This document shows positions 1 through 64,000 of a DNA stretch of 64,000 bases, one piece after another. Origin of the DNA: Candidatus Desulfofervidaceae bacterium (GTDB taxonomy: Bacteria; Desulfobacterota; Desulfofervidia; Desulfofervidales; Desulfofervidaceae); contig JALWFG010000021.1 of assembly GCA_027038965.1 (NCBI GenBank), forward strand, positions 124,001 to 188,000, in the 5' to 3' direction. Each line of letters starts with the position of its first letter. Within the stretch, counting starts at the first letter, position 1. Below the pieces are notes generated by a model, which did no database searches, was not told the origin of the DNA, and was given only the letters and a program-made list of their open reading frames with translations. A program made the position numbers and the translations under genes.

Positions 1-852
1 TTCACTCCCATTGTAGACGACCCCTATTATTTTGGCCAGATTGCTGCCGCCAATGCCTTGAGTGACATCTATGCCATGGGAGGAAGGCCTCTAACGGCTA
101 TGAATATTGTTTGTTTTCCAATAAAGGAAATGCCTAAGGAGGTTTTGAAACAGATATTGCAAGGTGGGATGGATAAAATTCATGAAGCAGGGGCCATTTT
201 GGTAGGAGGACATAGTGTAGAAGACCCAGAGATTAAATATGGACTTTCGGTTACTGGGGTAATTCATCCTCAAAAAATATTGACAAATAAAGGGGCTAGG
301 GTAGGGGACTTTCTGATCCTGACTAAACCCTTAGGCACAGGGGTATTAGCCACAGCCGTTAAAGGGAACTTGGCTAGTGAGGCAGCTATAACCAAGTTGG
401 TAAAGGTTACTGCCACCCTTAATTCCAAGGCCGCAGAAATTATGGCAGAATTTAATGTTCACGCTTGTACTGATGTGACTGGATTTGGGTTGGGGGGACA
501 TCTATTAGAGATGGCTCGGGCCTCCCAAAAGGAAATAGAACTTTGGTCCAACAAAGTTCCTATTATCCCTGAAGCCTTGGAATATGCGGCTATGGGGCTT
601 ATTCCAGCAGGAAGTTATGCCAACAAACATTTCTGTGAAAATACAGTAGAAATTAGAGGGAATATCTCCAGTTTGACCATAGATATGCTTTTTGACGCTC
701 AAACTTCAGGCGGTCTTATTATAGCCCTACCTCAAAAAGAAGCAGAAACATGCTTAAAGCGGCTTAGAGAAAATGGCGTCTCTGAGGCCACTATCATTGG
801 ATATGTAAAAGGGAATCATCCTTGTGGAAAATTGGTAATTGCTGAATCTTGA
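1..852 (+). CDS. selD: Selenide, water dikinase (5' end outside the window)
   Basis: SelD makes selenophosphate from selenide and ATP, the selenium donor for selenocysteine and selenouridine. The frame is open from base 1 (reads FTPIVDDPYYFGQIAAANALSD), so the true start and the catalytic Cys/Sec-Lys segment lie before the window. Visible family hallmarks are the SDIYAMGG block, the GGHSVEDPEIKYGLSVTG block, the TGFGLGGHLLEMA block and the C-terminal DAQTSGGL motif. About 284 residues are present of the usual ~345. Selenium metabolism fits an anaerobe. Whether this SelD itself carries selenocysteine cannot be seen here. Confidence 0.95.
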   Translation, partial: FTPIVDDPYYFGQIAAANALSDIYAMGGRPLTAMNIVCFPIKEMPKEVLKQILQGGMDKIHEAGAILVGGHSVEDPEIKYGLSVTGVIHPQKILTNKGARVGDFLILTKPLGTGVLATAVKGNLASEAAITKLVKVTATLNSKAAEIMAEFNVHACTDVTGFGLGGHLLEMARASQKEIELWSNKVPIIPEALEYAAMGLIPAGSYANKHFCENTVEIRGNISSLTIDMLFDAQTSGGLIIALPQKEAETCLKRLRENGVSEATIIGYVKGNHPCGKLVIAES

Positions 853-916
853 AAATTGGGATGAAAGAGTTGGGTTTAATCACATTTATTCCTCTTTAGC
901 CATTAGGGAAAAATAA

Positions 917-1975
917 TTAAGGCAAGACTACCATCCAAAAGCTTATGGCAGTTTTTCTTGTGTTTTTTTCAACCCCTGCAATGGCAATACGGTTAATTTT
1001 ACGCCTTAAGGGAGAAACTCCTTTTACATACACCTTGCTTAAATGAGGGTCATATTTGGCCTTTTTCCACCCTAACTCGCTAATGTAAATCTTGAACCTG
1101 TTTGGAAAATATCGGCCAGGGTATTTTAAGATGCCATAAATTTCAAGGGGAGGATTCTCTTTTAAAAATCCTATTTTAGGATAACGAATCAAAAGAGGCA
1201 GATCAACTCTTTTTAAAATGGTTTTAAAATGCTCTAAAGTACTCCAATTTTTGCCTAAAATGGGCTCACGGGGGATATGATAAAGGGGGGTATCTTCACT
1301 TACTACTCCTGGGTCTTGAGAAAGAAGCACCCTGTATCCAAGCCTGAGGGCCTCATTAATCAAAATTTTATTATAATATCCGTAAGGAAAAGCAAGCATG
1401 GTTGGGCAATAACCTAATCTTTTTTCAAAGATACATCTGCTTTTTTTTAAATCTGCTTGAATCCACTCCCTGTATTCCCTCTCAGTCATAGACAAAGGTT
1501 TTAAACCCAGCTTGTGATGGGCATAGGTGTGATCTTGAAAATCCACCCCTGCTTGTTTCATTTGATATATCTCATCCCAATTTATGTAGTCCGGGTAGTG
1601 TTTCTCAATGGCCTCAGTAGGAATAAATACAGTAAAGGGATAACCAAATCGCCTCAAGATAGGAAAGGCCTTAGTAAAAACCGTTTTATATCCATCATCA
1701 ACAGTGATAACCACCGTTTTTGGGGGGAGTGGTTGATGAGAAGATAAGAGGCAAGCAAGTCGTTTTAAAGAAATTACTTGATAATTATGGGTCTTGAGAT
1801 AGGTCATTTGCGCTATGAAATTTGATAAAGGCACGTTGGTGGAGGGAGTGCGCCTATCACCAAACTTGTGATAAAGAAGCACTACAACATTATTGGCATA
1901 AGTTGTTTGGACAAGCCCAATTATTAAGAGCACACAAATTAATGTGCCCAAAACAAGGCTGGAGCTTTTGCGCAT
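917..1975 (-). CDS. Polysaccharide deacetylase (NodB-like), exported or membrane-anchored
   Basis: Carbohydrate esterase 4 family protein, probably removing N-acetyl groups from an envelope polysaccharide. An N-terminal hydrophobic segment (RKSSSLVLGTLICVLLIIGL) acts as signal or anchor. YHKFGD is followed by the metal-site motif TVDDGYK and then DHTYAHHKLG, which supplies the H-x3-H-like pair, and FPYGYYN. I placed the start at the Met of MRKSS. An earlier start at 2008 would add 11 residues. Either way the gene begins inside the 3' end of the Bax-like gene upstream, which implies translational coupling. Family assignment is firm; the substrate is unknown. Confidence 0.85.
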   Translation of the reverse strand: MRKSSSLVLGTLICVLLIIGLVQTTYANNVVVLLYHKFGDRRTPSTNVPLSNFIAQMTYLKTHNYQVISLKRLACLLSSHQPLPPKTVVITVDDGYKTVFTKAFPILRRFGYPFTVFIPTEAIEKHYPDYINWDEIYQMKQAGVDFQDHTYAHHKLGLKPLSMTEREYREWIQADLKKSRCIFEKRLGYCPTMLAFPYGYYNKILINEALRLGYRVLLSQDPGVVSEDTPLYHIPREPILGKNWSTLEHFKTILKRVDLPLLIRYPKIGFLKENPPLEIYGILKYPGRYFPNRFKIYISELGWKKAKYDPHLSKVYVKGVSPLRRKINRIAIAGVEKNTRKTAISFWMVVLP

Positions 1976-2846
1976 AATAATCATACCGGCGTAAATGATG
2001 TTTAACAATAATCTCTCTTATCTTTTTACTATAAAGTGGACCTAATTGAGAATATTTCTCCAAAAACTGAGACAAAAAAATGGGATCGTCACTCACTAAA
2101 CGAGCATCTCTAAAGGCCTCATACGCCCATCCAACATTCAGATTATAAATATAATTTCTAGTTGCTTCTAATATAGAAGAATACTTTGCTACTTTATGTT
2201 TTTCTCCAGGGTCTCTATTTAAAGGTACTAAACCTTCGTTTTTATATGTCCAGATTCCATAAAGGTTATTCCCTTGAAGAGCAAAACGAGAGCTACCCCA
2301 GTTAGACTCTATAGCAGCTTGAGCTAGCAAAAGGCTGATTGGAATGATGTTGATCCGTTTTAAAAGTTCGTAAGAAGAAAAGGCCTTGTATTTCCTCATC
2401 AATGATTTAATGACATTCATCTCTGTTTCAGACAAATTGCCTTTCTTCAAGACCCTTTCGTCAATTACCTTGGGATAGCCAATTTTTTTTAAGATCTTCA
2501 GAGCCACTTCCCTTTCTTTATTCACTTCCATAAGGGCAGTTAAGGCTGAAGGCATAAGGGTACGAATAAATAGCTTCCTTTTAAGCCTTTTGTCCTTTAT
2601 GTATTTGAAATCAGGAGGTAAACTTTTAATCACTACTGTTGGAGGAATTTTTTGGAGGTTCCACAATCCATATTTTTTGAGAACTGAAGCAAGTTCTTTT
2701 GTACTACGAACAGAGACAAATGCTATAGAAGGGGTTTCTGTTTGTTTATGAAATATACATGATGAAAGTCCCAATAAGGCACCTATAAAAAGAATTTTAA
2801 CCTTTTTCGGGACTGAAATATTTAACCTGCTTTTAATCACTCTCAT
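1890..2846 (-). CDS. Bax-like glucosaminidase-domain lipoprotein
   Basis: Bax/FlgJ-type glucosaminidase (endo-beta-N-acetylglucosaminidase fold), expected to act on peptidoglycan or related glycans. The N-terminus ends in a lipobox (LGLSSC), so it is probably a lipoprotein. The catalytic-domain signature is LLAQAAIESNWGSSRFA followed by NNLYGIW, and NYIYNLN and YSQLGPLYSKKI fit the rest of the domain. The C-terminal ~40 residues overlap the start of the downstream deacetylase in another frame and end in a Cys-rich tail (CALNNWACPNNLC), which is unusual for Bax. The two genes probably form an envelope operon. Confidence 0.85.
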   Translation of the reverse strand: MRVIKSRLNISVPKKVKILFIGALLGLSSCIFHKQTETPSIAFVSVRSTKELASVLKKYGLWNLQKIPPTVVIKSLPPDFKYIKDKRLKRKLFIRTLMPSALTALMEVNKEREVALKILKKIGYPKVIDERVLKKGNLSETEMNVIKSLMRKYKAFSSYELLKRINIIPISLLLAQAAIESNWGSSRFALQGNNLYGIWTYKNEGLVPLNRDPGEKHKVAKYSSILEATRNYIYNLNVGWAYEAFRDARLVSDDPIFLSQFLEKYSQLGPLYSKKIREIIVKHHLRRYDYYAQKLQPCFGHINLCALNNWACPNNLCQ

Positions 2847-3019
2847 TGCTTCAAAATAATTATAATCTTGGCTTTAGTCAAGAACAAAGGAACATAATAG
2901 AAATGTGATAATAGATAAAACACATCATTTTGTAAAGACTATCAATCCGATAAAAAACAGAAAACCTACCAAAGGCCAAAAGTCAACCGGCCTTTCTTGA
3001 ACTTTTGCTATTAACCAAG

Positions 3020-3328
3020 CTATTGGAGGAAAAAATCCTCGTCTTCTTTCTTTACCTCCACATGGACAGTTTTATAAGGTTTTCTGAGGAATACCTCACA
3101 CCCCGGACGCCCAAACCGGCTATATTCTTTCCAAAGATTATCCAAAACTTGAATAGTCTTTTCCAAAATCTTCTGGGCCTGAACTTGAGGAAATTCCACA
3201 CTTCCATGAGATGTCTCTCCCCAAGCAAAAAATTGATTTTTAGGCCCAGGGAAAAACACAATTAAAAAGGCATCCTTAATCCCTTCTAAAAAATAATCGT
3301 CTTCAAATATATATTCCCACTCTTCCAT
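3020..3328 (-). CDS. Hypothetical acidic protein
   Basis: Unrecognised protein of about 102 residues. It is acidic and rich in aromatic residues, with a predicted mixed alpha/beta pattern and no signal peptide or membrane segment. I chose the Met of MEEWEYIFEDD because GAGG lies five bases before it; a start 18 bases upstream is also open. Two shorter open frames overlap on the same bases, but this one has the most protein-like composition. It is read in the same direction as the 92-residue membrane protein upstream. Confidence 0.5.
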   Translation of the reverse strand: MEEWEYIFEDDYFLEGIKDAFLIVFFPGPKNQFFAWGETSHGSVEFPQVQAQKILEKTIQVLDNLWKEYSRFGRPGCEVFLRKPYKTVHVEVKKEDEDFFLQ

Positions 3329-3363
3329 CTTATCCTCTATAATCACAACAAATTTAAAGGTTG

Positions 3364-3395
3364 GAGCGCCCTTTTTATCTTAAAAGGGCGCGCTC
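3364..3395 (-). terminator. Stem-loop after the small membrane-protein gene
   Basis: GAGCGCCCTTTT and AAAAGGGCGCGCTC form a GC-rich stem with a two-base bulge and a short AT loop. It lies just past the stop of the 92-residue gene. The T-tract after the stem is weak on both strands, so termination is likely but not certain. Confidence 0.5.
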
Positions 3396-3397
3396 TA

Positions 3398-3676
3398 TTA
3401 TTGAGAAGATTCTTGACCTTTTTTCAGCTCTTCGAGCTCAGCCTTCAATTTTTCAATCTCCTTTTTGTAGTCCTCCTCTACACTAGGTGTAGTCTCTTTT
3501 TGAGAAGCAAGCTTATCCTTTAATTCCTCAAGTCCTAAATAAGTAGCCAAACCACCGAACAAAAGTAATAGGAGCGGGATACCTCCTGCCAGAATTACTA
3601 AAAACTGCTTCCAAAATAAGATAAGCCCCACTAAACCTGCTACTAATGCTACCAAGCCTCCAACCAGAATCTTCAT
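3398..3676 (-). CDS. Small membrane protein with C-terminal coiled coil
   Basis: Unrecognised 92-residue protein. Two hydrophobic segments (about residues 3-22 and 26-48, Gly/Leu rich) are followed by a charged heptad-like helix (EEDYKKEIEKLKAELEELKKG), so it is probably an inner-membrane protein with a cytoplasmic coiled coil. A strong AAGGAGGAG ribosome-binding site precedes the ATG. The function is unknown. Confidence 0.65.
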   Translation of the reverse strand: MKILVGGLVALVAGLVGLILFWKQFLVILAGGIPLLLLLFGGLATYLGLEELKDKLASQKETTPSVEEDYKKEIEKLKAELEELKKGQESSQ

Positions 3677-4135
3677 CTTCTCCTCCTTAACTTACTCTTG
3701 CTTTTAATTTTAGTCTCTGAACAATTTTGGATGTATTCAATAAAGTGGTTAGATAATAAACCTATTTTAGGTAAAATGTCAAGCAAGCTTTTTCCAAAAA
3801 ACTGCGCTTAAGTTTAAAAAACTGTAATTATAGTAACCAACGCTATACACATCGCAACATATCAGATGAAGAAATAGCTATTTATAGCCAAGGTTTTAGG
3901 TTGTGGGTGTTAAGTGTTGCGTGCAATATTAGAACAATCTCCAATCTAAGGCCAAACTTTGGGCTTGACCTTTATCTTGATTTAGAGGTAATTAATAAAT
4001 TAATGTTTAACTAAATGTAAAAGCTCGGTAGATGGTTGTAATTCCAAACGGAAATTAAAATGGTCGGATGGGGTAGGGTATTTGTCAAGTTAGTTTATTA
4101 AAGACCATTTAGGCCAATTTAAGGGAGGAAAAAAT
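3677..4135. other. 459-base region without a recognised gene
   Basis: AT-rich gap between the minus-strand small membrane protein and the plus-strand PEBP gene. One plus frame stays open from about 3777 to 4012 but has no good start codon or ribosome-binding site. A promoter-like pair sits near 3965-3994. I see no tRNA, repeat array or riboswitch in it. Confidence 0.5.
3965..3994 (+). promoter_or_regulatory. Candidate sigma-70 promoter upstream of the PEBP/polB pair
   Basis: TTGACC, an 18-base spacer, then TAATTA. It is about 140 bases before the PEBP start, so it would give a long leader. Consensus match only. Confidence 0.35.
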
Positions 4136-4588
4136 ATGAAGCTTATAAGCCCAGCCTTTGAAGATGGAGGAGTAATTCCTAGCAAATATACATGTGATGG
4201 AGTTGATGTTTCTCCTCCATTGGCCTGGAGAGATATCCCTGCTAATACAAAATCATTTGCCTTGATTTGTGATGATCCCGATGCCCCCATGGGCACCTGG
4301 GTCCACTGGGTTATTTATGACATACCAGTCACAAAAACAGAACTTCCAGAGGGCCTTCCTTGTGAAAAAATTCTTGCTGATGGCAGTAAACAAGGCCTTA
4401 ACGACTTTGGCAAATATGGGTATGGAGGGCCTTGCCCACCTAGAGGAATCCACCGCTATTTTTTTAAACTTTATGCCCTGGACGCAGTGCTTAACCTTAT
4501 GCCAGGGCTTAGTAAACAAGAGTTGTTAAATGCCATACAAGGACACATTCTAGAGGAAACCCGGCTTATGGGAAGGTATGGACGATGA
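4136..4588 (+). CDS. YbhB/YbcL family Raf-kinase-inhibitor-like (PEBP) protein
   Basis: Bacterial member of the phosphatidylethanolamine-binding protein family. The 150-residue length is normal. Conserved PEBP stretches are visible: YTCDGVDVSPPLAW, then DDPDAPMGTWVHWVIYDIP, and GPCPPRGIHRYFFKLYALD. Members bind small anionic or phospholipid ligands, and their bacterial role is not settled. The ribosome-binding site GGGAGG is well spaced. The stop overlaps the DNA polymerase start by four bases (ATGA), so the two genes are translationally coupled. Confidence 0.92.
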   Translation: MKLISPAFEDGGVIPSKYTCDGVDVSPPLAWRDIPANTKSFALICDDPDAPMGTWVHWVIYDIPVTKTELPEGLPCEKILADGSKQGLNDFGKYGYGGPCPPRGIHRYFFKLYALDAVLNLMPGLSKQELLNAIQGHILEETRLMGRYGR

Positions 4589-7002
4589 AGTTAAAGGTCT
4601 TCCTGCTTGATGCAGATTACATTACTGAAAAGGAAGAGGCCATAATTCGGCTTTGGGGCAAAACCGACACTGGGCAAAATGTGGTTGTTTTTATGCGAGA
4701 TGACCCTTATTTTTATGTGCTCCCTCAGGACCCCCAAAGGGCCAAAGAGGAAATCTTAGCCCAAATTAAAAAGAAAAAATTACCCATTAAAGATATTTTT
4801 TTAGAAAAGCGGGTTTTGGACGGGGAATCAAAGACATTTTTAAAGATAGTTTGTTTTTTACCTCAAGACCCTTCAAAGATAAGAAATGCCATTAAGGTTT
4901 TTGAGGCCAAAAGGGGCGGAAGTGGAAGCATCATAGAAGAGTATGAGTATACCTTGAATTTCTATCGTCGTTTTCTTATTGATCACCATATTGATGGCAA
5001 CTGCTTTCTTGAAATAGAAGGAGAAAAAATAGAAACTAAATACGACGTAGACATTGCCTTAAAAGGGCGAAAAATTAACCCCTTAGAAGACTACCATCTT
5101 CCTCCCTTAAAAGTAGTTGCCTTTGACCTTGAAACCCATGAACGGGCTGGGAAAAAGGAAATTGTAATGGCATCCTTTTATACTCAAGACAAACAGATAG
5201 TTATCACAAATCAAAGGACAGCTCATTATCCCAATTGGGTAAAAGTCGTCGAAACCGAAAAGGAATTACTTGAAGGAATTATAAAGACCATAAAGGAACT
5301 AAACCCAGATATTATTGTTACTTTTTACGGAGACATGTTTGATTTCCAAATCCTAAATGAACGTTGCAAGGCAAATAAGGTAAAGCTCATCCTCTCCCGA
5401 GATAAGAAACAAGCCAAATTTGCCCGTCGGGCTAGAATAAGCTCTGCCCGTCTAAATGGGATTGTACATCTAGATATCTTTCATTTTATCAGCAACATCC
5501 TAGCCCCAAACCTTCAGACGGAGGTATTAAGCCTTGATGCCGTTTCAGCCGAATTGCTTGGAGACAAAAAGATTGAAGTAGACTATCAAGAAATGCTTGA
5601 GGCATGGCGCAAAGGTAAGAATCTGGCCAAATTGGCTGAATATTGCTTAAAGGATTCCTTGTTAACCTACCGCCTGGCCAAAATGCTTTTGCCCCAAATG
5701 TTTGAAATTGCTCGCACAGTAGGACAAGTAATATTTGATACCTCTCGAATGACTTATGGACAATTGGTTGAGTGGTATCTCTCACGCCATGCCCACGAAA
5801 AGGGAGCTATTATTCCTAACCAGCCTAAATATGAAGATATTCTTAAACGACGTCAGGCCACTTATGTAGGAGGTTTTGTTAAAGAGCCGGCTTCGGGACT
5901 GCATGAAAATATTGCCGTTTTGGATTTTCGCTCTCTTTACCCAAGTCTTATTGTAAGTTTTAATATCTCTCCAGAAACCTTAAATTGCAAGTGTTGTAAG
6001 GATAATGGGTATCGAGTCCCAGAAATGGAGTATTGGTTCTGTGCTCGTAAGAAGGGCTTCATTCCGGAATTATTGAAGGAACTGATAGAAAAAAGGGCAG
6101 GAATTAAAAAAAGGCTTAAAGAAGTTCCAAAAGACAGTTTAGAATTTCACGTTTTGAACAATCGGCAATATGCCTTAAAAATTATTGCTAATGCTACTTA
6201 TGGTTATTTTGGTTTTCCAGGGTCTAAGTGGTATTGTAAGGAATGTGCCGAAAGCTGTACCGCCTTTGGGCGTTTTTGGATAAAAAAGGCTATTGAAGAG
6301 GCAGAAAAAGCTGGTTTTACAGTAATTTATGCCGATACTGATTCCCTTTTCCTCAAAGGAAAAGATGGAAATATAGAAAAAGAAACTAAGGATTTTTTAA
6401 CTCATATCAATCAGGCCTTCCCGGGTATGCTTGAGCTCGACCTTCAAGGATTTTATCTCCGAGGGATTTTTATTCCCAGAGGAGCAGCCCCAGGCACCGC
6501 TAAAAAGCGTTATGCCCTGCTTAGTAAACAAGGAGAACTACTTATTAGGGGATTGGAAACCGTAAGAAGGGATTGGTGTCGTCTAGCCAAGGAAGTGCAA
6601 CGAACGGTTCTAGAATATGTATTAAAGAATTTGGATATTGAAGGGGCCAAGGAATATGTGAAAAAGGTAATTGAAAAAATTAGGGCAGGGCAGGTGCCTG
6701 TGCGAGACCTCATTCTTTATGAAGAACTAACTAGACCTCTTGAAACATATAAACAAATGGGTCCTCACGTAATGGCGGCCAAGAAACTCAAGGCCAGTGG
6801 TAAGGAAGTGGGAGAAGGTATGTTGGTCATGTTTGTTATTACTAAAGGAAAAGGAACAATTTCTCAAAAGGCCACACCTATAGAATTGGTTAATTCTATA
6901 GAAGAAATAGATACCCATTACTATACTTATCACCAGATTCTCCCTGCGGCTATGCGGGTGCTTCAGGTACTAGGTGTAAGGAAGGAGCAACTCCTGCCTT
7001 AA
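4585..7002 (+). CDS. Family B DNA polymerase (archaeal type) with 3'-5' exonuclease
   Basis: An 805-residue PolB. The exonuclease domain has Exo I DLE (D181, E183), Exo II YGDMFDFQ (around D253) and Exo III YCLKDSLLTY. The polymerase motifs are A, DFRSLYPSLI (about residue 447), B, KIIANATYGYFGF, and C, YADTDSLF (about residue 581). Both active sites therefore look intact. The N-terminal WGKTDTGQNVVVFM region resembles archaeal PolB more than E. coli Pol II. Cys pairs near residues 468-486 (CKCCKDNG...WFCARKKG) may bind a metal. It probably acts in repair or lesion bypass beside the replicative PolC/DnaE. Confidence 0.93.
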   Translation: MKLKVFLLDADYITEKEEAIIRLWGKTDTGQNVVVFMRDDPYFYVLPQDPQRAKEEILAQIKKKKLPIKDIFLEKRVLDGESKTFLKIVCFLPQDPSKIRNAIKVFEAKRGGSGSIIEEYEYTLNFYRRFLIDHHIDGNCFLEIEGEKIETKYDVDIALKGRKINPLEDYHLPPLKVVAFDLETHERAGKKEIVMASFYTQDKQIVITNQRTAHYPNWVKVVETEKELLEGIIKTIKELNPDIIVTFYGDMFDFQILNERCKANKVKLILSRDKKQAKFARRARISSARLNGIVHLDIFHFISNILAPNLQTEVLSLDAVSAELLGDKKIEVDYQEMLEAWRKGKNLAKLAEYCLKDSLLTYRLAKMLLPQMFEIARTVGQVIFDTSRMTYGQLVEWYLSRHAHEKGAIIPNQPKYEDILKRRQATYVGGFVKEPASGLHENIAVLDFRSLYPSLIVSFNISPETLNCKCCKDNGYRVPEMEYWFCARKKGFIPELLKELIEKRAGIKKRLKEVPKDSLEFHVLNNRQYALKIIANATYGYFGFPGSKWYCKECAESCTAFGRFWIKKAIEEAEKAGFTVIYADTDSLFLKGKDGNIEKETKDFLTHINQAFPGMLELDLQGFYLRGIFIPRGAAPGTAKKRYALLSKQGELLIRGLETVRRDWCRLAKEVQRTVLEYVLKNLDIEGAKEYVKKVIEKIRAGQVPVRDLILYEELTRPLETYKQMGPHVMAAKKLKASGKEVGEGMLVMFVITKGKGTISQKATPIELVNSIEEIDTHYYTYHQILPAAMRVLQVLGVRKEQLLP

Positions 7003-8306
7003 TCGCATATTTCTCCATAGGCTTTGTCCTCTTTAATCTCGGTTAATTTTACTGAAACGATTTGATTAGGACTCAAGGAATGGAACTTATCCTGTATGAG
7101 GACGCTAATATAGTTGCTCGTATGACCTATAAAAAAATCATTTTTCCTTTGCTCTAATAAAACGTGGTGGACATATCCCAAATTGGCCTTAATAAAGGCC
7201 CGCCGTTTTTTCTTATCAAGAAGTTTCAGTCGTTTCGTCCTCTCCTTAATTATCTCATGATTGACCTTTTCTTGATATTGAGAGGCCCTAGTTCCTGGTC
7301 TATCAGAATATGAAAATACATGACAATAACTTATAGGACTTTGCCGAATAAGCTCATAAGTGCTTTTAAAATCTTCTTCAGTTTCTCCGGGGAAACCTAC
7401 AATGATATCTACCCCTATAGCAAAGGGAAGGCCATTCAATGAAGATATTTTGTTTATCACTTTTTTAAATCTAGCCACATTATAAGGTCGCCGCATTCTT
7501 TTAAGGATTTGATCCGAACCGGATTGGAGAGAAATATGGAGATGAGGACAAAGATTTTTAAAATCGGAAAAGATTCCTATCAATTCGTCATTTATTTCAT
7601 CAGGATTAAGGGAGCTCAAGCGGATCCTTAAAGAAGGACGAATCCTTTTTATTTCTTTTAGCAAACATACCAAAGAAAGCGCAGGTGAAAGGTCCTTGCC
7701 ATACTCCCCCAAGTGAATACCAGTCAGAACAACTTCTTTAACTCCTTGGCTTTGCAAATAAAGAATTCTCTTGATAACTTCCCTGGGCGGGAGGCTGCGA
7801 CACCTTCCTCTCGCATAGGGCACAATACAATAGGAGCAAAAGGTATCACATCCGTCCTGAATTTTTAAATATGCCCTAGTGTGCTTGGAAGAGGCCGAGG
7901 GATAGAAACAAACTAGAGTCTCAAGAGAAGTAGGATTGGAAGAAATTAAGACTTGCGGCCTTTTTTGTTTTTTAAAAATGCTGAACATCTCCGGAAGGTG
8001 TGGTTTTTGCCTATTTCCAATCAAATAATCTATGCCCTTAATTTGACCAAGTTTTTTATATCCTACCTGAACATAACAGCCTGTAGCTACACAAATGGCA
8101 TTAGGATTTTCTTTTATAATCCTTCTCAAAATGCGGCGGCTATCATAATCTGCTCGATGGGTAACAGTACAGGTATTTACAATGCAAATATCGGCCTCCC
8201 CAATAAGGGAGACAATTTTATGCCCCCTTTTTTCCAACATATTGGCCAGAGAATCAGATTCATACTGATTACTGCGGCATCCAAGGGTAAAAATGAAGAC
8301 CTTCAT
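6999..8306 (-). CDS. mtaB: tRNA t6A37 methylthiotransferase
   Basis: Radical-SAM methylthiotransferase making ms2t6A at tRNA position 37. The N-terminal UPF0004 domain has its three iron-sulfur cysteines (TLGCRSNQ, CIVNTCTV, ATGCYV). The radical-SAM cluster motif is CDTFCSYCIVPYARG, and a TRAM-like C-terminus follows. TLGCRSNQYES is characteristic of MtaB rather than MiaB or RimO. It is the last gene of the aminotransferase-mnmA-mtaB run, overlaps mnmA by four bases, and its stop overlaps the convergent polB stop. Confidence 0.93.
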   Translation of the reverse strand: MKVFIFTLGCRSNQYESDSLANMLEKRGHKIVSLIGEADICIVNTCTVTHRADYDSRRILRRIIKENPNAICVATGCYVQVGYKKLGQIKGIDYLIGNRQKPHLPEMFSIFKKQKRPQVLISSNPTSLETLVCFYPSASSKHTRAYLKIQDGCDTFCSYCIVPYARGRCRSLPPREVIKRILYLQSQGVKEVVLTGIHLGEYGKDLSPALSLVCLLKEIKRIRPSLRIRLSSLNPDEINDELIGIFSDFKNLCPHLHISLQSGSDQILKRMRRPYNVARFKKVINKISSLNGLPFAIGVDIIVGFPGETEEDFKSTYELIRQSPISYCHVFSYSDRPGTRASQYQEKVNHEIIKERTKRLKLLDKKKRRAFIKANLGYVHHVLLEQRKNDFFIGHTSNYISVLIQDKFHSLSPNQIVSVKLTEIKEDKAYGEICD

Positions 8307-9337
8307 AGGGCTTCCTTAATAATTCCTCCCCCAATACAAACTTCCTCCCCATAAAAAACGGCAATTTGACCTGGCGTTACTCCAAATTGAGGACTCTCAA
8401 AGTTAATTCTTATAGAGGTCTTATCCAACGGTTCAATTACTGCAGGAGCTGGCTTGCTTTTATAGCGTATTTTTATTGTTACATAAAGAGGCCTTTCAAG
8501 ATAATCAAAAGGGAAAAAATTGACTTTTGTTACGATAACCCTTTTAAAAAAAAGCTCCCTGCGGGGGGCTACAATAAGCCGATTGTGTTCTAAATCAATT
8601 TTTTTCACATAATAAGGCTCTGAGGCACAAATCCCTAAGCCCTTCCTTTGTCCAATAGTATAGTTCCAAAGCCCCCTGTGCCTACCCAAAACCTTTCCCT
8701 GCGTATCCACAATATCGCCTTCTTTTTTCAAATGAGGAGGAATATAATTTACTAGAAAATTCCGATAGTTATTGTTTGGAATAAAACAAATTTCTTGACT
8801 TTCTTTTACATTTCTATTAGGTAATCCAATACTTAAAGCAATTTCTTTAACTTTAGCTTTAGATAATTCTCCTAACGGCCATAAGCATTGGCTGATTTGA
8901 TATTGAGAAAGCAAGGACAAAAAATAGGATTGCTCTTTTTGAATATCCACGCCCCTCAAAAGTAAATAACGATTTTTTAAAAGGCGTTTTCTAACATAGT
9001 GCCCAGTAGCAATGTTATTAAAGCCCATCTCTTTGGTCTTATTCAGAAAAAGGCCAAACTTTATATATTTATTACACATAACACAGGGATTAGGAGTCTC
9101 ACCCCTGAAATATGATTTAACAAAGTAATCAATAATCCTCTTTTTAAATTCTTCCCTGAAGTCATACTCCAAATAATCAATCTTTAAAAATTCCGCAATT
9201 TTGGCAGGAGGATAGGTTGGAAGGAAATCAACGAGTCTTAAAAAGACTGCCGTAATTTGATACCCTTGTTCTTTTAATAAATAGGCGCAAACTGCACTAT
9301 CTATGCCACCGCTTATTCCAACTGCAATTCTTTTCAC
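8303..9337 (-). CDS. mnmA: tRNA-specific 2-thiouridylase
   Basis: Adenylates and thiolates U34 of Lys, Glu and Gln tRNAs. The PP-loop is GISGGIDSAV. The two catalytic cysteines lie in NPCVMCN (about Cys91) and SQEICFIP. GHYVRK, TIGQRKGLGI and the C-terminal GQIAVFY are typical of MnmA. It starts with GTG directly after the aminotransferase stop codon. At 344 residues it is slightly shorter than usual (~360). Window-resident tRNA-Gln(TTG) would be a natural substrate. Confidence 0.95.
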   Translation of the reverse strand: MKRIAVGISGGIDSAVCAYLLKEQGYQITAVFLRLVDFLPTYPPAKIAEFLKIDYLEYDFREEFKKRIIDYFVKSYFRGETPNPCVMCNKYIKFGLFLNKTKEMGFNNIATGHYVRKRLLKNRYLLLRGVDIQKEQSYFLSLLSQYQISQCLWPLGELSKAKVKEIALSIGLPNRNVKESQEICFIPNNNYRNFLVNYIPPHLKKEGDIVDTQGKVLGRHRGLWNYTIGQRKGLGICASEPYYVKKIDLEHNRLIVAPRRELFFKRVIVTKVNFFPFDYLERPLYVTIKIRYKSKPAPAVIEPLDKTSIRINFESPQFGVTPGQIAVFYGEEVCIGGGIIKEAL

Positions 9338-10528
9338 CTAAACCAATCCAAATTTTTTAGCAACCTTCTCAAATGAAGGCATGGCGTTTTTAATTACCCT
9401 TTCTTCTACACAAAAGGCAAGCCGAAAATGACCTGGTCCACCAAAACCACTTCCAGGCACTGCCAAAATGCGTTCTTGTTGAAGGACTTGAACAAATTCT
9501 ACATCATCTGCAATTGGGGTCTTAGGAAAGACATAAAAGGCACCTTTGGGTAAAAGAAAGGAAAATCCAAGTTCTTTCAACTTTGAACAAAGCAAATCTC
9601 GGTTTTTCTTGTAAGCATTTATATCTACTGAGATAGAAAGGAGATGCTTAATCGCCCTTTGCATAAGGGCAGGGGCGTTAACAAAACCTAAAATACGATT
9701 GGCTAGAACTATAGTTTCTAAAAGGGCCTCCTTGTTTCCTATTTGAGGATGCACGGCCAGGTAACCAATCCGTTCTCCAGCCAAGGAAAGGTCCTTGGAA
9801 AAGGAAGTAACCAAAATTGTATTTTGATAGATGTTAAAAATGCTTGGGACTTGGTAATTGTCATAAACCAGTTTTTTATAAGGCTCATCCATAATAAGAT
9901 ATACTGTAGTTGCATAATTCTGGGTGTGTTTTTCAAGTAAGGTTGCTAGGTCACGGAGGCTTTCTTCAGAATAAATTTGCCCAGTAGGGTTATTGGGAGA
10001 ATTAAGGATAATGGCCTTTGTCCTTTTATTTAAGGCCCTGGCAAAGGCCTCAATATCCAAGTTAAAATCTTCTGTAGTGGGCACAACTTTGATCTTTCCA
10101 CCATGATTATCTATGTAAAAATTGTACTCTACAAAATAGGGTGCAGGAACAATTACTTCTTCTTGAGGATTGAGCAACGCCTTAAGGACTACGTTGAGTC
10201 CACCAGCCGCCCCACAGGTCATCACAATGTCTGATGCCGAAAACCTCAATTTGTGCTCTTTGGTTAAATACTCGGCTACGGTTTCTCTTACTTCAGGGAA
10301 GCCTGCATTAGGCATATAACCATGCACATGGGGGAAAGAATGCTCAATTTCTTCCTTAAGGGTTTCAAAAAATTCCTTTGGAGGCTCTAAATGTGGGTTT
10401 CCTAAACTGAAATCATAAACATTTTCTGGGCCATACCGTTGCTTTAAACGAGCGCCTTCTTCAAACATTTTTCTAATCCACGAGGCACGTTTCACATAGC
10501 CCAACATCTTTTCAGAAATATAAGACAT
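9338..10528 (-). CDS. Pyridoxal-phosphate class I aminotransferase
   Basis: Fold-type I aminotransferase of the aspartate-aminotransferase superfamily, 396 residues. The PLP lysine sits in TSFSKDLSLAGERIGY. NSPNNPTGQIYS, MDEPYKKLVYD and the substrate-arginine region FRLAFCVEE are visible. The substrate cannot be fixed from sequence. AAAGGAG precedes the ATG. It is the first gene of the operon with mnmA and mtaB. Confidence 0.9.
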   Translation of the reverse strand: MSYISEKMLGYVKRASWIRKMFEEGARLKQRYGPENVYDFSLGNPHLEPPKEFFETLKEEIEHSFPHVHGYMPNAGFPEVRETVAEYLTKEHKLRFSASDIVMTCGAAGGLNVVLKALLNPQEEVIVPAPYFVEYNFYIDNHGGKIKVVPTTEDFNLDIEAFARALNKRTKAIILNSPNNPTGQIYSEESLRDLATLLEKHTQNYATTVYLIMDEPYKKLVYDNYQVPSIFNIYQNTILVTSFSKDLSLAGERIGYLAVHPQIGNKEALLETIVLANRILGFVNAPALMQRAIKHLLSISVDINAYKKNRDLLCSKLKELGFSFLLPKGAFYVFPKTPIADDVEFVQVLQQERILAVPGSGFGGPGHFRLAFCVEERVIKNAMPSFEKVAKKFGLV

Positions 10529-10575
10529 GGCAATACGCTCCTTTAATTACCAACCATCATCATTGTTTTTTGGTC

Positions 10576-11040
10576 TTATTTTTGGGAAACTATTCTAGTC
10601 TCCACCGTGATTTTGGCCAAATTTAGGCTCTGCAAATTTTGCCTAATGGCATTTGCCACCCAATCTATAGGCACAGGGAGAAAATTAACTCCAATGCCCA
10701 ATGTAGCCAAGCTCAGACCTCGACCTTCGGCCTCTAAAACAATTTTTTTATCAGTAATAATGGCCCGGTATTGCCACCAAGTAAGGGGAAACCCCATAAC
10801 CTTGTTGGCAGTATTTGGAGGCCAATACATCCAAACGCTTTCTAAAGAATAAGGCGGATCTTGAAATTCCACTGGAATGGTGAGCTCCTGAAAGGTATCT
10901 AAAACCACTCCATAGATATCATAAATCGTAGCCCTCTGTCCCAGTTCAGGAGGAAGAACAATGCTCTTTGTAGTCGTACACGCAGCTACAGATAAAAATG
11001 CCACTAATAGAATAAACTTCTTCACCTTGTCCAAATACAT
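10576..11040 (-). CDS. Putative lipoprotein of unknown function
   Basis: I start this protein at MYLDKVKKF, where AAGGAGAC lies seven bases upstream, rather than at the more distant Met at 11112. The signal peptide ends in a lipobox (LSVAAC followed by TTTK), so it is probably an outer- or inner-membrane lipoprotein of about 154 residues. The mature part has no motif I recognise. A good promoter lies just upstream. Confidence 0.7.
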   Translation of the reverse strand: MYLDKVKKFILLVAFLSVAACTTTKSIVLPPELGQRATIYDIYGVVLDTFQELTIPVEFQDPPYSLESVWMYWPPNTANKVMGFPLTWWQYRAIITDKKIVLEAEGRGLSLATLGIGVNFLPVPIDWVANAIRQNLQSLNLAKITVETRIVSQK

Positions 11041-11082
11041 TTTTGTCTCCTTAAAATTAAAACAAGCAAAAATTTCTATATT

Positions 11083-11112
11083 CTTATATGGTGAAAAAAG
11101 GGAATTTGTCAA
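11083..11112 (-). promoter_or_regulatory. Sigma-70-type promoter for the lipoprotein gene
   Basis: On the minus strand TTGACA (11107-11112), an 18-base spacer, then TATAAG (11083-11088). It stands about 43 bases before the lipoprotein ATG. Confidence 0.6.
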
Positions 11113-11220
11113 GCCATTTCAATAATTTGACATAATATACATTATCAGACATGAAATTATATTAGGACTAGGGACTAAAGCAACATTGCCATTTTTAAAA
11201 AAAGATGTTAATGTGAAGAT

Positions 11221-11964
11221 ATGCCGTTTAGTCTATCTATGTTTAAACTTCTGCAAACCTTGGACCCGCGGTTGCGGGATGTATTAATGGCCATTTTAGA
11301 AGAGATTGAAAGGCAAAGGGAGGAATCTGTCACCAAGAAGGAGTTTAATGAACTTAAAGAAATTGTCAAAGAGCTGGCCGAAGCCCAGAAGAAGACAGAG
11401 CAGAGGCTGAATGAGCTGGCCGAGGCCCAGAAAAAGACAGAGCAGAGGCTGAATGAGCTGGCCGAGGCCCAGAAAAAGACAGAGCAGAGGCTGAATGAGC
11501 TGGCCGAGGCCCAGAAAAAGACAGAACAGGAACTTAAGAAACTAGTAGGAGAGCATCGTAAAACAAGAGAGCAATTGGGTGGTTTAGCCCATACTGTGGG
11601 TTATGTCCTTGAAGATCGGGCCTATAAGGGGTTGCCTCCCCTTCTGCAAAGGGATTTTGGAGTGCAGGTTGTAAATTCCCTGCGCCGTGATTATGTTGAG
11701 ATTGGCCCCAATCGCTACGTAGAAGTAAACATTTTGGGAAAGGCCCAAAGGGACGGCCAACAGATATGGATAGTGGGTGAATGTAAAACCCAATTGAAAA
11801 AGAAGGATATTGATGCCTTTTTAAAGAACTTGAATCGTATCAAGGCACTTCTTTCTGGAGAAATACTGCCTGTAGTGGTTACCTATCAGGCTTCTCCGCC
11901 TGTAAGAAAATATGCTGAGGGGCATAATCTAAAGCTTTACTTCTCATACGAATTTCCTATTTAA
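11221..11964 (+). CDS. Coiled-coil protein with C-terminal PD-(D/E)XK nuclease-like domain
   Basis: 247 residues in two parts. Residues ~20-115 are a charged coiled coil containing four near-identical 14-residue repeats (ELAEAQKKTEQRLN). Residues ~130-247 look like the restriction-like domain found in DUF3782-type proteins: E in RYVEVNILG, then GECKTQLKKKDIDAF with the E-x-K pair. Thermophile genomes often carry such proteins; no function is established to my knowledge. GAAGATATG gives only a weak ribosome-binding site. Nuclease activity is an inference. Confidence 0.7.
   Translation: MPFSLSMFKLLQTLDPRLRDVLMAILEEIERQREESVTKKEFNELKEIVKELAEAQKKTEQRLNELAEAQKKTEQRLNELAEAQKKTEQRLNELAEAQKKTEQELKKLVGEHRKTREQLGGLAHTVGYVLEDRAYKGLPPLLQRDFGVQVVNSLRRDYVEIGPNRYVEVNILGKAQRDGQQIWIVGECKTQLKKKDIDAFLKNLNRIKALLSGEILPVVVTYQASPPVRKYAEGHNLKLYFSYEFPI
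11371..11535 (+). repeat. 42-bp in-frame tandem repeat, four copies
   Basis: Units begin at 11371, 11413, 11455 and 11497, each starting GAGCTGGCCGA. Copies 2-4 are almost identical at the DNA level; copy 1 differs by two bases and copy 4 decays at its end. The unit is exactly 14 codons, so copy-number change alters coiled-coil length without shifting frame. Confidence 0.95.
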
Positions 11965-12051
11965 AAATAATCCCACCTTATCTTAAAATTAGATTTGACA
12001 TTTAATTTTGCGGTTCATATAATAAACCTAATCAAGTCAGGGGGTATAGAA

Positions 12052-12768
12052 ATGGCTACTACCTATACGATTTATCCCTTAGTCGTTGGGGCAAAAGAAA
12101 CAGACCAAGGCATGATGACTTATCTAAAGTTTTATGGGAAGCGTATTTGGATACCCATAATTGTGTTTTATTTAAAAGGTGGCAACCAGAACATCCTTGT
12201 GGATACAGGCTTAGAAGATTTTATAGTACCTGAAGAACTAAAGCAACAATACGGGGTAGATATTCTTTATTTTGAAGATGCCCTGGCCAAAGTGGGATTA
12301 AAACCTGAAGATATAGACATCATTATCCATACTCACCTTCATAATGACCACTGTGAAAATGACTATAAGTGCCCTCAGGCAAAAATTTATGTTCAAAAGG
12401 CAGAGTATAATTTTTTCTTAAATCCCCATCCTATTGACCATCGCTATTACTCTGATTTATTAGATGGACTTAACGTGATTACCATTGAAGGAGATAAAGA
12501 GATTGTAGATGGAATCAGTGTAGTCTTTACCCCAGGCCATACCCCTGGAGGACAATCAGTAGTAATAAACACTACTGAAGGCAAGGCCATTATTACTGGT
12601 TTCTGTTGTAATGAAGAGAATTTTCCTAAAGTGGGACCTGTAGTTACTCCGGGTATCCACATCAACGCCATCGATGCCTATGAAAGTGCTAAAAGAATTA
12701 AAGAAATGGCAGATATTTTGATTCCCAATCATGCATGGTCTGTAGCACAAAAAGGGCAAATTCCTTAA
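12052..12768 (+). CDS. Metallo-beta-lactamase-fold hydrolase (N-acyl homoserine lactonase family)
   Basis: MBL-fold metalloenzyme of about 238 residues. HTHLHNDHC is the H-x-H-x-D-H zinc motif, and TPGHTPGGQS supplies the next His. The C-terminal IPNHAWS gives a further possible ligand. Sequence organisation resembles the AHL-lactonase-like group, but the real substrate is uncertain. The start is the ATG of MATTYTIYP after GGGGG; an upstream TTG is also open. The next gene starts immediately after the stop. Confidence 0.88.
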   Translation: MATTYTIYPLVVGAKETDQGMMTYLKFYGKRIWIPIIVFYLKGGNQNILVDTGLEDFIVPEELKQQYGVDILYFEDALAKVGLKPEDIDIIIHTHLHNDHCENDYKCPQAKIYVQKAEYNFFLNPHPIDHRYYSDLLDGLNVITIEGDKEIVDGISVVFTPGHTPGGQSVVINTTEGKAIITGFCCNEENFPKVGPVVTPGIHINAIDAYESAKRIKEMADILIPNHAWSVAQKGQIP

Positions 12769-14154
12769 ATGGAGCTAGAGTGGAATCCAAGGCAAAGTAA
12801 AACCATTTTAAAAGCAGTTATCAGGCAACTGCAAGCCAAAAAGGAAGTTTACCGCAAAGGCAGGACTTTTTTCATAGGTCACTGCGCGGCAAACAAACAT
12901 CCAAAGCCTTGTTCCTACCAACCAGTAGGTCTTTTTTTCGAAGGGAGTTATTTTTTTGGCCTTATGGCCTTATGGCAATTAAGAACTCTAAATATTCCCT
13001 TTTTTGTCTTTGATGGCAATAATATTCAAAAAAACCTCCATCAGGACCTTCCTCTCCTTATTATTCCTGGGGGATGGACTGGACTGAAAAATGAAGCCTT
13101 AAAAGCTCAAGGAAGAACCAACCTTGTTTCTTATATTCGCTCAGGGGGAAATTATTTGGGTATTTGCGGAGGATGTGGTCTTGGCCTTTCTGAAAAGGAT
13201 GGCCTTGGGTTAGTCCCATGTCAACGCAAAAAACAAAGAGAAATTGCCAATTTCCATGGGGAAATAAAACTTTTACCTACTTCTGACCACCCTTTTTGGG
13301 AAGGAATATCCCCAAGGGCTCCCTTTTATGTGTGGTGGCCTGCCCTTTTGAATACCAACCAATCTGTCAAAACAATTGCTAATTACGATGAAATTGGAAA
13401 GGACTTCTATGTAAGCGATATCAATATTTGGGACATAAAAAAATATGGAAACATATCCCTTTGGGAAAACACCTACTCTCTACGGCTCGAACCTGAGATA
13501 TTAAAAAACCAGCCTGCCATTATAGAATCAGCTTATGGTCAAGGCAAAGTGGTACTTAGTTACCCGCATTTAGATACCCCTAACAATCCATGGGAAGAAC
13601 TTGCTTTATTTAATCTTTGGCAATATTTAATCCCAGAAGGAAAAATAACATTGGAGATAAGCTTGTCCCCTACCCTTTTCCCTCAAAAAGAGGCCTTAAA
13701 ATTGGCAAAGCAGTTAAAAAAAATCATTAGGGCATTTCTAATATTTGGTCAGAGGCACTTTTTATGGCAGAGATTAAGCCCGTGGCGTTTTATATGGCGC
13801 AGAGGAATTAGAGGATTTCATTACCAGTCGCTTTATTTTATGGCCTTGGAATTGGAAAAGGCCCTAAAAGGGCTTTATCCTCTGGCACCTGAAAACGCCT
13901 TACCAAGGCTAGCAAGGCTCATTTCAGACACCAAGGATTTTTTAGAACAAGGTAGGGTGCTAGTTTTAAAAGAGTGCTTATATCTAAATAGACCAAAATT
14001 TAACCTCCTCAGGTCTCCTGACCCTCAAGTCAATGAAATGAGAAAGGCACTTTTTGGAACTGGCCCCGGGTTTGGAGGACGGCTAAAGGAAATTTTAAAG
14101 GAAATTGAATCCTTACTTTTGCCCCTTTTGCAAAGGCAATGTGTCGCAAAATAA
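12769..14154 (+). CDS. BPL_N (glutamine-amidotransferase-like) domain protein
   Basis: 461-residue protein whose first ~280 residues resemble the N-terminal domain of eukaryotic biotin-protein ligase, a class I glutamine-amidotransferase-like fold. Evidence is LLIIPGGWTGL and GGNYLGICGGCGLGL with the nucleophile-elbow Cys, and YGQGKVVLSYPHLD near the end of the domain. The C-terminal ~170 residues are helical and unrecognised. It directly follows the MBL hydrolase and overlaps the convergent transglutaminase gene by 125 bases. The substrate is unknown. Confidence 0.75.
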   Translation: MELEWNPRQSKTILKAVIRQLQAKKEVYRKGRTFFIGHCAANKHPKPCSYQPVGLFFEGSYFFGLMALWQLRTLNIPFFVFDGNNIQKNLHQDLPLLIIPGGWTGLKNEALKAQGRTNLVSYIRSGGNYLGICGGCGLGLSEKDGLGLVPCQRKKQREIANFHGEIKLLPTSDHPFWEGISPRAPFYVWWPALLNTNQSVKTIANYDEIGKDFYVSDINIWDIKKYGNISLWENTYSLRLEPEILKNQPAIIESAYGQGKVVLSYPHLDTPNNPWEELALFNLWQYLIPEGKITLEISLSPTLFPQKEALKLAKQLKKIIRAFLIFGQRHFLWQRLSPWRFIWRRGIRGFHYQSLYFMALELEKALKGLYPLAPENALPRLARLISDTKDFLEQGRVLVLKECLYLNRPKFNLLRSPDPQVNEMRKALFGTGPGFGGRLKEILKEIESLLLPLLQRQCVAK

Positions 14155-16000
14155 TGACTTGGTTGCGATTAAGCTTCACCGCCTGCATAAACAGAGCCCG
14201 GAGTTCAGGATATGCCTTAGCAGGAACCCTGGCTTGATTTAATCTAAGTCTTTCTTCAGCTTTAATAACATTATTTCTTAACATCCATTTAATCTCCAAT
14301 TCTCCCAAAGCATTCTGGTAATAATAATTTTCAGGGAGAAACTGGCATTTATACCCTGAAGGCAGATGAATTTTAATTTGGGCCACTTTGCTAAAACAAT
14401 ATCCCAAACAATAGGGATATTTCCTCTGATTGGGTGCTACAAGAGAAATTAAATGAGAAAGAGACAATAGGGGAGGATGGAAAAGCAAGAAATGAGAGGT
14501 CTTTGTAGCATAATTTTGGTCTTTGATTTGAAATCTAACCTTTACTTCCTCTTGGTTCAGATTTGTATAATCAGAAACTTGCATCTTTATCAATTTTGCC
14601 CCAGGGCTTAAAGCGTTAACCATATTCTCTAGTTCTCGCCTTCGTTCCTCTAGGGTCATGTGCATAAATTGCTCGCGTCTAAACATGGCATATACCCCTC
14701 TATACCGCATAAGCCCCCTTCCCCTCATCTCTCCCTCAGGGTCAACCCAATATTCGGCCTCATAGATTTCCTGATTATGCTTAGAGGGGAAAATAGGAGT
14801 GGCAGTCAAAATGGCTTTTCCTTTTTCTCCTATAATCAATACCCTTCTGCCCTGATCCGAAGGAGGCAGGTCTCCACAATTGGCACTTTCAGCCGTGCTA
14901 TCTAAAAAGACATATTTATCTTTCAGTTTTACTGCCGTAATTTCATGATCAAAGGCACCAGGCATGGGTAAGCGTTTATCAAGGTTGGCAATTTCGGATG
15001 TAGGAATAAGCACTGGATAGGCCTTGATTCCTATGGCCTTAAGCATGGCAATTAATAAAGTAGAGTGGTCTTTACAATCCCCATACCGGAGACGAAAGAT
15101 CTGAGAAGCAGGGTGAGGTTTATAACCACTAATTCCAAACTCCACCCCTACATAACGGATGTTTTGAGCGACATAGTTATAAATAAGCCTTATTTTTTCC
15201 CAGGTACTATGGCAATTTTGGGTTAATTTTCTGGCCGTAGCAATAATTTGGGAGTCAGGCTGGAGGGCCTTTTGAGCCAATTTGAAATACCATTTGGCCA
15301 CTGTATCCCACGAAGGCACTGAAGAAACTGCAATAGAAGGCACCAGTTCCCCCATAGGAGGGGCATAAGGCTCCTTATCGATGGCAGGCAAATCTTTGAC
15401 TTTCCAGATAAAGGTAATCTTACCATCCTTTTTTATCTTTTGAGGTCTAAGGTTAATATGATATAAAATCACCTTAGGAACTTTGTCTTGGGGTACGGTT
15501 AAAAAATAAATGGCCTTTTTTACAGGATATTCTTGGCCAAAAAAGTTTTTAGCCCAAAAGTGACCTGGCATATATGGTTTGACGGTCTTAAGTCTGTAGG
15601 CATATTCAATAACCGCCCCTGGCCTCAAACCCGGCATAGAAATGGTTTGATATTTAATATCTGAGTAAATTGGGGCTTGCATTACAAAGGGAGGTGAAAC
15701 AATATTATAGGCATTTGGAGCAGGTTTTAACCGCTCTCCATTGGGCAAGATGGTCACGGCTTTAAGCACCTTTAATTTTTGGTATTGGCTAGAAAAGGGA
15801 ATCACCACCTCTCCAAATTCTTGAATTCCCTTTTGGTTGAGCACCTCAATTCGTTCATGTTCGTACCAAACTTCATGACCCTGAGTATCAAACTCATTTC
15901 TGACTTCATCAAGTAAGATGATAGCCCCAAAGTGGGGCTGAGCAGCATATAAAGAAGTTACCCACAAAAGACACAAAAGACAAAGGCCTAATTTGCGCAT
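14030..16000 (-). CDS. Exported DUF3857/transglutaminase-like protein
   Basis: 656 residues with an N-terminal signal peptide (LGLCLLCLLWVTSLYA). A DUF3857-type beta domain (about residues 45-230) is followed by a transglutaminase-like cysteine protease fold: Cys in YGDCKDHSTLLIAML, His in GAFDHEITAV and Asp in VFLDSTAE. All three catalytic positions are present. Members are periplasmic and their substrates are not defined. It overlaps cbiA by 13 bases and is the last gene of fmdB-cbiA-TG. Confidence 0.88.
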   Translation of the reverse strand: MRKLGLCLLCLLWVTSLYAAQPHFGAIILLDEVRNEFDTQGHEVWYEHERIEVLNQKGIQEFGEVVIPFSSQYQKLKVLKAVTILPNGERLKPAPNAYNIVSPPFVMQAPIYSDIKYQTISMPGLRPGAVIEYAYRLKTVKPYMPGHFWAKNFFGQEYPVKKAIYFLTVPQDKVPKVILYHINLRPQKIKKDGKITFIWKVKDLPAIDKEPYAPPMGELVPSIAVSSVPSWDTVAKWYFKLAQKALQPDSQIIATARKLTQNCHSTWEKIRLIYNYVAQNIRYVGVEFGISGYKPHPASQIFRLRYGDCKDHSTLLIAMLKAIGIKAYPVLIPTSEIANLDKRLPMPGAFDHEITAVKLKDKYVFLDSTAESANCGDLPPSDQGRRVLIIGEKGKAILTATPIFPSKHNQEIYEAEYWVDPEGEMRGRGLMRYRGVYAMFRREQFMHMTLEERRRELENMVNALSPGAKLIKMQVSDYTNLNQEEVKVRFQIKDQNYATKTSHFLLFHPPLLSLSHLISLVAPNQRKYPYCLGYCFSKVAQIKIHLPSGYKCQFLPENYYYQNALGELEIKWMLRNNVIKAEERLRLNQARVPAKAYPELRALFMQAVKLNRNQVIILRHIAFAKGAKVRIQFPLKFPLAVLQTRGQFQKVPFSFH

Positions 16001-17382
16001 TTTCCCCTCCGTTTTTGATAAATCCGTGCCTGTTTTACCAAGCTGTTAGCCCAACGTTCATTCCCCAAGGCATGAAGGTGGGTATAAGACGCCAACACGT
16101 TCTTATAAATTAATCCATCATGCTTCCCATCCACTCCATGACCCTTTTTAAGAGTAAAAGCGAATGATGGTGGATGTTCCCATTTTAAAATATAAGAATA
16201 ATGGAATTCGTGCCCTTTTAGAACCTGCCCCACTTTAAAATAGGGATTGGGGGTAGTTACCAAAGCAATAGTATAACCATGTCCTTGAGGACGGGGACTT
16301 ACTCCTACTACGGCCGGAAAAACACCTACAAGGGGATAACTTTTTTCTTTCCAAATAAGGGTCTTGCATAGATACATTAGCCCTCCACATTCGGCATAGA
16401 TAGGCATTCCTGTTTCGGCTGCCTCTTTGATGGCCTGAAGTAATGAGGTATTTTTAGAAAGAAATTCGGCATGGATTTCAGGGAAGCCTCCCCCGATATA
16501 AAGGGCATCTATCTCAGGAAGTTTCTTGGTTGTCAAGGCACTAAATTCAACTATTTCTGCCCCAAGCCTTCTTAAGGATTCCAGATTTTCTGGATAATAG
16601 AATTGGAAGGCGCTATCTCTAATAACTCCCACCCTTACTTTTTGGGATGAGGTGCTTTTAGATTCAGAAAAAACTGGGTTAAAGGGCAATTCAGGGGCCT
16701 TGTGGGCTATTTCCCAAAGCAATTCAAGGTCAAGATATTTCTTAACAATCTCTGAAGCAGTTTCTATGGCCCTTTGGGCTTGGGGATGCTCTTGAGGCGG
16801 GACTAGGCCAAGATGTCTGCCTGGAAAAGTAGCGTCTCTCAACCTTGGAATGGCCCCTATAACTGGAATATGACAATATTTTTTTATGCTTTCTCTAATA
16901 ACCCTTTCATGTCTAGCACAAGCCACTTGATTTAAAATGACTCCCTTAATCGGTATCCCCCTTTCTAAACGCAGGCAACCAAGCACTAAGGCAGCCACAG
17001 TACGGGTGACCTTAGTACAGTTCACAATAAGAATTATTGGACATCTCAAAATCCTAGCCAAAGCAGCGGTGCTAGTGCTGCCTTTGACATCAAGTCCGTC
17101 ATAAAGGCCGCGATTGCCTTCTATAACCGCTATTTCACCCCTGGCCGCTTGGGTAGAAAACGACCATTTAAGCTTCTTTGGGGAAATAAAGAAAAGGTCT
17201 AAATTATAGCATGGATGACCTGCGGCCAGAGAAAGCCAGGCCATATCAATATAATCAGGCCCCTTTTTAAAAGGAATTACCTTATACTTCTGAGACCAGG
17301 CGTAAGTTAACCCCGCCGCAATAACGGTCTTGCCTGCATCACCACTCAATCCTGAAATAATCAACCGTGGGCAGCTTGGCAT
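15988..17382 (-). CDS. cbiA: Cobyrinate a,c-diamide synthase
   Basis: Amidates the a and c carboxylates of cobyrinate (or hydrogenobyrinate) with glutamine and ATP, in corrinoid synthesis. The N-terminal P-loop domain has GLSGDAGKTVIAAGL and GLYDGLDVKG. The C-terminal class I amidotransferase domain has IYIGGGFPEIHAE and the nucleophile Cys in AECGGLMYL. The 464-residue length is normal. It shares one base with fmdB. Corrinoids are needed for the Wood-Ljungdahl pathway, which is plausible in this organism but not seen here. The related siroheme/coenzyme F430 paralogue CfbB is a less likely alternative. Confidence 0.9.
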   Translation of the reverse strand: MPSCPRLIISGLSGDAGKTVIAAGLTYAWSQKYKVIPFKKGPDYIDMAWLSLAAGHPCYNLDLFFISPKKLKWSFSTQAARGEIAVIEGNRGLYDGLDVKGSTSTAALARILRCPIILIVNCTKVTRTVAALVLGCLRLERGIPIKGVILNQVACARHERVIRESIKKYCHIPVIGAIPRLRDATFPGRHLGLVPPQEHPQAQRAIETASEIVKKYLDLELLWEIAHKAPELPFNPVFSESKSTSSQKVRVGVIRDSAFQFYYPENLESLRRLGAEIVEFSALTTKKLPEIDALYIGGGFPEIHAEFLSKNTSLLQAIKEAAETGMPIYAECGGLMYLCKTLIWKEKSYPLVGVFPAVVGVSPRPQGHGYTIALVTTPNPYFKVGQVLKGHEFHYSYILKWEHPPSFAFTLKKGHGVDGKHDGLIYKNVLASYTHLHALGNERWANSLVKQARIYQKRRGKCAN

Positions 17383-17621
17383 TATTTTTCAGGTCCAGGC
17401 ACTTCTATAGTAGCACAACTTCCACCAGCACAGGAATGGAAAGAAGACCGAACACTTTGGTCTCCTCCCCTTACAGTCACTCCCCCTACCCTACTCATAA
17501 TTCGTTCTATCTCTTTGCTGCCGCACTCAGGACACTTCATCTCTATCTTTTCATCTGATTTAAGCTGAAAGAGTTCAAAGACACGCCCACATTTCAAACA
17601 CCGAAACTCGTATATTGGCAT
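17382..17621 (-). CDS. FmdB-family zinc-ribbon protein
   Basis: 79 residues. The N-terminal FmdB zinc ribbon is MPIYEFRCLKCGRVFE followed by CPECGS. The tail contains CAGGSCA, which is common in this family. It is often a putative regulatory protein of unclear role. AAGGAGGTTGAG precedes the start. First gene of the cbiA-transglutaminase operon. Confidence 0.85.
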   Translation of the reverse strand: MPIYEFRCLKCGRVFELFQLKSDEKIEMKCPECGSKEIERIMSRVGGVTVRGGDQSVRSSFHSCAGGSCATIEVPGPEK

Positions 17622-17734
17622 CTCAACCTCCTTTTAGACCATTTAATCATTGTTTAACTCAAAATGAGGGAAAAATAAAGGGTGGGGCATCTCACATCTG
17701 GTCTGCGCTTAATGCTAAATAAAAGAGTTTCTAG

Positions 17735-17763
17735 TTGTTTGAAAAAATTTTTTATGCTATATA
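17735..17763 (+). promoter_or_regulatory. Candidate promoter of the acylphosphatase gene
   Basis: TTGTTT (17735-17740), 17 bases, TATATA (17758-17763), about 30 bases before the start codon. Consensus match only. Confidence 0.4.
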
Positions 17764-17794
17764 ACATCAAAATGTAGCTTCTGGGGTGATAATT

Positions 17795-18073
17795 ATGGGA
17801 AATGCAAGGGCTCACGTAATTATTACTGGCAAGGTGCAAGGAGTCTTTTTCCGCGCTTCTACTCAAGACGAAGCCCTAAGATTAGGGTTAAAAGGATGGG
17901 TAAGAAACCTTCCTAATGGAAGCGTAGAGGCCGTTTTTGAAGGTGACAAAAAGGCCATTGAAAAAATCATTTCCTGGTGCCACGAAGGTCCGCCTTGGGC
18001 GCGAGTTCAAGAAGTGAAGGTAAAATGGGAACCCTATCAAGGAGAATTTGAAAGATTCTCTATCATTTATTAA
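17795..18073 (+). CDS. acyP: Acylphosphatase
   Basis: Hydrolyses carboxyl-phosphate bonds such as acetyl phosphate and carbamoyl phosphate. The family pattern is complete: GKVQGVFFRAST with the phosphate-binding Arg, then GLKGWVRNLPNGSVEAVFEG with the catalytic Asn. The ATG at 17795 gives 92 residues, the normal size; a GTG nine bases earlier is also in frame. Its 3' end overlaps the convergent recN by 11 bases. Confidence 0.92.
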   Translation: MGNARAHVIITGKVQGVFFRASTQDEALRLGLKGWVRNLPNGSVEAVFEGDKKAIEKIISWCHEGPPWARVQEVKVKWEPYQGEFERFSIIY

Positions 18074-19757
18074 AGTGAGCTGCTTGGTTTAACAAAGCCT
18101 CTGCATAAGTTTTAGAAGACGGTTTATTCCCAAGCATGCGGATTATCTCTTTAGTTCTAGACTTTTTATCCAAAAGATAAATGGTGACTACCGTGCGACC
18201 ATCAGAAATCTTTTTCTCTACTTTAAAGTGGTTTTCAGCATAACAGGCAATTTGAGGTAAATGGGTAATGCATATTATTTGGTGCTGCTTGGCCAAATCC
18301 TTCAGCCTTTTTCCAATAAGACTCCCAATATCCCCTCCAACTCCAGTATCAATCTCATCAAAAATAATTGTCTCCGTCATAGACTTGTCACCCAAAATAC
18401 TCTTCAAGGCTAGGAGAAAACGTGCCAATTCTCCTCCCGAAGCAATCTTATGGAGTGATTTTGGAGGTTCACCTAAATTGGCAGAAAATTGGAAATTAAC
18501 TTCTTCAGCACCATTTTCATCAACAAACAAATCGTTTAGGGAAATGCCCCTTCTCAAAGGCAGAATTTCCACATTGGCTTGGGCATGTTCCATGCCTAAT
18601 TCATGAAGGTAATTTTCAATCCTCTCCTTCAAAATGCTAGCCGCCTTTTTTCTTTTAATAGAGAGCTCTCTTACCAATTCCACCATTTCTAGCTGAATCT
18701 TGTCTAGCTCCTTCTGAAGCCTTTTAATCTGCATCTCCAAATTTGCATTATCTTCCAATTCTTCAACAAAATTTTCTTTTAATTCTAAAAGTTCCTTTAT
18801 AGTCTCTACGTGATATTTTTTCTTCAAATGGATAATCCTATCTAAACGGGTTTCTATTGCTTCTAAGAGATGGGGATCAAAAGAAAGCCCTTCCTGATAA
18901 TCTCTTAAAGATTGGGCCAAATCTTCCAAAAGGTAAAGACTACTTTGAAGAGCATTCGCCCATTCACTCCATTTTGGGTCATATTCTGAGGCCCTTTCCA
19001 TGTCTCGCTTTATTTGAGTCAAAGAAGCAATGACTGCTCTTTCATCTTCATAAAGTTGCCAGTAGCTTCTATGAGCAATTTCTTTTAATAGAACAATGTT
19101 TTGCAAAACAAGCCTTTGTTCTTTTAGTTTTTCTTCCTCGCCCACGGAAAGCTGAGCATCCTCTATCTCCTTAATCTGAAATTCCAAAAGTTTTTTTCTT
19201 TCGACCTGTTTCTCTATTTTTTCCCAAAGAAGTTCCTTTTGATCCCTAAGATTTAAAAAACGCTGATAAATTTCTTGCCACCTTCTTTTTTCTTCGCTTA
19301 GATTGGCAAATATATCCAAGACTTCCAACTGATATTGAGGCTGAAGCAGTTTTTGATATTCATGCTGGCCAGAAAGGGTAATCAAGGGGGAAACAACTTG
19401 CTGAAGCATTTGCAAAGTAATCAGTTGCCCGTTTATAAAAATCTTATTTTTGCCATTTCTATTAATAATGCGTTTAACGATTAACTCACCTTCATCTTCT
19501 ACCTCAATTCCCATATCCTCTAAACGCAGCTTCCAATTTGGGTTATCTCCTGAAAAGAAGGCTGTAATTTCAGCCTGTTTTGTTCCATGACGCACAATTT
19601 CTGCTTTGGCCCTTTCTCCCATCAGAAGCTTAATAGCATTTATAATAATAGATTTGCCTGCTCCTGTTTCACCAGTAATCACATTGAGACCAGGACTGAA
19701 CTGAACATTCAAATTTTCAATAATAGCCAAATTTCTTATGGATAGGTGCTCAAGCAT
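18063..19757 (-). CDS. recN: DNA repair protein RecN
   Basis: SMC-like ATPase in double-strand break repair, 564 residues. Walker A is GETGAGKSIIINAI. Two coiled-coil arms follow, then the signature ASGGELARFLLAL and Walker B TIIFDEIDTGVGG. FNPW-type substitutions are not obvious and all ATPase motifs are intact. It is transcribed alone. Confidence 0.95.
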   Translation of the reverse strand: MLEHLSIRNLAIIENLNVQFSPGLNVITGETGAGKSIIINAIKLLMGERAKAEIVRHGTKQAEITAFFSGDNPNWKLRLEDMGIEVEDEGELIVKRIINRNGKNKIFINGQLITLQMLQQVVSPLITLSGQHEYQKLLQPQYQLEVLDIFANLSEEKRRWQEIYQRFLNLRDQKELLWEKIEKQVERKKLLEFQIKEIEDAQLSVGEEEKLKEQRLVLQNIVLLKEIAHRSYWQLYEDERAVIASLTQIKRDMERASEYDPKWSEWANALQSSLYLLEDLAQSLRDYQEGLSFDPHLLEAIETRLDRIIHLKKKYHVETIKELLELKENFVEELEDNANLEMQIKRLQKELDKIQLEMVELVRELSIKRKKAASILKERIENYLHELGMEHAQANVEILPLRRGISLNDLFVDENGAEEVNFQFSANLGEPPKSLHKIASGGELARFLLALKSILGDKSMTETIIFDEIDTGVGGDIGSLIGKRLKDLAKQHQIICITHLPQIACYAENHFKVEKKISDGRTVVTIYLLDKKSRTKEIIRMLGNKPSSKTYAEALLNQAAHFNK

Positions 19758-19951
19758 CGGTTTTTTATTAAAACGATATCCCTTTCTTTTGTCAACTCCT
19801 AGACAACTTTAAATAAGTGGTCATTTAAGCCGGTAAGAAGTCAAATTTTAATGTCAATTATTTATCACTTTTTTTCTACCTTTTGTCCTAAAATATTGAC
19901 TTTTATTCTCTTAGAGTTTAAAAAAAATCAAATTTTTTTGGGGAGGGTGAT

Positions 19952-21877
19952 ATGACGACGGGAAAACATCTTGAAGTTACCGAGGTAGTCCTTGAGGAAG
20001 ACAGAGTTGTTAGGCCTTTACCTGAAACTGTAACAGAAGCAAATGTAAGTCCTATTGATTATGAAAGGGCCTTAAGAAAGGGCCAAGAGAATTTTGTGGG
20101 TTTTTGGGAAGAAGCAGCCGAAGAACTTGAGTGGTATAAAAAGTGGGATCAGGTGCTTGATGATTCTAATGCCCCCTTTTATAAGTGGTTTGTAGGAGCA
20201 AAGTGCAACATTGTGCACAATGCCTTGGACCGGCACGTCCAAAGTGTTCGCAAAAATAAGGTTGCCATCATCTGGCAAGGAGAACCTTTGAAGGATATAA
20301 AAAAGTTGACTTATTATGAACTTTATCGCCGAGTGAACAAATTTGCCAATGTTTTAAAATCTTTGGGAGTGAAAAGGGGAGATAGAGTAGCCATTTATTT
20401 GCCCAATATTCCTGAAATTGCCATCGCCATGCTTGCATGTGCCAAAATTGGGGCTGTGCATACTGTGGTTTATGCAGGCTTCAGCGCTGCAGCCCTTAAA
20501 GAAAGGGTAAACGATGCCCAAGCCAAAATCATCGTTACCGCTGACGGTCTTTTTAGGAATGGGAAAATAATTAATCTAAAAAACGTAGTAGATGAAGCCA
20601 TTCTTGAATGTCCTAGTGTGGAAAATGTAATCGTAGTCAAAAGAACAGGCGAAGAAATAGATATGAGTGATGGCCGATATTTATGGTTTCACGACTTGAT
20701 GGAAGCCGCTTCTGATGAATGTGAAACCGAGGTTATGGACGCAGAAGACATGCTCTTTATCCTTTACACCTCTGGTACTACTGGAAAGCCCAAGGGAGTA
20801 GTTCATGTTCACGGTGGGTATATGGTAGGAATTCATCGGACTCTAAAATGGGTCTTTGACCTTAAAGAAACCGATATTTATTGGTGTGCTGCAGATCCGG
20901 GTTGGATCACTGGACACAGCTATATTGTATATGGTCCTCTTATTGCTGGAGCAACAACGGTTATGTATGAAGGACATCCTCTATATCCGAAGGCCAATAG
21001 AATGTGGAAAATTATAGAAGATTTCGGAATCACTATCCTTTATACCGCTCCTACGACAATTCGGATGCTTATGAGGTATGGGTCCGCCATTCCCCGGCGT
21101 CATAATCTTTCTACTCTAAGACTCCTAGGTTCAGTGGGGGAACCTATTAACCCTGAGGCCTGGATGTGGTATTATCAAAATGTGGGGAGAGAAAGATGTC
21201 CTATTATGGATACCTGGTGGCAAACAGAAACGGGTATGTTTATGATTACGCCTCTACCTGTAAGTTTGCTTAAACCGGGCTCGGCCACAAAGCCCTTCCC
21301 AGGGATTCATGCTGATGTAGTGGACAAAAACGGAAATCCCGTGCCCGAGGATAAGGGAGGCTTTCTGGTAATTAAAAAACCTTGGCCTTCTATGCTCCGC
21401 ACCCTTTATAAAGATCCTGAAAGGTATAAACAAGTTTATTGGGAAAAGATTCCTGGTGGGATTTACTGCAGCGGTGACGTGGCCCGCAAAGACAAAGATG
21501 GCTATTTCTGGATTCAGAGTCGTGCCGATGACGTTATCAATATTGCCGGCCACAGAATCGGCACCGCTGAAGTAGAAAGTGCGGTCGTAAGTCATAGGGC
21601 CGTGGCTGAAGCAGCATGTATTGGGGTACCTGATCCTATAAAGGGTGAAGTAGCCAAGGTCTTTGTTATTTTAAAAGAAGGTCATGAATCCAGTGAAGAG
21701 CTTGATAAATCAATAAGACAACATGTGAGAAAGGAATTAGGACCAATTGTTATTATAAAATCTATTGAGTTTGTGGATAATTTACCAAAAACAAGAAGTG
21801 GAAAAATTATGCGCAGAGTGCTAAAGGCAAAGGAAATGGGGATGGATCCTGGAGATTTGACCACTTTGGCAGATTAA
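19952..21877 (+). CDS. acs: Acetyl-CoA synthetase (AMP-forming)
   Basis: Activates acetate to acetyl-CoA through acetyl-AMP. Motifs are [12 protein letters not shown] (A3), DTWWQTETG (A5), [10 protein letters not shown] (A7) and the C-terminal TRSGKIMRR, whose Lys is the adenylation-essential, acetylation-regulated residue. The 641-residue length is typical. GGGGAGGGTGAT precedes the ATG. In a sulfate reducer it would serve acetate assimilation or oxidation. The following gene is dsrC on its own promoter. Confidence 0.95.
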
Positions 21878-21886
21878 AAAAAACTA

Positions 21887-21914
21887 TTGACAAGTTTTAT
21901 GTTTATATGATAAA
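21887..21914 (+). promoter_or_regulatory. dsrC promoter
   Basis: TTGACA (21887-21892), 16 bases, GATAAA (21909-21914). It lies between the acs stop and the strong dsrC ribosome-binding site AAGGAGGTGA, which matches the full anti-Shine-Dalgarno core. Confidence 0.55.
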
Positions 21915-21952
21915 TCTGCTGAAGAAAATTTTGGGAGAAGGAGGTGAACTAA

Positions 21953-22273
21953 ATGCCAGTAGTAGAGTACAAAGGCAAAAAGTTTGAGGTAGATGAAGAC
22001 GGGTTCCTAGCTGGGGGTATTGATGATTGGTGTCCTGAATGGGTAGACTATGTCAAAGAGCAGGAAGGTATTAAAGAACTAACAGCAGACCATTGGAAAT
22101 GCATTCACTTCCTCCAGGATTACTACAAAAAGCACGGTATCGCTCCTATGGTAAGGGTATTTTCTAAGGTAACAGGATTCAAGCTCAAAAAGATCTATGA
22201 ATTGTTCCCATCTGGTCCTGGTAAGGGAGCCTGTAAGATGGCCGGGTTGCCAAAACCAACTGGTTGCGTGTAA
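21953..22273 (+). CDS. dsrC: DsrC sulfur-carrier protein of dissimilatory sulfite reductase
   Basis: 106 residues. DsrC carries the sulfur released by DsrAB as a trisulfide between two C-terminal cysteines, which the membrane complex DsrMKJOP then reduces. Both are present: Cys94 and the penultimate Cys105, eleven positions apart, within the conserved arm GPGKGACKMAG...PTGCV. This separates it from TusE, which lacks Cys94. It strongly suggests sulfate or sulfite respiration. dsrAB are not in this window. An ideal ribosome-binding site and a strong terminator fit high expression. Confidence 0.95.
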   Translation: MPVVEYKGKKFEVDEDGFLAGGIDDWCPEWVDYVKEQEGIKELTADHWKCIHFLQDYYKKHGIAPMVRVFSKVTGFKLKKIYELFPSGPGKGACKMAGLPKPTGCV

Positions 22274-22303
22274 ATTAAAATGAGGTTTATATTGCACGCG
22301 TGC

Positions 22304-22335
22304 AAACCCCACCCACAAGGTGGGGTTTTTCTTTT
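22304..22335 (+). terminator. Rho-independent terminator of dsrC
   Basis: Ten-base stem AAACCCCACC / GGTGGGGTTT with loop CACAA, followed by TTCTTTT. It lies about 30 bases past the dsrC stop and just before the convergent ftsY end. Confidence 0.9.
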
Positions 22336-22351
22336 AGCCTTTTCATTTTAA

Positions 22352-23431
22352 TTAAAATAAAGCTTCTACAAATGCTTCTGGATCAAAGGGTTTTAAATCG
22401 TCCATTTTTTCACCAATACCAATGAAATGAATGGGAATTCTAAACTCATGGGCAACGCTCACTAAAATACCGCCCTTGGCCGTGCCGTCTAATTTGGTCA
22501 TAATAATGCCTGTAATTCCCAGGGCCTCATTGAAAAGTTTTGTCTGGGAGGTAGCGTTTTGACCGGTAGTGGCATCTAAAACCAGAAAAATTTCATGAGG
22601 GGCCGCAGGAACAATTTTTTGGATTACTCGCTTGATTTTTTTCAATTCCTCCATAAGGTTAATCTTGGTATGCAATCTCCCGGCAGTATCAATAAATACA
22701 ATGTCATAACCTTTATTTTTGGCAAGTTGAACTCCATCAAAGGCAACCGCTGCCGGGTCGGCTCCACTTTGCTGGCTGTAAATATCTACCCCTACCCTTT
22801 GGGCCCAGGCTTGCAATTGCTCTATAGCTGCGGCCCTAAAGGTGTCTGCTGCCACCAAAAGCACCTTTTTGCCCTGATCATAATAATATTTAGCCAATTT
22901 GGCAATGGTGGTAGTTTTTCCTACTCCGTTGACCCCAACCATCATAACTACAAAAGGTCGCTGTCTTTCTATATCAAAATCAGGTCTATTGATACTAATC
23001 ATTTTAAAAATTTCTTCTTTAAGCACCTTTTTCAGCTCTTCAACATTATTAATCTCCTTGTGAGAAACCTTTTTGGTAATTGTTTGGATTAATTCTTGAG
23101 TCGCCTTTACTCCCAAATCAGCCATAATTAATATTTCTTCAAGTTCTTCCAGGACCTCTTCGTCTATTTGCTTTTTACCCAGAAAAAGTCCATCTATACG
23201 AGAAGTCAAGGCCTGTCTGGTTTTTGAAAGTCTCTGTTTAAGGCGGTTAATAAAACCAAAGCCCGACTTTCCCTCCTTCTGTTCCCTCTCTCCAGCCTTC
23301 TCTGCCTGATCTGGCTCCATTTTTATCCCTTCAGGCTGTTTTTCTTCACTCTTCATTGCTTCGTTTTTTTTAATTATCTCTTGCCCTTCAGCTTCCCTTT
23401 TCTCTTTTTTTCTTTTAAACCACTTGAACAT
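22352..23431 (-). CDS. ftsY: Signal recognition particle receptor FtsY
   Basis: SRP receptor GTPase that delivers nascent membrane proteins to SecYEG. An acidic/basic N-terminal A domain (about 60 residues) precedes the NG domain: GVNGVGKTTTIAKLA (G1), DTFRAAAIEQL, DTAGRLHTKINLM (G3) and TKLDGTAKGG (G4). I start at MFKWFKRKKEK, which has AGGAGAAGG upstream; the longer frame lies within smc. The start overlaps the smc end by 17 bases, indicating coupling. Confidence 0.95.
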   Translation of the reverse strand: MFKWFKRKKEKREAEGQEIIKKNEAMKSEEKQPEGIKMEPDQAEKAGEREQKEGKSGFGFINRLKQRLSKTRQALTSRIDGLFLGKKQIDEEVLEELEEILIMADLGVKATQELIQTITKKVSHKEINNVEELKKVLKEEIFKMISINRPDFDIERQRPFVVMMVGVNGVGKTTTIAKLAKYYYDQGKKVLLVAADTFRAAAIEQLQAWAQRVGVDIYSQQSGADPAAVAFDGVQLAKNKGYDIVFIDTAGRLHTKINLMEELKKIKRVIQKIVPAAPHEIFLVLDATTGQNATSQTKLFNEALGITGIIMTKLDGTAKGGILVSVAHEFRIPIHFIGIGEKMDDLKPFDPEAFVEALF

Positions 23432-26400
23432 TGCCTTCTCCTGATAAAGAAATTGATATAATGTTTGTAACTCCCTTTTGTTCCATGGTAACACCTATAA
23501 GACGGTCTGCCTCTTCCATAACGCGGCGATGATGACTGATAACAATTAACTGCATAGCCTCCTTAAGTCGCCTAAGCAAATTGCAAAATCTCTCTACATT
23601 CCTTTCATCAAGTCCAGCATCCACCTCATCTAAGACACAAAAAGGACTTGGTTTGACAAAATAAAGCCCAAAGAGAAAGGCCAACGAAATAAGGCTTCTT
23701 TCCCCCATAGAAAACAAATGATGCCTGACTTTCTTCCCAGGCAATTTCACCTTAAAATCTACTCCTGAACTTAAAGGATGAGAGGGATCTGTAAGATAAA
23801 TTTCTCCTTGAGCTTCACCAAAGACAAATTGTAAAAGTTTCTGAAACTGCTCATTAGCAACCTGTAGGGTAGCAAGAAAAAGCTTGGTTGAAGTTTGATC
23901 AATTTCAGAAATCGCCCTTTGAAGTCCTTTAATGGAATTAATCAGATCTTGCTTCTGAGTTTTTAAAAACTCATATCTCTGCCTTATTTCTTCATATTCT
24001 TCTATGGCACTAAGGTTAACATGGCCAAGCCTTTCTAGTTGTGTTTGAAGGGACTTCCTCTGGGCTTCAAGCTCTTTTTTATTCAGGCCTTGACATTCTA
24101 TAGATATCTCCTCAGGATCAAGTTGATAATCCTTTAGAAGCCTACTCCTAAAAATTTCCTTTTCGGCCTTAAGGCCTGCAATTTGTCTTTCAAGTAACTG
24201 AATTTGATTTTTTTTGTCTTCTATTTTGGCCTTTAAAACCTGGGCTTCCTGGGCAAGCTTCTTTTTTTGATCCGAAACTTTTGAGAGTTGATTTTGGGCC
24301 AATTCAATCTCCCCTTGAATCTCCTCTGCCCTTTGAGAAAACTGGGTCATATCCCTTTTAAGGCGGTCTTGCTCTAAGGAAACATGTTTTAAAAAGTTTT
24401 CAATTTCAGAAAGGTCAGAGATAATTTGTTCAAGCTCCTTTTCTATCTCTGTTTGTCTGAGTTCAAGTCTTTGACTCTCCTTTAGAAGAAATTCCCTCTT
24501 TTCATGCATCTCTTTATTTTGCCATTCATAGCGTCTTAAAAGCTCTTCCTTCTGCCGCTTAATTAACTCAATTTTATCTATTTTTTGTCTTATTTTATTT
24601 ATTTCTTGACTTAACTCATAATTTTGGGTCTTTAAGATCCCTTGCCTTTGAAGAAGCTCTTCCCTAAGCCGAAGCAATTTTTCTCTCTCTATTTTTATTC
24701 CGGTTATTCTTTTCTCAAGCTCACTTATTTGAAATCCTGCATACTTTAAAAACTCAGATTCTTTTATTCGCCTTTCTCTTAAGTGCCTCAGCTCACCTTC
24801 TATACAGTTTATTTCCTTAAATACCTCTTTTAAAAATCTCTCTTGTTCTGAATGCCTTTCTTTAAATTTAGAGAAAATCATTTTTATTTGAGAAAGCCTT
24901 TTATCAAAGCCCAATACCAACCCTTGCAATCTCTTTTGAAGGGCCTTTTGTTTTAAATATTCCTTCAAAATACCGCTTGTTTGACTCCAATAAAGTATTC
25001 CCTCTGGAGTTAAGAGTTGCCCTTTAGGAGTAACATAAATAAATGAAGAGGGCAAAAACTCCAAAGAAATTTCTTCTATAAGAATAACGTTTGAGAAAAT
25101 CCTTTGCGCCACGGATTCAAATTGAGGCCTAACCTTTATTCTTTGCATAAGAGGACAACCAATCTCAGATTTAGTTTGATTAAGGCTAAATGGAAAATTT
25201 AAGGGAATAAGACTGAAGCTTTCCTCCTGAGATATCTTTAAGGCTTCTTTAAAATCTTTTATCAACCACCCCCCTTTTGTTTTATATTCAAGTACCGCTT
25301 CCACGGCGCTTTCTACCCCGCTTGCATCTTCAATCATGTCAAACACCTGACCTAAGGTCTGAGAGGGTCTCCTTTGCGGTTGATGGTTCTTAAGCCAAAA
25401 TCTGGTGGTCTTCAACTGGGATTTAAATCGGGTCAAAGATTCTTCTAAATTGATAATTGCTTTATTCCAACGGGAGATTTTATCAAAAAGCTTATCTATC
25501 TCTTTCACTATTACTTCTTTTCTTCCTTTTAAATTGGCTTTTTGATATTCTTTCTCTCTTAGACATTGACTAATCCTTTCCAGTTCCCCCTCTTTAATTT
25601 GCTTTTCCTTTAAAAGTTTATTCAACTTGGCGGCCTTTTGGATATATTCTTGGTCTATCCTTTTTTCTTGCCTTTTAATGTAATCTAGCTCTGATTCAAT
25701 TTTAATTAAATCCTTTTTACCTTCGTCTTTTTGCCTTTGTTTGGCCTTCAATTCTGGAATTTGTTTTTCAAGGCTAGCCTTAATCTGAATCAAAAGAGAT
25801 TTGGCCTTTTCAACCTCATTTTCAAACTGTTTGGTCTTAAATTCAATTGTCCCAATTTCTTCACCTATCTTTTTCCTCCCCTCTTCTACCCTTGTCCTTT
25901 CTAACTCCAAGGCTTGTCCCTTTTTCTCTAGAACTGTCTTTTGTCTTTTATAACTTTCAACCTTTTCTAAGAGGGCCTTAAGCCTTAATTTGGTTTCTTT
26001 AATTTGGACTTGGATTTCCAAAAGTTCTTTTTCCTTAGAATTTATCTTTCTATTCAAAAATTCAGTTTGAGGTTCTATGTCTTTCAAGCTCTTAATCAAT
26101 TCAAGATGTCCTTTTTCCAACAATTCAATTTCCTGAAACAAGGCCCTAGTTTGAGTTTTAATCTTTTCCAAGCTCTCTTTTTTTTCCTGATATTGTTGAA
26201 AAATCAAAGTAATTTCTATGTCTTTAAGTGCCTTTTTCAAATCCATATATTGCCTGGCCTTTTTGGCCTGGGAGGCCAGTTTTCGGGTTTGGGTTTCTAC
26301 TTCTTTTAAAATATCCTCTATCCTTTGCAAGTTTTGCTTGGTCTCCTCTATTTTTTGATATGTCTCTTCTCGCCTTTGGCGGTATTTAGCAATACCTGCC

Positions 26401-26912
26401 GTTTCCTCAAGCAAACACCTCTTCTCCAAGGGTGAAAATTCTATGAGGGAGGTAACTTGTCCTTGGTCAATAATGGCATAACTCTTGGAAGAAATGCCTA
26501 TATCAAGAAGCATTTCTTTAATATCCTTGAGCCGACAAATCCGTTTGTTTAAGAGATAATTACCCTCGCCGCTGCGAAAAACTCGCCTAGTAACCATAAC
26601 TTCTTGAGGTAAGGGATTTTGAGGTCGTTCAAAGACAAGGGAAACCTCGGCCATTGAAGCCTGTTTATAATTAGTAGTACCACTAAAAATCAAATCTTCA
26701 GCCGTTTTACTTCTGAGTGGTTTATATCCCTGCTCGCCTAAAACCCACTTGATAGCATCCACAATATTACTTTTCCCACATCCATTGGGACCTACAATAG
26801 CCGAAATAAAAGGAGAAAAAGAAATAAGAGTTGCCTTGGCAAAGGATTTAAAACCCTTCAGTTTTAAGGTCTTTAAGTATGTCCTGGTGACAACATTTAC
26901 AAGTTCACTCAT
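23415..26912 (-). CDS. smc: Chromosome segregation protein SMC
   Basis: 1165-residue SMC: N-terminal ATPase lobe with GPNGCGKSNIVDAIKWVLGEQ, long coiled coil, hinge around residues 505-660, second coiled coil and C-terminal lobe with Walker B FCVLDEVDAGLDE. The usual ABC signature SGGE reads SMGER here. About 10 extra residues precede the canonical YLKTLKLKGFKSF start. It lies between moeA-PBP (two-base gap) and ftsY. No scpAB is adjacent. Confidence 0.95.
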   Translation of the reverse strand: MSELVNVVTRTYLKTLKLKGFKSFAKATLISFSPFISAIVGPNGCGKSNIVDAIKWVLGEQGYKPLRSKTAEDLIFSGTTNYKQASMAEVSLVFERPQNPLPQEVMVTRRVFRSGEGNYLLNKRICRLKDIKEMLLDIGISSKSYAIIDQGQVTSLIEFSPLEKRCLLEETAGIAKYRQRREETYQKIEETKQNLQRIEDILKEVETQTRKLASQAKKARQYMDLKKALKDIEITLIFQQYQEKKESLEKIKTQTRALFQEIELLEKGHLELIKSLKDIEPQTEFLNRKINSKEKELLEIQVQIKETKLRLKALLEKVESYKRQKTVLEKKGQALELERTRVEEGRKKIGEEIGTIEFKTKQFENEVEKAKSLLIQIKASLEKQIPELKAKQRQKDEGKKDLIKIESELDYIKRQEKRIDQEYIQKAAKLNKLLKEKQIKEGELERISQCLREKEYQKANLKGRKEVIVKEIDKLFDKISRWNKAIINLEESLTRFKSQLKTTRFWLKNHQPQRRPSQTLGQVFDMIEDASGVESAVEAVLEYKTKGGWLIKDFKEALKISQEESFSLIPLNFPFSLNQTKSEIGCPLMQRIKVRPQFESVAQRIFSNVILIEEISLEFLPSSFIYVTPKGQLLTPEGILYWSQTSGILKEYLKQKALQKRLQGLVLGFDKRLSQIKMIFSKFKERHSEQERFLKEVFKEINCIEGELRHLRERRIKESEFLKYAGFQISELEKRITGIKIEREKLLRLREELLQRQGILKTQNYELSQEINKIRQKIDKIELIKRQKEELLRRYEWQNKEMHEKREFLLKESQRLELRQTEIEKELEQIISDLSEIENFLKHVSLEQDRLKRDMTQFSQRAEEIQGEIELAQNQLSKVSDQKKKLAQEAQVLKAKIEDKKNQIQLLERQIAGLKAEKEIFRSRLLKDYQLDPEEISIECQGLNKKELEAQRKSLQTQLERLGHVNLSAIEEYEEIRQRYEFLKTQKQDLINSIKGLQRAISEIDQTSTKLFLATLQVANEQFQKLLQFVFGEAQGEIYLTDPSHPLSSGVDFKVKLPGKKVRHHLFSMGERSLISLAFLFGLYFVKPSPFCVLDEVDAGLDERNVERFCNLLRRLKEAMQLIVISHHRRVMEEADRLIGVTMEQKGVTNIISISLSGEGNVQVV

Positions 26913-26914
26913 CC

Positions 26915-28837
26915 TTATCTTTTGATGGTTCCTGTTTTAGAAACATCATATCCGCCCATTTCAAGCACCTTTTCTTTAAAGGCCTTACTGTTAATAACTT
27001 CCAATATAGTTTCTATTTTGCTATCTTCCCAAAATCGCTCAGCAATGATAAGGTCATACTCCTCAACGGCAATTGGAATAAAATCAAGGCCTAAGGCCCT
27101 GGCAGCCGCATAAATACCCAGACCCACATCGGCCCTCCCACTCAAAACATCCACGGCCACCGCCATATGAGAGAACTCTTCGTGTTCATAACCATTAATA
27201 ATCTCAGGATTGATACCAAGTTGTTTCAATTTATAATCTAACAAGATACGTGTTCCTGCTCCTTGCTGTCGGTTAACCATTGTAATGTCAGACCGAGTCA
27301 AATCTCTAATACCTTTGATACCTTTGGGGTTTCCTTTGGGAACAATTAGCCCCTGGTGACGGATAACCAAATTGACCACCTTTACCGAAACATCTTTTAG
27401 ATAACGGTCAATGTAGGTCAAGTTGTAAACGCCTGTTTCGGGGTCAAAGAGGTGAGAACCTGCCAAATGGGCCTTGCCCTTTTTAATGGCCATAAGCCCC
27501 CCAAGGCTACCTACATTACTAGCCGATATATTCAAAAAAGGACTTTTCTTTTTTAATTCCGAAGCCAACAAATCAATGGTAAGGTCATGGCTTCCAATAA
27601 TTACAATCGTGTTTAAAATCTCTTCTTCAGGCACTAAAAGTTCTGCTTCTACCTCTTCATCTTCGTTTATACCCTCGCTTTGTTTGGGAATTCTGATAAC
27701 ACCATGGGCCTTTGTCAAGGTAGTAATTGCCCCAGCCGCACGGGGCAACGGCGTAGCCACAATTTTGTCCCCTACCCTTCCCAACTTCACCCTTAAAAAT
27801 TCCTCAATTCCCAATTTTGAAGGCAAGGGCCTGGCAGGAAAAACCTTTACCTTTCTAGGGTTTTCAAAAACAATGCCTAACATCTTCGAAATTAAGGGCC
27901 TAACAAATTGTTCAAAGGAAATGGCAGCCGAGACGGGATAACCTGGGTTGCCAATGACGGGTTTATGGTTAACTTTGGCCAAGATTGTAGGCTTTCCTGG
28001 CATAATGGACACTCCATGCACCAGCACTTCTCCCAACTCCTCTAAAGCCGAGGCCGTATAATCCTTACTTCCAGCAGAAGAACCTGCTAAAATAACGACA
28101 ATATGGGCATCACTTGAAGCGGCCTTCAAAATGGTCTGTTTTATCAGGTCATAATCATCAGGGACTACTGGCCATTTTTCGCAAATAGCGCCATATTGAG
28201 CTAACAAAGCTCGAAGCATCCAAGAGTTTGACTCAACAACTTCTCCTTTTTTGAGGCCTTGGGGAGGCACCTTTTCTATAGGAACAATCTCGTTGCCCGT
28301 AGGAATAATAACTACCTTAGGACGCTGCTTCACCTCTATTTCAAAAATACCTCCCTCTAATAGAGCACCAATATCATAGGGAGTAACACAATGGCAGGGG
28401 GGGAGAACAAGCTCTGTAGCCACAATATCCTCGCCTACCTTACGCACATTTTGCCAAGGATAAACGGCCTTTCTAATAATGATTCTATCCTTATCTTCTA
28501 CCACATCCTCAATCATAATCACGGCATTGGTATTTTCAGGTAAAGGATATCCTGTGTTAACTGCAAAAACCTCTTTATTAACAAGGAGTTCTTTGGGTCT
28601 TTCTAATGAAGCTCCAAAGGTGAGACGGGCATCAACGGCATAGCCATCCATGGCAGCACAATGAAAGGCCGGTGATGAAAAGCGAGCAAAAATGGGTTTA
28701 GCCGTTACTCGATTTAAGGCCTCAGTTGTAGGCACTGTTTCTGTTTTCAGATAACCATCAAAATTAAAGGCCGAAAAAAATAGGCCTTGAGCTTCCTCTA
28801 AAGATTTCATATGCAAATATACATGGCGTTTAGGCAT
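26915..28837 (-). CDS. MoeA-like molybdopterin molybdotransferase fused to a PBP-like domain
   Basis: 640 residues. Residues 1-~405 are MoeA (AMDGYAVDA, the IIPTGNEIVPIE block, GSSAGSKDYTASAL, VIGNPGYPVSAA), which inserts molybdate or tungstate into molybdopterin-AMP. Residues ~410-640 match the periplasmic-binding-protein-like domain found in such fusions (IIGSHDLTIDLLA, NRQQGAGTRILLDYKL, GRADVGLGIYAAA). The domain is cytoplasmic here, as there is no signal peptide, and may sense the oxyanion. GAGGGATAAATA precedes the ATG. The gene follows the plain moeA. Confidence 0.9.
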   Translation of the reverse strand: MPKRHVYLHMKSLEEAQGLFFSAFNFDGYLKTETVPTTEALNRVTAKPIFARFSSPAFHCAAMDGYAVDARLTFGASLERPKELLVNKEVFAVNTGYPLPENTNAVIMIEDVVEDKDRIIIRKAVYPWQNVRKVGEDIVATELVLPPCHCVTPYDIGALLEGGIFEIEVKQRPKVVIIPTGNEIVPIEKVPPQGLKKGEVVESNSWMLRALLAQYGAICEKWPVVPDDYDLIKQTILKAASSDAHIVVILAGSSAGSKDYTASALEELGEVLVHGVSIMPGKPTILAKVNHKPVIGNPGYPVSAAISFEQFVRPLISKMLGIVFENPRKVKVFPARPLPSKLGIEEFLRVKLGRVGDKIVATPLPRAAGAITTLTKAHGVIRIPKQSEGINEDEEVEAELLVPEEEILNTIVIIGSHDLTIDLLASELKKKSPFLNISASNVGSLGGLMAIKKGKAHLAGSHLFDPETGVYNLTYIDRYLKDVSVKVVNLVIRHQGLIVPKGNPKGIKGIRDLTRSDITMVNRQQGAGTRILLDYKLKQLGINPEIINGYEHEEFSHMAVAVDVLSGRADVGLGIYAAARALGLDFIPIAVEEYDLIIAERFWEDSKIETILEVINSKAFKEKVLEMGGYDVSKTGTIKR

Positions 28838-28847
28838 TATTTATCCC

Positions 28848-30131
28848 TCAAAATAAAATTACTTCTACCTCCTCATCTTTATACAGTCCCTCTTTGCCCA
28901 AATCTATTTTTACTAATCCATCGGCCCTTATCAAAGAGTTAATAAGACCTGACTTACCAAATACGGGTTCTGCCCAAAAGGTGTCGCCTTCCCTATATAC
29001 CCTTACGCGTAAATAATCCTCTCTACCTTGGACTGAAGGAACATTAATCCTCATTTTAGCCTTCACAATCCTAAATTCTTGTAAGGGAAAATTTCTCTCT
29101 CCTCCAACCCATTTAATAAATTTTTTAACGAATATCAAGAAGACAACAATGGCTGATGTAACCTGGCCTGGAAGTCCCCAAATGGCCTTATGGCCTACCT
29201 TGCCTAATAAAGTAGGTTTCCCAGGGCTTACTGCAATTCCATGAAAAAGCACTTCACTTCCTGATAAAGATCTAATCACCTCCAAGGTAAAATCTCTCAT
29301 ACCTACCGAACTCCCACCTGAAATCAAAACCACATCTGCTTTGTCTAAGGCCTCGTGGCAAAAGGTTCTGAGTTGCTTGGGATCATCTTTAATAATTCCC
29401 ATTCTTAGAGGCACACCACCACTCTCCTCAACTAAGGCCGAAAGGGTATAGGAATTTATATCCCTCACTTGACCTGGCAAGGGATGCTGCTCAATAGGGA
29501 TAACTTCATCCCCAGTAGAAATGAGGGCCACTTTTGGCCTTTTATAAACAAGAACTTCCTGTTTCCCAAAGGCTGCTAATATACCAATATCCTGTGGCCT
29601 CAAACGATGACCTTGAGGCAAAATTAGCTCTCCTTTAGCAAAATCTTCATCGGCCAGGACAATATTTTGGAGAGGGGCAACGGGTTTAAAAACTTCAATG
29701 GTATCTTGATCTACTATCTGGGTATGTTCTACCATTACCACAGCATCTGCACCTTGAGGTAACATGCCTCCAGTAGAAATTTTTATAGCCTCTCCTCTTT
29801 GCAAGTCATACTTAGGGATTTCTCCCATTCTTACTTCTCCAACTACCTTAAGCCATACAGGAAAGGCCTCTGAGGCCGCAAAGGTATCCTTAGAAACAAC
29901 AGCATAACCGTCCATGGTAGCCCTTGGAAATCCTGGCAAATCTTGTGGAGCCATCAAATCTTCAGCCAAAACTCTGTTAAACGATTGTTCGAGAGAAATT
30001 TTCTCTCTAGATACAGGAGAAAAAAGGCCGAAAAGAGAAAAAACCTCCTGAGGTAACTTAGTAGAAAAAAAGTCCTTTTGCATCTTAGTTGCCCCTAGGC
30101 TCCAACACCATAATTGGGACACTTTTAACAT
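28848..30131 (-). CDS. moeA: Molybdopterin molybdenumtransferase MoeA
   Basis: 427-residue MoeA. ATMDGYAVVSKDT, the ISTGDEVIPIE block, SGGSSVGMRDFTLEV, PGKPTLLG and GLPGQVTSAIV are canonical. Having two moeA paralogues side by side is common in archaea and sulfate reducers and may separate molybdenum and tungsten insertion; that division is an inference. The ATG at 30131 has AGGG upstream; the Met 16 residues later is an alternative. First gene of moeA, moeA-PBP, smc, ftsY. Confidence 0.92.
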   Translation of the reverse strand: MLKVSQLWCWSLGATKMQKDFFSTKLPQEVFSLFGLFSPVSREKISLEQSFNRVLAEDLMAPQDLPGFPRATMDGYAVVSKDTFAASEAFPVWLKVVGEVRMGEIPKYDLQRGEAIKISTGGMLPQGADAVVMVEHTQIVDQDTIEVFKPVAPLQNIVLADEDFAKGELILPQGHRLRPQDIGILAAFGKQEVLVYKRPKVALISTGDEVIPIEQHPLPGQVRDINSYTLSALVEESGGVPLRMGIIKDDPKQLRTFCHEALDKADVVLISGGSSVGMRDFTLEVIRSLSGSEVLFHGIAVSPGKPTLLGKVGHKAIWGLPGQVTSAIVVFLIFVKKFIKWVGGERNFPLQEFRIVKAKMRINVPSVQGREDYLRVRVYREGDTFWAEPVFGKSGLINSLIRADGLVKIDLGKEGLYKDEEVEVILF

Positions 30132-30278
30132 GATTTTATCCCTTTGTCATTACTATCTTTGTCTTTTTACGACACTTCTTACTTTAGCGGATAAACACAA
30201 ATTTCAAATTTTCCACTTTTTCAGTTTCAAATTTTATGTTAAACAGGTTTAGCTTAGGAAGTAATATGGCTATAGCCA

Positions 30279-31781
30279 ATGTATAAAAGGTTTTATAATT
30301 TCAATAAGGATCCATTTAGAGTAGTTCCAGACCCCTATTTTTTGTTCATGAGTCCAACTCATCGTGAAGCCTTAGCCCAATTGGTTTATGGGGTCCAAAG
30401 TGGAAGAGGCTTTATAGTCCTTACAGGAGAAGTCGGAGTAGGTAAAACAACAATTGTTCATACCTTTTTAGAAGAGATTAAAAAGTTCCACGCCCTAAGT
30501 GCCTATATCTTTAACCCTAGATTGAGTTTAAAAGAGTTTCTTTATATCCTTTGTGACGAGTTTAATTTACCAAAGCCTCAAAATAAGGCCGAATTTCTTC
30601 TACATTTCCAAAAGTTTCTACTTCAACAATATCGAGAAAAAAGGCCAGTTGTTCTAGTCATCGATGAGGCCCATCAGTTAAGTGCCGATTTGCTTGAAGA
30701 AATAAGGTTACTTTTAAATTTAGAAACTCATCACATGAAGTTGCTTCAAGTAGTCTTAGCAGGACAGCCTGAACTCTGGGACACTCTGAGCCTACCAGAA
30801 TTCAGACAACTTAGGCAAAGAATTACTTTATATCATTCGATTTCTCCCCTTAATTTTAAAGAATCCACCGAATACATCAAACAAAGATTAGAAAGGGCTG
30901 GTGGGAATCCTGATCTTTTCACTCCAAAGGCAATAAAAAAAATTTATGAACTTTCTAAAGGAATTCCTCGCCTTATCAATGTGTTATGTAGTAATGCCCT
31001 TGTTTTGGGATATGCGCTTGAGAAAAAAAGGATAGATACACCTATCATTATGGAGGTAGCAAATGATCTCAAGCTTTCCTCTTCATTTAAAAAAACCTCC
31101 TTTTATAAAAAAACCTTGTTTTTTCTGATTGGAATTTTAATAATCGAGTTGGGGGGTTGGGGATGGCTATACAGAGGTACCTTATCAGAATATTTGCATT
31201 TACATTTTTCCCAAAAAACACGGTCTAAACCTGTTCAACCTGAATTAAAGAATTTGTCTCCTAATAACATCCTCTCTTCAGAAAAGGTCTCGCTGCCTTC
31301 TACATCTCCAGTAAAAGAACCCGTTACCGACGTATCTCAAACGTTAAAAATAAAACCTGAAGGAATTTTTTATACCATTTGGAAACATTTTGGATTTATA
31401 ACAGATGATTTATGGTTGCAAATCAAGGAATTAAATCCTAAACTTGATGGTCTTAAACCCCAGGGAAAGATTGTCATTCCCTCTCGCTTTTCCCTTAATT
31501 GGTCTGGTAAATACACCATTCATATCACCACCACTTCCGATTTTAAAGAAGCAGAAAAGAACTTTTGGAATCTTTTAAAAAAAGGTCATAGGGTTCTGAT
31601 CTATCCTTTAAATCAAGACAGTCATCCCAAATTTGTGGTTTGTATTGGATGTTATAATCAGCCAGAAATGGCTACTTCGGTAGCTAAAAAATATGTGGCT
31701 CAAAAAAGATTGTCCCATGTTTTCATTCTCAAAGTCCCAGCATTTGTAAGACCGATGAGTATATTGCCCAAAGAATCTTAA
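30279..31781 (+). CDS. ExeA/GspA-like AAA ATPase with TM and C-terminal LysM/SPOR-like region
   Basis: 500 residues. The N-terminal AAA ATPase of the ExeA family has YKRFYNFNKDPF, Walker A GEVGVGKTTI, Walker B PVVLVIDEAHQLS and the sensor region RQRITLYHSISPLNFKES. A membrane segment (about residues 283-301) follows. The exterior part has a LysM-like stretch (FYTIWKHFGFITDDLW...LNPKLDGL) and an SPOR-like end (YTIHITTTSDFKEAEKN). ExeA-type proteins couple ATP to peptidoglycan remodelling for secretin assembly. No ribosome-binding site is obvious. The C-terminal domain names are from pattern only. Confidence 0.82.
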   Translation: MYKRFYNFNKDPFRVVPDPYFLFMSPTHREALAQLVYGVQSGRGFIVLTGEVGVGKTTIVHTFLEEIKKFHALSAYIFNPRLSLKEFLYILCDEFNLPKPQNKAEFLLHFQKFLLQQYREKRPVVLVIDEAHQLSADLLEEIRLLLNLETHHMKLLQVVLAGQPELWDTLSLPEFRQLRQRITLYHSISPLNFKESTEYIKQRLERAGGNPDLFTPKAIKKIYELSKGIPRLINVLCSNALVLGYALEKKRIDTPIIMEVANDLKLSSSFKKTSFYKKTLFFLIGILIIELGGWGWLYRGTLSEYLHLHFSQKTRSKPVQPELKNLSPNNILSSEKVSLPSTSPVKEPVTDVSQTLKIKPEGIFYTIWKHFGFITDDLWLQIKELNPKLDGLKPQGKIVIPSRFSLNWSGKYTIHITTTSDFKEAEKNFWNLLKKGHRVLIYPLNQDSHPKFVVCIGCYNQPEMATSVAKKYVAQKRLSHVFILKVPAFVRPMSILPKES

Positions 31782-31898
31782 TCTCTAAATTTTGCTATTG
31801 GGCAGATTTATCTGTTCAATATAACTTATAAGCAAGGAACAGTGAGAAAGGTAAAAAAGTAAGACAAGGTTTGTAAGGTAAAAGAAGGACGGGTAAGT

Positions 31899-31927
31899 GT
31901 GTCAAACCCGCACTCTTGCTTTATAAT
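31899..31927 (+). promoter_or_regulatory. Candidate promoter for the ABC-class ATPase gene
   Basis: GTGTCA (31899-31904), 17 bases, consensus TATAAT (31922-31927). A leader of about 85 bases would precede the start. The surrounding 237-base gap otherwise shows only AT-rich sequence. Confidence 0.4.
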
Positions 31928-32018
31928 CAAAAAAAATAATAATATGCAAAAATAAAAAATGGTGAACTGGTAGTAGATAAAACATACCAAGGATAAGAGA
32001 GAGGGAAATTCTCCTTAA

Positions 32019-33713
32019 ATGAAAACCATAGAAGAACTTAAAAAAATCCTACATCGCCTCAACGGACGGGGATACAAGGCATATAAAGACTTAGAAGGCA
32101 CATATAAATTTCCTTGGTTTTGTCTTGCCATTGACCATGTTCAAGGAGACCCTTTTGCCTCTCCTTCAAGATTCACTATCATTATCCCTATTGAACGGAC
32201 AAAAATCCCTTCTCATTTTTATAGCAATAAAAATCGGGGTATTGCCCTTAGAGATTTTCTAACCCGAATGTTCTCTCAAGCGGCTCAAAAATTTTCTAAA
32301 CCTTGTGGGAGTGGCTGCAGCGGTCGGATTGAAATCCAAAGCTGTAGTCAAGTCATTTTAGAAAGGAATAGTGTTGTCTTGAAAGACAAAAAGCTGGAAG
32401 TCAGATTCAGTGTGGGACTCCCTGCCTATGGAAGACAAATCTTAGGACAAAAGGCAGAAAAGATAATCTGCGAATACCTTCCCCTTATTGCTCAAAAAAG
32501 TCTTTTATACGAAAATTTACCCCAAGCAATGTTAGAAAAATATATCTTCTCTTATGAAGACCAAGAAATCTTAAGGAAGAAACTGGCAGAAAGGCAACTG
32601 GTAAGCTTTATTCCCAATGGAGCGATATTACCTCGCAAAAGTGGTATAGAAGATAAGCCCTTATTGACCGCAATTCCCTTTCAGTCACCTCCCCAATTAC
32701 AGGTAAGCTTCAACCTTCCATATCGAGGAGAAATTACAGGAATGGGAATTCCTAAAGGCATCTCTTTGATTGTTGGCGGTGGATTTCATGGAAAATCTAC
32801 CCTATTAAAGGCCATTGCTGAAGGAATTTACAATCATATTCCTGAAGATGGCAGAGAATACGTGGTTACGGTGGCTGATGCTGTCAAAATCAAGGCCGAA
32901 GAAGGAAGAAGGATTGCCAAGGTAAACATTTCTCCGTTTATTACCAACCTTCCCCTTGGTCAAAATACAAAGGCCTTTTGCACTGAAAATGCAAGTGGAA
33001 GCACCTCCCAAGCCGCTAACATTATGGAAGCCATTGAAATTGGGACTACCTTACTCCTCGTAGATGAAGACACCTCGGCAACCAATTTTATGGTAAGAGA
33101 TAAACGTATGCAAGAACTTGTAAAAAAGGACAAAGAGCCCATTACCCCTTTTCTTGACAGGATTAAAGAACTATACACTCGTTTGGGAATCTCTACCATT
33201 TTAGTTATGGGGGGATGTGGAGATTACCTAGATGTAGCCGATTATGTTATTATGATGGAAGATTATAAGCCTGTTTGGGTAACGGAAAGGGCCAAAAAGA
33301 TTGCTGCTCAATATCAAACTGGCAGAAAGGCTGAAAAAAATACCCCTTTCAATCTCCCAACACCTAGAATACCCTGTGACGGGTTAAGTGCCAAAAGAAG
33401 GGGGAAGAAAAAAATCGCTACCATGGGATTAAAAAATCTCATCTTTGGAAAAACCACTATTAACTTAAGTGCCAATGAACATTTAAAGGAGATTGGACAA
33501 ACAATTTATATAGGTCATTCCATTGATTATATTTCTGAGCGGCTCTTGAACAAAAGTCTTTCACTCAAGGAAGCCATTGCTGAAATTGAAAAAAACATAG
33601 AAAACCACGGGCTAGATATCCTTTTGCCCTACCGTAATGGGATTCTTGCCCGAGCTCGAGGCCAAGAAATTGCCTTTGCCATTAATCGCCTGCGGACTTT
33701 GAAAATTTCGTAA
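32019..33713 (+). CDS. Predicted ATPase of the ABC class (PF09818-like)
   Basis: 564 residues. Recognisable by FPWFCLAIDHVQGDPFASPSR at the N-terminus, a Walker A-like GGGFHGKSTLLKAI, the Gln/signature region ENASGSTSQAANI, Walker B TTLLLVDEDTSATNFM and GISTILVMGGCGDYLDVAD. The family is widespread, and to my knowledge its bacterial function is not settled; a trypanosome relative is part of an RNA-editing-associated complex. Its 3' end overlaps the convergent plsY by 32 bases. Confidence 0.88.
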   Translation: MKTIEELKKILHRLNGRGYKAYKDLEGTYKFPWFCLAIDHVQGDPFASPSRFTIIIPIERTKIPSHFYSNKNRGIALRDFLTRMFSQAAQKFSKPCGSGCSGRIEIQSCSQVILERNSVVLKDKKLEVRFSVGLPAYGRQILGQKAEKIICEYLPLIAQKSLLYENLPQAMLEKYIFSYEDQEILRKKLAERQLVSFIPNGAILPRKSGIEDKPLLTAIPFQSPPQLQVSFNLPYRGEITGMGIPKGISLIVGGGFHGKSTLLKAIAEGIYNHIPEDGREYVVTVADAVKIKAEEGRRIAKVNISPFITNLPLGQNTKAFCTENASGSTSQAANIMEAIEIGTTLLLVDEDTSATNFMVRDKRMQELVKKDKEPITPFLDRIKELYTRLGISTILVMGGCGDYLDVADYVIMMEDYKPVWVTERAKKIAAQYQTGRKAEKNTPFNLPTPRIPCDGLSAKRRGKKKIATMGLKNLIFGKTTINLSANEHLKEIGQTIYIGHSIDYISERLLNKSLSLKEAIAEIEKNIENHGLDILLPYRNGILARARGQEIAFAINRLRTLKIS

Positions 33714-34308
33714 AAGAAAATTTAGGCTCCTTGTGCTCTAAAAGGCGATAAATATTGTCCTTATGTCTGTAAATAACCAATGTGCCTATAACCACGGCTA
33801 AGACCATATAAAACTTTGTTTCAGAAAAAAGTCCTACCCAAATTGGTAAAAAGGCCGCTGCTGAGATGGAAGCCAGCGAAACATACCTCCACCGCCAGGC
33901 CACGCTAGCAAACAATAAAAAATCAGCCAACACAGCTAGGGGACAAAGGACAAGAAACACACCTGTGGCCGTAGCTACTCCCTTCCCGCCCTTAAATTTA
34001 AGATAAATAGGGAATAAATGCCCCAAAAAGGCTGCTAAGCCAGCCAAACAAACAAAAAATCTATGGACAAACGTATCTGTCCCTAAAAAGGCCCAAAAAA
34101 AGAAAGTAGGCAAGGTACCCTTTAAAATATCGCCTAAAAGGGTAATGATTCCAGCCTTTTTCCCTACCGTTCTAGCCACGTTGGTGGCCCCAATATTTCC
34201 ACTTCCAACCCTTCTTACATCCACATTGCCGTAAAACCTTCCTACCAAAAGGGCTACAGGAATGGAACCTAGCAGATAACTACCAACAAGTCCTATAATG
34301 ATAAACAT
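33682..34308 (-). CDS. plsY: Acyl-phosphate:glycerol-3-phosphate acyltransferase PlsY
   Basis: Membrane enzyme making 1-acyl-glycerol-3-phosphate from acyl-phosphate, the product of PlsX, which is also encoded in this window at 50544-51605. 208 residues with several membrane segments. Catalytic motifs are GSGNIGATNVAR (motif 1) and KFKGGKGVATATG (motif 2). GGGGAGG lies upstream of the ATG. Confidence 0.95.
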   Translation of the reverse strand: MFIIIGLVGSYLLGSIPVALLVGRFYGNVDVRRVGSGNIGATNVARTVGKKAGIITLLGDILKGTLPTFFFWAFLGTDTFVHRFFVCLAGLAAFLGHLFPIYLKFKGGKGVATATGVFLVLCPLAVLADFLLFASVAWRWRYVSLASISAAAFLPIWVGLFSETKFYMVLAVVIGTLVIYRHKDNIYRLLEHKEPKFSFTKFSKSAGD

Positions 34309-34361
34309 GAATGTCGTCCTCCCCTCTGAATGACTGACAAATAATATAATTTAAAAAAAAC

Positions 34362-34391
34362 TTGACGGCAACTATCTAGTTAATTTAGAAT
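34362..34391 (+). promoter_or_regulatory. Promoter of the DUF4410-like lipoprotein gene
   Basis: TTGACG (34362-34367), 18 bases, TAGAAT (34386-34391), 31 bases before the ATG and just after the divergent plsY start region. Confidence 0.5.
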
Positions 34392-34422
34392 TCATAATTG
34401 CATTGCCTAAAGGAGTACTAGA

Positions 34423-34935
34423 ATGAAAAAACTCTTTATATTTTTGTCATTTTTTTTAATGCTATCTTGCACCGCCAAAAGGATTGCGGTTTTGAGAATT
34501 CCAGAAACCAGTTTTGCTCGGTATATTGGGGTAGAAATCGCCGATTTTTGTGTAAAAACACCCACAATTGTACCTAGAGACGTGTTATTAAAAATCCCCG
34601 ATGAAATTGCTATCAAACTCAAAAATACCCATCTTTTTTCCCATGTTGTTCGTTATATAACACCACAAAAGGACAAAACTTTGGTCATAAGAGGGATAAT
34701 CACCCAGTTTCAGCCAGGGAGTCGCATAAAAAGGGGCCTTTGTCTGGGATTGGAACATATTGGGGCCGGCTATGTAACTGTGCGCATAAGCTTTTTTGAT
34801 AAACAGACTCAGCGGAAAATTGCTGAGCTTGATGTTGAAAGTCAAGTAAATTGGGGACTTACTGGTGGAAACCTAGAAGTTTGCTACCAAAAAATCGCCC
34901 AAGAAGTAGTAAAGTTTATAAAATTCTATTATTAA
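34423..34935 (+). CDS. DUF4410-like lipoprotein
   Basis: 170 residues with a clear lipoprotein signal (FLSFFLMLSC). The mature part resembles DUF4410 proteins, with TLVIRGIITQFQPGSR, a Gly-rich turn, VTVRISFFDKQTQRKIAE and a terminal helix. The role is unknown. AAAGGAG precedes the ATG. It is transcribed alone between plsY and nikR. Confidence 0.7.
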   Translation: MKKLFIFLSFFLMLSCTAKRIAVLRIPETSFARYIGVEIADFCVKTPTIVPRDVLLKIPDEIAIKLKNTHLFSHVVRYITPQKDKTLVIRGIITQFQPGSRIKRGLCLGLEHIGAGYVTVRISFFDKQTQRKIAELDVESQVNWGLTGGNLEVCYQKIAQEVVKFIKFYY

Positions 34936-35139
34936 TAAATATCTTCTCTTCGCCCAAGTTGTTTAATTATTGAAGGCAAGAAATAAAACAGAAATTTATA
35001 TAGCTAACACAACTTGGAAGAAATTCCAGGCTTCATCCGAAGCAAAACACGAATTTTGGGTTGAAAATCTTCTTGACTTGTGGTAAACATAAAAGGTAAA
35101 AACGTTGTAAGTCATGCTCATCTAAGGGAGATATCAGAC

Positions 35140-35544
35140 ATGGGTAAACTGGTTCGCTTTGGTATCTGCATGGATGAAACTCTGCTGAAGAATTTTGATT
35201 CCTTTATCCATAAAAAGGGATTTAAAAATCGTTCTCAAGCCATTAGCCAATGTTTAAGAGACTTCCTTTCTCAAGAACTAGATGAAACTCCAGAACAAGA
35301 AACAACAGGCATTATTATTTTAGTTTACAACCATGATAAAAGGGAACTAGTTGACACCTTGATAGACCTCCAACATGAGTTTGTAGAAAACGTCATTTCT
35401 ACTCTTCATGTTCACCTAGACCATCACAATTGTCTGGAAATAATTGTGGCCAAAGGAGTGGCAAAAAATTTAAAAAGCCTTGCAGATAAGTTAACTAGTG
35501 TAAAGGGAATAAAACAAGGCTATTTCAAGGCCGTCATTCCTTAA
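35140..35544 (+). CDS. nikR: Nickel-responsive transcriptional regulator NikR
   Basis: Ribbon-helix-helix repressor that binds DNA when nickel fills its C-terminal ACT-like domain. From the chosen ATG the protein is 134 residues: N-terminal RHH (LVRFGICMDETLLKNFD...NRSQAISQCLRDFL) and nickel ligands His79, His90, His92 and Cys98 in HVHLDHHNCLE, spaced as in E. coli NikR. AAGGGAGAT lies before this ATG; an upstream GTG-type extension is unlikely. A TTGACT-18-TAAAAA promoter may lie at 35073-35102. No nickel transporter gene is adjacent. Confidence 0.92.
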   Translation: MGKLVRFGICMDETLLKNFDSFIHKKGFKNRSQAISQCLRDFLSQELDETPEQETTGIIILVYNHDKRELVDTLIDLQHEFVENVISTLHVHLDHHNCLEIIVAKGVAKNLKSLADKLTSVKGIKQGYFKAVIP

Positions 35545-35697
35545 AACAATATTATCTTTTGGGGTTTTAGATAGACAAAATTTTCCTTAAGGCAGAATGG
35601 AATATAATAGATATTTCTCATAAGCCTTTCTAACAAATTTTCTTGCACTTAATTTAATGTCTTCCTCCCCAAAAGGTGTTTTGAGTCTCTCCAAGGC

Positions 35698-35726
35698 TTG
35701 ACACCAAAAAACATTTTTGATAGAAA
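35698..35726 (+). promoter_or_regulatory. Promoter of the fluoride-riboswitch operon
   Basis: Perfect TTGACA (35698-35703), 17 bases, TAGAAA (35721-35726). The predicted start site about seven bases downstream falls on the first base of the riboswitch aptamer. Confidence 0.7.
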
Positions 35727-35730
35727 AAAT

Positions 35731-35780
35731 TAGGCGATGGGGTTCGCCTCAAATGCCTTTTTAGGCTGATAACCCCTATC
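35731..35780 (+). promoter_or_regulatory. Fluoride (crcB) riboswitch aptamer
   Basis: The sequence follows the fluoride aptamer consensus: GGCGATG, GGGGTT, CGCC closing P1, the single-stranded CAAA, hairpin TGCC/AGGC, then TGAT and AACCCC. The hallmark pseudoknot is a perfect six pairs, GGGGTT (35739-35744) with AACCCC (35771-35776). The third gene end downstream includes crcB, the standard fluoride-channel target, which supports the call. Confidence 0.9.
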
Positions 35781-35806
35781 CTCTCATAAGGATAGGGGAT
35801 TTTTTG
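35773..35806 (+). terminator. Riboswitch-controlled intrinsic terminator
   Basis: Ten-base perfect stem CCCCTATCCT / AGGATAGGGG with loop CTCATA and a T6 tract. Its 5' arm reuses the CCCC of the aptamer pseudoknot, so fluoride binding and terminator formation are mutually exclusive. The 3' arm may also hold the Shine-Dalgarno for the ATG at 35809. Confidence 0.88.
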
Positions 35807-35808
35807 TT

Positions 35809-36978
35809 ATGAAACACATTCGTTTGGCCTACCAATTCATTATTCTGTTCGGGTTAGTAAGCCTCTGTGGTGATATTGTTTACGAAGGTGCCCGAGCAGT
35901 TATAGGCCCATTTTTTGCCACCTTGGGTGCTAGTGCCACCGTTGTAGGAATGGTCGCAGGGCTAGGTGAATTTTTGGGTTATGGATTTCGGCTAATTTCT
36001 GGTTTTCTCTCCGACAGACTAAAGAGATATTGGATGTTCACCTTTTTGGGTTATGGCCTTCTCTTGAGTGTGCCCTTTTTGGCCTTTGCAGGAAATTGGC
36101 CTTTGGCGGCCATGTTTATCATTTTAGAACGCATGGGCAAGGGAATCAGAAGTCCTGCTAGAGATGTCCTACTTTCACATGCTACTGCCAAGGTAGGACA
36201 TGGGACTGGGTTTGGACTGCATGAGGCCTTGGATCAAATTGGCGCCGTTGTTGGCCCCTTGATTGTTGCTTTAGTCTTCTCTTTAAAAAATAGTTATCGT
36301 TTGGGGTTTGCTACCCTATTTCTTCCGGGGTTGCTAACCCTTTTCTTTCTAACCGTGGCCTATAAGAAAAGTGCCACATTAACCTTAGGCCCAGGCATCA
36401 AGGCCAAATTTAAAAGGCCAAAAGGAACTAAGTTGCCTATACCTTTTTGGCTTTATTTAGGCTTTTCTTTTTTCAGTGTGATGGGCTTCGTTACCTTTCA
36501 ATTGATATCTTATCACTTTAAAATCCATTCCATTATTAGTCCAACGCAGATTGCCCTGTACTACGCCTTGGCCATGGGGGTAGATGCCATTGCCGCCCTG
36601 ATTATAGGGAAGATATACGACCAAATTGGATTTAAGTGCCTGTTTATCATTCCCTTTCTGACGTGTTTTTTGCCGTGGTTTGCCTTTTCATTTAATTGCC
36701 ATTTGGCCCTTGGAGGCGTCATCCTTTGGGGAATAATCATTGGTATCCATGAAACCATCATGCGGGCCGGGGTAGCTGATTTGATACCTCTTGATTTTAG
36801 GGGAACTGCTTATGGGCTGTTTAATACCTCTTATGGGCTGGCTTGGTTTATAGGCAACAGTATTTTGGGTCTTCTTTATAGTCGTAAGCCAAATCTTGTT
36901 TGGCCATTTGTTGTACTGGTAGAAACCACTTCTGTCATCTTTATATGGAAAATGATATGGAGATTGAGAAATGTCTAA
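35809..36978 (+). CDS. MFS transporter under fluoride riboswitch control
   Basis: 389-residue major facilitator with about 12 hydrophobic segments. The loop 2-3 motif reads GFRLISGFLSDRLKR (motif A: G...D..D/SDRLKR), and an RMGKGIRSPARD stretch follows in the next segments. It is the first gene after the fluoride switch and overlaps crcB by eight bases, so it is likely made when fluoride is high. Its cargo is unknown: it could export fluoride-related or other anions. The initiation region sits directly beside the terminator hairpin. Confidence 0.85.
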   Translation: MKHIRLAYQFIILFGLVSLCGDIVYEGARAVIGPFFATLGASATVVGMVAGLGEFLGYGFRLISGFLSDRLKRYWMFTFLGYGLLLSVPFLAFAGNWPLAAMFIILERMGKGIRSPARDVLLSHATAKVGHGTGFGLHEALDQIGAVVGPLIVALVFSLKNSYRLGFATLFLPGLLTLFFLTVAYKKSATLTLGPGIKAKFKRPKGTKLPIPFWLYLGFSFFSVMGFVTFQLISYHFKIHSIISPTQIALYYALAMGVDAIAALIIGKIYDQIGFKCLFIIPFLTCFLPWFAFSFNCHLALGGVILWGIIIGIHETIMRAGVADLIPLDFRGTAYGLFNTSYGLAWFIGNSILGLLYSRKPNLVWPFVVLVETTSVIFIWKMIWRLRNV

Positions 36979-37342
36979 TTGGGTTTGGGTAGGAATTGGA
37001 GGTTTTATTGGAGCCATTTTTCGGTATTTATTTAGTGGCTGGATTTATCGCCTTATTGGAACAAACTTTCCCCATGGAACCTTATTTGTCAATGTTTTGG
37101 GCTCATTTTTTCTATGTTGGTTTGTTCCGGCCAGTATGCACACCTTTAATATCAATCCCGGCTTGAGGGCAGCCATCACGGTAGGATTTTGTGGAGCCTT
37201 TACAACTTTTTCTACCTTCAGTTTTGAAACAATTTCCCTTTTACAAGATGGGCACCTTTGGCTTGCAGTTATAAATATTATGAGCAACGTTGGCCTTTGC
37301 ATTTTAGCTGGCTGGATAGGCTTTGGGTTATCTCAACTGTAA
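36971..37342 (+). CDS. crcB: Fluoride channel CrcB (Fluc)
   Basis: 123-residue dual-topology fluoride channel that lowers cytoplasmic fluoride. Four hydrophobic segments. Conserved GGFIGAIFRY, GTLFVNVLGSFFL with the pore Asn, and GFCGAFTTFSTFSFE with the Phe-box and central sodium-site region. Length is normal. The gene sits in a riboswitch operon with the MFS gene upstream and DUF190 downstream. Confidence 0.95.
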   Translation: MSNWVWVGIGGFIGAIFRYLFSGWIYRLIGTNFPHGTLFVNVLGSFFLCWFVPASMHTFNINPGLRAAITVGFCGAFTTFSTFSFETISLLQDGHLWLAVINIMSNVGLCILAGWIGFGLSQL

Positions 37343-37354
37343 AGGGGGAGAGGT

Positions 37355-37705
37355 ATGAAAAAGAGAAAAATTGAAGGTGACCAAATTTGCATGCGAATTT
37401 ATATTGGCGAAAATGACAAGTATCAAAGCAAGCCGCTTTATAAAGCAATTGTAGATTTGCTTCGACAAGAGGGATTCGCAGGGGTTACTGTGTATCGGGC
37501 CATTGCAGGCTATGGCCCAAATAGCTTTTTTCGAACCTCCAGTCTGCTTAGGCTATCGCTAGATTTGCCCATTGTCATAGAGGTAATTGAAGAGCCTTTA
37601 AAGATAGATGCCCTTTTGCCAAAACTAGATGAGATGGTCAAGGCAGGTATGATTACCTTACAAAAGGTGCATGTCCTCATTTATCGTTCTGATAAAATCA
37701 GCTAG
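37355..37705 (+). CDS. DUF190 family protein
   Basis: 116 residues. MRIYIGENDKYQSKPLYKAIVDLLRQEGFAGVTVYRAIAGYG and DLPIVIEVIEE are typical of DUF190, a PII-like small protein often encoded beside crcB. GGGGGAGAGG precedes the start. It may regulate or assist the fluoride channel; this is inferred only from gene neighbourhood. Confidence 0.9.
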   Translation: MKKRKIEGDQICMRIYIGENDKYQSKPLYKAIVDLLRQEGFAGVTVYRAIAGYGPNSFFRTSSLLRLSLDLPIVIEVIEEPLKIDALLPKLDEMVKAGMITLQKVHVLIYRSDKIS

Positions 37706-37732
37706 AATAAATTGGAAAACAGGGCGATAAAG

Positions 37733-38491
37733 ATGATGCCCAACTGGCTTGATACCCAAAAGGTTCTGGAATTTGTTTGGGATCGCTATAAAGAAAATGG
37801 CGGTTTTGCCATGACCCCTCTACTACCTGCCACACTTGAGGATACCTATTTGGCGGTGAAGATTTTAAGGCTTTTAAAGGTCCCTTTACCAAAGGAAACT
37901 AGAAATTATATCTTGGGCCTTAAATGGGAAGATCATTCCATGCCCAAGAATTTATATCAACTGGCAAGGCTTTATAAGGTGATAAAGATAGACATCCCCA
38001 AAAGCAGGCTTTTACAACCTATTAAATCTTTAGCTCAAAGTCATTTAGGGCTTGAACACTATAGCTATCTGTTGCGTATAACTAAGCTGTGCCGTTTGGA
38101 CAACATTAAGGCCAAAATTTGCTCGGCTTTATCTATTTCTCCTAAAAACTGGCAGGTATTGAAGGAGCTTTATTTCTATTGGTATATTGCTAGAATTTGC
38201 AAGCTTAATTTGTCTCCCCAAAACATTCTTTGGATAAGGCAATGTCAAAATGGAGATGGTGGCTTTGGATTTATGCCCCATACCACCTCATTTTTGGAAA
38301 ATACTTATTATGCCTTAACTATGCTTTCCTTCTTCAAAAAGATGCCTTTAAGACCAGACCTATGTCTCAAATTCATCCGATGTTGTTATATACCTAACAA
38401 AGGAGCCTTTGCCCGCAGTCCAGGTGGCGTAGTCTTTCTAGAAAGCACCTATTATGGATTAGCAGCCTTAAGTTTGTTGGATCCAATATAA
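37733..38491 (+). CDS. Terpenoid-cyclase/prenyltransferase-like repeat protein
   Basis: About 252 residues with repeats of the alpha/alpha toroid type: GGFAMTPLLPATLEDTYLAVKIL, then NGDGGFGFMPHTTSFLENTYYALTML and AFARSPGGVVFLESTYYGLAAL. These resemble the QxxxGGF-type repeats of prenyltransferase beta subunits and squalene-hopene cyclases, but the protein is too short to be a full cyclase. I start at ATG 37733 in preference to a TTG 21 bases earlier. It is 27 bases past DUF190, so it probably belongs to the fluoride operon. The function is unknown. Confidence 0.7.
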   Translation: MMPNWLDTQKVLEFVWDRYKENGGFAMTPLLPATLEDTYLAVKILRLLKVPLPKETRNYILGLKWEDHSMPKNLYQLARLYKVIKIDIPKSRLLQPIKSLAQSHLGLEHYSYLLRITKLCRLDNIKAKICSALSISPKNWQVLKELYFYWYIARICKLNLSPQNILWIRQCQNGDGGFGFMPHTTSFLENTYYALTMLSFFKKMPLRPDLCLKFIRCCYIPNKGAFARSPGGVVFLESTYYGLAALSLLDPI

Positions 38492-38499
38492 AAAAATGG

Positions 38500-39581
<1,082 letters not shown>

Positions 39582-39640
39582 AGAGGATTAAAATTAAGGT
39601 ATAAGAGCTATTTACAAATCACAAACTCGGAGGAGAAAGC

Positions 39641-40837
39641 ATGCTCTATATCAACGAACTTAATATTAAAGGAAAACGGGTTTTTATTCGAGTTGACTGT
39701 AATGTTCCTTTGGATAATAACCTCAATATTACTGATGATACTAGAATCCGCCGTATTTTACCTACAGTTAATTATGCCCTTGATGAAGATGCTTCCATTA
39801 TTCTAGCTTCTCATTTAGGACGCCCTAAAGGAAAAAGAATTCCAGAGATGAGCTTAGCACCTGTAGTAAAGCGGCTTAGTCGCTTATTGCACAAAGAGGT
39901 TAAACTGGCCCCTGACTGTGTGGGAGAAGAGGTAAGGAAAATGGTTTCAGAGATGAAACCCGGAGATGTGATTTTTTTAGAAAATCTTCGTTTTCACCCT
40001 GGAGAAACAAAAAATGACGCTGAATTTGCAAAAGAATTGGCCAGTCTAGCCCCTATTTATATCAACGATGCCTTTGCGGTATCTCATCGGGCTCATGCCT
40101 CGGTGGTGGGCATTACGGAATATGTTGAACAATGTGCCGCAGGTTTTCTTTTAAAAGACGAATTAACCTATTTTCATCGGGCCTTAGAAGACCCTGCTCG
40201 CCCACTAGTAGCGGTTATTGGAGGAAGCAAGGTCTCTAGCAAATTAGAGGCCTTAGAAAATTTACTCAATCGGGTAGACAAAATGATCATTGGAGGGGCT
40301 ATGGCCAATACCTTTTTAAAGGCCTTGAAATACGATGTAGGAAATTCCTTTGTAGAAGATGACCTTTTAGAGACTGCTAAGAGACTAGTGAAAAAGGCGA
40401 GAAACAATGGCGTCAAATTGTATCTTCCCGTTGATTGCGTAGTGGCTGAAGCCATAGAACCAAAGGCTGAAACCAAAATTGTTCCTATTCAAGAGGTTCC
40501 CAAGCGGTGGTTTATTTTAGATATTGGCCCTGCTACAACTACCTTGTTTGCCGAAGCCATTCAAAGCGCCCGAACCATTGTGTGGAATGGACCTATGGGG
40601 GCCTTCGAGATGGATGCCTTTAGCAGGGGAACAATGGAGATGGTTCGTATTATCGCCAACACTTATGCCTTAACCATTGTTGGCGGTGGAGATACAGATG
40701 TAGCCATTCACCGGGCAGGGGCATCAGATAAGTTTTCTTACATTTCAACCGGTGGAGGTGCATTTTTAGAACTACTGGAGGGTAAGACCTTGCCTGGAGT
40801 AGCAGCCTTAGAAAAATGTTCCAAGGAGAGGAAATAA
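39641..40837 (+). CDS. pgk: Phosphoglycerate kinase
   Basis: Interconverts 1,3-bisphosphoglycerate and 3-phosphoglycerate with ADP/ATP. 398 residues with [38 protein letters not shown] and the nucleotide-site [20 protein letters not shown] precedes the ATG. It shares one base with tpiA. Confidence 0.96.
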
Positions 40838-41598
40838 TGAAGAGAAAACCCTTTATTGCTGGTAACTGGAAGATGCATAAAACTATCGCTGAAGCCGTCT
40901 CTTTGGTAACTTCTATTATTGAGAAACTTCCCAATCCTGAACAAGTTGAAGTGGGAGTTGCTCCCCCTTTTACAGCCTTATCGGCCGTGGCCGCTAGAAT
41001 TGGGAATTCGGCCTTGAAGTTGGTAGCCCAAAACGTGTTTTGGGAAAAGGAAGGGGCCTACACAGGAGAAATTTCTCCTTTGATGTTAAAGGATGTGGGC
41101 TGTGAATATGTAATTGTAGGGCATTCAGAAAGAAGGCAAATTTTTAGAGAAACAGATGAAATGATCAATAAAAAGATTAAGGCCGTTCTTTCCTTTGGCT
41201 TGAAGCCTATTTTATGTGTGGGAGAAACATTAGAACAAAGGCAGAAGGGATATACCTTTGAAATAGTCAAATCTCAACTTTTAAAAGGATTAGAAGGGTT
41301 GAGTTCCGAACATGTTTTAAAAACAACAATTGCCTATGAGCCAGTTTGGGCTATCGGAACAGGCAAAACAGCATCTCCTTCTCAGGCTCAAGAAGTGCAC
41401 CACTTTTTAAGGGGCATTTTAGGCAAAAAATGGGACAAAGAGGTTGCAGGTAGCATTAGAATATTGTATGGTGGTAGTGTTAAACCTGACAATGTAAAAT
41501 CCTTAATGCAGCAGCCAGACATTGATGGCGGTTTAGTAGGAGGAGCTAGCTTAAAGGCTGAAAGTTTCCTTCAGGTTTGTAGTTTTATGGAGGTTTGA
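40837..41598 (+). CDS. tpiA: Triosephosphate isomerase
   Basis: 253 residues. Active-site Lys in AGNWKMHKT, His in VGHSERR and Glu in AYEPVWAIGTGKTA are present, with the phosphate loop YGGSVKPDN. I start at [11 protein letters not shown], where the ATG overlaps the pgk stop (TAATG) and follows AAGGAGAGG. Confidence 0.96.
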   Translation: MKRKPFIAGNWKMHKTIAEAVSLVTSIIEKLPNPEQVEVGVAPPFTALSAVAARIGNSALKLVAQNVFWEKEGAYTGEISPLMLKDVGCEYVIVGHSERRQIFRETDEMINKKIKAVLSFGLKPILCVGETLEQRQKGYTFEIVKSQLLKGLEGLSSEHVLKTTIAYEPVWAIGTGKTASPSQAQEVHHFLRGILGKKWDKEVAGSIRILYGGSVKPDNVKSLMQQPDIDGGLVGGASLKAESFLQVCSFMEV

Positions 41599-41601
41599 AG
41601 T

Positions 41602-41943
41602 ATGTTTACGGCATTAGTCATAATACATGTAATCATTTGTATTTCCCTTATATTCATTGTGCTTTTACAGCGTAGTCGTGGGGCTGAAATGGGAGTGACC
41701 TTTGGAGGTGCCAGTCAAACATTGTTTGGGGCTGGTGGGTCTATGGACTTTCTTAACAAGGTAACTACCGGGTTGGCAGTGCTCTTTTTCATCACCTCTT
41801 TGGGCTTAACATATCTATCTGCCCATCGGTCTGAAGTCCCTGCAATTAAAAACATCCCTGTAGCCCCTGTCCAAAAGGCACCAACTAAACCAATAACCCC
41901 TGTTAAGCCCTTGACGAATAAGGTTAATTCAGATAAAAAATAA
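41602..41943 (+). CDS. secG: Preprotein translocase subunit SecG
   Basis: 113 residues with two membrane segments and the conserved LLQRSRGAEMGVTFGGASQTLFG loop between them. It is part of SecYEG. The C-terminal 40 residues are a Pro/Lys-rich tail. The tpiA-secG-tRNA-Leu order is common in many bacteria. Confidence 0.94.
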   Translation: MFTALVIIHVIICISLIFIVLLQRSRGAEMGVTFGGASQTLFGAGGSMDFLNKVTTGLAVLFFITSLGLTYLSAHRSEVPAIKNIPVAPVQKAPTKPITPVKPLTNKVNSDKK

Positions 41944-41949
41944 GGGCGT

Positions 41950-42038
41950 GCCGAAGTGGTGGAATTGGCAGACACGCTGTCTTGAGGGGGCAGTGGGCGT
42001 TTTAGCCCGTGCGGGTTCGAATCCCGCCTTCGGCACCA
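41950..42038 (+). tRNA. tRNA-Leu (anticodon GAG)
   Basis: Acceptor GCCGAAG pairs with CTTCGGC. The D-arm, a long class II variable arm, GGTTCGAATCC in the T-arm and an encoded CCA end are present. Anticodon stem CTGTC/GGCAG closes loop TTGAGGG, giving GAG at 41984-41986. Confidence 0.96.
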
Positions 42039-42158
42039 TTTTCATTTACTCCTTTTAACATCCAACAAAAGGTTTTTTTGCAGCCTTCCTCTGGTTTACT
42101 CTGATATCAAGAAGATTCGTGTGATAAACGATGAGTTATACGTGGGCTTTCAGGACAA

Positions 42159-42434
42159 CTACTTAATAACCTTTAGATGAGATTTTGCCTTGGCTTTATT
42201 TTTAGAGTGAATGGCCTTCTGAGAAGTAAGGTTTCTCTTTAGCATCTGCTCATTAAACATCAAATTCTTTGCCTTGACTCCGTTAATCATAAAAAGCACC
42301 AGGACTGCCCTCTCCCACTCCCGAGTAGGTTCAAAATTATTTACCTTTTGCCGATACTTTTCCAAAAGACTCGTTAGGGACGCCTCATCAAGGTTGAGAA
42401 GCTGATCCGCCAGGCGATTCAGCAAGGATTCCAT
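42159..42434 (-). CDS. Small hypothetical protein coupled to rpiB-glyA
   Basis: Unrecognised 91-residue basic protein: an amphipathic helical N-terminus ([29 protein letters not shown]), a Trp-containing middle (TREWERAVLVLFMING) and a Lys-rich tail. The ATG overlaps the stop of rpiB-glyA by one base, and GGAGG lies eight bases upstream inside that gene, so translation is coupled. Likely a real gene at the end of the lipid/translation operon; possibly nucleic-acid binding because of its tail, which is speculative. Confidence 0.65.
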   Translation of the reverse strand: MESLLNRLADQLLNLDEASLTSLLEKYRQKVNNFEPTREWERAVLVLFMINGVKAKNLMFNEQMLKRNLTSQKAIHSKNKAKAKSHLKVIK

Positions 42435-44134
42435 TAATATGTCCTCCAAGCAAAAAGTGGAAATTCAGCACAAAATTCGATAACCTCTTTTTTCACCTTA
42501 GAGATTTGGTCCTGGTTATTAACATCAGAAAGGACCCTGAGGATAAAATCAGCAATAATTTCCATTTCCTTTTCCTTCATTCCTCTAGTGGTTACGGCTG
42601 GGGTCCCTATCCGAATTCCACTAGTAATAAAGGGACTTTGCTTGTCAAAAGGAATGGCATTTTTGTTTACGGTAATGCCCGCTGCGTCAAGGGCCCTTTC
42701 AGCCTCCTTACCTGTAATGCCTTTATCAGTCAAATCTACCAAAAAAAGATGATTATCTGTTCCACCAGAGACCAATCGGTACCCTGCACTTTTTAACTTC
42801 TGAGCCAGGGTTTGGGCATTACGCACCACCTGTTTTTGATATTCCTTAAAACTGTCCGTTAAGGCCTCTTTGAAGGCCAAGGCCTTGGCCGCAATAATAT
42901 GCATCATCGGCCCTCCCTGAATGCCTGGAAAGGTGCTTTTATTAAGGGCCTTAGCAAATTCTTCCTTGGCCAGCACAAAACCACCCCTAGGGCCACGCAT
43001 CGTCTTATGGGTTGTAGAGGTCACAAAATGGGCATAGGGCACAGGGGAAGGGTGAACACCTGCAGCGATAAGCCCTGCAATATGGGCCATATCTACCATA
43101 AAATAGGCATCTACTTCATCCGCTATCTCTCTAAACTTTTTGAAGTCAATTACCCTAGGATAAGCGCTGGCACCAGCAAGGATTAACTTAGGTCTATGTT
43201 CCAAAGCCAAACGCCTTACTTCATCATAATCGATGGTTTCTGTCTCCTTAGAAACTCCATAAGAAACAATATTATAAATTTGGCCGGAAAAATTTACAGG
43301 ACTACCGTGACTTAGATGCCCGCCATGAGGTAAACTCATGCTTAGAATGGTATCCCCTGGTTTAAGAATACTGAAATAGACTGCCATGTTGGCCTGGGTG
43401 CCAGAATGAGGCTGAACATTGGCATACTCGGCCCCAAAAATCTGTTTTACCCTCTGGATTGCCAAATCTTCAGCAATATCCACATAATCACAGCCTCCAT
43501 AATACCGCCTTCCTGGATACCCTTCGGCATATTTATGGGTCATGACACTGGCCATTACCTGGCGTACCCAAGGACTGGCAATGTTCTCAGAGGCAATAAG
43601 TTCAAGCTTATACTTCTGACGATTCCATTCCCCCTCCAAGGCACTCACCAAATCAGGGTCAAATCGCTTAAGATAACTGTAATCATCAACCACATGGTAT
43701 TCTGTATCAATTTGCTCTATCCGCCGGGTATGCCGCCCCCCAGCAAATTCTGTATCAAGCCAGGCATTTAGAATCTCTAAGGCCCGACCTTCACCAATAT
43801 CCCGTTGGCCCAAAACAAGAACATTGGCGTTATTGTGCTCCCGACTGGCCCGAGCCAAAAAGGCATTATTACACAAAGCTGCCCTTACACCCGGAAGGCG
43901 ATTGGCTACAATGGACATCCCAATGCCACTGCCACATACCAAAATTCCCTTACTAAATTCCTTACTTGCTATCCGCTGAGCCACCTGTTTTGCAAAGTAT
44001 GGATAATCCACTGAATCTTCAGAGTTCGTCCCTACATCAACTACTTCATATCCCCTGCTCTGAAGCGTCTGTTTAACAAATTCCTTAAGCTTGTATCCCG
44101 CATGATCTGAACCAATAATAATCTTGTTATTCAT
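42434..44134 (-). CDS. Fused ribose-5-phosphate isomerase B / serine hydroxymethyltransferase
   Basis: 566 residues holding two complete enzymes. Residues 1-~148 are Rpi[11 protein letters not shown], catalytic Cys67 in [12 protein letters not shown], and [12 protein letters not shown]. Residues ~150-566 are Gly[35 protein letters not shown] and PLP Lys377 in [12 protein letters not shown]. There is no Met or stop in the joining region ([21 protein letters not shown]). The ATG at 44134 follows GAGGGTAAAA and overlaps the fabF end by eight bases. It would link pentose phosphate and one-carbon metabolism physically. Separate adjacent rpiB and glyA genes are the usual arrangement. Confidence 0.93.
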
Positions 44135-45386
44135 TTTTACCCTCACCACTTGGATTAAACTTTTTAAAAACTAGTGTGGCATTGGTTCCACCAAAACCAA
44201 ACGAGTTAGACATAGCAATGTTAACATTAGCCTTTCTGGCCTGATTAGGCACATAGTCCAAATCGCACTCCGGATCAGGATGTTCATAATTGATGGTCGG
44301 AGGAATAATCCCTGTCTGAATAGTCAATACTGTAAACACGGCCTCAATCCCTCCAGCCCCACCTAAAAGATGTCCGGTCATAGATTTGGTAGAACTAATT
44401 GGAATTTTATAGGCATATTCTTTAAATACCTTCTTAACGGCTTTGGTTTCACAAATATCATTTAATTTAGTAGAAGTGCCGTGGGCATTAATATAATCCA
44501 CCTCTTCAGGCTGAATACCGGCATCGTTCAAGGCATTTTTCATACAAAGTACTGTACCTTTACCCTCTTGATCTGGGGCAGTAATGTGGTAGGCATCACA
44601 ACTAGCACCATATCCCACCATCTCGGCATAAATTGGCGCTCCTCTCTCTAGGGCATGATTTAATTCCTCTAGAATCAAAATCCCCGCCCCTTCACCCACA
44701 ACAAATCCATCTCGTTCATTGTCAAACGGTCTAGAGGCCTTTTGAGGGTCGTCATTGCGTGTAGAAAGTGCCTTCATAGCACAAAACCCAGCAAAACAGA
44801 GAGGGGCAATAGTCGCTTCAGCTCCTCCAACCACCATTACATCTGCCCGTCCAGATTTTATATAATTATATCCCTCGCCTATGGCATGAGCACCCGAGGC
44901 ACAAGCACTAGTAGTACATAAATTAACGCCACTTAAATTGAACTCAATTGCTACTTGACCAGCCGCCATATTGGTAATAATCATAGGAACAAAAAAGGGC
45001 GATACCTTACCTGGGCCTCTTTCTAATAAGACCTTGTGGTAGTGTTCAATATAGGGTAATCCACCTAAACCAACGCCAATAATTGCTCCACTTCGCTCCG
45101 AAAGCTCGTCATCAATTTTAAGTTTAGAATCCTCTATTGCCATCCGGGTAGCAGCCAGGGCATATTGAATAAACAAATCCATACGCTTTATCTGCTTCCT
45201 CGCAATAAATTCTTCGGGTTTGAACCCCTTTATCTCCCCAGCAATCTTAGAGGGATATTCAGAGGCATCAAATTTGGTCACTACATCAATCCCTGACTTG
45301 CCTGCACAAATAGCTTCCCAGCTTTCTTTTACCCCAATCCCTACTGGAGTAACTAAACCAATCCCTGTAACTACAACCCGGCGCAA
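44127..45386 (-). CDS. fabF: Beta-ketoacyl-ACP synthase II
   Basis: Elongating condensing enzyme of type II fatty acid synthesis, 419 residues. Catalytic Cys in [13 protein letters not shown], His in [11 protein letters not shown] and His in [11 protein letters not shown]. It starts with TTG after GGGAGG. It lies 12 bases after acpP and is coupled to rpiB-glyA. Confidence 0.95.
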
Positions 45387-45398
45387 TGTAAACCTCCC

Positions 45399-45641
45399 TT
45401 ATTCTCCTTTGGCATGTGTTTTCACATAATCAATGGCATCTTGAACCGTGCGAATCTTCTCGGCCTCTTCTTCAGGAACCTCTATTCCAAACTCCTCTTC
45501 CATGGCCATAATTAACTCCACCAAATCCAAAGAATCGGCATCTAAGTCTTCCACAAAAGAGGCATTAGGAGTAACCTCCTCAGGATCTACTCCCAACTGA
45601 TTCACAATGATTTCTTTCACCTTTTCTTCTACACTAGCCAT
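45399..45641 (-). CDS. acpP: Acyl carrier protein
   Basis: 80-residue acidic ACP with the phosphopantetheine Ser in the motif [18 protein letters not shown] precedes the ATG. It lies between fabG and fabF in the operon. Confidence 0.96.
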
Positions 45642-45679
45642 TTCACTCCTCCTTACTATTAGTGTTAATCCGTTTTTAA

Positions 45680-46417
45680 TTAGACATACATACCACCATT
45701 AACATGGATAACCTGCCCCGTAATATAAGCAGCGGCATCTGAAACCAAAAAAGCTACAGTTTCAGCTACTTCTTCTGGTTTCCCAAAACGCTTTAAAGGA
45801 ATCATTTCCAGCATGTATCCTTTTATTTTATCAGAGAGCCCTGCGGTCATGTCCGTTTCAATAAAACCTGGAGCAACGGCATTCACCGTAATGCCCTTTG
45901 GGGCCAATTCCTTAGCCAGGGCCTTGGTAAGCCCGATAAGCCCTGCCTTTGAAGCCACATAATTTGCCTGCCCTATATTGCCCATAAAGGCCACTACAGA
46001 ACTAATATTTACAACTCTCCCAAATTTCTGTTTTAACATTGGCCTTACTACGGCCTTAATACAATTGAAGGCCCCTTTTAAGTTTATCTCAATGACCCTA
46101 TCCCAATCCTGCTCCTTCATACGCATAATGAGGTTATCTTTGGTAATACCAGCATTGTTAATTAAATAGTCTACCCTGCCAAATTTGTCAAAGATGTTTT
46201 CAAATGCCTTTTGAGTAGCTTCGTAATCACTCACATCAAACTGATAGGCATAGGCCTCGCCACCTTCTGCCTTTATTTTCCCTATAACTTCATAGGCCGC
46301 CTTTTCTCCATGGACATAGGTAACAATTACCCTAGCTCCTTCCTGAGCCAGTCTTATAGCAATTGCCCTCCCAATGCCCCTAGAACCACCTGTTACGACA
46401 GCCACCCTCTCAGACAT
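45680..46417 (-). CDS. fabG: 3-oxoacyl-ACP reductase
   Basis: 245-residue short-chain dehydrogenase reducing beta-ketoacyl-ACP with [16 protein letters not shown] cofactor motif, NNAGIT, Ser in VNISSVVAF and Tyr/Lys in YVASKAG. It overlaps etfA by eight bases. Confidence 0.94.
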
Positions 46418-47609
46418 TTTCCTCTCCCCGTTTGTGTTTTATCTCCTCTATCAAGACTGGAATTACTTCAAATAAATCCCCTACAATCCCACAGTCGGCA
46501 ATCTCAAAAATAGGGGCTTCAGGGTCTTTATTTATGGCTACAATCCTTTTGGCAGACTGAATACCCACAATGTGTTGAATGGCCCCTGAAATACCACAGG
46601 CAATATACAATTTGGGACTAATTGTCAAGCCTGTTTGCCCAATTTGACATCGAGCCGGTAACCATCCTGCATCTACCACCGCTCTCGTGCCGCCAACTCG
46701 AGCTCCAAGGAGTTTAGCTAATTTCTCAACCAAAGGCAAATTTTGAGGACCTTTTATACCTCGGCCTACCCCAATCACGATTTCGGCATCGGTAAGATCT
46801 GGTCCCTCTATTTCTGTTTGAGCAAAAGAAATCACTTCCATAACATCATCCAAGCCATCCAGATTCGGCTCTAATTTAACAATCTTACCTTCATGTCCAG
46901 CTATAGGCTCTGTCCTGGGAAATATATGGGGTCTCACTGTAGCCATCTGAGGTCGGGTAGAGGCACAGGTAATGGTAGCCATGATGTTGCCGCCATAGGC
47001 AGGGCGCGTTTGTAAGAGAAGTCCAGTTTCAGCATCAACCTCAAGGCCAGTACAATCAGCAGTAAGCCCCGTTTCCAAAGCAGCAGCCACTTGGGGAATC
47101 AAAGACCTACCCCTAGAAGTTGCCCCTGCTAAAAAGATGTTAGGACGATTTTGCTTTATAAAGTCTATTAACACCTGGCCATACTTCTTCTCATTAAAAT
47201 CCTTCAAATCTGGATGTTCAAACAAATATACAATATCCGCTCCATAGGCAATCAGGTTATGGGCCTCCTCTTCCAATTCCGAACCAATGGCCACAGCCAC
47301 CAATTTTTGATTTAAAGTATTGGCCAGGCCCCTGCCCTTGCCTAAAAGTTCATAAACGACTTCGGCAAATTTTCCCCCTTTTTGCTCTGCAAACACCCAT
47401 ACATCCCTTGCATCTTCAATTTTCCTCTCTGGGGTCCCTTCAGGCAACTTTAACGCCCCTTGAGGGCATTTTTTGACACAAACACCACAAAGACGGCAGT
47501 TCTCATTTGTTTGGGGAAGCCCATTTTCCAATTCTATGGCCCCAAAGGGACATACTTTGACACATTCACCACATCCATTGCATTTATCTTTATTAAGAAT
47601 TAATTCCAT
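46410..47609 (-). CDS. etfA: Electron transfer flavoprotein alpha subunit with N-terminal ferredoxin domain
   Basis: 399 residues. The first ~60 carry two 4Fe-4S motifs (CNGCGECVKVCP and CRLCGVCVKKCP). The rest is EtfA with the FAD-binding C-terminal region: GRGIKGPQNLPL, GGTRAVVDAGW, GQTGLTISPKLYIACGISGAIQH and AINKDPEAPIF. The fused ferredoxin suggests electron exchange with ferredoxin or an Fe-S partner, possibly in bifurcation. It pairs with etfB and the acyl-CoA dehydrogenase directly upstream. Confidence 0.94.
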   Translation of the reverse strand: MELILNKDKCNGCGECVKVCPFGAIELENGLPQTNENCRLCGVCVKKCPQGALKLPEGTPERKIEDARDVWVFAEQKGGKFAEVVYELLGKGRGLANTLNQKLVAVAIGSELEEEAHNLIAYGADIVYLFEHPDLKDFNEKKYGQVLIDFIKQNRPNIFLAGATSRGRSLIPQVAAALETGLTADCTGLEVDAETGLLLQTRPAYGGNIMATITCASTRPQMATVRPHIFPRTEPIAGHEGKIVKLEPNLDGLDDVMEVISFAQTEIEGPDLTDAEIVIGVGRGIKGPQNLPLVEKLAKLLGARVGGTRAVVDAGWLPARCQIGQTGLTISPKLYIACGISGAIQHIVGIQSAKRIVAINKDPEAPIFEIADCGIVGDLFEVIPVLIEEIKHKRGEENV

Positions 47610-47618
47610 CTTACCCCT

Positions 47619-48398
47619 CTATAAAATAACTTCTTTTAATTTTTCACAGAGCTGTTTTACACATTCCTCTGGTTTGCCTGTCAAAATTATCTTCTCTCCC
47701 CTTGGAGGAGGACTGAAAATTTCAGCCACTCTTGTAGGAGAGCCGTTTAAACCAAGTTTACTCGGATCAGCCTCTATTTCAGCTCCACCCCACACAGAAA
47801 TTTGAGCCTTTTTAGCTCGCATCTTTCCCCTTATAGAAGGCACTCTAATTTCGCCAACTTCCTTGACAATGGTAACCAAGGCTGGGAGAGAAAGTTTCAA
47901 AACCTGAGTGCCATCATCCAGGTTTCTTTCTACAAACAGGACTCCATCTCTTATTTCTAATTTATAAACATAGGTAGCATAAGGAATTCCCAAACGAAAG
48001 GCCAGTTCAGGACCAACTTGAGCGGTATCTCCATCAATGGCTTGCTTACCGCAAAAGACAATATCATAGTCGCCAATCTTTTTGATAGCCTGAGCCAGGG
48101 TATAACTTGTAGCCAAGGTATCTGCCCCTGCAAAGGCTCGATCGCTTAAAAGGATGGCCTCATCCGCTCCATAGGCAATGGCCTCTCGCAAGGCCTCCTC
48201 TGCCTGGGGAGGACCCATACTCACTACTACAATTTCTCCTCCGTAGGCATCTTTCATCCTTAAGGCCGCCTCTAAGGCATAAAGGTCATAAGGATTAATA
48301 ATGCTTTTTACCCCTTCTCTTATCAATGTCCCTGTTTGAGGGTTAATTTTTACTTTATCTGTCTCAGGAACCTGTTTTAAACAAACAATATACTTCAT
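47619..48398 (-). CDS. etfB: Electron transfer flavoprotein beta subunit
   Basis: 259 residues, with CLKQVPET, NPYDLYALEAAL, VVSMGPPQAEEAL, GADEAILL and the GDTAQVGPELA nucleotide region. Partner of the ferredoxin-fused EtfA; nine-base gaps on both sides show a tight acd-etfB-etfA unit. Confidence 0.94.
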   Translation of the reverse strand: MKYIVCLKQVPETDKVKINPQTGTLIREGVKSIINPYDLYALEAALRMKDAYGGEIVVVSMGPPQAEEALREAIAYGADEAILLSDRAFAGADTLATSYTLAQAIKKIGDYDIVFCGKQAIDGDTAQVGPELAFRLGIPYATYVYKLEIRDGVLFVERNLDDGTQVLKLSLPALVTIVKEVGEIRVPSIRGKMRAKKAQISVWGGAEIEADPSKLGLNGSPTRVAEIFSPPPRGEKIILTGKPEECVKQLCEKLKEVIL

Positions 48399-48407
48399 AA
48401 ATTCTCC

Positions 48408-49556
48408 CTATTTGTATTCTTTGCTTAGCTCTCTAGCGATAACATTGCGTTGAATTTGGTTTGTTCCTTCATAAATTTGCAATATTTTGGCATCACGCAT
48501 CATCTTTTCTACTGGAAAATCTTTCATATACCCACATCCACCAAGGACTTGAACGGCGTCTGTGGTTACCTTCATGGCCATATCTGAAGCAAACAATTTT
48601 ACCATAGCCGCATACTTCGAAAAATCCTTTGGCTTGGTATCAATATATCTACATACGGTGTAAGTTAGGGCCCTAGCAGCCTCTATTTGGGTTGCCATAT
48701 CGGCCAGCATATGAGCTACCGCCTGGAAGTTGATAATTGGCTGACCAAATTGCTTCCTTTGTTTGGCATATTTTACCGCTTCATCAAGGGCTGCCTGAGC
48801 CAGACCTACAGCCAAGGCCCCTACTCCGGGGCGGGCATAGTCTAAAGTTTTCAAGGCAATGATATATCCCATCCCTTCTCTGGCAATAAGCCTGTTTTTG
48901 GGAATTCGACAATCTTCCAAAATAAGTTCACCAGTAGTAGAAGCCCTAATCCCCATTTTTTTCTCTTTTTTCCCAAATGAAAAGCCTGGGTCCCCCTTTT
49001 CTACAATAAAGGCACTTGCCCCTCTTGCTCCCTTCTTTTTGTCAGTAAGGGCAATAATGGTATAAATATCTGCTTCTGCTGCGTTTGTAATCCACTGTTT
49101 TGTGCCATTGAGGATGTAATAGTCACCATCCTTTACAGCAGTCGTCTTAATGGCCGAGGCATCGCTGCCCGCATCTGGTTCGGTTAATCCAAAGGCCGCT
49201 AGTCTTTCTCCACTAGCAATTTGGGGAAGGTATTTTTTCTTTTGTTCTTCATTTCCAAAAAGCACAATGGGATATGCCCCCAGTCCACTGGCTGCAAAGG
49301 CCGTAGCCACACCAGCACATCCCCAAGCAATTTGTTCTACCGCCAAACAGTTTTCAAAAGAACCAAAACCCAACCCCCCATACTCTTCGGGAATAAAGAT
49401 TCCAAAAAGGTCTGCCTGGGCCATTTCTTTTAAAATGTCTCTTGGGAACTCCTCTTTTTCATCAAGCTCTGCCCTAACAGGCACAATGCGTTCTTCAGCA
49501 ATTTTTCTGGCTACTTCCCTAATCATTTCCTGTTCTTCAGTTAAGGGATATAACAT
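48408..49556 (-). CDS. Acyl-CoA dehydrogenase (butyryl-CoA dehydrogenase-like)
   Basis: 382-residue flavoenzyme. AFGLTEPDAGSDASAI and KQWITNA flavin/substrate motifs, the ALDEAVKYAKQRKQFGQPI region, and the catalytic Glu in QIYEGTNQIQRN. This is the short-chain type. It sits in the middle of fatty-acid synthesis genes with its Etf, so it may work in the enoyl-reducing direction or in degradation. GGAGGTGTGA precedes the ATG. Confidence 0.93.
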   Translation of the reverse strand: MLYPLTEEQEMIREVARKIAEERIVPVRAELDEKEEFPRDILKEMAQADLFGIFIPEEYGGLGFGSFENCLAVEQIAWGCAGVATAFAASGLGAYPIVLFGNEEQKKKYLPQIASGERLAAFGLTEPDAGSDASAIKTTAVKDGDYYILNGTKQWITNAAEADIYTIIALTDKKKGARGASAFIVEKGDPGFSFGKKEKKMGIRASTTGELILEDCRIPKNRLIAREGMGYIIALKTLDYARPGVGALAVGLAQAALDEAVKYAKQRKQFGQPIINFQAVAHMLADMATQIEAARALTYTVCRYIDTKPKDFSKYAAMVKLFASDMAMKVTTDAVQVLGGCGYMKDFPVEKMMRDAKILQIYEGTNQIQRNVIARELSKEYK

Positions 49557-49570
49557 TCACACCTCCTTAT

Positions 49571-50542
49571 TTACCATTTTAATAAAATCGCTCCGTATGT
49601 AAAACCGCCCCCAAAGGCATCTAGAAGAACTAAATCACCCTTTTTTATCTTCCCATCCCTTACTGCCTCGTCTAAGGCAATAGGAATCGTTGCTGCTGAG
49701 GTATTTCCGTATTCATCAATGTTAACAATCACCTTTTCTAAAGGGATACCAAGCTTTTTGGCCACCATATTGATGATTCGGATATTGGCCTGATGAGGAA
49801 TTAACCAATCTACATCCCTGGCCTCAAATCCTGCCCTTTTGAGCACAATCCTAGCCGCTTCTTCCATGTATTTAATGGCATATTTAAATACCTCATTACC
49901 TTTCATTTTAACGAAATATTCCTCTTTGGCCACTCCAGGCTTAAAGGGCGGATGAAGAGATCCACCCCCAGGAACGCAAAGCAAATCCCACACCCGAGGG
50001 TCAGAACCAATATAAGAGGCTAAAACACCACCTTGGTGATTTCCAGCTGCCACTACAGCCGCTCCAGCTCCATCTCCAAAAAGAACACAGGTACTCCTAT
50101 CTTCCCAATTGGTCACGGCACTGAGAACCTCGGCCCCGATAACCAAGGCCTTTGTATGGGGATTATCCTTTATAAATTTTTCTGCAATAACTAACCCATA
50201 GATAAAACCTGTACAAGCAGCGGCAATATCAAAGGCGGCTGCTTTATAGGCCTTTAATTCATTCTGGACCAGACATGCTCCACTGGGGAGACGATAGTCT
50301 GGAGTAAAGGTAGCCGCAATGATTAAATCTAACTCTTCGGGACTCATTCTTGCCATTTCCAAGGCCTGACGTGAGGCCTCTGTGGCAAGTAAAGTCCAAG
50401 TCTCCTCTTGAGAACAAATCCTCCTTTTTTTGATACCAGTTCGCGTGGTAATCCATTCATCTGAAGTATCCACCATCTTTTCCAAATCCTGATTCGTAAG
50501 TATGCCTTTAGGTATACCCCTGCCTGTGCCCAATATTTCCAT
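49571..50542 (-). CDS. fabH: Beta-ketoacyl-ACP synthase III
   Basis: Primes fatty acid synthesis by condensing acetyl-CoA with malonyl-ACP. 323 residues. Catalytic triad Cys in DIAAACTGFIYG, His in LIPHQANIRI and Asn in EYGNTSAAT. One base separates it from plsX. Confidence 0.95.
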   Translation of the reverse strand: MEILGTGRGIPKGILTNQDLEKMVDTSDEWITTRTGIKKRRICSQEETWTLLATEASRQALEMARMSPEELDLIIAATFTPDYRLPSGACLVQNELKAYKAAAFDIAAACTGFIYGLVIAEKFIKDNPHTKALVIGAEVLSAVTNWEDRSTCVLFGDGAGAAVVAAGNHQGGVLASYIGSDPRVWDLLCVPGGGSLHPPFKPGVAKEEYFVKMKGNEVFKYAIKYMEEAARIVLKRAGFEARDVDWLIPHQANIRIINMVAKKLGIPLEKVIVNIDEYGNTSAATIPIALDEAVRDGKIKKGDLVLLDAFGGGFTYGAILLKW

Positions 50543-50543
50543 T

Positions 50544-51605
50544 TTACTGACCCACCACTTCCTTAATCTTTTCTGTAATTTTGCGCCAGCTGCTTCCCAT
50601 GATTAACTCCTCATGCTCTTTAAGACCCTTGGCCAAATGAGCGTTGACATCTTGTTTCACAAAGTTTGCTGCCATCTTAATTCCATTCTTGACCGCTTTG
50701 GCCTCAGAACGGCCATGCCCTACAATTACAGTTCCATTTACCCCCAAAAGAGGTGCTCCACCATACTCAGAATAATCAAGTCTTTGAAACACAGCTCTGA
50801 GCTGGTTTTTAACCAAAAACAACCCCAATTTAGCCATTATACTCTGTTTGACCTCTTTTCTTATAAGCTCCACTAGGCTTTCAATGACCCCCTCGCCAAG
50901 CTTTAAGGCCACATTGCCCACGAAACCATCACAAATAATCACATCGGCCTTATGGGGTAGAATATCTTTACCTTCTACATTACCTACAAAATTAAGAAAG
51001 CTCTTTTGCAAAAGGGCATGTGTCTTTTTTACTACTTCGTTACCCTTCGTAGGTTCCTCTCCAATATTCAAAAGGGCTACCTTGGGCTCTGGAATATTCA
51101 AAATATATTTGGCAAATACATGTCCCATAACTGCAAATTGAAGGAGATGGGAAGGCTTACAATCCACCATCCCCCCAACATCTATTACCACAGCATGTCC
51201 TTTAAGCGTGGGAATAATCCCTGCCAGGGCAGGCCTTTCCACTCCTTTTAACCTCCCTAAGGTAAACATGGCCGTAGCTAAGGTGGCGCCTGAATTCCCA
51301 GCACTAAAAACACCCTGGGCCTTACCCCCTTTTACCAGTTCCATGGCCACTTTAATAGAAGAGTCCTTCTTAGAGCGAATGGCCTCAGCCGGAGCATCGC
51401 TCATTTCAATCACTTGAGAGGCATTGACTATCTCTAAGGACAATCCCGTTGTGTTCTCAATTAAAGGCCTGATGAGACCTTCCTGGCCCACCAAAATTAC
51501 CTCTATGTCGTCGGCCTCCTGAATGGCCCATATGGCACCTTTCACCACCTCTTCCGGGGCATGGTCTCCCCCCATTGCATCTACAGCAATTGTTATTCTT
51601 GACAT
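50544..51605 (-). CDS. plsX: Phosphate acyltransferase PlsX
   Basis: Makes acyl-phosphate from acyl-ACP, the substrate of PlsY encoded at 33682-34308. 353 residues with VDAMGGDHAPEEVVKGA, FSAGNSGATLATA, VVIDVGGMVDCKP and GFVGNVALKLGEG. Standard position between rpmF and fabH. Confidence 0.95.
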   Translation of the reverse strand: MSRITIAVDAMGGDHAPEEVVKGAIWAIQEADDIEVILVGQEGLIRPLIENTTGLSLEIVNASQVIEMSDAPAEAIRSKKDSSIKVAMELVKGGKAQGVFSAGNSGATLATAMFTLGRLKGVERPALAGIIPTLKGHAVVIDVGGMVDCKPSHLLQFAVMGHVFAKYILNIPEPKVALLNIGEEPTKGNEVVKKTHALLQKSFLNFVGNVEGKDILPHKADVIICDGFVGNVALKLGEGVIESLVELIRKEVKQSIMAKLGLFLVKNQLRAVFQRLDYSEYGGAPLLGVNGTVIVGHGRSEAKAVKNGIKMAANFVKQDVNAHLAKGLKEHEELIMGSSWRKITEKIKEVVGQ

Positions 51606-51618
51606 AATGGCTGAATTC

Positions 51619-51801
51619 TTAGATCTCCTTTACTTCTATAATTTCCTCACCCTTGTATTTCCCACAGTGAGGACAAACGCGATGAGGCAACTTAGGCTCA
51701 TGGCAATGGGGACATTCAATCACATTAATGGCCTTCAGTTTAAAATGGGTTCTTCTTTTGTCACGCCTTGCCTTAGAAGTCTTTCTCTTTGGAACCGCCA
51801 T
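51619..51801 (-). CDS. rpmF: 50S ribosomal protein L32
   Basis: 60 residues: [17 protein letters not shown] start and a zinc-binding Cys4 pair (CPHC, CPHC). Normal size, in the conserved yceD-rpmF-plsX order. Confidence 0.96.
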
Positions 51802-51834
51802 ATCATGCTCTCCTTTTTAGTAATAAATTTGATT

Positions 51835-52371
51835 TTATCCCACCTTTTTCTTCAACTGCTGCATGGCCTCATAAAAGGGACTAAACCGAGGCCGTTCACA
51901 ACTGCACCTTCCTTTATTCAGATTTGTCCCGCAAATGGGACATAAACCTTTACAATCGGGTTTACAAATAGGTTTCATAGGCACATTGAGAAAGATCTGT
52001 TCGGCTACAGCTTGATCAATATTTATTTCTACTCCGTCAAAAAACTCCACTTCCATATCTTCTCTTTTCAATCTTAAGGCCTCTGTTTGCGGACCTAACC
52101 ACCTAGGAACAAGCATAAAATCCATTGTCGCTTTAATAGGAAAATTAAAAGGCTCTAGGCACCTTGAACAAAATAATTGAAGAACAACATTAATTTCTCC
52201 TTTAATATGCACCTTCTCTGCTATTAAATTCAGATGAAGCTCTGCTATAACAGGCCTCACTAGTTCTACATCCAAAAAAGGCTTATCCTTTTCCGGTTGC
52301 CACCATCTTTCTTTCTTTTCAAAGTGGATATCTAAGCCTTCAGCCGGAATATCCTCTACTCTAACAATCAT
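51835..52371 (-). CDS. DUF177/YceD family protein
   Basis: 178 residues. The C-terminus carries the typical Cys-rich element: CKPDCKGLCPICGTNLN followed by CSC. YceD-type proteins are linked to 23S rRNA accumulation and co-expressed with L32. I start at the ATG at 52371, eight bases after AAGGA; a TTG one codon earlier is also open. First gene of the 12-gene operon. Confidence 0.9.
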   Translation of the reverse strand: MIVRVEDIPAEGLDIHFEKKERWWQPEKDKPFLDVELVRPVIAELHLNLIAEKVHIKGEINVVLQLFCSRCLEPFNFPIKATMDFMLVPRWLGPQTEALRLKREDMEVEFFDGVEINIDQAVAEQIFLNVPMKPICKPDCKGLCPICGTNLNKGRCSCERPRFSPFYEAMQQLKKKVG

Positions 52372-52399
52372 CAAACTTTCCTTTTAAAAAAGTGCATGT

Positions 52400-52428
52400 T
52401 AAATATATAAAAAAAAGGGGCTTGTCAA
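52400..52428 (-). promoter_or_regulatory. Promoter of the yceD-rpmF-plsX-fab operon
   Basis: On the minus strand TTGACA (52423-52428), 17 bases, TATTTA (52400-52405). The start codon is about 30 bases on. Its -35 shares bases with the divergent holA promoter. Confidence 0.55.
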
Positions 52429-52450
52429 GTTAAAGCCCTTATCCTAAGAT
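52422..52450 (+). promoter_or_regulatory. Candidate promoter of holA
   Basis: TTGTCA (52422-52427), 17 bases, TAAGAT (52445-52450), then GAGGAG and the GTG start at 52474. The -35 box overlaps that of the divergent yceD promoter. Confidence 0.5.
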
Positions 52451-52473
52451 AGCATATTTGAGGAGAAAGTAAA

Positions 52474-53514
52474 GTGCCCATTTATCCCAAAGAGAGATTT
52501 TTAAATCTGATAAGTAAAGGCGTTTCAGAAAGAATCTTTTGTTTTATAGGAGATGCGTTTCTTTGTGAAGAGGCAGCCCACCAAGTTATAAAACAAATCA
52601 CTACTGATAAAAATGTCCCTAAAGAAGTATTCTCAGACAATGAAATTAACTCAAGCTTTTTTGAGAAAAACACACATCAAGGTGGAAGTCTATTTGGCAC
52701 ATCAAAGGTATATTGGATTAAGGATGCTTCTCCTGAAAAATTGAATCGCAAAGCCCTAGCAGATTTCCCCCATTATTTAATCCTCACATTTTCTCAGAAT
52801 CCTAAAATTCCGGCTTTTTTGAAAGAAATCAGTTTCTTTGTAGATTTCACCTTAAAACCTAATGAAAAGCAGGCCTGGGCGTTAAAGATGGTTCAAACCT
52901 TATTTCAAAAGGCAAATAAAAAAGTCACTCAACCTGTCCAAAATCTCCTTCTAGAGCTTACAGGTTATAATTTGGCCGTTTTAAAAAACTCAATTCATCT
53001 GTTGCTAAATTACGTTGGCGAAAAAGAAATTATTGAAGAGCAGGATGTAGTAGAGATTATTCCTCCTTCAAATGGGGAAGGAATTTTTGGAATCGCTGAA
53101 AAATTGGTTACAATATCCTTAGAAAAGGTCCTTTTTTATGTAAGGAATCTCAATGATCAAGGCATTCATCCTCTGCTAATTTTGAGTATTTTGGCCAAAG
53201 AAATAAGATGTCTTATAGAAGTCAAAGAAATTTTAAACAAAATTAAATTAAGACAGTTGCCCTCTTATAATCAATTCATTAAAGGAACTTATTCTCTTTT
53301 CAAAAAAGAAACATCTACCTATCTTTTAACTTTACATCCTTATGTCATTTATCTTCTTTGTCAACGGGCCCAAGGATATGACCTCGATTTTCTAAAAATT
53401 CTTCATAAACATCTCCTTTTTACAGAAAGGGCCATAAAGAGCGCTCCTAAGCAAGCGGCTATCTATCATCTAGAAAGGCTCATTTTATTTTGGCACCAGG
53501 GCATCAAAAAATGA
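52474..53514 (+). CDS. holA: DNA polymerase III delta subunit (clamp-loader)
   Basis: 346 residues with overall HolA organisation: IFCFIGDAFLCEEAAHQVI at the N-terminus, TKVYWIKDASPEKL-like region, LLLELTGYNLAVLKNSIHLLLNYVGEKEIIEEQDVVEII and the C-terminal LERLILFW. The delta subunit opens the sliding clamp. Sequence conservation is low in this family. It starts with GTG after GAGGAGAAAG. Its end overlaps ispE by four bases. Confidence 0.82.
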   Translation: MPIYPKERFLNLISKGVSERIFCFIGDAFLCEEAAHQVIKQITTDKNVPKEVFSDNEINSSFFEKNTHQGGSLFGTSKVYWIKDASPEKLNRKALADFPHYLILTFSQNPKIPAFLKEISFFVDFTLKPNEKQAWALKMVQTLFQKANKKVTQPVQNLLLELTGYNLAVLKNSIHLLLNYVGEKEIIEEQDVVEIIPPSNGEGIFGIAEKLVTISLEKVLFYVRNLNDQGIHPLLILSILAKEIRCLIEVKEILNKIKLRQLPSYNQFIKGTYSLFKKETSTYLLTLHPYVIYLLCQRAQGYDLDFLKILHKHLLFTERAIKSAPKQAAIYHLERLILFWHQGIKK

Positions 53515-54353
53515 ATGACAAAATTTCTCGCTTGAAACTTCTTGCCCCCGCTAAGGTAAATCTAAATCTTTACATATTGGGTAAGCGTCCTGATGGATAC
53601 CATGAAATTTTTACCGTCATGCAACGGGTATCTTTATTTGATATCCTCCATCTGGAAAGAACCAAATTTGGGTTTGATTTCAGTACAAACCATTTTGAGT
53701 TAAAAGATCCCAAGACAAATTTGATTTATAAGGCTACTCAACTGTTTTTTAAAACTACCAATCTTAAAGCTGGAGTCAAAATTCACCTTATAAAAAAAAT
53801 CCCTATCGGTGCAGGCCTGGGGGGGGGAAGTAGTAATGCTGCCATTACTCTCTTGGGACTTAATTATCTCTTTAACAAACCATTATCTCAAAACGAATTG
53901 GTCAGCCTTGGCTCCCAAATTGGAAGTGATGTGGCCTTTTTCTTTTATAAAGCCCCAGCCATTTGCACTGGAAGGGGAGAAATTATTACTCCACTTCCAT
54001 TTAAAATTCCCTTTTGGTATGTAATCGTAAGTCCGCCAATCAAGGTTTCTACCGCTTGGGTATATGAGCAGGTAAGATTGACAAGAAAAAATTTTCAAAT
54101 TAAAATAAAATCTCTTTTAGATATACTCCAAAATTTGAATAACGACTTAGAAGCAGTTGTGACAGAAAGAGTTAAAGAGTGTAAAGTTGCCATAGAGCTC
54201 TTGAAAAATGCGGGAGCTCAGTATATATTATTGAGCGGTAGTGGAGCAAGCGTTTTTGCAATCTGCAAAGATAGGAAGGAAGCAGTAGGGATTGGCTCTA
54301 AATTGAAATTGCCCAGTCCTAAGTGGCAAGTTTTTGTAGTGAAAGGGTTGTAA
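53511..54353 (+). CDS. ispE: 4-diphosphocytidyl-2-C-methyl-D-erythritol kinase
   Basis: GHMP kinase of the MEP isoprenoid pathway, 280 residues. APAKVNLNLYI with the catalytic-site Lys/Asn, and GHMP loop PIGAGLGGGSSNAA. The GHMP loop is encoded through a run of nine G (53819-53827). LSGSGASVFAI is motif 3. The ATG overlaps the holA stop. Normal position upstream of tRNA-Gln and prs. Confidence 0.95.
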   Translation: MNDKISRLKLLAPAKVNLNLYILGKRPDGYHEIFTVMQRVSLFDILHLERTKFGFDFSTNHFELKDPKTNLIYKATQLFFKTTNLKAGVKIHLIKKIPIGAGLGGGSSNAAITLLGLNYLFNKPLSQNELVSLGSQIGSDVAFFFYKAPAICTGRGEIITPLPFKIPFWYVIVSPPIKVSTAWVYEQVRLTRKNFQIKIKSLLDILQNLNNDLEAVVTERVKECKVAIELLKNAGAQYILLSGSGASVFAICKDRKEAVGIGSKLKLPSPKWQVFVVKGL

Positions 54354-54358
54354 TTTAC

Positions 54359-54433
54359 TGGGGTGTCGCCAAGCGGTAAGGCACGGGACTTTGGATCCCG
54401 CATTCGGAGGTTCGAATCCTCCCACCCCAGCCA
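54359..54433 (+). tRNA. tRNA-Gln (anticodon TTG)
   Basis: TGGGGTG pairs with CACCCCA; D-arm GCCAAGCGGTAAGGC, anticodon stem CGGGA/TCCCG around CTTTGGA with TTG at 54391-54393, T-arm GGTTCGAATCC, CCA encoded. It lies between ispE and prs, a conserved order in many bacteria. Confidence 0.97.
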
Positions 54434-54468
54434 TTTTTTGTTTGGCCTAAATAGTTTGAGGATAAAAA

Positions 54469-55410
54469 ATGAAGGGAGAACTTAAGTTATTTACTGGCAA
54501 CTCTAATCCAGCCTTGGCCCAAGAGATCGCCAATTATTTAGAAACTCCTTTAGGGAAGGCGTTCGTAGGCACCTTTAGTGATGGTGAAATTCGGGTTGAG
54601 ATTGGAGAAAATGTGCGCGGAGCAGATGTCTTTGTCATCCAATCTACTTGTCCTCCAGTAGACCACAACTTGATGGAACTTTTGATTATGATTGATGCCC
54701 TTAAGCGGGCCTCAGCCAAGAGAATTACGGCTGTAATTCCCTATTATGGATATGCCAGGCAGGACCGAAAGGTCAAACCGAGAGTGCCTATATCCGCCAA
54801 GCTGGTAGCAGACTTAATTACCACTGCAGGGGCCAGTAGGGTATTGGCAATGGACCTCCACGCTGGCCAAATTCAAGGTTTTTTTAATATCCCAGTAGAT
54901 CATCTCTTTGCCGCACCAGTTATTCTTGAATACATCAAAGCCCATTTTCAAAATCATTTGGTAATCGTTTCGCCTGATGCAGGAGGTGTAGAAAGGGCTA
55001 GGGCCTTTGCCAAAAGATTAGGAGCTTCCTTAGCCATTATTGATAAAAGGAGAGATGCCCCTAATTTAGCCGAAGCCGTAAATATCATCGGTGATGTTAA
55101 AGATAGCATTGCTGTTATTCTTGATGACATGGTAGATACTGCCGGAACCCTGACCGAAGCCGCTCAGGTACTTATTACCAGAGGTGCGAAGGCAGTATAT
55201 GCATGTTGTACTCATCCGGTGCTTTCAGGACCTGCCATAGAACGTTTAACTCATTCTGCTATTGAAAAGTTGGTAGTTACCAATACTATTCCTTTAAAGG
55301 ACGAGGCCAAAAAGTGTGGAAAAATTGAGGTTTTATCCGTAGCTAATCTTTTAGGTGAAGCTATACGCCGTATTTATGAGGAGACTTCTATTAGCACCCT
55401 TTTTGTATAA
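54469..55410 (+). CDS. prs: Ribose-phosphate pyrophosphokinase
   Basis: Makes PRPP from ribose-5-phosphate and ATP. 313 residues. [31 protein letters not shown] and the PRPP loop [12 protein letters not shown] are canonical. Confidence 0.96.
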
Positions 55411-55437
55411 AAATCTTTGAAAGTGAGGTAGAAAAAG

Positions 55438-56043
55438 ATGACAGATATGACTTTAAAAGCCAAGGTGAGAGAAAAGACTGGTAAGGAAGTAGCCAAAAAG
55501 TTGCGGCGTCAAGGATTAATCCCCGGCATCCTTTATGGACCTAAAATATCACCAACGCCCTTAGCTATTAATCCAAGTTATGTCTTACGGGCACTTCGGG
55601 CTGAAAGGACTGCCAGTTCTTTTTTTGATTTAGTCATTGAAGGCAAAGTAGAAAAGAGGGTAAAAGTAGTAATTAAGGATGTAGATATTCATCCTGTTAC
55701 CGATGAATTGGTGCATGTTGACTTTTACCAAATTGCCTTGGATACAGAGTTAACCATGGAAATTCCCATTATTCTCAAAGGTAAGGCCAAAGGGGTGGAA
55801 AAAGGTGGTATTGTAGAACAAAACTTGAGGGAAATAGCCGTTACAGCCCTTCCGGATAAAATTCCCGAACATATTGAACTGGATATAAGCGCCCTAGACC
55901 TGGGGGATTCTATTCATGTAGCTGACCTTCAAGTCCCTGAGGGTGTAAAAATTGAAGAAGACCCTCAGGTGCCTGTGGTAACCGTTGTAGCCCCTGAGGA
56001 AGAAGCCGCCCCTGAAGAAGAGGGAGAAGGAGAAAAGGCCTAA
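55438..56043 (+). CDS. rplY: 50S ribosomal protein L25/general stress protein Ctc
   Basis: 201 residues: N-terminal 5S-rRNA-binding L25 domain (RRQGLIPGILYG, VDIHPVTDELVHVDFYQI) and C-terminal Ctc/TL5 beta domain, ending in an acidic tail (EEEAAPEEEGEGE). Long (Ctc-type) form. The next gene, pth, starts right at its stop. Confidence 0.94.
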   Translation: MTDMTLKAKVREKTGKEVAKKLRRQGLIPGILYGPKISPTPLAINPSYVLRALRAERTASSFFDLVIEGKVEKRVKVVIKDVDIHPVTDELVHVDFYQIALDTELTMEIPIILKGKAKGVEKGGIVEQNLREIAVTALPDKIPEHIELDISALDLGDSIHVADLQVPEGVKIEEDPQVPVVTVVAPEEEAAPEEEGEGEKA

Positions 56044-56643
56044 TTGGATAATAAAATCAGGCTTCTTTTAGGGCTGGGTAACCCCGGTAGGAAATACCGG
56101 TTCACAAGACATAATATTGGCTATCTAGTCATAGACAGACTTCTTTCAGAAGTTACTGTAGAAGCGAGCTCTGAAAATTCTTTATGTTGGTGGGCAAAGG
56201 TTGAATTTGCCCGCCAAAGTCTTATTTTAGCTAAACCTCTTACTTACATGAATCTCAGTGGAGAAGCGGCTTTATGGCTTGCAAATCACTTCTCGGTAAG
56301 TCCATTTCAAACAATGCTTATTCATGATGATTTAGACCTTCCCTGGGGAAGATTAAAACTCATCAAAAAAGGCGGTAGTGGTGGACATAAGGGGGTGCTT
56401 TCTGTTCAACAAAGTCTGCAAACCACTGAAATCCCTCGGTTAAAAATTGGTATCGGCAGACCTGTTTTACCTGAAAATGTCATTGACTATGTATTGACTG
56501 AATTTAGCCCTTCAGAAAAAAAGACCCTAGACCTTATTCTCTCCACGGCTATAAATGCCATCAAGACCGCTCTGGAAACAAATCTTGAAAGGGCAATGTC
56601 CACTTTTAATAAAAAAGACCTCTTACCCCTTCAAGCCTTATAG
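56044..56643 (+). CDS. pth: Peptidyl-tRNA hydrolase
   Basis: Recycles peptidyl-tRNA. 199 residues: LLGLGNPGRKYRFTRHNIGY with the catalytic His, KPLTYMNLSG with the substrate Asn, and IHDDLDLPWG with the catalytic Asp, followed by GGSGGHKG. It starts with TTG immediately after the rplY stop, with GGAGAAGGAG in the rplY end. Confidence 0.95.
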   Translation: MDNKIRLLLGLGNPGRKYRFTRHNIGYLVIDRLLSEVTVEASSENSLCWWAKVEFARQSLILAKPLTYMNLSGEAALWLANHFSVSPFQTMLIHDDLDLPWGRLKLIKKGGSGGHKGVLSVQQSLQTTEIPRLKIGIGRPVLPENVIDYVLTEFSPSEKKTLDLILSTAINAIKTALETNLERAMSTFNKKDLLPLQAL

Positions 56644-56695
56644 CTGGCCTCACACCTAGAAGGCTATACTTCATTTGGGACCTGTTTAACTAAAC

Positions 56696-57268
56696 TTAGG
56701 CCGCGATTTTTCTTTTAATTTCTGCAACCTCATGCTCTAAATGTAATACCCTCTGCTCCAGCTTGTTATGTTCGTCTCGTCTCACAATAACCTCATAAAG
56801 CCGATCAAGCCGCTTGTTAATAGCATCAATCCGTTGTAATAGCTCTCCCCTAATAGCATCAATTCGTTCATTCGTTTTATCAATCCGCTCATTGGTATTA
56901 TCAATTCGCTCATTCGTATTCTCAATTCGTTTATTTGTCTCATCAATCCGTTGTAATAATTCCTCTTTAACGGCATCAATCCGTTTGTTTACTTCATCAA
57001 TCCGCTGTAATAATTCTGTTCTAACAGTGTCAATCCGTTGTAACAATTCTTCCTTAACAGCATCAATCCGTTCATTTGTTTTATCAATCCGTTTGTTTAT
57101 CTCATCAATCCGACGACTTTGGTCCAGCAGGTGCATGTTGACATCATCCAGCCGTTTGTTAATAAAGGCAAGATAATTCTTTATTTCTTTATTCTCCTCT
57201 GTAATCCTGCCCAACTCAGGCAGAATTAACTCTTTAAAGGTATTAGTGATAACCTCTTTTAGCTCCAT
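56696..57268 (-). CDS. Repetitive coiled-coil protein
   Basis: 190 residues forming an almost continuous coiled coil, with about 16 short units of the form RIDxxNERIDKT or RIDxxxELLQ in register (7-residue and 11-residue spacing). The C-terminal 40 residues (RVLHLEHEVAEIKRKIAA) are also helical. No signal or membrane segment. GGAGGTAAGAA precedes the ATG. The function is unknown; similar repetitive proteins are common next to accessory loci. Confidence 0.75.
   Translation of the reverse strand: MELKEVITNTFKELILPELGRITEENKEIKNYLAFINKRLDDVNMHLLDQSRRIDEINKRIDKTNERIDAVKEELLQRIDTVRTELLQRIDEVNKRIDAVKEELLQRIDETNKRIENTNERIDNTNERIDKTNERIDAIRGELLQRIDAINKRLDRLYEVIVRRDEHNKLEQRVLHLEHEVAEIKRKIAA
56800..57120 (-). 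repeat. Degenerate 21-bp tandem repeats coding the coiled coil
   Basis: On the plus strand the unit ATCAATCCGTTNNTT... recurs roughly every 21 bases across this stretch, with near-identical double and triple units (for example TCAATCCGTTGTAATAATTC at 56944 and 57000). It is in frame with the gene. Confidence 0.85.
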
Positions 57269-57331
57269 TTCTTACCTCCTCTCCTTCTTACCCATCTAAC
57301 ACAATTTGGATTGCTATGTCAACTTTCCAGA

Positions 57332-59380
57332 TTACCGATAACTAAAAGGAAACCACTTTTGAGGGGTTCCCATCAGCCTTTTACAGGCCTCTTCGCAATC
57401 TTCAAGTAACAACCCTTTAAAGTGTTCTTTATTAAGACATTCCGCCACCTTCAGCCCATCCTGCCACGCCTCTTTTTCAAAAATGTCCATTTGATATAGC
57501 CCACAAAGGGGCAATAGCTTCATGACCTTAACTGCCTCTCCTCTTATGCCATCACATATCCCTATGGCCTGATAAAAGGCCTGTCTGGCAGGTTCCCTCT
57601 GGCCGTTTTTTAAAAGACACATTCCCAGATTATAAAAGATAAGCTGAAAGGGATGGCACATGATATCCCTTGTTTTAAGCCGCTCTTTGACAAGACTCAA
57701 TTCTTGCGGCCGCAAGGAGGCACCCATTTCATTTTTCCATCTCAACCAAGCAAAGAGGCGAAATTTATCCTTTAATGTTGTTTCACAAAGCTCAAGCCTG
57801 CCCTTGAGGTAGTTCTCTAGGGCCTTTGTAGCCTCCTTTGGTCTTCCTGCATCCAGATAGGCAAAAAATATATAGGCAAACTGCCTTTCATAATCCTCTT
57901 TAAGGTCCGGATTCTGACCACTGCCAAAGTGCATTTGGGCAAGTTTTGCATATCTGATGGTTTCAGAGAGATATTGCAGGCCACAAAAGCCGTAATTCTG
58001 AGCTATTGTTCCATAAAACTTTCCTAATATCTTATTGAATGTGCCCTCATATCGCCTTTCAAGCCTTTTAACTATCTCTTTAAACACAGACGGAAGCTCA
58101 GGTAAAAACACATAACGATTGTGCCTTTCATGAATAAAAACGCTGTTCAAAAAGCTGAATACCTTATCTTCAGCATCCATTAAAACGGAATTCACAAGCC
58201 TCTCACCCATCTCTTTCCACTCTTCAGCCTCTTGCAACCAGCCGTAATGGGTGGACAATTTAAAAAGATAGGAACAAAGGCAAAAGGCCGCTCTGTAACT
58301 TATAGACTTAAGACCCTCAATAAGACGAGGCGAAATGTGCCTATAACATACCCGGGCCTGTGGTCTTTGATACCTGCACCAGTTACCAAAGGTCTTTACA
58401 AAGCTTAAGGCCGTATCTCTTTGTTTAAATATTCCTTCAAACTGTTCTTTCAATCCAAAATTGAAAGCCCATTTCAAGGCCTCTCCTGAAACCATATCAC
58501 AATTATTGACAAAATCTGGAGATGAATGAAAAAGCAATGACAGATGTCTAATTTCTTCCGGATTGTTTTGAAACTTCACTGCCCAGAGGTAGGCCTCTAA
58601 AAGGTCCTCTACTGGCACGGCCTCTATGCCTTCACATCTATATTGACCATTTTCTGAAGGATAAATAAAAAGCCGATATTTATTGTCTTTGGCATAGTCA
58701 AGCTTTTTCTCTATTGCCCCAACCTGCCTCACCCTAAGGCCTTCATCTAAATCGCCTGTGGCCAGAAACGGTCTAAAGGGCCTTTCTCCTCTTAAAAGGC
58801 AAGTTGCTCCTATGGCCAATGGCAGACATAAAGAGGTTTGAAATATGGCCAACTCCAATTTGGGGTTAAATAGGGGATATACAAAAAAACGGGCTTGCAT
58901 TTTATTTAGTTTATTTGCTGCTTCAAATGCCCGTTTTATGGCCTTAAGGGCATCGGGCAAGATGTGGGGTTTAAAGAGAGAAAATAACTCAAAAACTTCC
59001 TCTGTTGTCTTAGAAATATCCACTATGCTTTTAATGGCTTCCCCTTTGCCAAGCATAAACCAAATCACTCGAGGTCGTCCCAGACCAGAAACCACGATGA
59101 CAGGCACCCCAATCCAGTTAAGTTTCGTCAAAAGGTCGGCTTTAGGTATTAATGGTATATCTAGGGATTTAAGATACTGACTGGTTTTAGACCTTAAAAG
59201 CCCGTTACTTAATATTATCAGCTTAAAATAAAGACAATCTTCAGGACAAAGCTCCCTTTCTGCTTTTTGCAAGGCCTCTTTGATAGAAAAACTGTCTTTA
59301 AGGGAAATATCATAGGGATTGGCAAAATAATCATTCTTGTGTTTGATAAGAAAAAGGAGGGTCTGGGGGCTTAAATCCAT
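57332..59380 (-). CDS. Lon-type (S16-like) Ser-Lys protease-domain protein with TPR-like repeats
   Basis: 682 residues. Residues ~85-265 resemble the Lon proteolytic domain without its AAA+ part. Ser183 (QTSLCLPLAIGAT), Thr208 (FLATGDLD) and Lys226 (VGAIEKKLDYA) align by spacing with Lon Ser679, Thr704 and Lys722; the 43-residue Ser-Lys distance is identical. IYPSENG and EAVPVEDLLEAYLWA also fit the domain end. The usual DGPSAG around Ser is lost. Residues ~270-660 are alpha-helical TPR-like repeats (GTIAQNYGF, HPFQLIFYNLGM...GQREPARQAFYQAI). The ATG overlaps the anti-sigma-like gene by 10 bases. It probably cuts a regulatory protein on a signal; target and trigger are inferred. Confidence 0.72.
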   Translation of the reverse strand: MDLSPQTLLFLIKHKNDYFANPYDISLKDSFSIKEALQKAERELCPEDCLYFKLIILSNGLLRSKTSQYLKSLDIPLIPKADLLTKLNWIGVPVIVVSGLGRPRVIWFMLGKGEAIKSIVDISKTTEEVFELFSLFKPHILPDALKAIKRAFEAANKLNKMQARFFVYPLFNPKLELAIFQTSLCLPLAIGATCLLRGERPFRPFLATGDLDEGLRVRQVGAIEKKLDYAKDNKYRLFIYPSENGQYRCEGIEAVPVEDLLEAYLWAVKFQNNPEEIRHLSLLFHSSPDFVNNCDMVSGEALKWAFNFGLKEQFEGIFKQRDTALSFVKTFGNWCRYQRPQARVCYRHISPRLIEGLKSISYRAAFCLCSYLFKLSTHYGWLQEAEEWKEMGERLVNSVLMDAEDKVFSFLNSVFIHERHNRYVFLPELPSVFKEIVKRLERRYEGTFNKILGKFYGTIAQNYGFCGLQYLSETIRYAKLAQMHFGSGQNPDLKEDYERQFAYIFFAYLDAGRPKEATKALENYLKGRLELCETTLKDKFRLFAWLRWKNEMGASLRPQELSLVKERLKTRDIMCHPFQLIFYNLGMCLLKNGQREPARQAFYQAIGICDGIRGEAVKVMKLLPLCGLYQMDIFEKEAWQDGLKVAECLNKEHFKGLLLEDCEEACKRLMGTPQKWFPFSYR

Positions 59381-60690
59381 ACGACCACCTTTAAGACACC
59401 CTGTTTTGCAAAGCCCACATTTTTAAATCTGGCTATAAAGTGGCCATTTTCATGGGTCAAATAAAAGGGCTTGAGCAATTTGTCTTCAAAGACAATGGCT
59501 GCCTTAAGGGCCTTAATCTCTTCTTCTGGTATTTCTACTTCGCCTGCCACTTCAAAAAAGTCTTCATACCATTCAACATAAAATGGCCTTATGTCCAGAG
59601 GCTCTATGGACTCAATGCCCTCTTTGCCCTGTTTTATAACCATTCCCTCAGAGGCAAGACCCATTTCCTGCCTTTGGGCCGCTAGGGCATAGGCCTTTTT
59701 TGGATAGCTGGCAAAAAAGACCCAATCTTTGCCAATGACGGCCTCATCTAAACGGACCACAGATGGGTCATCGTCTTTAAATGATTTCCCGTTTGCCTTC
59801 AAAGTATAACCCCACTGCTCTAGCATCTTGGCTAGAAAAGTCTTCATACCCTTTTTGAGCCTTACAGGTAGCCCCTTTTGCCCATTTTTATAGGCGATAA
59901 ATCGGGTTTCTAGCACGGTTTGAAGACAGCTTGGGCAGGTATAAAGATGCCTTTTAAACTCATCTTCTTCCTCTTGAGACAACTCTCCCAGGGCATAAAG
60001 CACAGCCATCTCTTGATATTCACATAACTTTTTATTTTTAAAAGCAGGCTTTAAGCTTCTTTCTATCTCCGGGTATAACTCAGGCTCTGGGAAAACTGGT
60101 TTCTCTTCAAACCACCAAAAGTCTTCTGAAACCTCCGTTTTTTTATACTCTTCAAGCACATTGGTAACTGGCTCAAAATAGCCAAAATATTGTTTAAAGG
60201 TCTGCTCAAGCCCATTGATTTCATCAATCAAGAACTGGCCTTTACTATAGTTTAATAATCCCTTTTTAAACCATATTAGGTCCATCCACAAGGACAAAAA
60301 TGCTTGAACTTTTTCAGAAAGTTGCTCCTTTTTATTTTCATATTTATTTTCATACTCAGGTGTATCTTCAAATAAAAGACAGTCCTCTGAAAGCCTTTTT
60401 ACGGCCCAAAGCCTCTCTCTGAGTTCAGAGATAAGTTGTCTCAATTTATCACTGCTTAAAAGGGCATCTAAATCTGTTACAAATGTTGAAGAAATCTCAT
60501 CTAACCGTTGCCTTAGCTCCAGGGGCAAATCCCTATGGCCATACTCAAGTCTTGCCTTAACTGAAAACAAAACAAGGATTAAATATTCCCTTGAATAGCG
60601 GGAAAATTCGCCTTTTCTTAATAAATCCTCTGCCCATTTAAGCCTTTGGAGACACCTGCTGTAGGCCTTATTATTCATGGCATTTCTCAT
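59371..60690 (-). CDS. Cytoplasmic zinc-finger anti-sigma-like protein
   Basis: 439 residues without a membrane segment. Residues ~1-200 are helical and charged. Residues ~225-265 match a zf-HC2-type anti-sigma zinc finger (CEYQEMAVLYALGELSQEE then HLYTCPSC: His-x3-Cys-x2-Cys). Residues ~320-439 form a beta-rich domain (EVAGEVEIPEEEIKALKAAIVFEDK...) of unknown type. It lies four bases after the sigma gene, so it is probably the sigma partner. AGGTG precedes the ATG; a start four codons later is possible. Confidence 0.72.
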   Translation of the reverse strand: MRNAMNNKAYSRCLQRLKWAEDLLRKGEFSRYSREYLILVLFSVKARLEYGHRDLPLELRQRLDEISSTFVTDLDALLSSDKLRQLISELRERLWAVKRLSEDCLLFEDTPEYENKYENKKEQLSEKVQAFLSLWMDLIWFKKGLLNYSKGQFLIDEINGLEQTFKQYFGYFEPVTNVLEEYKKTEVSEDFWWFEEKPVFPEPELYPEIERSLKPAFKNKKLCEYQEMAVLYALGELSQEEEDEFKRHLYTCPSCLQTVLETRFIAYKNGQKGLPVRLKKGMKTFLAKMLEQWGYTLKANGKSFKDDDPSVVRLDEAVIGKDWVFFASYPKKAYALAAQRQEMGLASEGMVIKQGKEGIESIEPLDIRPFYVEWYEDFFEVAGEVEIPEEEIKALKAAIVFEDKLLKPFYLTHENGHFIARFKNVGFAKQGVLKVVVWI

Positions 60691-60693
60691 AAA

Positions 60694-61458
60694 TCACCTG
60701 TCAAATAAATCTTTTTTATCCAACCCCCTTTGTTCAAGTAACCTGTTTATAATAATACCAAGCTTTTTCTTGGCACGTTCAAACTGTTTTCTTACCCTAA
60801 CCGCAATCTTGTGGGGATTTTCAGAGGGATAAAGCACTTTGGCAATTTCTTCATAAGGCATTGCTCGCAGTCTCAGGGCAATCAAAAAGGCATCCTGAGG
60901 AGAAATTTTTGAAAGTTCATCAAGGGCTAGATAAACAATACCTTCCGCAGAGATTTCCTTTTCTACCAAAATTTCTTCAGGGGTTGGCTGTTTTTCATCA
61001 ATATCAATTTTGTCTTTGTGGCACACGGCATCCTCCAAACAATCTTCCAAGTAAATGACCTTTTTTGAGAGGCACCTTGTTGGCCTTGCTAAGGGCTGCC
61101 CCTCATTTAAAGGGTCTCCATAATTGCGGCTGCCGTGACCATTTATTATATATTGAGTTCTTAAACAGCTTAAAAAATAAAATCTAAAAGCCTGTTTCAA
61201 AAAGCCACTCAGGCTACCCCTGCCTTTATAATCGCACAAAATATTTTTTTCTACCACTTCCTGCAACCAGAATTCAGAAATTATGTCTTCAAGCTCTTCA
61301 GGCCTAAATCTATTCTGCCCTACCACTTTAAGGAATGGGGTAAAACGGCAATAAAGTTCTTCTAGCAAGCGAAAATTGCCTTTTTTAAACTCTTTACAAA
61401 CTGCCTTGGCTAATTTTATATCCTGGTCTTTTGAATTCACCTCATCCTGCCTCTTCAA
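60694..61458 (-). CDS. ECF-like sigma factor
   Basis: About 254 residues. Region 2-like part: RFTPFLKVVGQN, RPEELEDIISEFWLQEVV, GSLSGFLKQAFRFYFLSCLR. Region 4-like helix-turn-helix: LSKISPQDAFLIALRLRAMPYEEIAKVL...KIAVRVRKQFERAKKKLG, with an insertion between the two. The linker is longer than usual. The start is TTG at 61458, barely after the predicted transcription start; a GTG at 61440 with AGGATGAG upstream is a good alternative. It heads the three-gene operon sigma / zinc-finger / Lon-TPR. Confidence 0.8.
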   Translation of the reverse strand: MKRQDEVNSKDQDIKLAKAVCKEFKKGNFRLLEELYCRFTPFLKVVGQNRFRPEELEDIISEFWLQEVVEKNILCDYKGRGSLSGFLKQAFRFYFLSCLRTQYIINGHGSRNYGDPLNEGQPLARPTRCLSKKVIYLEDCLEDAVCHKDKIDIDEKQPTPEEILVEKEISAEGIVYLALDELSKISPQDAFLIALRLRAMPYEEIAKVLYPSENPHKIAVRVRKQFERAKKKLGIIINRLLEQRGLDKKDLFDR

Positions 61459-61502
61459 ATACAGGTGTATTTATAAAAAAATACCACCAGGTGTCAATCC
61501 AA
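61438..61502 (-). repeat. Sigma-gene start/promoter segment, copy 1 of a diverged pair
   Basis: Contains CACCTCATCCTGCCTCT (61438-61454) and CAGGTGTCAATCCAA (61488-61502) on the plus strand, which recur 850 bases away with 17/17 and 14/15 matches. This copy lies over the start of the sigma gene. Confidence 0.8.
61470..61499 (-). promoter_or_regulatory. Promoter of the sigma/anti-sigma/Lon-TPR operon
   Basis: On the minus strand TTGACA followed after 16 bases by TATAAA (61470-61475). The transcript would begin around 61463, so the TTG start at 61458 would be nearly leaderless, while the GTG at 61440 would have a normal ribosome-binding site. Confidence 0.6.
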
Positions 61503-61567
61503 AAAGAGATAGAAAGGATTTTACCCTGTTAGCGCGACGCAAGAAGCTACTTGAATTGTTTTTTCTT

Positions 61568-61960
61568 TCAAATAACTATAGGTTTTACTCCTAGCCTGCT
61601 AATTTTTTTATCAAAACTATAAATTTCTCTTTCGTCTTCTTTTTCCATATTGGCCACTATATAGCAATCAATAATATCATCTGGGTGTGTCTCCCAGAGC
61701 TCAAGCGTTCTTTCAAGTGTTTGTCTATCTCTTACTCTCAACCCTTTAAAGTAAAGCAATTCTTTCATTCCCTTTACTATTTCGCATTTTTCGGCTTTAT
61801 AATAGCTTTTAAGCACAAAAATCACTTGAAAAAATACCATATCCAAACATTTAACCCTTTCTTCTCCCTTTTGCAGCCTCTCAAAAAAGTCAATCAATTT
61901 TTTAGATGGCTTTTCCTCGGTGAAAAATCTCAATATTATATTGGTATCAATATACCTCAT
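61568..61960 (-). CDS. vapC: PIN-domain toxin of a VapBC-like pair
   Basis: 130-residue PIN ribonuclease-like protein. MRYIDTNIILRFF carries the first Asp (D5), DDIIDCYIVA the third acidic site (D98) and YSFDKKIS the fourth (D117). The second, normally Glu in a (A/V)ELxxVL context, is Gln45 (FFQVIFVL; CAA codon), so activity may be reduced. The start overlaps the antitoxin by 14 bases. This kind of pair is usually autoregulated. Confidence 0.85.
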   Translation of the reverse strand: MRYIDTNIILRFFTEEKPSKKLIDFFERLQKGEERVKCLDMVFFQVIFVLKSYYKAEKCEIVKGMKELLYFKGLRVRDRQTLERTLELWETHPDDIIDCYIVANMEKEDEREIYSFDKKISRLGVKPIVI

Positions 61961-62210
61961 CTTTGGCTGACCCCACCAAATATTCTGCTGTAGCTTGGTT
62001 TATGATTTCTTCGGTAAGTTTTTTGACTTTGGCGTATTTACTAAACATCCCTGCCAGGGCCTTTACCTCGGTATTTACCTCTACAGGAACTATTTTAATC
62101 CCGTCTCTTTCCTCAATAATATTTACCCTGTCACCTATGTTGATTTTGTATTTTTTCCTAAGCCTTGCAGGTATAACCACCTGTCCTTTATTGAAAACCT
62201 TGGCAAGCAT
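61947..62210 (-). CDS. vapB: AbrB/SpoVT-family antitoxin of the VapBC pair
   Basis: 87 residues. The N-terminal swapped-hairpin fold (KVFNKGQVVIPARLRKKYKINIGDRVNII) is a classic SpoVT-AbrB DNA-binding domain. The tail (LTEEIINQATAEYL) would bind the toxin. The gene is preceded by a perfect 10-6-10 palindrome that is probably its operator. Confidence 0.88.
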   Translation of the reverse strand: MLAKVFNKGQVVIPARLRKKYKINIGDRVNIIEERDGIKIVPVEVNTEVKALAGMFSKYAKVKKLTEEIINQATAEYLVGSAKDEVY

Positions 62211-62230
62211 AGCCCACCTCTGTTTTTGAA

Positions 62231-62256
62231 ATAGTTATACCATATAGTATAACTAT
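62231..62256 (-). promoter_or_regulatory. Palindromic operator of vapBC
   Basis: ATAGTTATAC, six-base spacer CATATA, GTATAACTAT: a perfect inverted repeat with 10-base arms, 21 bases before the vapB ATG. It overlaps a TTGACT (62267-62272) plus TATACT-type promoter, so binding would repress transcription. Confidence 0.8.
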
Positions 62257-62291
62257 CCAGTAAAAAAGTCAAATGTTATCCTGTTCTTTTG

Positions 62292-62372
62292 CACCTCATC
62301 CTGCCTCTCAGGGGTTGAGACCAACTCCTAATTCAAAATTCAAAATCCCTGAGATTTCAGGTGTTAATCCAA
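62292..62372 (-). repeat. Sigma-gene start/promoter segment, copy 2
   Basis: Second copy of the paired elements CACCTCATCCTGCCTCT (62292-62308) and CAGGTGTTAATCCAA (62358-62372), in the same orientation as copy 1. A 16-base longer interior contains a TCAGGG/CCCTGA inverted pair. It has no sigma gene attached and no -10 box, so it looks like a relic. Confidence 0.75.
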
Positions 62373-62441
62373 TCTGTCACAAAACTGCCTGCCCAAAAGA
62401 CATTTATAAACGAATGGCAACAATAAAAAAGGAGGAAAACA

Positions 62442-62696
62442 ATGAAAAGATTTTTGGCCCTGTTGGTTTTGGGGTTTGTGTTCCCTGCGTTTGTTTACGC
62501 CTCTTCAGATTGGGGTGTCACCTACCTGGGTTTTGGCTGGGCCTCCCTTTCTGGAAACGGCTACGACAGCCGGAGCACAATCATTTTAAAATACACCGTT
62601 TTTGATTATCAGCGGGACAGATATTCCATGGTGTTTTCTATCTCAGGAACGCCCAGTTCTGACAAGGTGGAGTGGATTTCTGGAAATTGGATATAA
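62442..62696 (+). CDS. Small secreted protein
   Basis: 84 residues. N-terminal signal peptide (FLALLVLGFVFPAFVYA) with probable cleavage before SSDWGV. The mature ~65 residues are aromatic and Gly/Ser rich (LGFGWASLSGNG, ILKYTVFDYQRDRYSM), suggesting a small beta-sheet exported protein. Ribosome-binding site AAGGAGGAAAAC is strong. The function is unknown. It points away from the VapBC pair and towards the convergent TPR gene. Confidence 0.65.
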   Translation: MKRFLALLVLGFVFPAFVYASSDWGVTYLGFGWASLSGNGYDSRSTIILKYTVFDYQRDRYSMVFSISGTPSSDKVEWISGNWI

Positions 62697-62709
62697 ATCT
62701 TAACACCCC

Positions 62710-64000
62710 TTAATAATAATTAAAGGTAAACTTTTGCAAAAAGGCCTGCCAGACTGAAACCTCTGTCCTGGTCAGACAATCTTCCAAGACATCATCAAAC
62801 CAGACAATCTGTCCCTGCTGTTTCATCTGGTCTAAAAGACTTCTGGCCATTTTGATCTGTTGTTGAGCCGCCTCTGGCAACTCTGGCAGCAGTAGCAAGG
62901 CATACCTTACCCGCACCTGAGCCCAGATAGGAAGCAGGGTAATAAACCTGTTTTTATCCTTAACCGCAGGCACCTGACAGGCCCTTTCAAAATATGTGCT
63001 GGCCGTGTCCCTCTGTCCAAGCCGATAGGCCAAACAACCAAGATACATATAAATGAGTTCAAAGGGATGCTCAGCCTCAGCCTTATCAAACCAGGCCCGG
63101 AGATTAGACCTGGTAAATCTTTCAATTACCGCCTGCCAGTCTGCCTGAGTGCCCCTGCTCCACAGGTATTTTAAATAGGCATGGAGTTCAAATTGTTTGA
63201 ACTTGGCCGTTCCCTTTGAAGGGCGTTGCAAAAACTCCCCAAATCCCCTTTCCTTAATACCATCAAGGACCTGCCCTACCTTATTCCAGAACTCGGCTTT
63301 TTGCCTGGCCCCATCAAAATAGAGATGAAATAAATAAAGGTCCTGCCGATGTTTATCCTCAGGCCTTAAAAACTCCTCTTTGGCCTTTAAAAAGCATTTT
63401 TCTGCCCTTTCAAAACAGGTCTCATCAAACGGGGCCATAAAGGCATAATTCTGCCCCATCGTGCCCAACAACTTGGCCAAAAGCTCGTCCTTCAATTGGA
63501 CCCCACTTGTCCTTTTGACAGCCTCAAGCCTGGAGATATAGGGCTCAAGCATCTCATTGGCCCTTTTAAAGGCAAAGATATTGGCCAGGGAAACGGCATA
63601 GCGGTTTACACTACTTATCCATTGCCGCCAGTCTTCAAAGGAAAGCTCTGCCTTCTTAAGGCTTAGGGTAATCTGGTGGTATAAAGCATTGGCCCCTTTA
63701 TAATCGCCCCGATGATTGCAAAGCCGCAGGCAATGATTAAGCAGCCTAATATAAAGCCTTCTGGTCCTAGCATCCTCAGCCTGAGACAGGAGGTTTTGAG
63801 TCGCCTCTTTCAAATAAAAAAGGGCCGAGGCAACCAAACTCCAATTGCCACGGCTGGTCTCAATAAATCGGTCTATGGCCCTCTCCAGACGCTCCAATTC
63901 ATCTATATTCTCCTTTGTTTTGGCAATCTCCTGAATGGCCCTATTTAAAAAATATTGAACCTGCTCCTGCAATGCCCCCTCAGGTTGATCAAACTGATTG
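62710..64000 (-). CDS. TPR-like helical protein, paralogue of the Lon-TPR repeats (5' end outside the window)
   Basis: The minus frame is open to the last base (reads NQFDQPEGALQEQV before the internal TTG), so this is a C-terminal portion of about 429 residues. It is all helical repeats. Several blocks match the repeat region of the 682-residue Lon-TPR protein: GTMGQNYAF vs GTIAQNYGF, HPFELIYMYLG vs HPFQLIFYNLG, and GQRDTASTYFERA vs GQREPARQAFYQA. The N-terminal part, which could include another protease-like domain, is not visible. It is convergent with the small secreted protein. Confidence 0.75.
   Translation of the reverse strand, partial: NQFDQPEGALQEQVQYFLNRAIQEIAKTKENIDELERLERAIDRFIETSRGNWSLVASALFYLKEATQNLLSQAEDARTRRLYIRLLNHCLRLCNHRGDYKGANALYHQITLSLKKAELSFEDWRQWISSVNRYAVSLANIFAFKRANEMLEPYISRLEAVKRTSGVQLKDELLAKLLGTMGQNYAFMAPFDETCFERAEKCFLKAKEEFLRPEDKHRQDLYLFHLYFDGARQKAEFWNKVGQVLDGIKERGFGEFLQRPSKGTAKFKQFELHAYLKYLWSRGTQADWQAVIERFTRSNLRAWFDKAEAEHPFELIYMYLGCLAYRLGQRDTASTYFERACQVPAVKDKNRFITLLPIWAQVRVRYALLLLPELPEAAQQQIKMARSLLDQMKQQGQIVWFDDVLEDCLTRTEVSVWQAFLQKFTFNYY

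Follow-up and report, generated by a model that had tools for sequence, protein, structure and literature searches.

Results

Gene content of the locus

The window, a 64,000-nt stretch of a Candidatus Desulfofervidaceae contig (JALWFG010000021.1), carries on its forward strand a fluoride riboswitch followed by four genes, all on the same strand. The first gene (35809..36978) encodes, according to a domain search, an MFS transporter (MFS_1, 389 aa) that is not a known fluoride exporter, a point that the original prediction did not remark on. It overlaps by 8 nt the gene of a CrcB/Fluc fluoride channel (36971..37342, 123 aa), which is a true CrcB: it reaches 98.9 bits for PF02537 (threshold 32.9, E 2.5e-28) and 96.5 bits for TIGR00494 (threshold 80.45), and it matches solved Fluc structures. 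A gap of 12 nt separates crcB from the gene of a DUF190 protein (37355..37705, 116 aa; PF02641, E 3.4e-36), followed by the gene of an alpha/alpha-toroid protein with the prenyltransferase-beta fold (37712..38491; PF00432 and AlphaFold), which measures 259 aa from a TTG at 37712 and whose true start may instead be the ATG at 37733.

Beyond the toroid gene and ahead of a GAPDH gene, a promoter-like site (10/12) was found at 38500. This new promoter-like site, the 8 nt overlap and the 12 nt gap together support the reading of the four genes as a single operon, and their co-transcription is probable. As in other CrcB/Fluc operons with DUF190, and likewise at the loci L077, L214 and L228, DUF190 directly follows crcB (the DUF190 profile used for locus annotation was built from two sequences); the window differs by the addition of the MFS gene in front and of the toroid gene behind. 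Directly upstream of the riboswitch lies a NikR-type nickel regulator (35080-35544), and NikR homologues are also found near riboswitch-linked toroid genes at two other loci (L074 and L200).

Aptamer and terminator

A covariance-model scan of the window placed a full-length RF01734 match at 35724-35785 on the forward strand, with 50.0 bits against a gathering threshold of 34 (E 7e-11), and this is the sole match above the cut-off in the 2.19 Mb genome. The fluoride riboswitch named in the original prediction, for which an RF01734 covariance search had been suggested as a check, is thereby borne out. The P1 hairpin AGGCG/CGCCT (35732..35749; pairing read in the sequence as 35733-35736/35745-35748) holds in its loop the 5′ pseudoknot strand GGGGTT (35739-35744), and the P3 hairpin GCCT/AGGC (35755..35766) pairs 35755-35758 with 35763-35766. 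The 3′ pseudoknot strand AACCCC (35771..35776) forms six Watson-Crick pairs with GGGGTT, of which four are GC (67%). P1 is seen in the sequence, the scan and the covariation described below, P3 in the latter two, and the 3′ pseudoknot strand in the sequence and the covariation. Read on the minus strand, P1 (35732-35749) also resembles a terminator (AGGCGAACCCCATCGCCT then AATTTTTTCT).

To examine the helices, we aligned 29 riboswitches above the cut-off; they come from 20 genomes of the phylum, one of which is that of the window. We found that P1, P3 and the pseudoknot are paired in 96.8% of cells compared to 86.5% in shuffles, and that the pseudoknot alone is paired in 100% of cells, in every one of the 29 riboswitches. 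Double-sided changes occur in 50 cells (14.4 in shuffles), the covariation score was reached by none of 500 shuffles, and sliding the partner columns by 1 to 3 positions lowers the pairing to 38-59%.

Immediately downstream, a ten-pair stem (35773-35798) closed by the loop CTCATA and followed by an A and T6 (35800-35805) forms an intrinsic terminator (35773..35805). The stem-loop has a free energy of −17.0 kcal/mol at 37 °C, and the same hairpin (10 pairs, 6 of them GC) is the strongest match in a terminator scan of the region. The CCCC at 35773-35776 is both the end of the pseudoknot strand and the base of the 5′ arm of the terminator, and therefore the two structures are mutually exclusive: the expression platform competes with the pseudoknot, as is characteristic of the class. 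All of these elements, including the shared CCCC and T6, are present as originally described. Aptamer and terminator together fold at −33.1 kcal/mol (z −3.96), a stability equalled by none of 200 shuffles. The same-genus relative keeps the riboswitch, the terminator and the crcB-DUF190-toroid genes, and its terminator stem differs from that of the window by one compensated T/A difference.

Such an architecture is familiar. The available sections of a study of fluoride riboswitches describe mutually exclusive domains whose overlap comprises a six-base-pair pseudoknot and the terminator base, and transcriptional ON control is the usual mechanism of such an arrangement (PMC11077080); terminators overlapping the motif were already noted in the accessible text of Weinberg et al. 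2010 (PMC2864571). On the strength of these published layouts, the pseudoknot/terminator arrangement is standard, and the riboswitch is a sound new example of a large known class, ordinary in layout. It shares with the riboswitches of Bacillus cereus crcB and Thermotoga petrophila the RF01734 aptamer, the six-pair pseudoknot whose 3′ strand is also the terminator base, a downstream CrcB and, by membership in the class, presumably the ON logic. The GC content of the pseudoknot (67%) lies between the 50% of B. cereus and the 83% of T. petrophila quoted in the same available sections (PMC11077080), and the window differs from both in having a Shine-Dalgarno sequence inside the terminator arm and MFS as the first gene.

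Promoter

A probable sigma-70-type promoter (35698..35726) was read in the sequence, with TTGACA at 35698-35703, a 17 nt spacer and TAGAAA at 35721-35726, and with an extended −10 TG at 35718-35719 in the form TGa. The original prediction spoke of a consensus promoter that places the transcript start on the aptamer; the −35 box, the spacing, the extended TG and the predicted start are as described, but the wording was generous, as the −10 matches only 4/6 positions and misses the final T. For this reason the promoter does not appear in the list from our promoter scan, whose 8 matches are at chance level (8.1 in shuffles). We retain it as probable because the same-genus relative (L077) has one at the same place (TTGATT-16-TAAACT), likewise with TG-n and at a nearly equal distance from the aptamer. 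Transcription is predicted to start near 35732-35733, which are the first bases of P1 and leave almost no leader.

Shine-Dalgarno sequence within the terminator arm

Ahead of the MFS gene, a Shine-Dalgarno-like sequence TAGGGGAT (35793..35800, forward strand) lies within and just beyond the terminator's 3′ arm and is spaced 8 nt from the ATG at 35809. It had been described as the only good Shine-Dalgarno sequence for this gene: it is real and the best one there, but of modest, average strength. With −6.4 kcal/mol against the assumed anti-Shine-Dalgarno sequence, it equals that of crcB (−6.4), pgk and DUF190 have stronger ones, and it narrowly misses the top 5% of random positions (−6.9). As the ATG stands only 10 nt beyond the hairpin, any Shine-Dalgarno sequence must fall in the hairpin arm.

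We compared this arrangement with the expression platforms of 49 riboswitches read from fetched loci, a chosen rather than random set made up of loci from the covariance search and loci met later. A terminator on the pseudoknot strand was found in 18 of the 49, and in 5 of these 18 the called start codon lies within 15 nt. Only that of the window is an ATG; the other four are TTGs that were assigned mechanically and lie within or close to the U-tract. Elsewhere in the phylum, for example at L074 and L201, the Shine-Dalgarno sequence is hidden in the anti-pseudoknot arm without a terminator, and in the same-genus genome G001 a separate Shine-Dalgarno sequence lies outside the hairpin. The window resembles translational fluoride riboswitches in that its Shine-Dalgarno sequence is paired by the pseudoknot's competitor strand, and it differs from them in also having a terminator with T6.

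Origin of the MFS gene in the operon

The same-genus genome G001 has crcB, DUF190 and toroid, in this order, behind the riboswitch, and its MFS gene lies elsewhere, outside the operon. Among seven genomes searched, crcB was present in two only (G000 and G001), and these are also the two of the five genomes of the family that have the riboswitch; MFS is present in four of the five. In a tree of 68 MFS proteins, which was built quickly and contains several long branches, the window MFS groups with the copies of G001, G002 and G003 (97% SH-aLRT), and among these four copies the window's alone is riboswitch-linked. This grouping with unlinked copies from the same family makes capture of the window MFS by the switch probable: most likely, judging from gene order and tree, a resident MFS gene was inserted between riboswitch and crcB in the window's lineage. 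Loss of the MFS gene from the G001 operon is a possible alternative.

The MFS family across the phylum

Across 395 genomes of the phylum, the family of the window MFS has 66 matches, distributed over 64 genomes. Each of the 66 neighbourhoods was examined, some of them on short contigs, with riboswitches called by model R2 and that of the window by Rfam. Counting riboswitches of at least 20 bits within 5.5 kb, 16 of the 66 MFS genes have one upstream on the same strand, 3 have one on the same strand downstream only, 2 on the opposite strand and 45 none; at 34 bits these numbers become 13, 3, 2 and 48. Fewer than one such placement is expected by chance, on an estimate of about 250 riboswitches summed over the 395 genomes (~1.2 Gb). 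On the MFS tree, linkage to the riboswitch requires 13 changes, at least 10 of them forced by well-supported branches, compared to 16.9 in shuffles; the 19 linked rows of this tree include L253 (same-strand riboswitch of 17.7 bits), L263 (riboswitch at ~6 kb) and L169 (a named record that is not among the 66).

The gene orders observed are riboswitch-crcB-(DUF190)-antiporter-Usp-MFS (L270, L280 and L282), riboswitch-dynamin-antiporter-Usp-MFS (L258 and L263) and riboswitch-HEAT-toroid-MFS (L224). In G044 and G056 a second, distant type of MFS immediately follows the riboswitch. Against solved structures the window MFS alone gave no match, and the family profile matched NorA only, with one half lying upon the other and no hint of a substrate. 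Assignment to the tetracycline efflux MFS was rejected (33.1 bits against an NCBIfam equivalog cut-off of 475).

The toroid family

The AlphaFold model of the toroid protein is an alpha/alpha toroid with a pLDDT of 93.7, and its closest structure is the RabGGTase beta subunit (3c72_B; Z 23.5, rmsd 2.6 over 243 residues). It shares this fold with the prenyltransferase beta subunits of RabGGTase and FTase and differs from them at the zinc site. The zinc ligands of RabGGTase are Asp, Cys and His; in the HMMER alignment, which is weak locally, F194, E196 and S245 occupy their places in the 259-aa window protein. By this alignment the fold of a prenyltransferase comes without its zinc ligands, and because Phe, Glu and Ser stand in for the ligands, the protein is unlikely to be a prenyltransferase. 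Besides glycines, D44, T45, S193 and R235 are invariant in 33 toroid homologues.

Our search returned 56 toroid matches in 53 of the 395 genomes. These represent 54 loci, four matches being halves of two split or divided ones, and 52 loci were counted after leaving out the partial matches of G003 and G157; on the stretch of G157 (L297) no gene was recognised. Toroid-like matches in named records, including long cyclase-like proteins (L187, L188 and L191-L195), were excluded from the linkage counts. Seven of the 52 loci supplied riboswitches to model R2, all seven of them also above the Rfam cut-off. At 20 bits and within 5.5 kb, a riboswitch lies upstream on the same strand at 23 of the 52 loci, downstream only at 2, on the other strand at 1 and at 26 there is none; at 34 bits the counts are 22, 2, 0 and 28. 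On the toroid tree, linkage requires 10 changes, at least 5 of them forced, compared to 18.3 in shuffles. At ten loci no recognised gene stands between the switch and the toroid gene (L076, L087, L092, L199, L201, L202, L203, L207, L208 and L296; the L092 match is weak, at 21.8 bits).

At L081:2758-3596 (G049 contig 32) the toroid gene is split into two overlapping frames in a frameshift-like manner. A small HEAT-repeat protein recurs at L081:3593-4066, L069, L224 and L228, and it adjoins the toroid gene at L081, L224 and L228.

Other genes behind fluoride riboswitches

In this phylum a dynamin-like GTPase gene often lies behind a fluoride riboswitch (L071:7018-8799 on the minus strand, L075, L078, L083, L089, L176, L217, L220, L232 and L258), called by a Dynamin_N domain at L071 and by similarity at the remaining loci. 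Genes for Na+/H+ exchangers, with a Usp gene usually next in line, are found behind the riboswitch at L068, L069, L074, L080, L082, L270, L280 and L282, and the link to antiporters is already published. Five genomes (G277, G335, G179, G317 and G372) have 5 to 11 fluoride riboswitch matches each, and at L075, L270, L280 and L282 divergent riboswitch pairs about 100 nt apart are followed by operons in both directions.

Discussion

We consider it very probable that a four-gene fluoride-defence operon of MFS, crcB, DUF190 and toroid is driven by a riboswitch that senses fluoride and acts mainly as a transcriptional ON switch. The ligand, the direction of switching and the cotranscriptional exchange of strands are assigned by analogy with the known class. 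Without fluoride, the ten-pair terminator would form in the nascent RNA by drawing the CCCC from the pseudoknot, and the polymerase would halt at T6, immediately ahead of the MFS start codon; read-through transcripts would keep the Shine-Dalgarno sequence closed within the same hairpin. With fluoride, the aptamer bound to Mg-fluoride would keep AACCCC in the pseudoknot, the terminator would be unable to complete, and the operon would be transcribed with its Shine-Dalgarno sequence freed. The poor −10, the near-absent leader and the average Shine-Dalgarno strength count against this explanation. A further point against it is that the available sections on the work of Hertz et al. give importance to a wobble at the top of the pseudoknot with the E. 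coli polymerase (PMC11077080); the window pseudoknot has no wobble at its top and could therefore switch weakly at 37 °C. The weak −10 would also suit a decayed or chance aptamer ahead of a constitutive operon; the full-length covariance match, the fold z of −3.96 and the compensated terminator difference from the same-genus relative make this highly improbable.

The original prediction had suggested that transcription and translation could both be switched, with a hairpin that terminates and also hides the Shine-Dalgarno sequence in read-through, so that fluoride would open both steps together. This dual control is possible but rather doubtful. The ATG 10 nt past the stem, the position of the best Shine-Dalgarno sequence in the 3′ arm, the window's being the only close ATG among 18 terminator platforms, and the related loci, such as L074 and L201, with the Shine-Dalgarno sequence in the anti-pseudoknot arm and without a terminator all argue for it, as do the 28 nt that separate termination site and start codon in most natural fluoride riboswitches according to the available portion of a large in vitro survey (PMC13273304). 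Its strength near only the best 5% of random positions is consistent with an incidental Shine-Dalgarno sequence, and the separate one in G001 suggests that the layout may just reflect where the MFS gene landed. Moreover, when the CCCC is held in the pseudoknot, a six-pair remnant of the stem persists (−4.5 kcal/mol at 37 °C, −0.9 kcal/mol at 60 °C), which speaks against dual control.

A broader question is whether crcB is the only gene that the riboswitch serves, with MFS and toroid as passengers whose work is unrelated. The lack of a riboswitch within 5.5 kb at 45 of the 66 MFS relatives and 26 of the 52 toroid loci fits this idea, as does the free-standing MFS in the rest of its family. Against it stand the directional excess of same-strand upstream riboswitches, the frequent position of the toroid gene as the first recognised gene behind the switch, and the scatter of linked copies over the MFS tree and the toroid tree; the excess and the scatter speak for repeated recruitment or retention. 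We regard the passenger explanation as conceivable, though somewhat unlikely. Both families recur in the fluoride regulon of the phylum and, as far as gene neighbourhoods can tell, seem to be repeatedly used components of the fluoride response.

For comparison, the accessible text of a 2024 review puts the share of exporters under riboswitch control at about 15% for Fluc and 30% for CLC-F (PMC11139923), figures counted differently from our 16/66 for MFS and 23/52 for toroid. Among the associations that the review lists are exporters, Na+/H+ antiporters, pyrophosphatase, enolase and formate hydrogen lyase, and within its main text the words MFS, facilitator, prenyl, dynamin, DUF190 and universal stress do not occur (PMC11139923). 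In the literature searched, we found no report that links MFS or toroid to a fluoride riboswitch; the main published gene list (Baker et al. 2012) lies outside that search, and its supplement could hold the association. Nothing was found in the literature searched on a fluoride riboswitch with DUF190, prenyltransferase or dynamin either. One match for fluoride riboswitch and major facilitator was set aside: as far as the available part of that paper goes, its MFS belongs to an FMN riboswitch.

Based on these patterns of linkage, we tentatively propose, as a possible reading, that the fluoride response of these Desulfobacterota-type bacteria includes two uncharacterised families. One would be an MFS, of the window type and of the second type, recruited repeatedly by the riboswitch, that may expel fluoride itself, a complex containing it or an ion that fluoride disturbs. 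The other would be a zinc-less toroid with a possible role in sensing fluoride stress or in protecting a target sensitive to fluoride. A riboswitch of known ligand labels the genes downstream of it as fluoride-responsive and so provides a testable gene list, and the families that recur behind the switch, MFS, toroid and elsewhere the dynamin-like GTPase, are candidates for unknown steps of fluoride resistance.

Follow-up and report, generated by a model that had tools for sequence, protein, structure and literature searches.

Gene order and features of the locus

The window, a stretch of 64,000 nucleotides, corresponds to positions 124001–188000 of contig C21 of genome G000 (hereafter the window genome). 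It contains three tightly packed minus-strand ORFs that specify a sigma factor-like protein, a middle protein, and a protein designated here as Lon-TPR. A sequence-only reading of the window had described them as three coupled genes, and all three ORFs were recovered at the positions given below, with the sigma and middle genes separated by a gap of 3 nt and the middle gene overlapping Lon-TPR by 10 nt. In window coordinates, the features are as follows.

57332–59380, minus strand: Lon-TPR protease, 682 aa, with N-terminal helices (residues 1–85), Lon P domain (~88–270), helical TPR (274–682) and conserved tail FPFSYR
57335–58561, minus strand: TPR region of Lon-TPR, residues ~274–682, predicted docking or sensing part; all-helical in the model and homologous to the TPR part of DUF3800-TPR
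58571–59119, minus strand: Lon-type proteolytic domain, residues ~88–270, from the AlphaFold2 model; Lon P match with Z 20, profile match with E 6e-16
58703–58705, minus strand: codon of Lys226, predicted general base, 43 residues past Ser183; invariant in 19/19 aligned homologues
58832–58834, minus strand: codon of Ser183, predicted nucleophile; invariant in 19/19 aligned homologues
59371–60690, minus strand: middle protein, 439 aa, predicted anti-sigma factor and protease substrate, with a helical N-terminus, a zf-HC2 finger, and a C-terminal domain common to the middle genes of relatives
59374–59778, minus strand: C-terminal domain of the middle protein, with stepwise profile matches to other Lon-TPR loci
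59926–60021, minus strand: zf-HC2 zinc finger, residues 224–255, mid-chain (Pfam PF13490, E 8.1e-6, 26.3 bits against a cut-off of 22.2)
60694–61458, minus strand: ECF-like sigma factor, 254 aa (TIGR02937, E 1.2e-6, score below the model cut-off)
61568–62210, minus strand: vapBC-like toxin-antitoxin pair, with PIN at 61568–61960 (Pfam PIN, 6.8e-11) and MazE/AbrB at 61947–62210 (MazE_antitoxin, 2.1e-11)
62710–64000, minus strand: DUF3800-TPR protein, 726 aa, running on to window position 64890, with a DUF3800-like N-terminus and a TPR part homologous to that of Lon-TPR

The sigma ORF starts with TTG, and an in-frame GTG 18 nt downstream also looks usable. Its product had been described as ECF-like; the gene is sigma-like, and its match to the NCBIfam model of the ECF superfamily covers residues 32–233 with a score below the cut-off of the model. 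The vapBC-like pair is placed between the triad and the remaining CRISPR block, and is absent from the triad in relatives. A foreign origin of the triad, as judged by base composition, was rejected (GC 0.405, compared with 0.404 for the window). Promoter-like sites were as frequent as chance predicts, and terminator-like sites slightly more frequent than that.

Two statements of the sequence-only reading were effects of the window edge. What had been taken for a second TPR paralogue is just the C-terminal portion of DUF3800-TPR, which crosses the window end, and the reported lack of CRISPR genes reflects a type III-C CRISPR-cas locus that starts just past it (L009, in which position + 56000 gives the window position). 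There, on the same strand, lie the rest of DUF3800-TPR, a secreted-like ORF, two CRISPR arrays that both have the 30-bp repeat GTTTT[TC]AGGGTACCTATAAGGGGTTGAGAC, and a cas run consisting of a Cmr4/Csm3-like RAMP gene, a Csx11-type Cas10, further RAMP genes, a Cmr1-like gene and Cas6. Measured from the sigma gene, CRISPR array sequence begins after 4.1 kb and the cas run after 6.3 kb. The adjacent Cas10 matches TIGR02682 (Csx11) with E 1.3e-62 and 212 bits, short of the curated cut-off of 249; it keeps the HD motif, has no GGDD anywhere in the ORF, and shows DYGES at the aligned place. Cas7-11 was not found in this locus, where Cas10 and the RAMP genes are separate. Other contigs of the window genome do carry GGDD Cas10 genes.

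Domains of the Lon-TPR and middle proteins

An AAA-less Lon-type protease domain joined to TPR had been proposed for Lon-TPR, and the AlphaFold2 model (mean pLDDT 87.8) agrees: the P domain is preceded by only ~85 helical residues, so that Lon-TPR lacks the AAA+ ATPase domain that genuine Lon proteases have, and is followed by helical TPR. Structure prediction had been suggested as a check on residues 85–265, and the fold is present, residues 88–270 aligning with Lon P domains (Foldseek, VIA-align) with Z 20.5 over 167 residues at 2.1 Å (range 2.1–2.4 Å). A profile of 18 Lon-TPR homologues matched solved Lon P domains with E 6e-16 and CalpL (7qda) with 4e-4. Among 19 aligned relatives, the Lon signature ATG...G...V.G...K is recognisable around the dyad, and the spacing of the two predicted catalytic residues equals that of the E. 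coli Lon dyad S679/K722 (literature numbering; spacing 43). The Lon-type P fold of Lon-TPR is real. In Pfam, the single Lon-TPR sequence gave a weak TPR and no Lon_C match; a Lon_C search of the whole genome recovered the ordinary Lon genes and missed Lon-TPR; and single-protein scans with Pfam, NCBIfam and PADLOC failed to identify the Lon domain, the PADLOC CARF_LON match being just E 0.018 over residues 183–245. As the domain is invisible to such scans, a profile and a model were needed.

The sequence-only reading had TPR repeats in place of SAVED, and the C-terminal 410 residues are indeed helical TPR in the model, with no strand after residue 257 and helices alone from ~260 onward, so that a CARF or SAVED domain could not be accommodated. 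Strong conservation is seen in a GT[IV]AQN motif and in the FPF[ST]YR tail at the C-terminus. Lon-TPR and DUF3800-TPR have homologous TPR parts (hhalign 97.8%, E 1e-12; shuffled controls <1%) and unrelated N-terminal heads. Full-length DUF3800-TPR is found in three genomes (G000, G119, G319), with type III genes beside each, and DUF3800 proteins with helical tails also adjoin Lon-TPR in G294 and in locus L094. Fold searches with the TPR part did not list Csx29, which is no evidence that the two TPRs differ.

The middle protein had been read as a soluble zf-HC2-like protein, and PF13490 is indeed matched above its cut-off. The N-termini of middle proteins vary: that of the window is helical with a central zf-HC2, most relatives have a zf-like part and a MazF-like barrel (a typical model has pLDDT 82.7, Z about 8 to MazF, and zf-HC2-like ligands), and those of L044 and L094 are Csx30-like. 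The C-terminal domain, on the other hand, recurs across them. With a C-terminal profile built from the window, G294, G162 and typical members, the four hardest middle proteins to place (G281, G119, L094 and G186) rank directly behind the clear members among ~640 neighbour proteins, G281 alone being individually significant; the link of the window protein to the common domain depends on intermediates. These comparisons suggest, without proof, that the protease recognises the C-terminal domain, with the N-termini serving as interchangeable holders of sigma. The idea that all middle proteins are CalpT or Csx30 was rejected, as profile A3 and the C-terminal profile A7 match neither in the PDB. Csx30 matches among the middle proteins are confined to L044 and L094, chiefly via the N-terminal part; the window middle protein was not recognised as Csx30, and neither Csx30, Csx31 nor CASP-sigma was detected among the window proteins.

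Relatives and their type III setting

A second member of the Lon-TPR family is present in G042, of the same phylum, and the two-member profile (window plus G042) was used to search a phylum sample of 395 genomes, 21 of which matched. Subtracting G319, which has DUF3800-TPR, leaves 20 Lon-TPR genomes, with G222 confirmed by frame reading. The named relatives are Thermodesulfobacteriota throughout, as are the six loci obtained with a profile from a smaller alignment. Single-sequence searches of genome contigs and plasmids gave no relatives, nor did viral contigs. A check on whether the three genes are neighbours in homologues had also been proposed, and they are adjacent in 18 of the 19 inspected loci, with sigma upstream on the same strand and the middle gene between. 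G253, a truncated copy, is the sole exception to this order, and in G275 the middle gene is broken into short frames.

Two relatives connect the triad to Craspase. The operon of G119 (locus L044) specifies a sigma factor (NCBIfam III-E CASP-sigma, 6.4e-19), Csx31 (1.7e-41), Csx30 (6.5e-46, above cut-off), Lon-TPR and RT-Cas1; since the whole III-E cassette precedes Lon-TPR here, the latter occupies the position of the protease in a known CASP cassette. L094, from a Desulfobulbaceae MAG, carries on one strand Csx30 (1.4e-30), Lon-TPR, a DUF3800 protein (Pfam, 8.5e-5), a cas-like gene, Cmr1, a Csx11-type Cas10 in which GGDD is absent, and a Cmr4/Csm3-like gene. Both Csx30 proteins also match the solved Csx30 8eey (8.6e-8 for L044 and 5e-6 for L094), and in the phylum sample the Csx30 family occurs in just one of the 395 genomes, G119, beside Lon-TPR. 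These loci bear on what the protease cuts. Lon domains can be promiscuous, and the main targets of a genuine protease could be other proteins, such as Cas subunits or phage proteins, with the sigma and anti-sigma factors regulating its expression only. We consider this very improbable, given the conserved gene order, the translational coupling of the middle gene to the protease, and the identity of the middle gene in two loci with Csx30, the known CASP substrate.

Type III or CRISPR markers (CRISPR arrays, RAMP genes, CARF-HEPN, Csx20, Cad1-like, CRISPR primase-polymerase, RT-Cas1 and Cas10 were counted) lie on or near the fetched stretch in 16 of the 19 loci. Two of the three without them are on contigs of <9 kb, and the third is G281, a divergent triad in a single-contig complete genome without Cas10 or Cas1. 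Csm1-type Cas10 is above cut-off in 13/21 matched genomes and in 76/374 of the others (Fisher p 7e-5). A constant pairing of Lon-TPR with III-C was rejected, Csx11 being present in 4/21 genomes and adjacent only in the window genome and L094. The triad of the window is not a stand-alone switch: it is part of a III-C CRISPR neighbourhood, and its relatives are nearly all type III-linked.

The G281 triad indicates that the module can exist without CRISPR, and so speaks for a general sigma/anti-sigma/protease stress switch that would sense a host or phage peptide or protein via its TPR part and is merely kept in CRISPR-adjoining defence islands. The TPR part also resembles peptide-sensing Rap/NprR folds with Z 17–18, a range to be read in the light of the generally high scores of helical repeats. 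This explanation appears improbable to us, as it must account for the markers near most loci, for the Csx30, Csx31 and CASP-sigma genes together with RT-Cas1 in L044, and for Lon-TPR lying within a III-C gene run in L094; moreover, in G281, the sole member outside a CRISPR setting, the conserved TPR motifs and the FPF[ST]YR tail are gone.

A proposed CRISPR-linked switch and its precedents

On balance we lean, without great confidence, towards the triad being a CASP-type CRISPR-associated protease/anti-sigma/sigma switch of a III-C system that is triggered by direct protein contact. It is best read as a switch with TPR in the place of SAVED and Lon in the place of CHAT. While the cell is at rest, the zf-HC2 middle protein would keep the sigma factor inactive. 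Binding of foreign RNA by the crRNA-guided III-C complex could then engage or reshape the TPR part of Lon-TPR and so switch on the Ser183/Lys226 protease, which would cleave the middle protein in its conserved C-terminal domain or close by. Once freed, the sigma factor would direct transcription of defence genes, its presumed regulon. DUF3800-TPR may carry another effector head, joined to a TPR adaptor of the same kind. The proteolysis-driven transcription switch of the sequence-only reading is partly supported: the fold, the invariant dyad, the conserved operon and the type III linkage are established, and sigma binding, proteolysis, sigma release and the trigger are inferences. In biological terms, the triad is probably an alarm that RNA sets off during infection and that cuts protein to switch genes on.

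The trigger is probably direct contact, as with TPR-CHAT in Craspase, and not cyclic oligoadenylate (cOA), because the adjacent Cas10 is without the cyclase motif and Lon-TPR is without a CARF or SAVED-like part. The strongest point in favour is that a cyclase-dead Cas10 stands beside a protease without a known cOA sensor in two independent loci, the window and L094. The strongest point against is that most relatives neighbour cyclase-competent GGDD Cas10 or CARF-HEPN, Csx20 or Cad1 genes, and that the GGDD Cas10 genes elsewhere in the window genome mean that cOA could act in trans. The same type III-linked switch might then respond to cOA made by other Cas10s and sensed by the TPR part or by a partner CARF protein. 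We judge this unlikely, though to be taken seriously: the Lon-TPR model has nothing resembling CARF or SAVED, to which known cOA sensors almost exclusively belong (PMC12669027), and in L094 Lon-TPR is inside a III-C operon whose own Cas10 is GGDD-less.

Taking direct contact as the trigger, a broader proposal can be put forward tentatively, at somewhat less than even confidence. Lon-TPR would be an RNA-guided, cyclic-nucleotide-independent protease effector of the cyclase-dead III-C system, docked through a TPR adaptor of which another copy bears a DUF3800 nuclease head, and Lon and CHAT would have come independently to occupy the same slot beside Csx30 and sigma. The design would be of a plug-in kind, with one TPR adaptor and interchangeable effector heads and anti-sigma N-termini. 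That Lon takes the place of CHAT next to the same Csx30/sigma cassette suggests that CRISPR protease-driven transcription switching was assembled more than once from interchangeable parts. If true, there would be a Cas10-based, RNA-triggered protease that is independent of second messengers, which bears on the RNA-sensing tools derived from Craspase. In the open-access literature that was searched, no description of a Lon-TPR protein, or of Csx30 outside type III-E, was found, and papers beyond that set may exist. Among the known kind of CRISPR-associated protease/anti-sigma/sigma switches, the triad stands out by its exchanged protease domain, its TPR adaptor and its occurrence with III-C.

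Several known systems invite comparison. A published survey describes III-C loci as being without cyclase active sites and without known effectors (PMC11229360); the Cas10 beside the triad, Csx11-like and without GGDD, is of this type, and Lon-TPR and DUF3800-TPR would be two concrete effector candidates for it. Earlier work places TPR-DUF3800 alongside Cas12a2 (PMC10910872) and DUF3800 in V-A2 and VI-F loci (PMC12669027). The protein at 62710–64890 shares with those of Cas12a2 and type VI-F loci the RNase H-like DUF3800, the TPR and the link to a CRISPR effector, but the window kind goes with type III-C or III-B, and its TPR part is common to a protease.

The Calp system of type III (CalpL/CalpT/CalpS), in which cA4 triggers cleavage of the anti-sigma factor, resembles the triad in having an N-terminal Lon protease domain, an anti-sigma substrate and a sigma factor in one operon. 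The middle protein of a typical relative, with its zf-HC2-like ligands and MazF-like barrel, adds to the likeness, CalpT being reportedly MazF-like (a preprint title also points that way). The two differ in that the C-terminal half of Lon-TPR is helical TPR and not SAVED, in that its protease domain is closer to archaeal LonB-type domains (6e-16) than to CalpL (4e-4), and in that the III-C Cas10 beside the triad is without the cyclase motif. The Calp analogy drawn by the sequence-only reading is borne out, but CalpL is not the sole close precedent.

In Craspase (type III-E; Cas7-11 with TPR-CHAT/Csx29, Csx30, Csx31 and CASP-sigma), Csx30 acts as an inhibitor of CASP-sigma, and the TPR protease Csx29 cleaves it (PMC10028731). 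The triad likewise has a CRISPR-linked TPR protease adjoining a predicted anti-sigma substrate and an ECF-like sigma factor. The likeness extends to the genes themselves, the middle gene being Csx30 in L044 and L094, to which L044 adds Csx31 and a III-E-type sigma factor. In contrast to the CHAT protease of Craspase, that of Lon-TPR is a Lon (Ser-Lys) domain N-terminal to the TPR, and the window triad lies beside a Cas10-containing III-C locus and has a zf-HC2 middle protein that is not recognised as Csx30. Because the middle gene is Csx30 in two loci, and the whole III-E cassette is present in one, Craspase is at least as close a precedent as CalpL.

Neighbours of the sigma gene

Just upstream of the sigma gene, most relatives carry a fourth gene, which is conserved, encodes about 155 aa and has no significant match to any family. 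It is found in further relatives besides the three loci listed here:
L010:6495-6929, fourth gene
L038:6302-6778, fourth gene
L042:13305-13769, fourth gene

The window triad has no fourth gene upstream of its sigma gene, and vapBC occupies that position. The gene is included in the divergent triad of G281 (locus L056, G281:C1:3283001-3303000), a complete, CRISPR-less genome in which neither Cas10 nor Cas1 was found. That triad is flanked by TonB-receptor and CsgG-like genes, and its Lon-TPR copy retains the Ser-Lys dyad and is missing the TPR tail.

Coiled-coil ORFs were also seen beside two triads. The one directly downstream of the window triad (56696-57268) has repeated RIDxxNxRID units, and the G042 triad has a longer one close by on its upstream side (L010:5085-6188), with a nuclease-like C-terminus.

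CRISPR loci of the window genome

In L009, the stretch running past the window end, a RelE-like ORF lies between two CRISPR arrays (L009:9433-11640; window 65433-67640). The array and leader look as if they had been duplicated, the leader-like stretches of the two arrays being near-identical. The accessory block between triad and arrays holds two small ORFs with signal-peptide-like N-termini:
window 62442-62696, small ORF
L009:8932-9372, small ORF

The window's genome encodes at least three other Cas10 proteins with intact GGDD, on contigs C4, C11 and C16, and the cyclase-dead III-C system therefore shares it with several further type III systems.

Recurrent neighbours of Lon-TPR

Two kinds of gene lie repeatedly near Lon-TPR loci, with homologues of the L052 examples in L038, L041, L045, L046, L049 and L104:
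L052:5828-7960 and L052:2235-3809, CARF-adenosine deaminase (Cad1-like) and CRISPR-associated primase-polymerase genes

In two operons, Lon-TPR has as its immediate neighbour a DUF3800 protein whose C-terminal part is long and helical:
L047:5980-8121, DUF3800 protein
L094:3711-5861, DUF3800 protein

This arrangement resembles that of the window, where the DUF3800-TPR protein is likewise near the triad.
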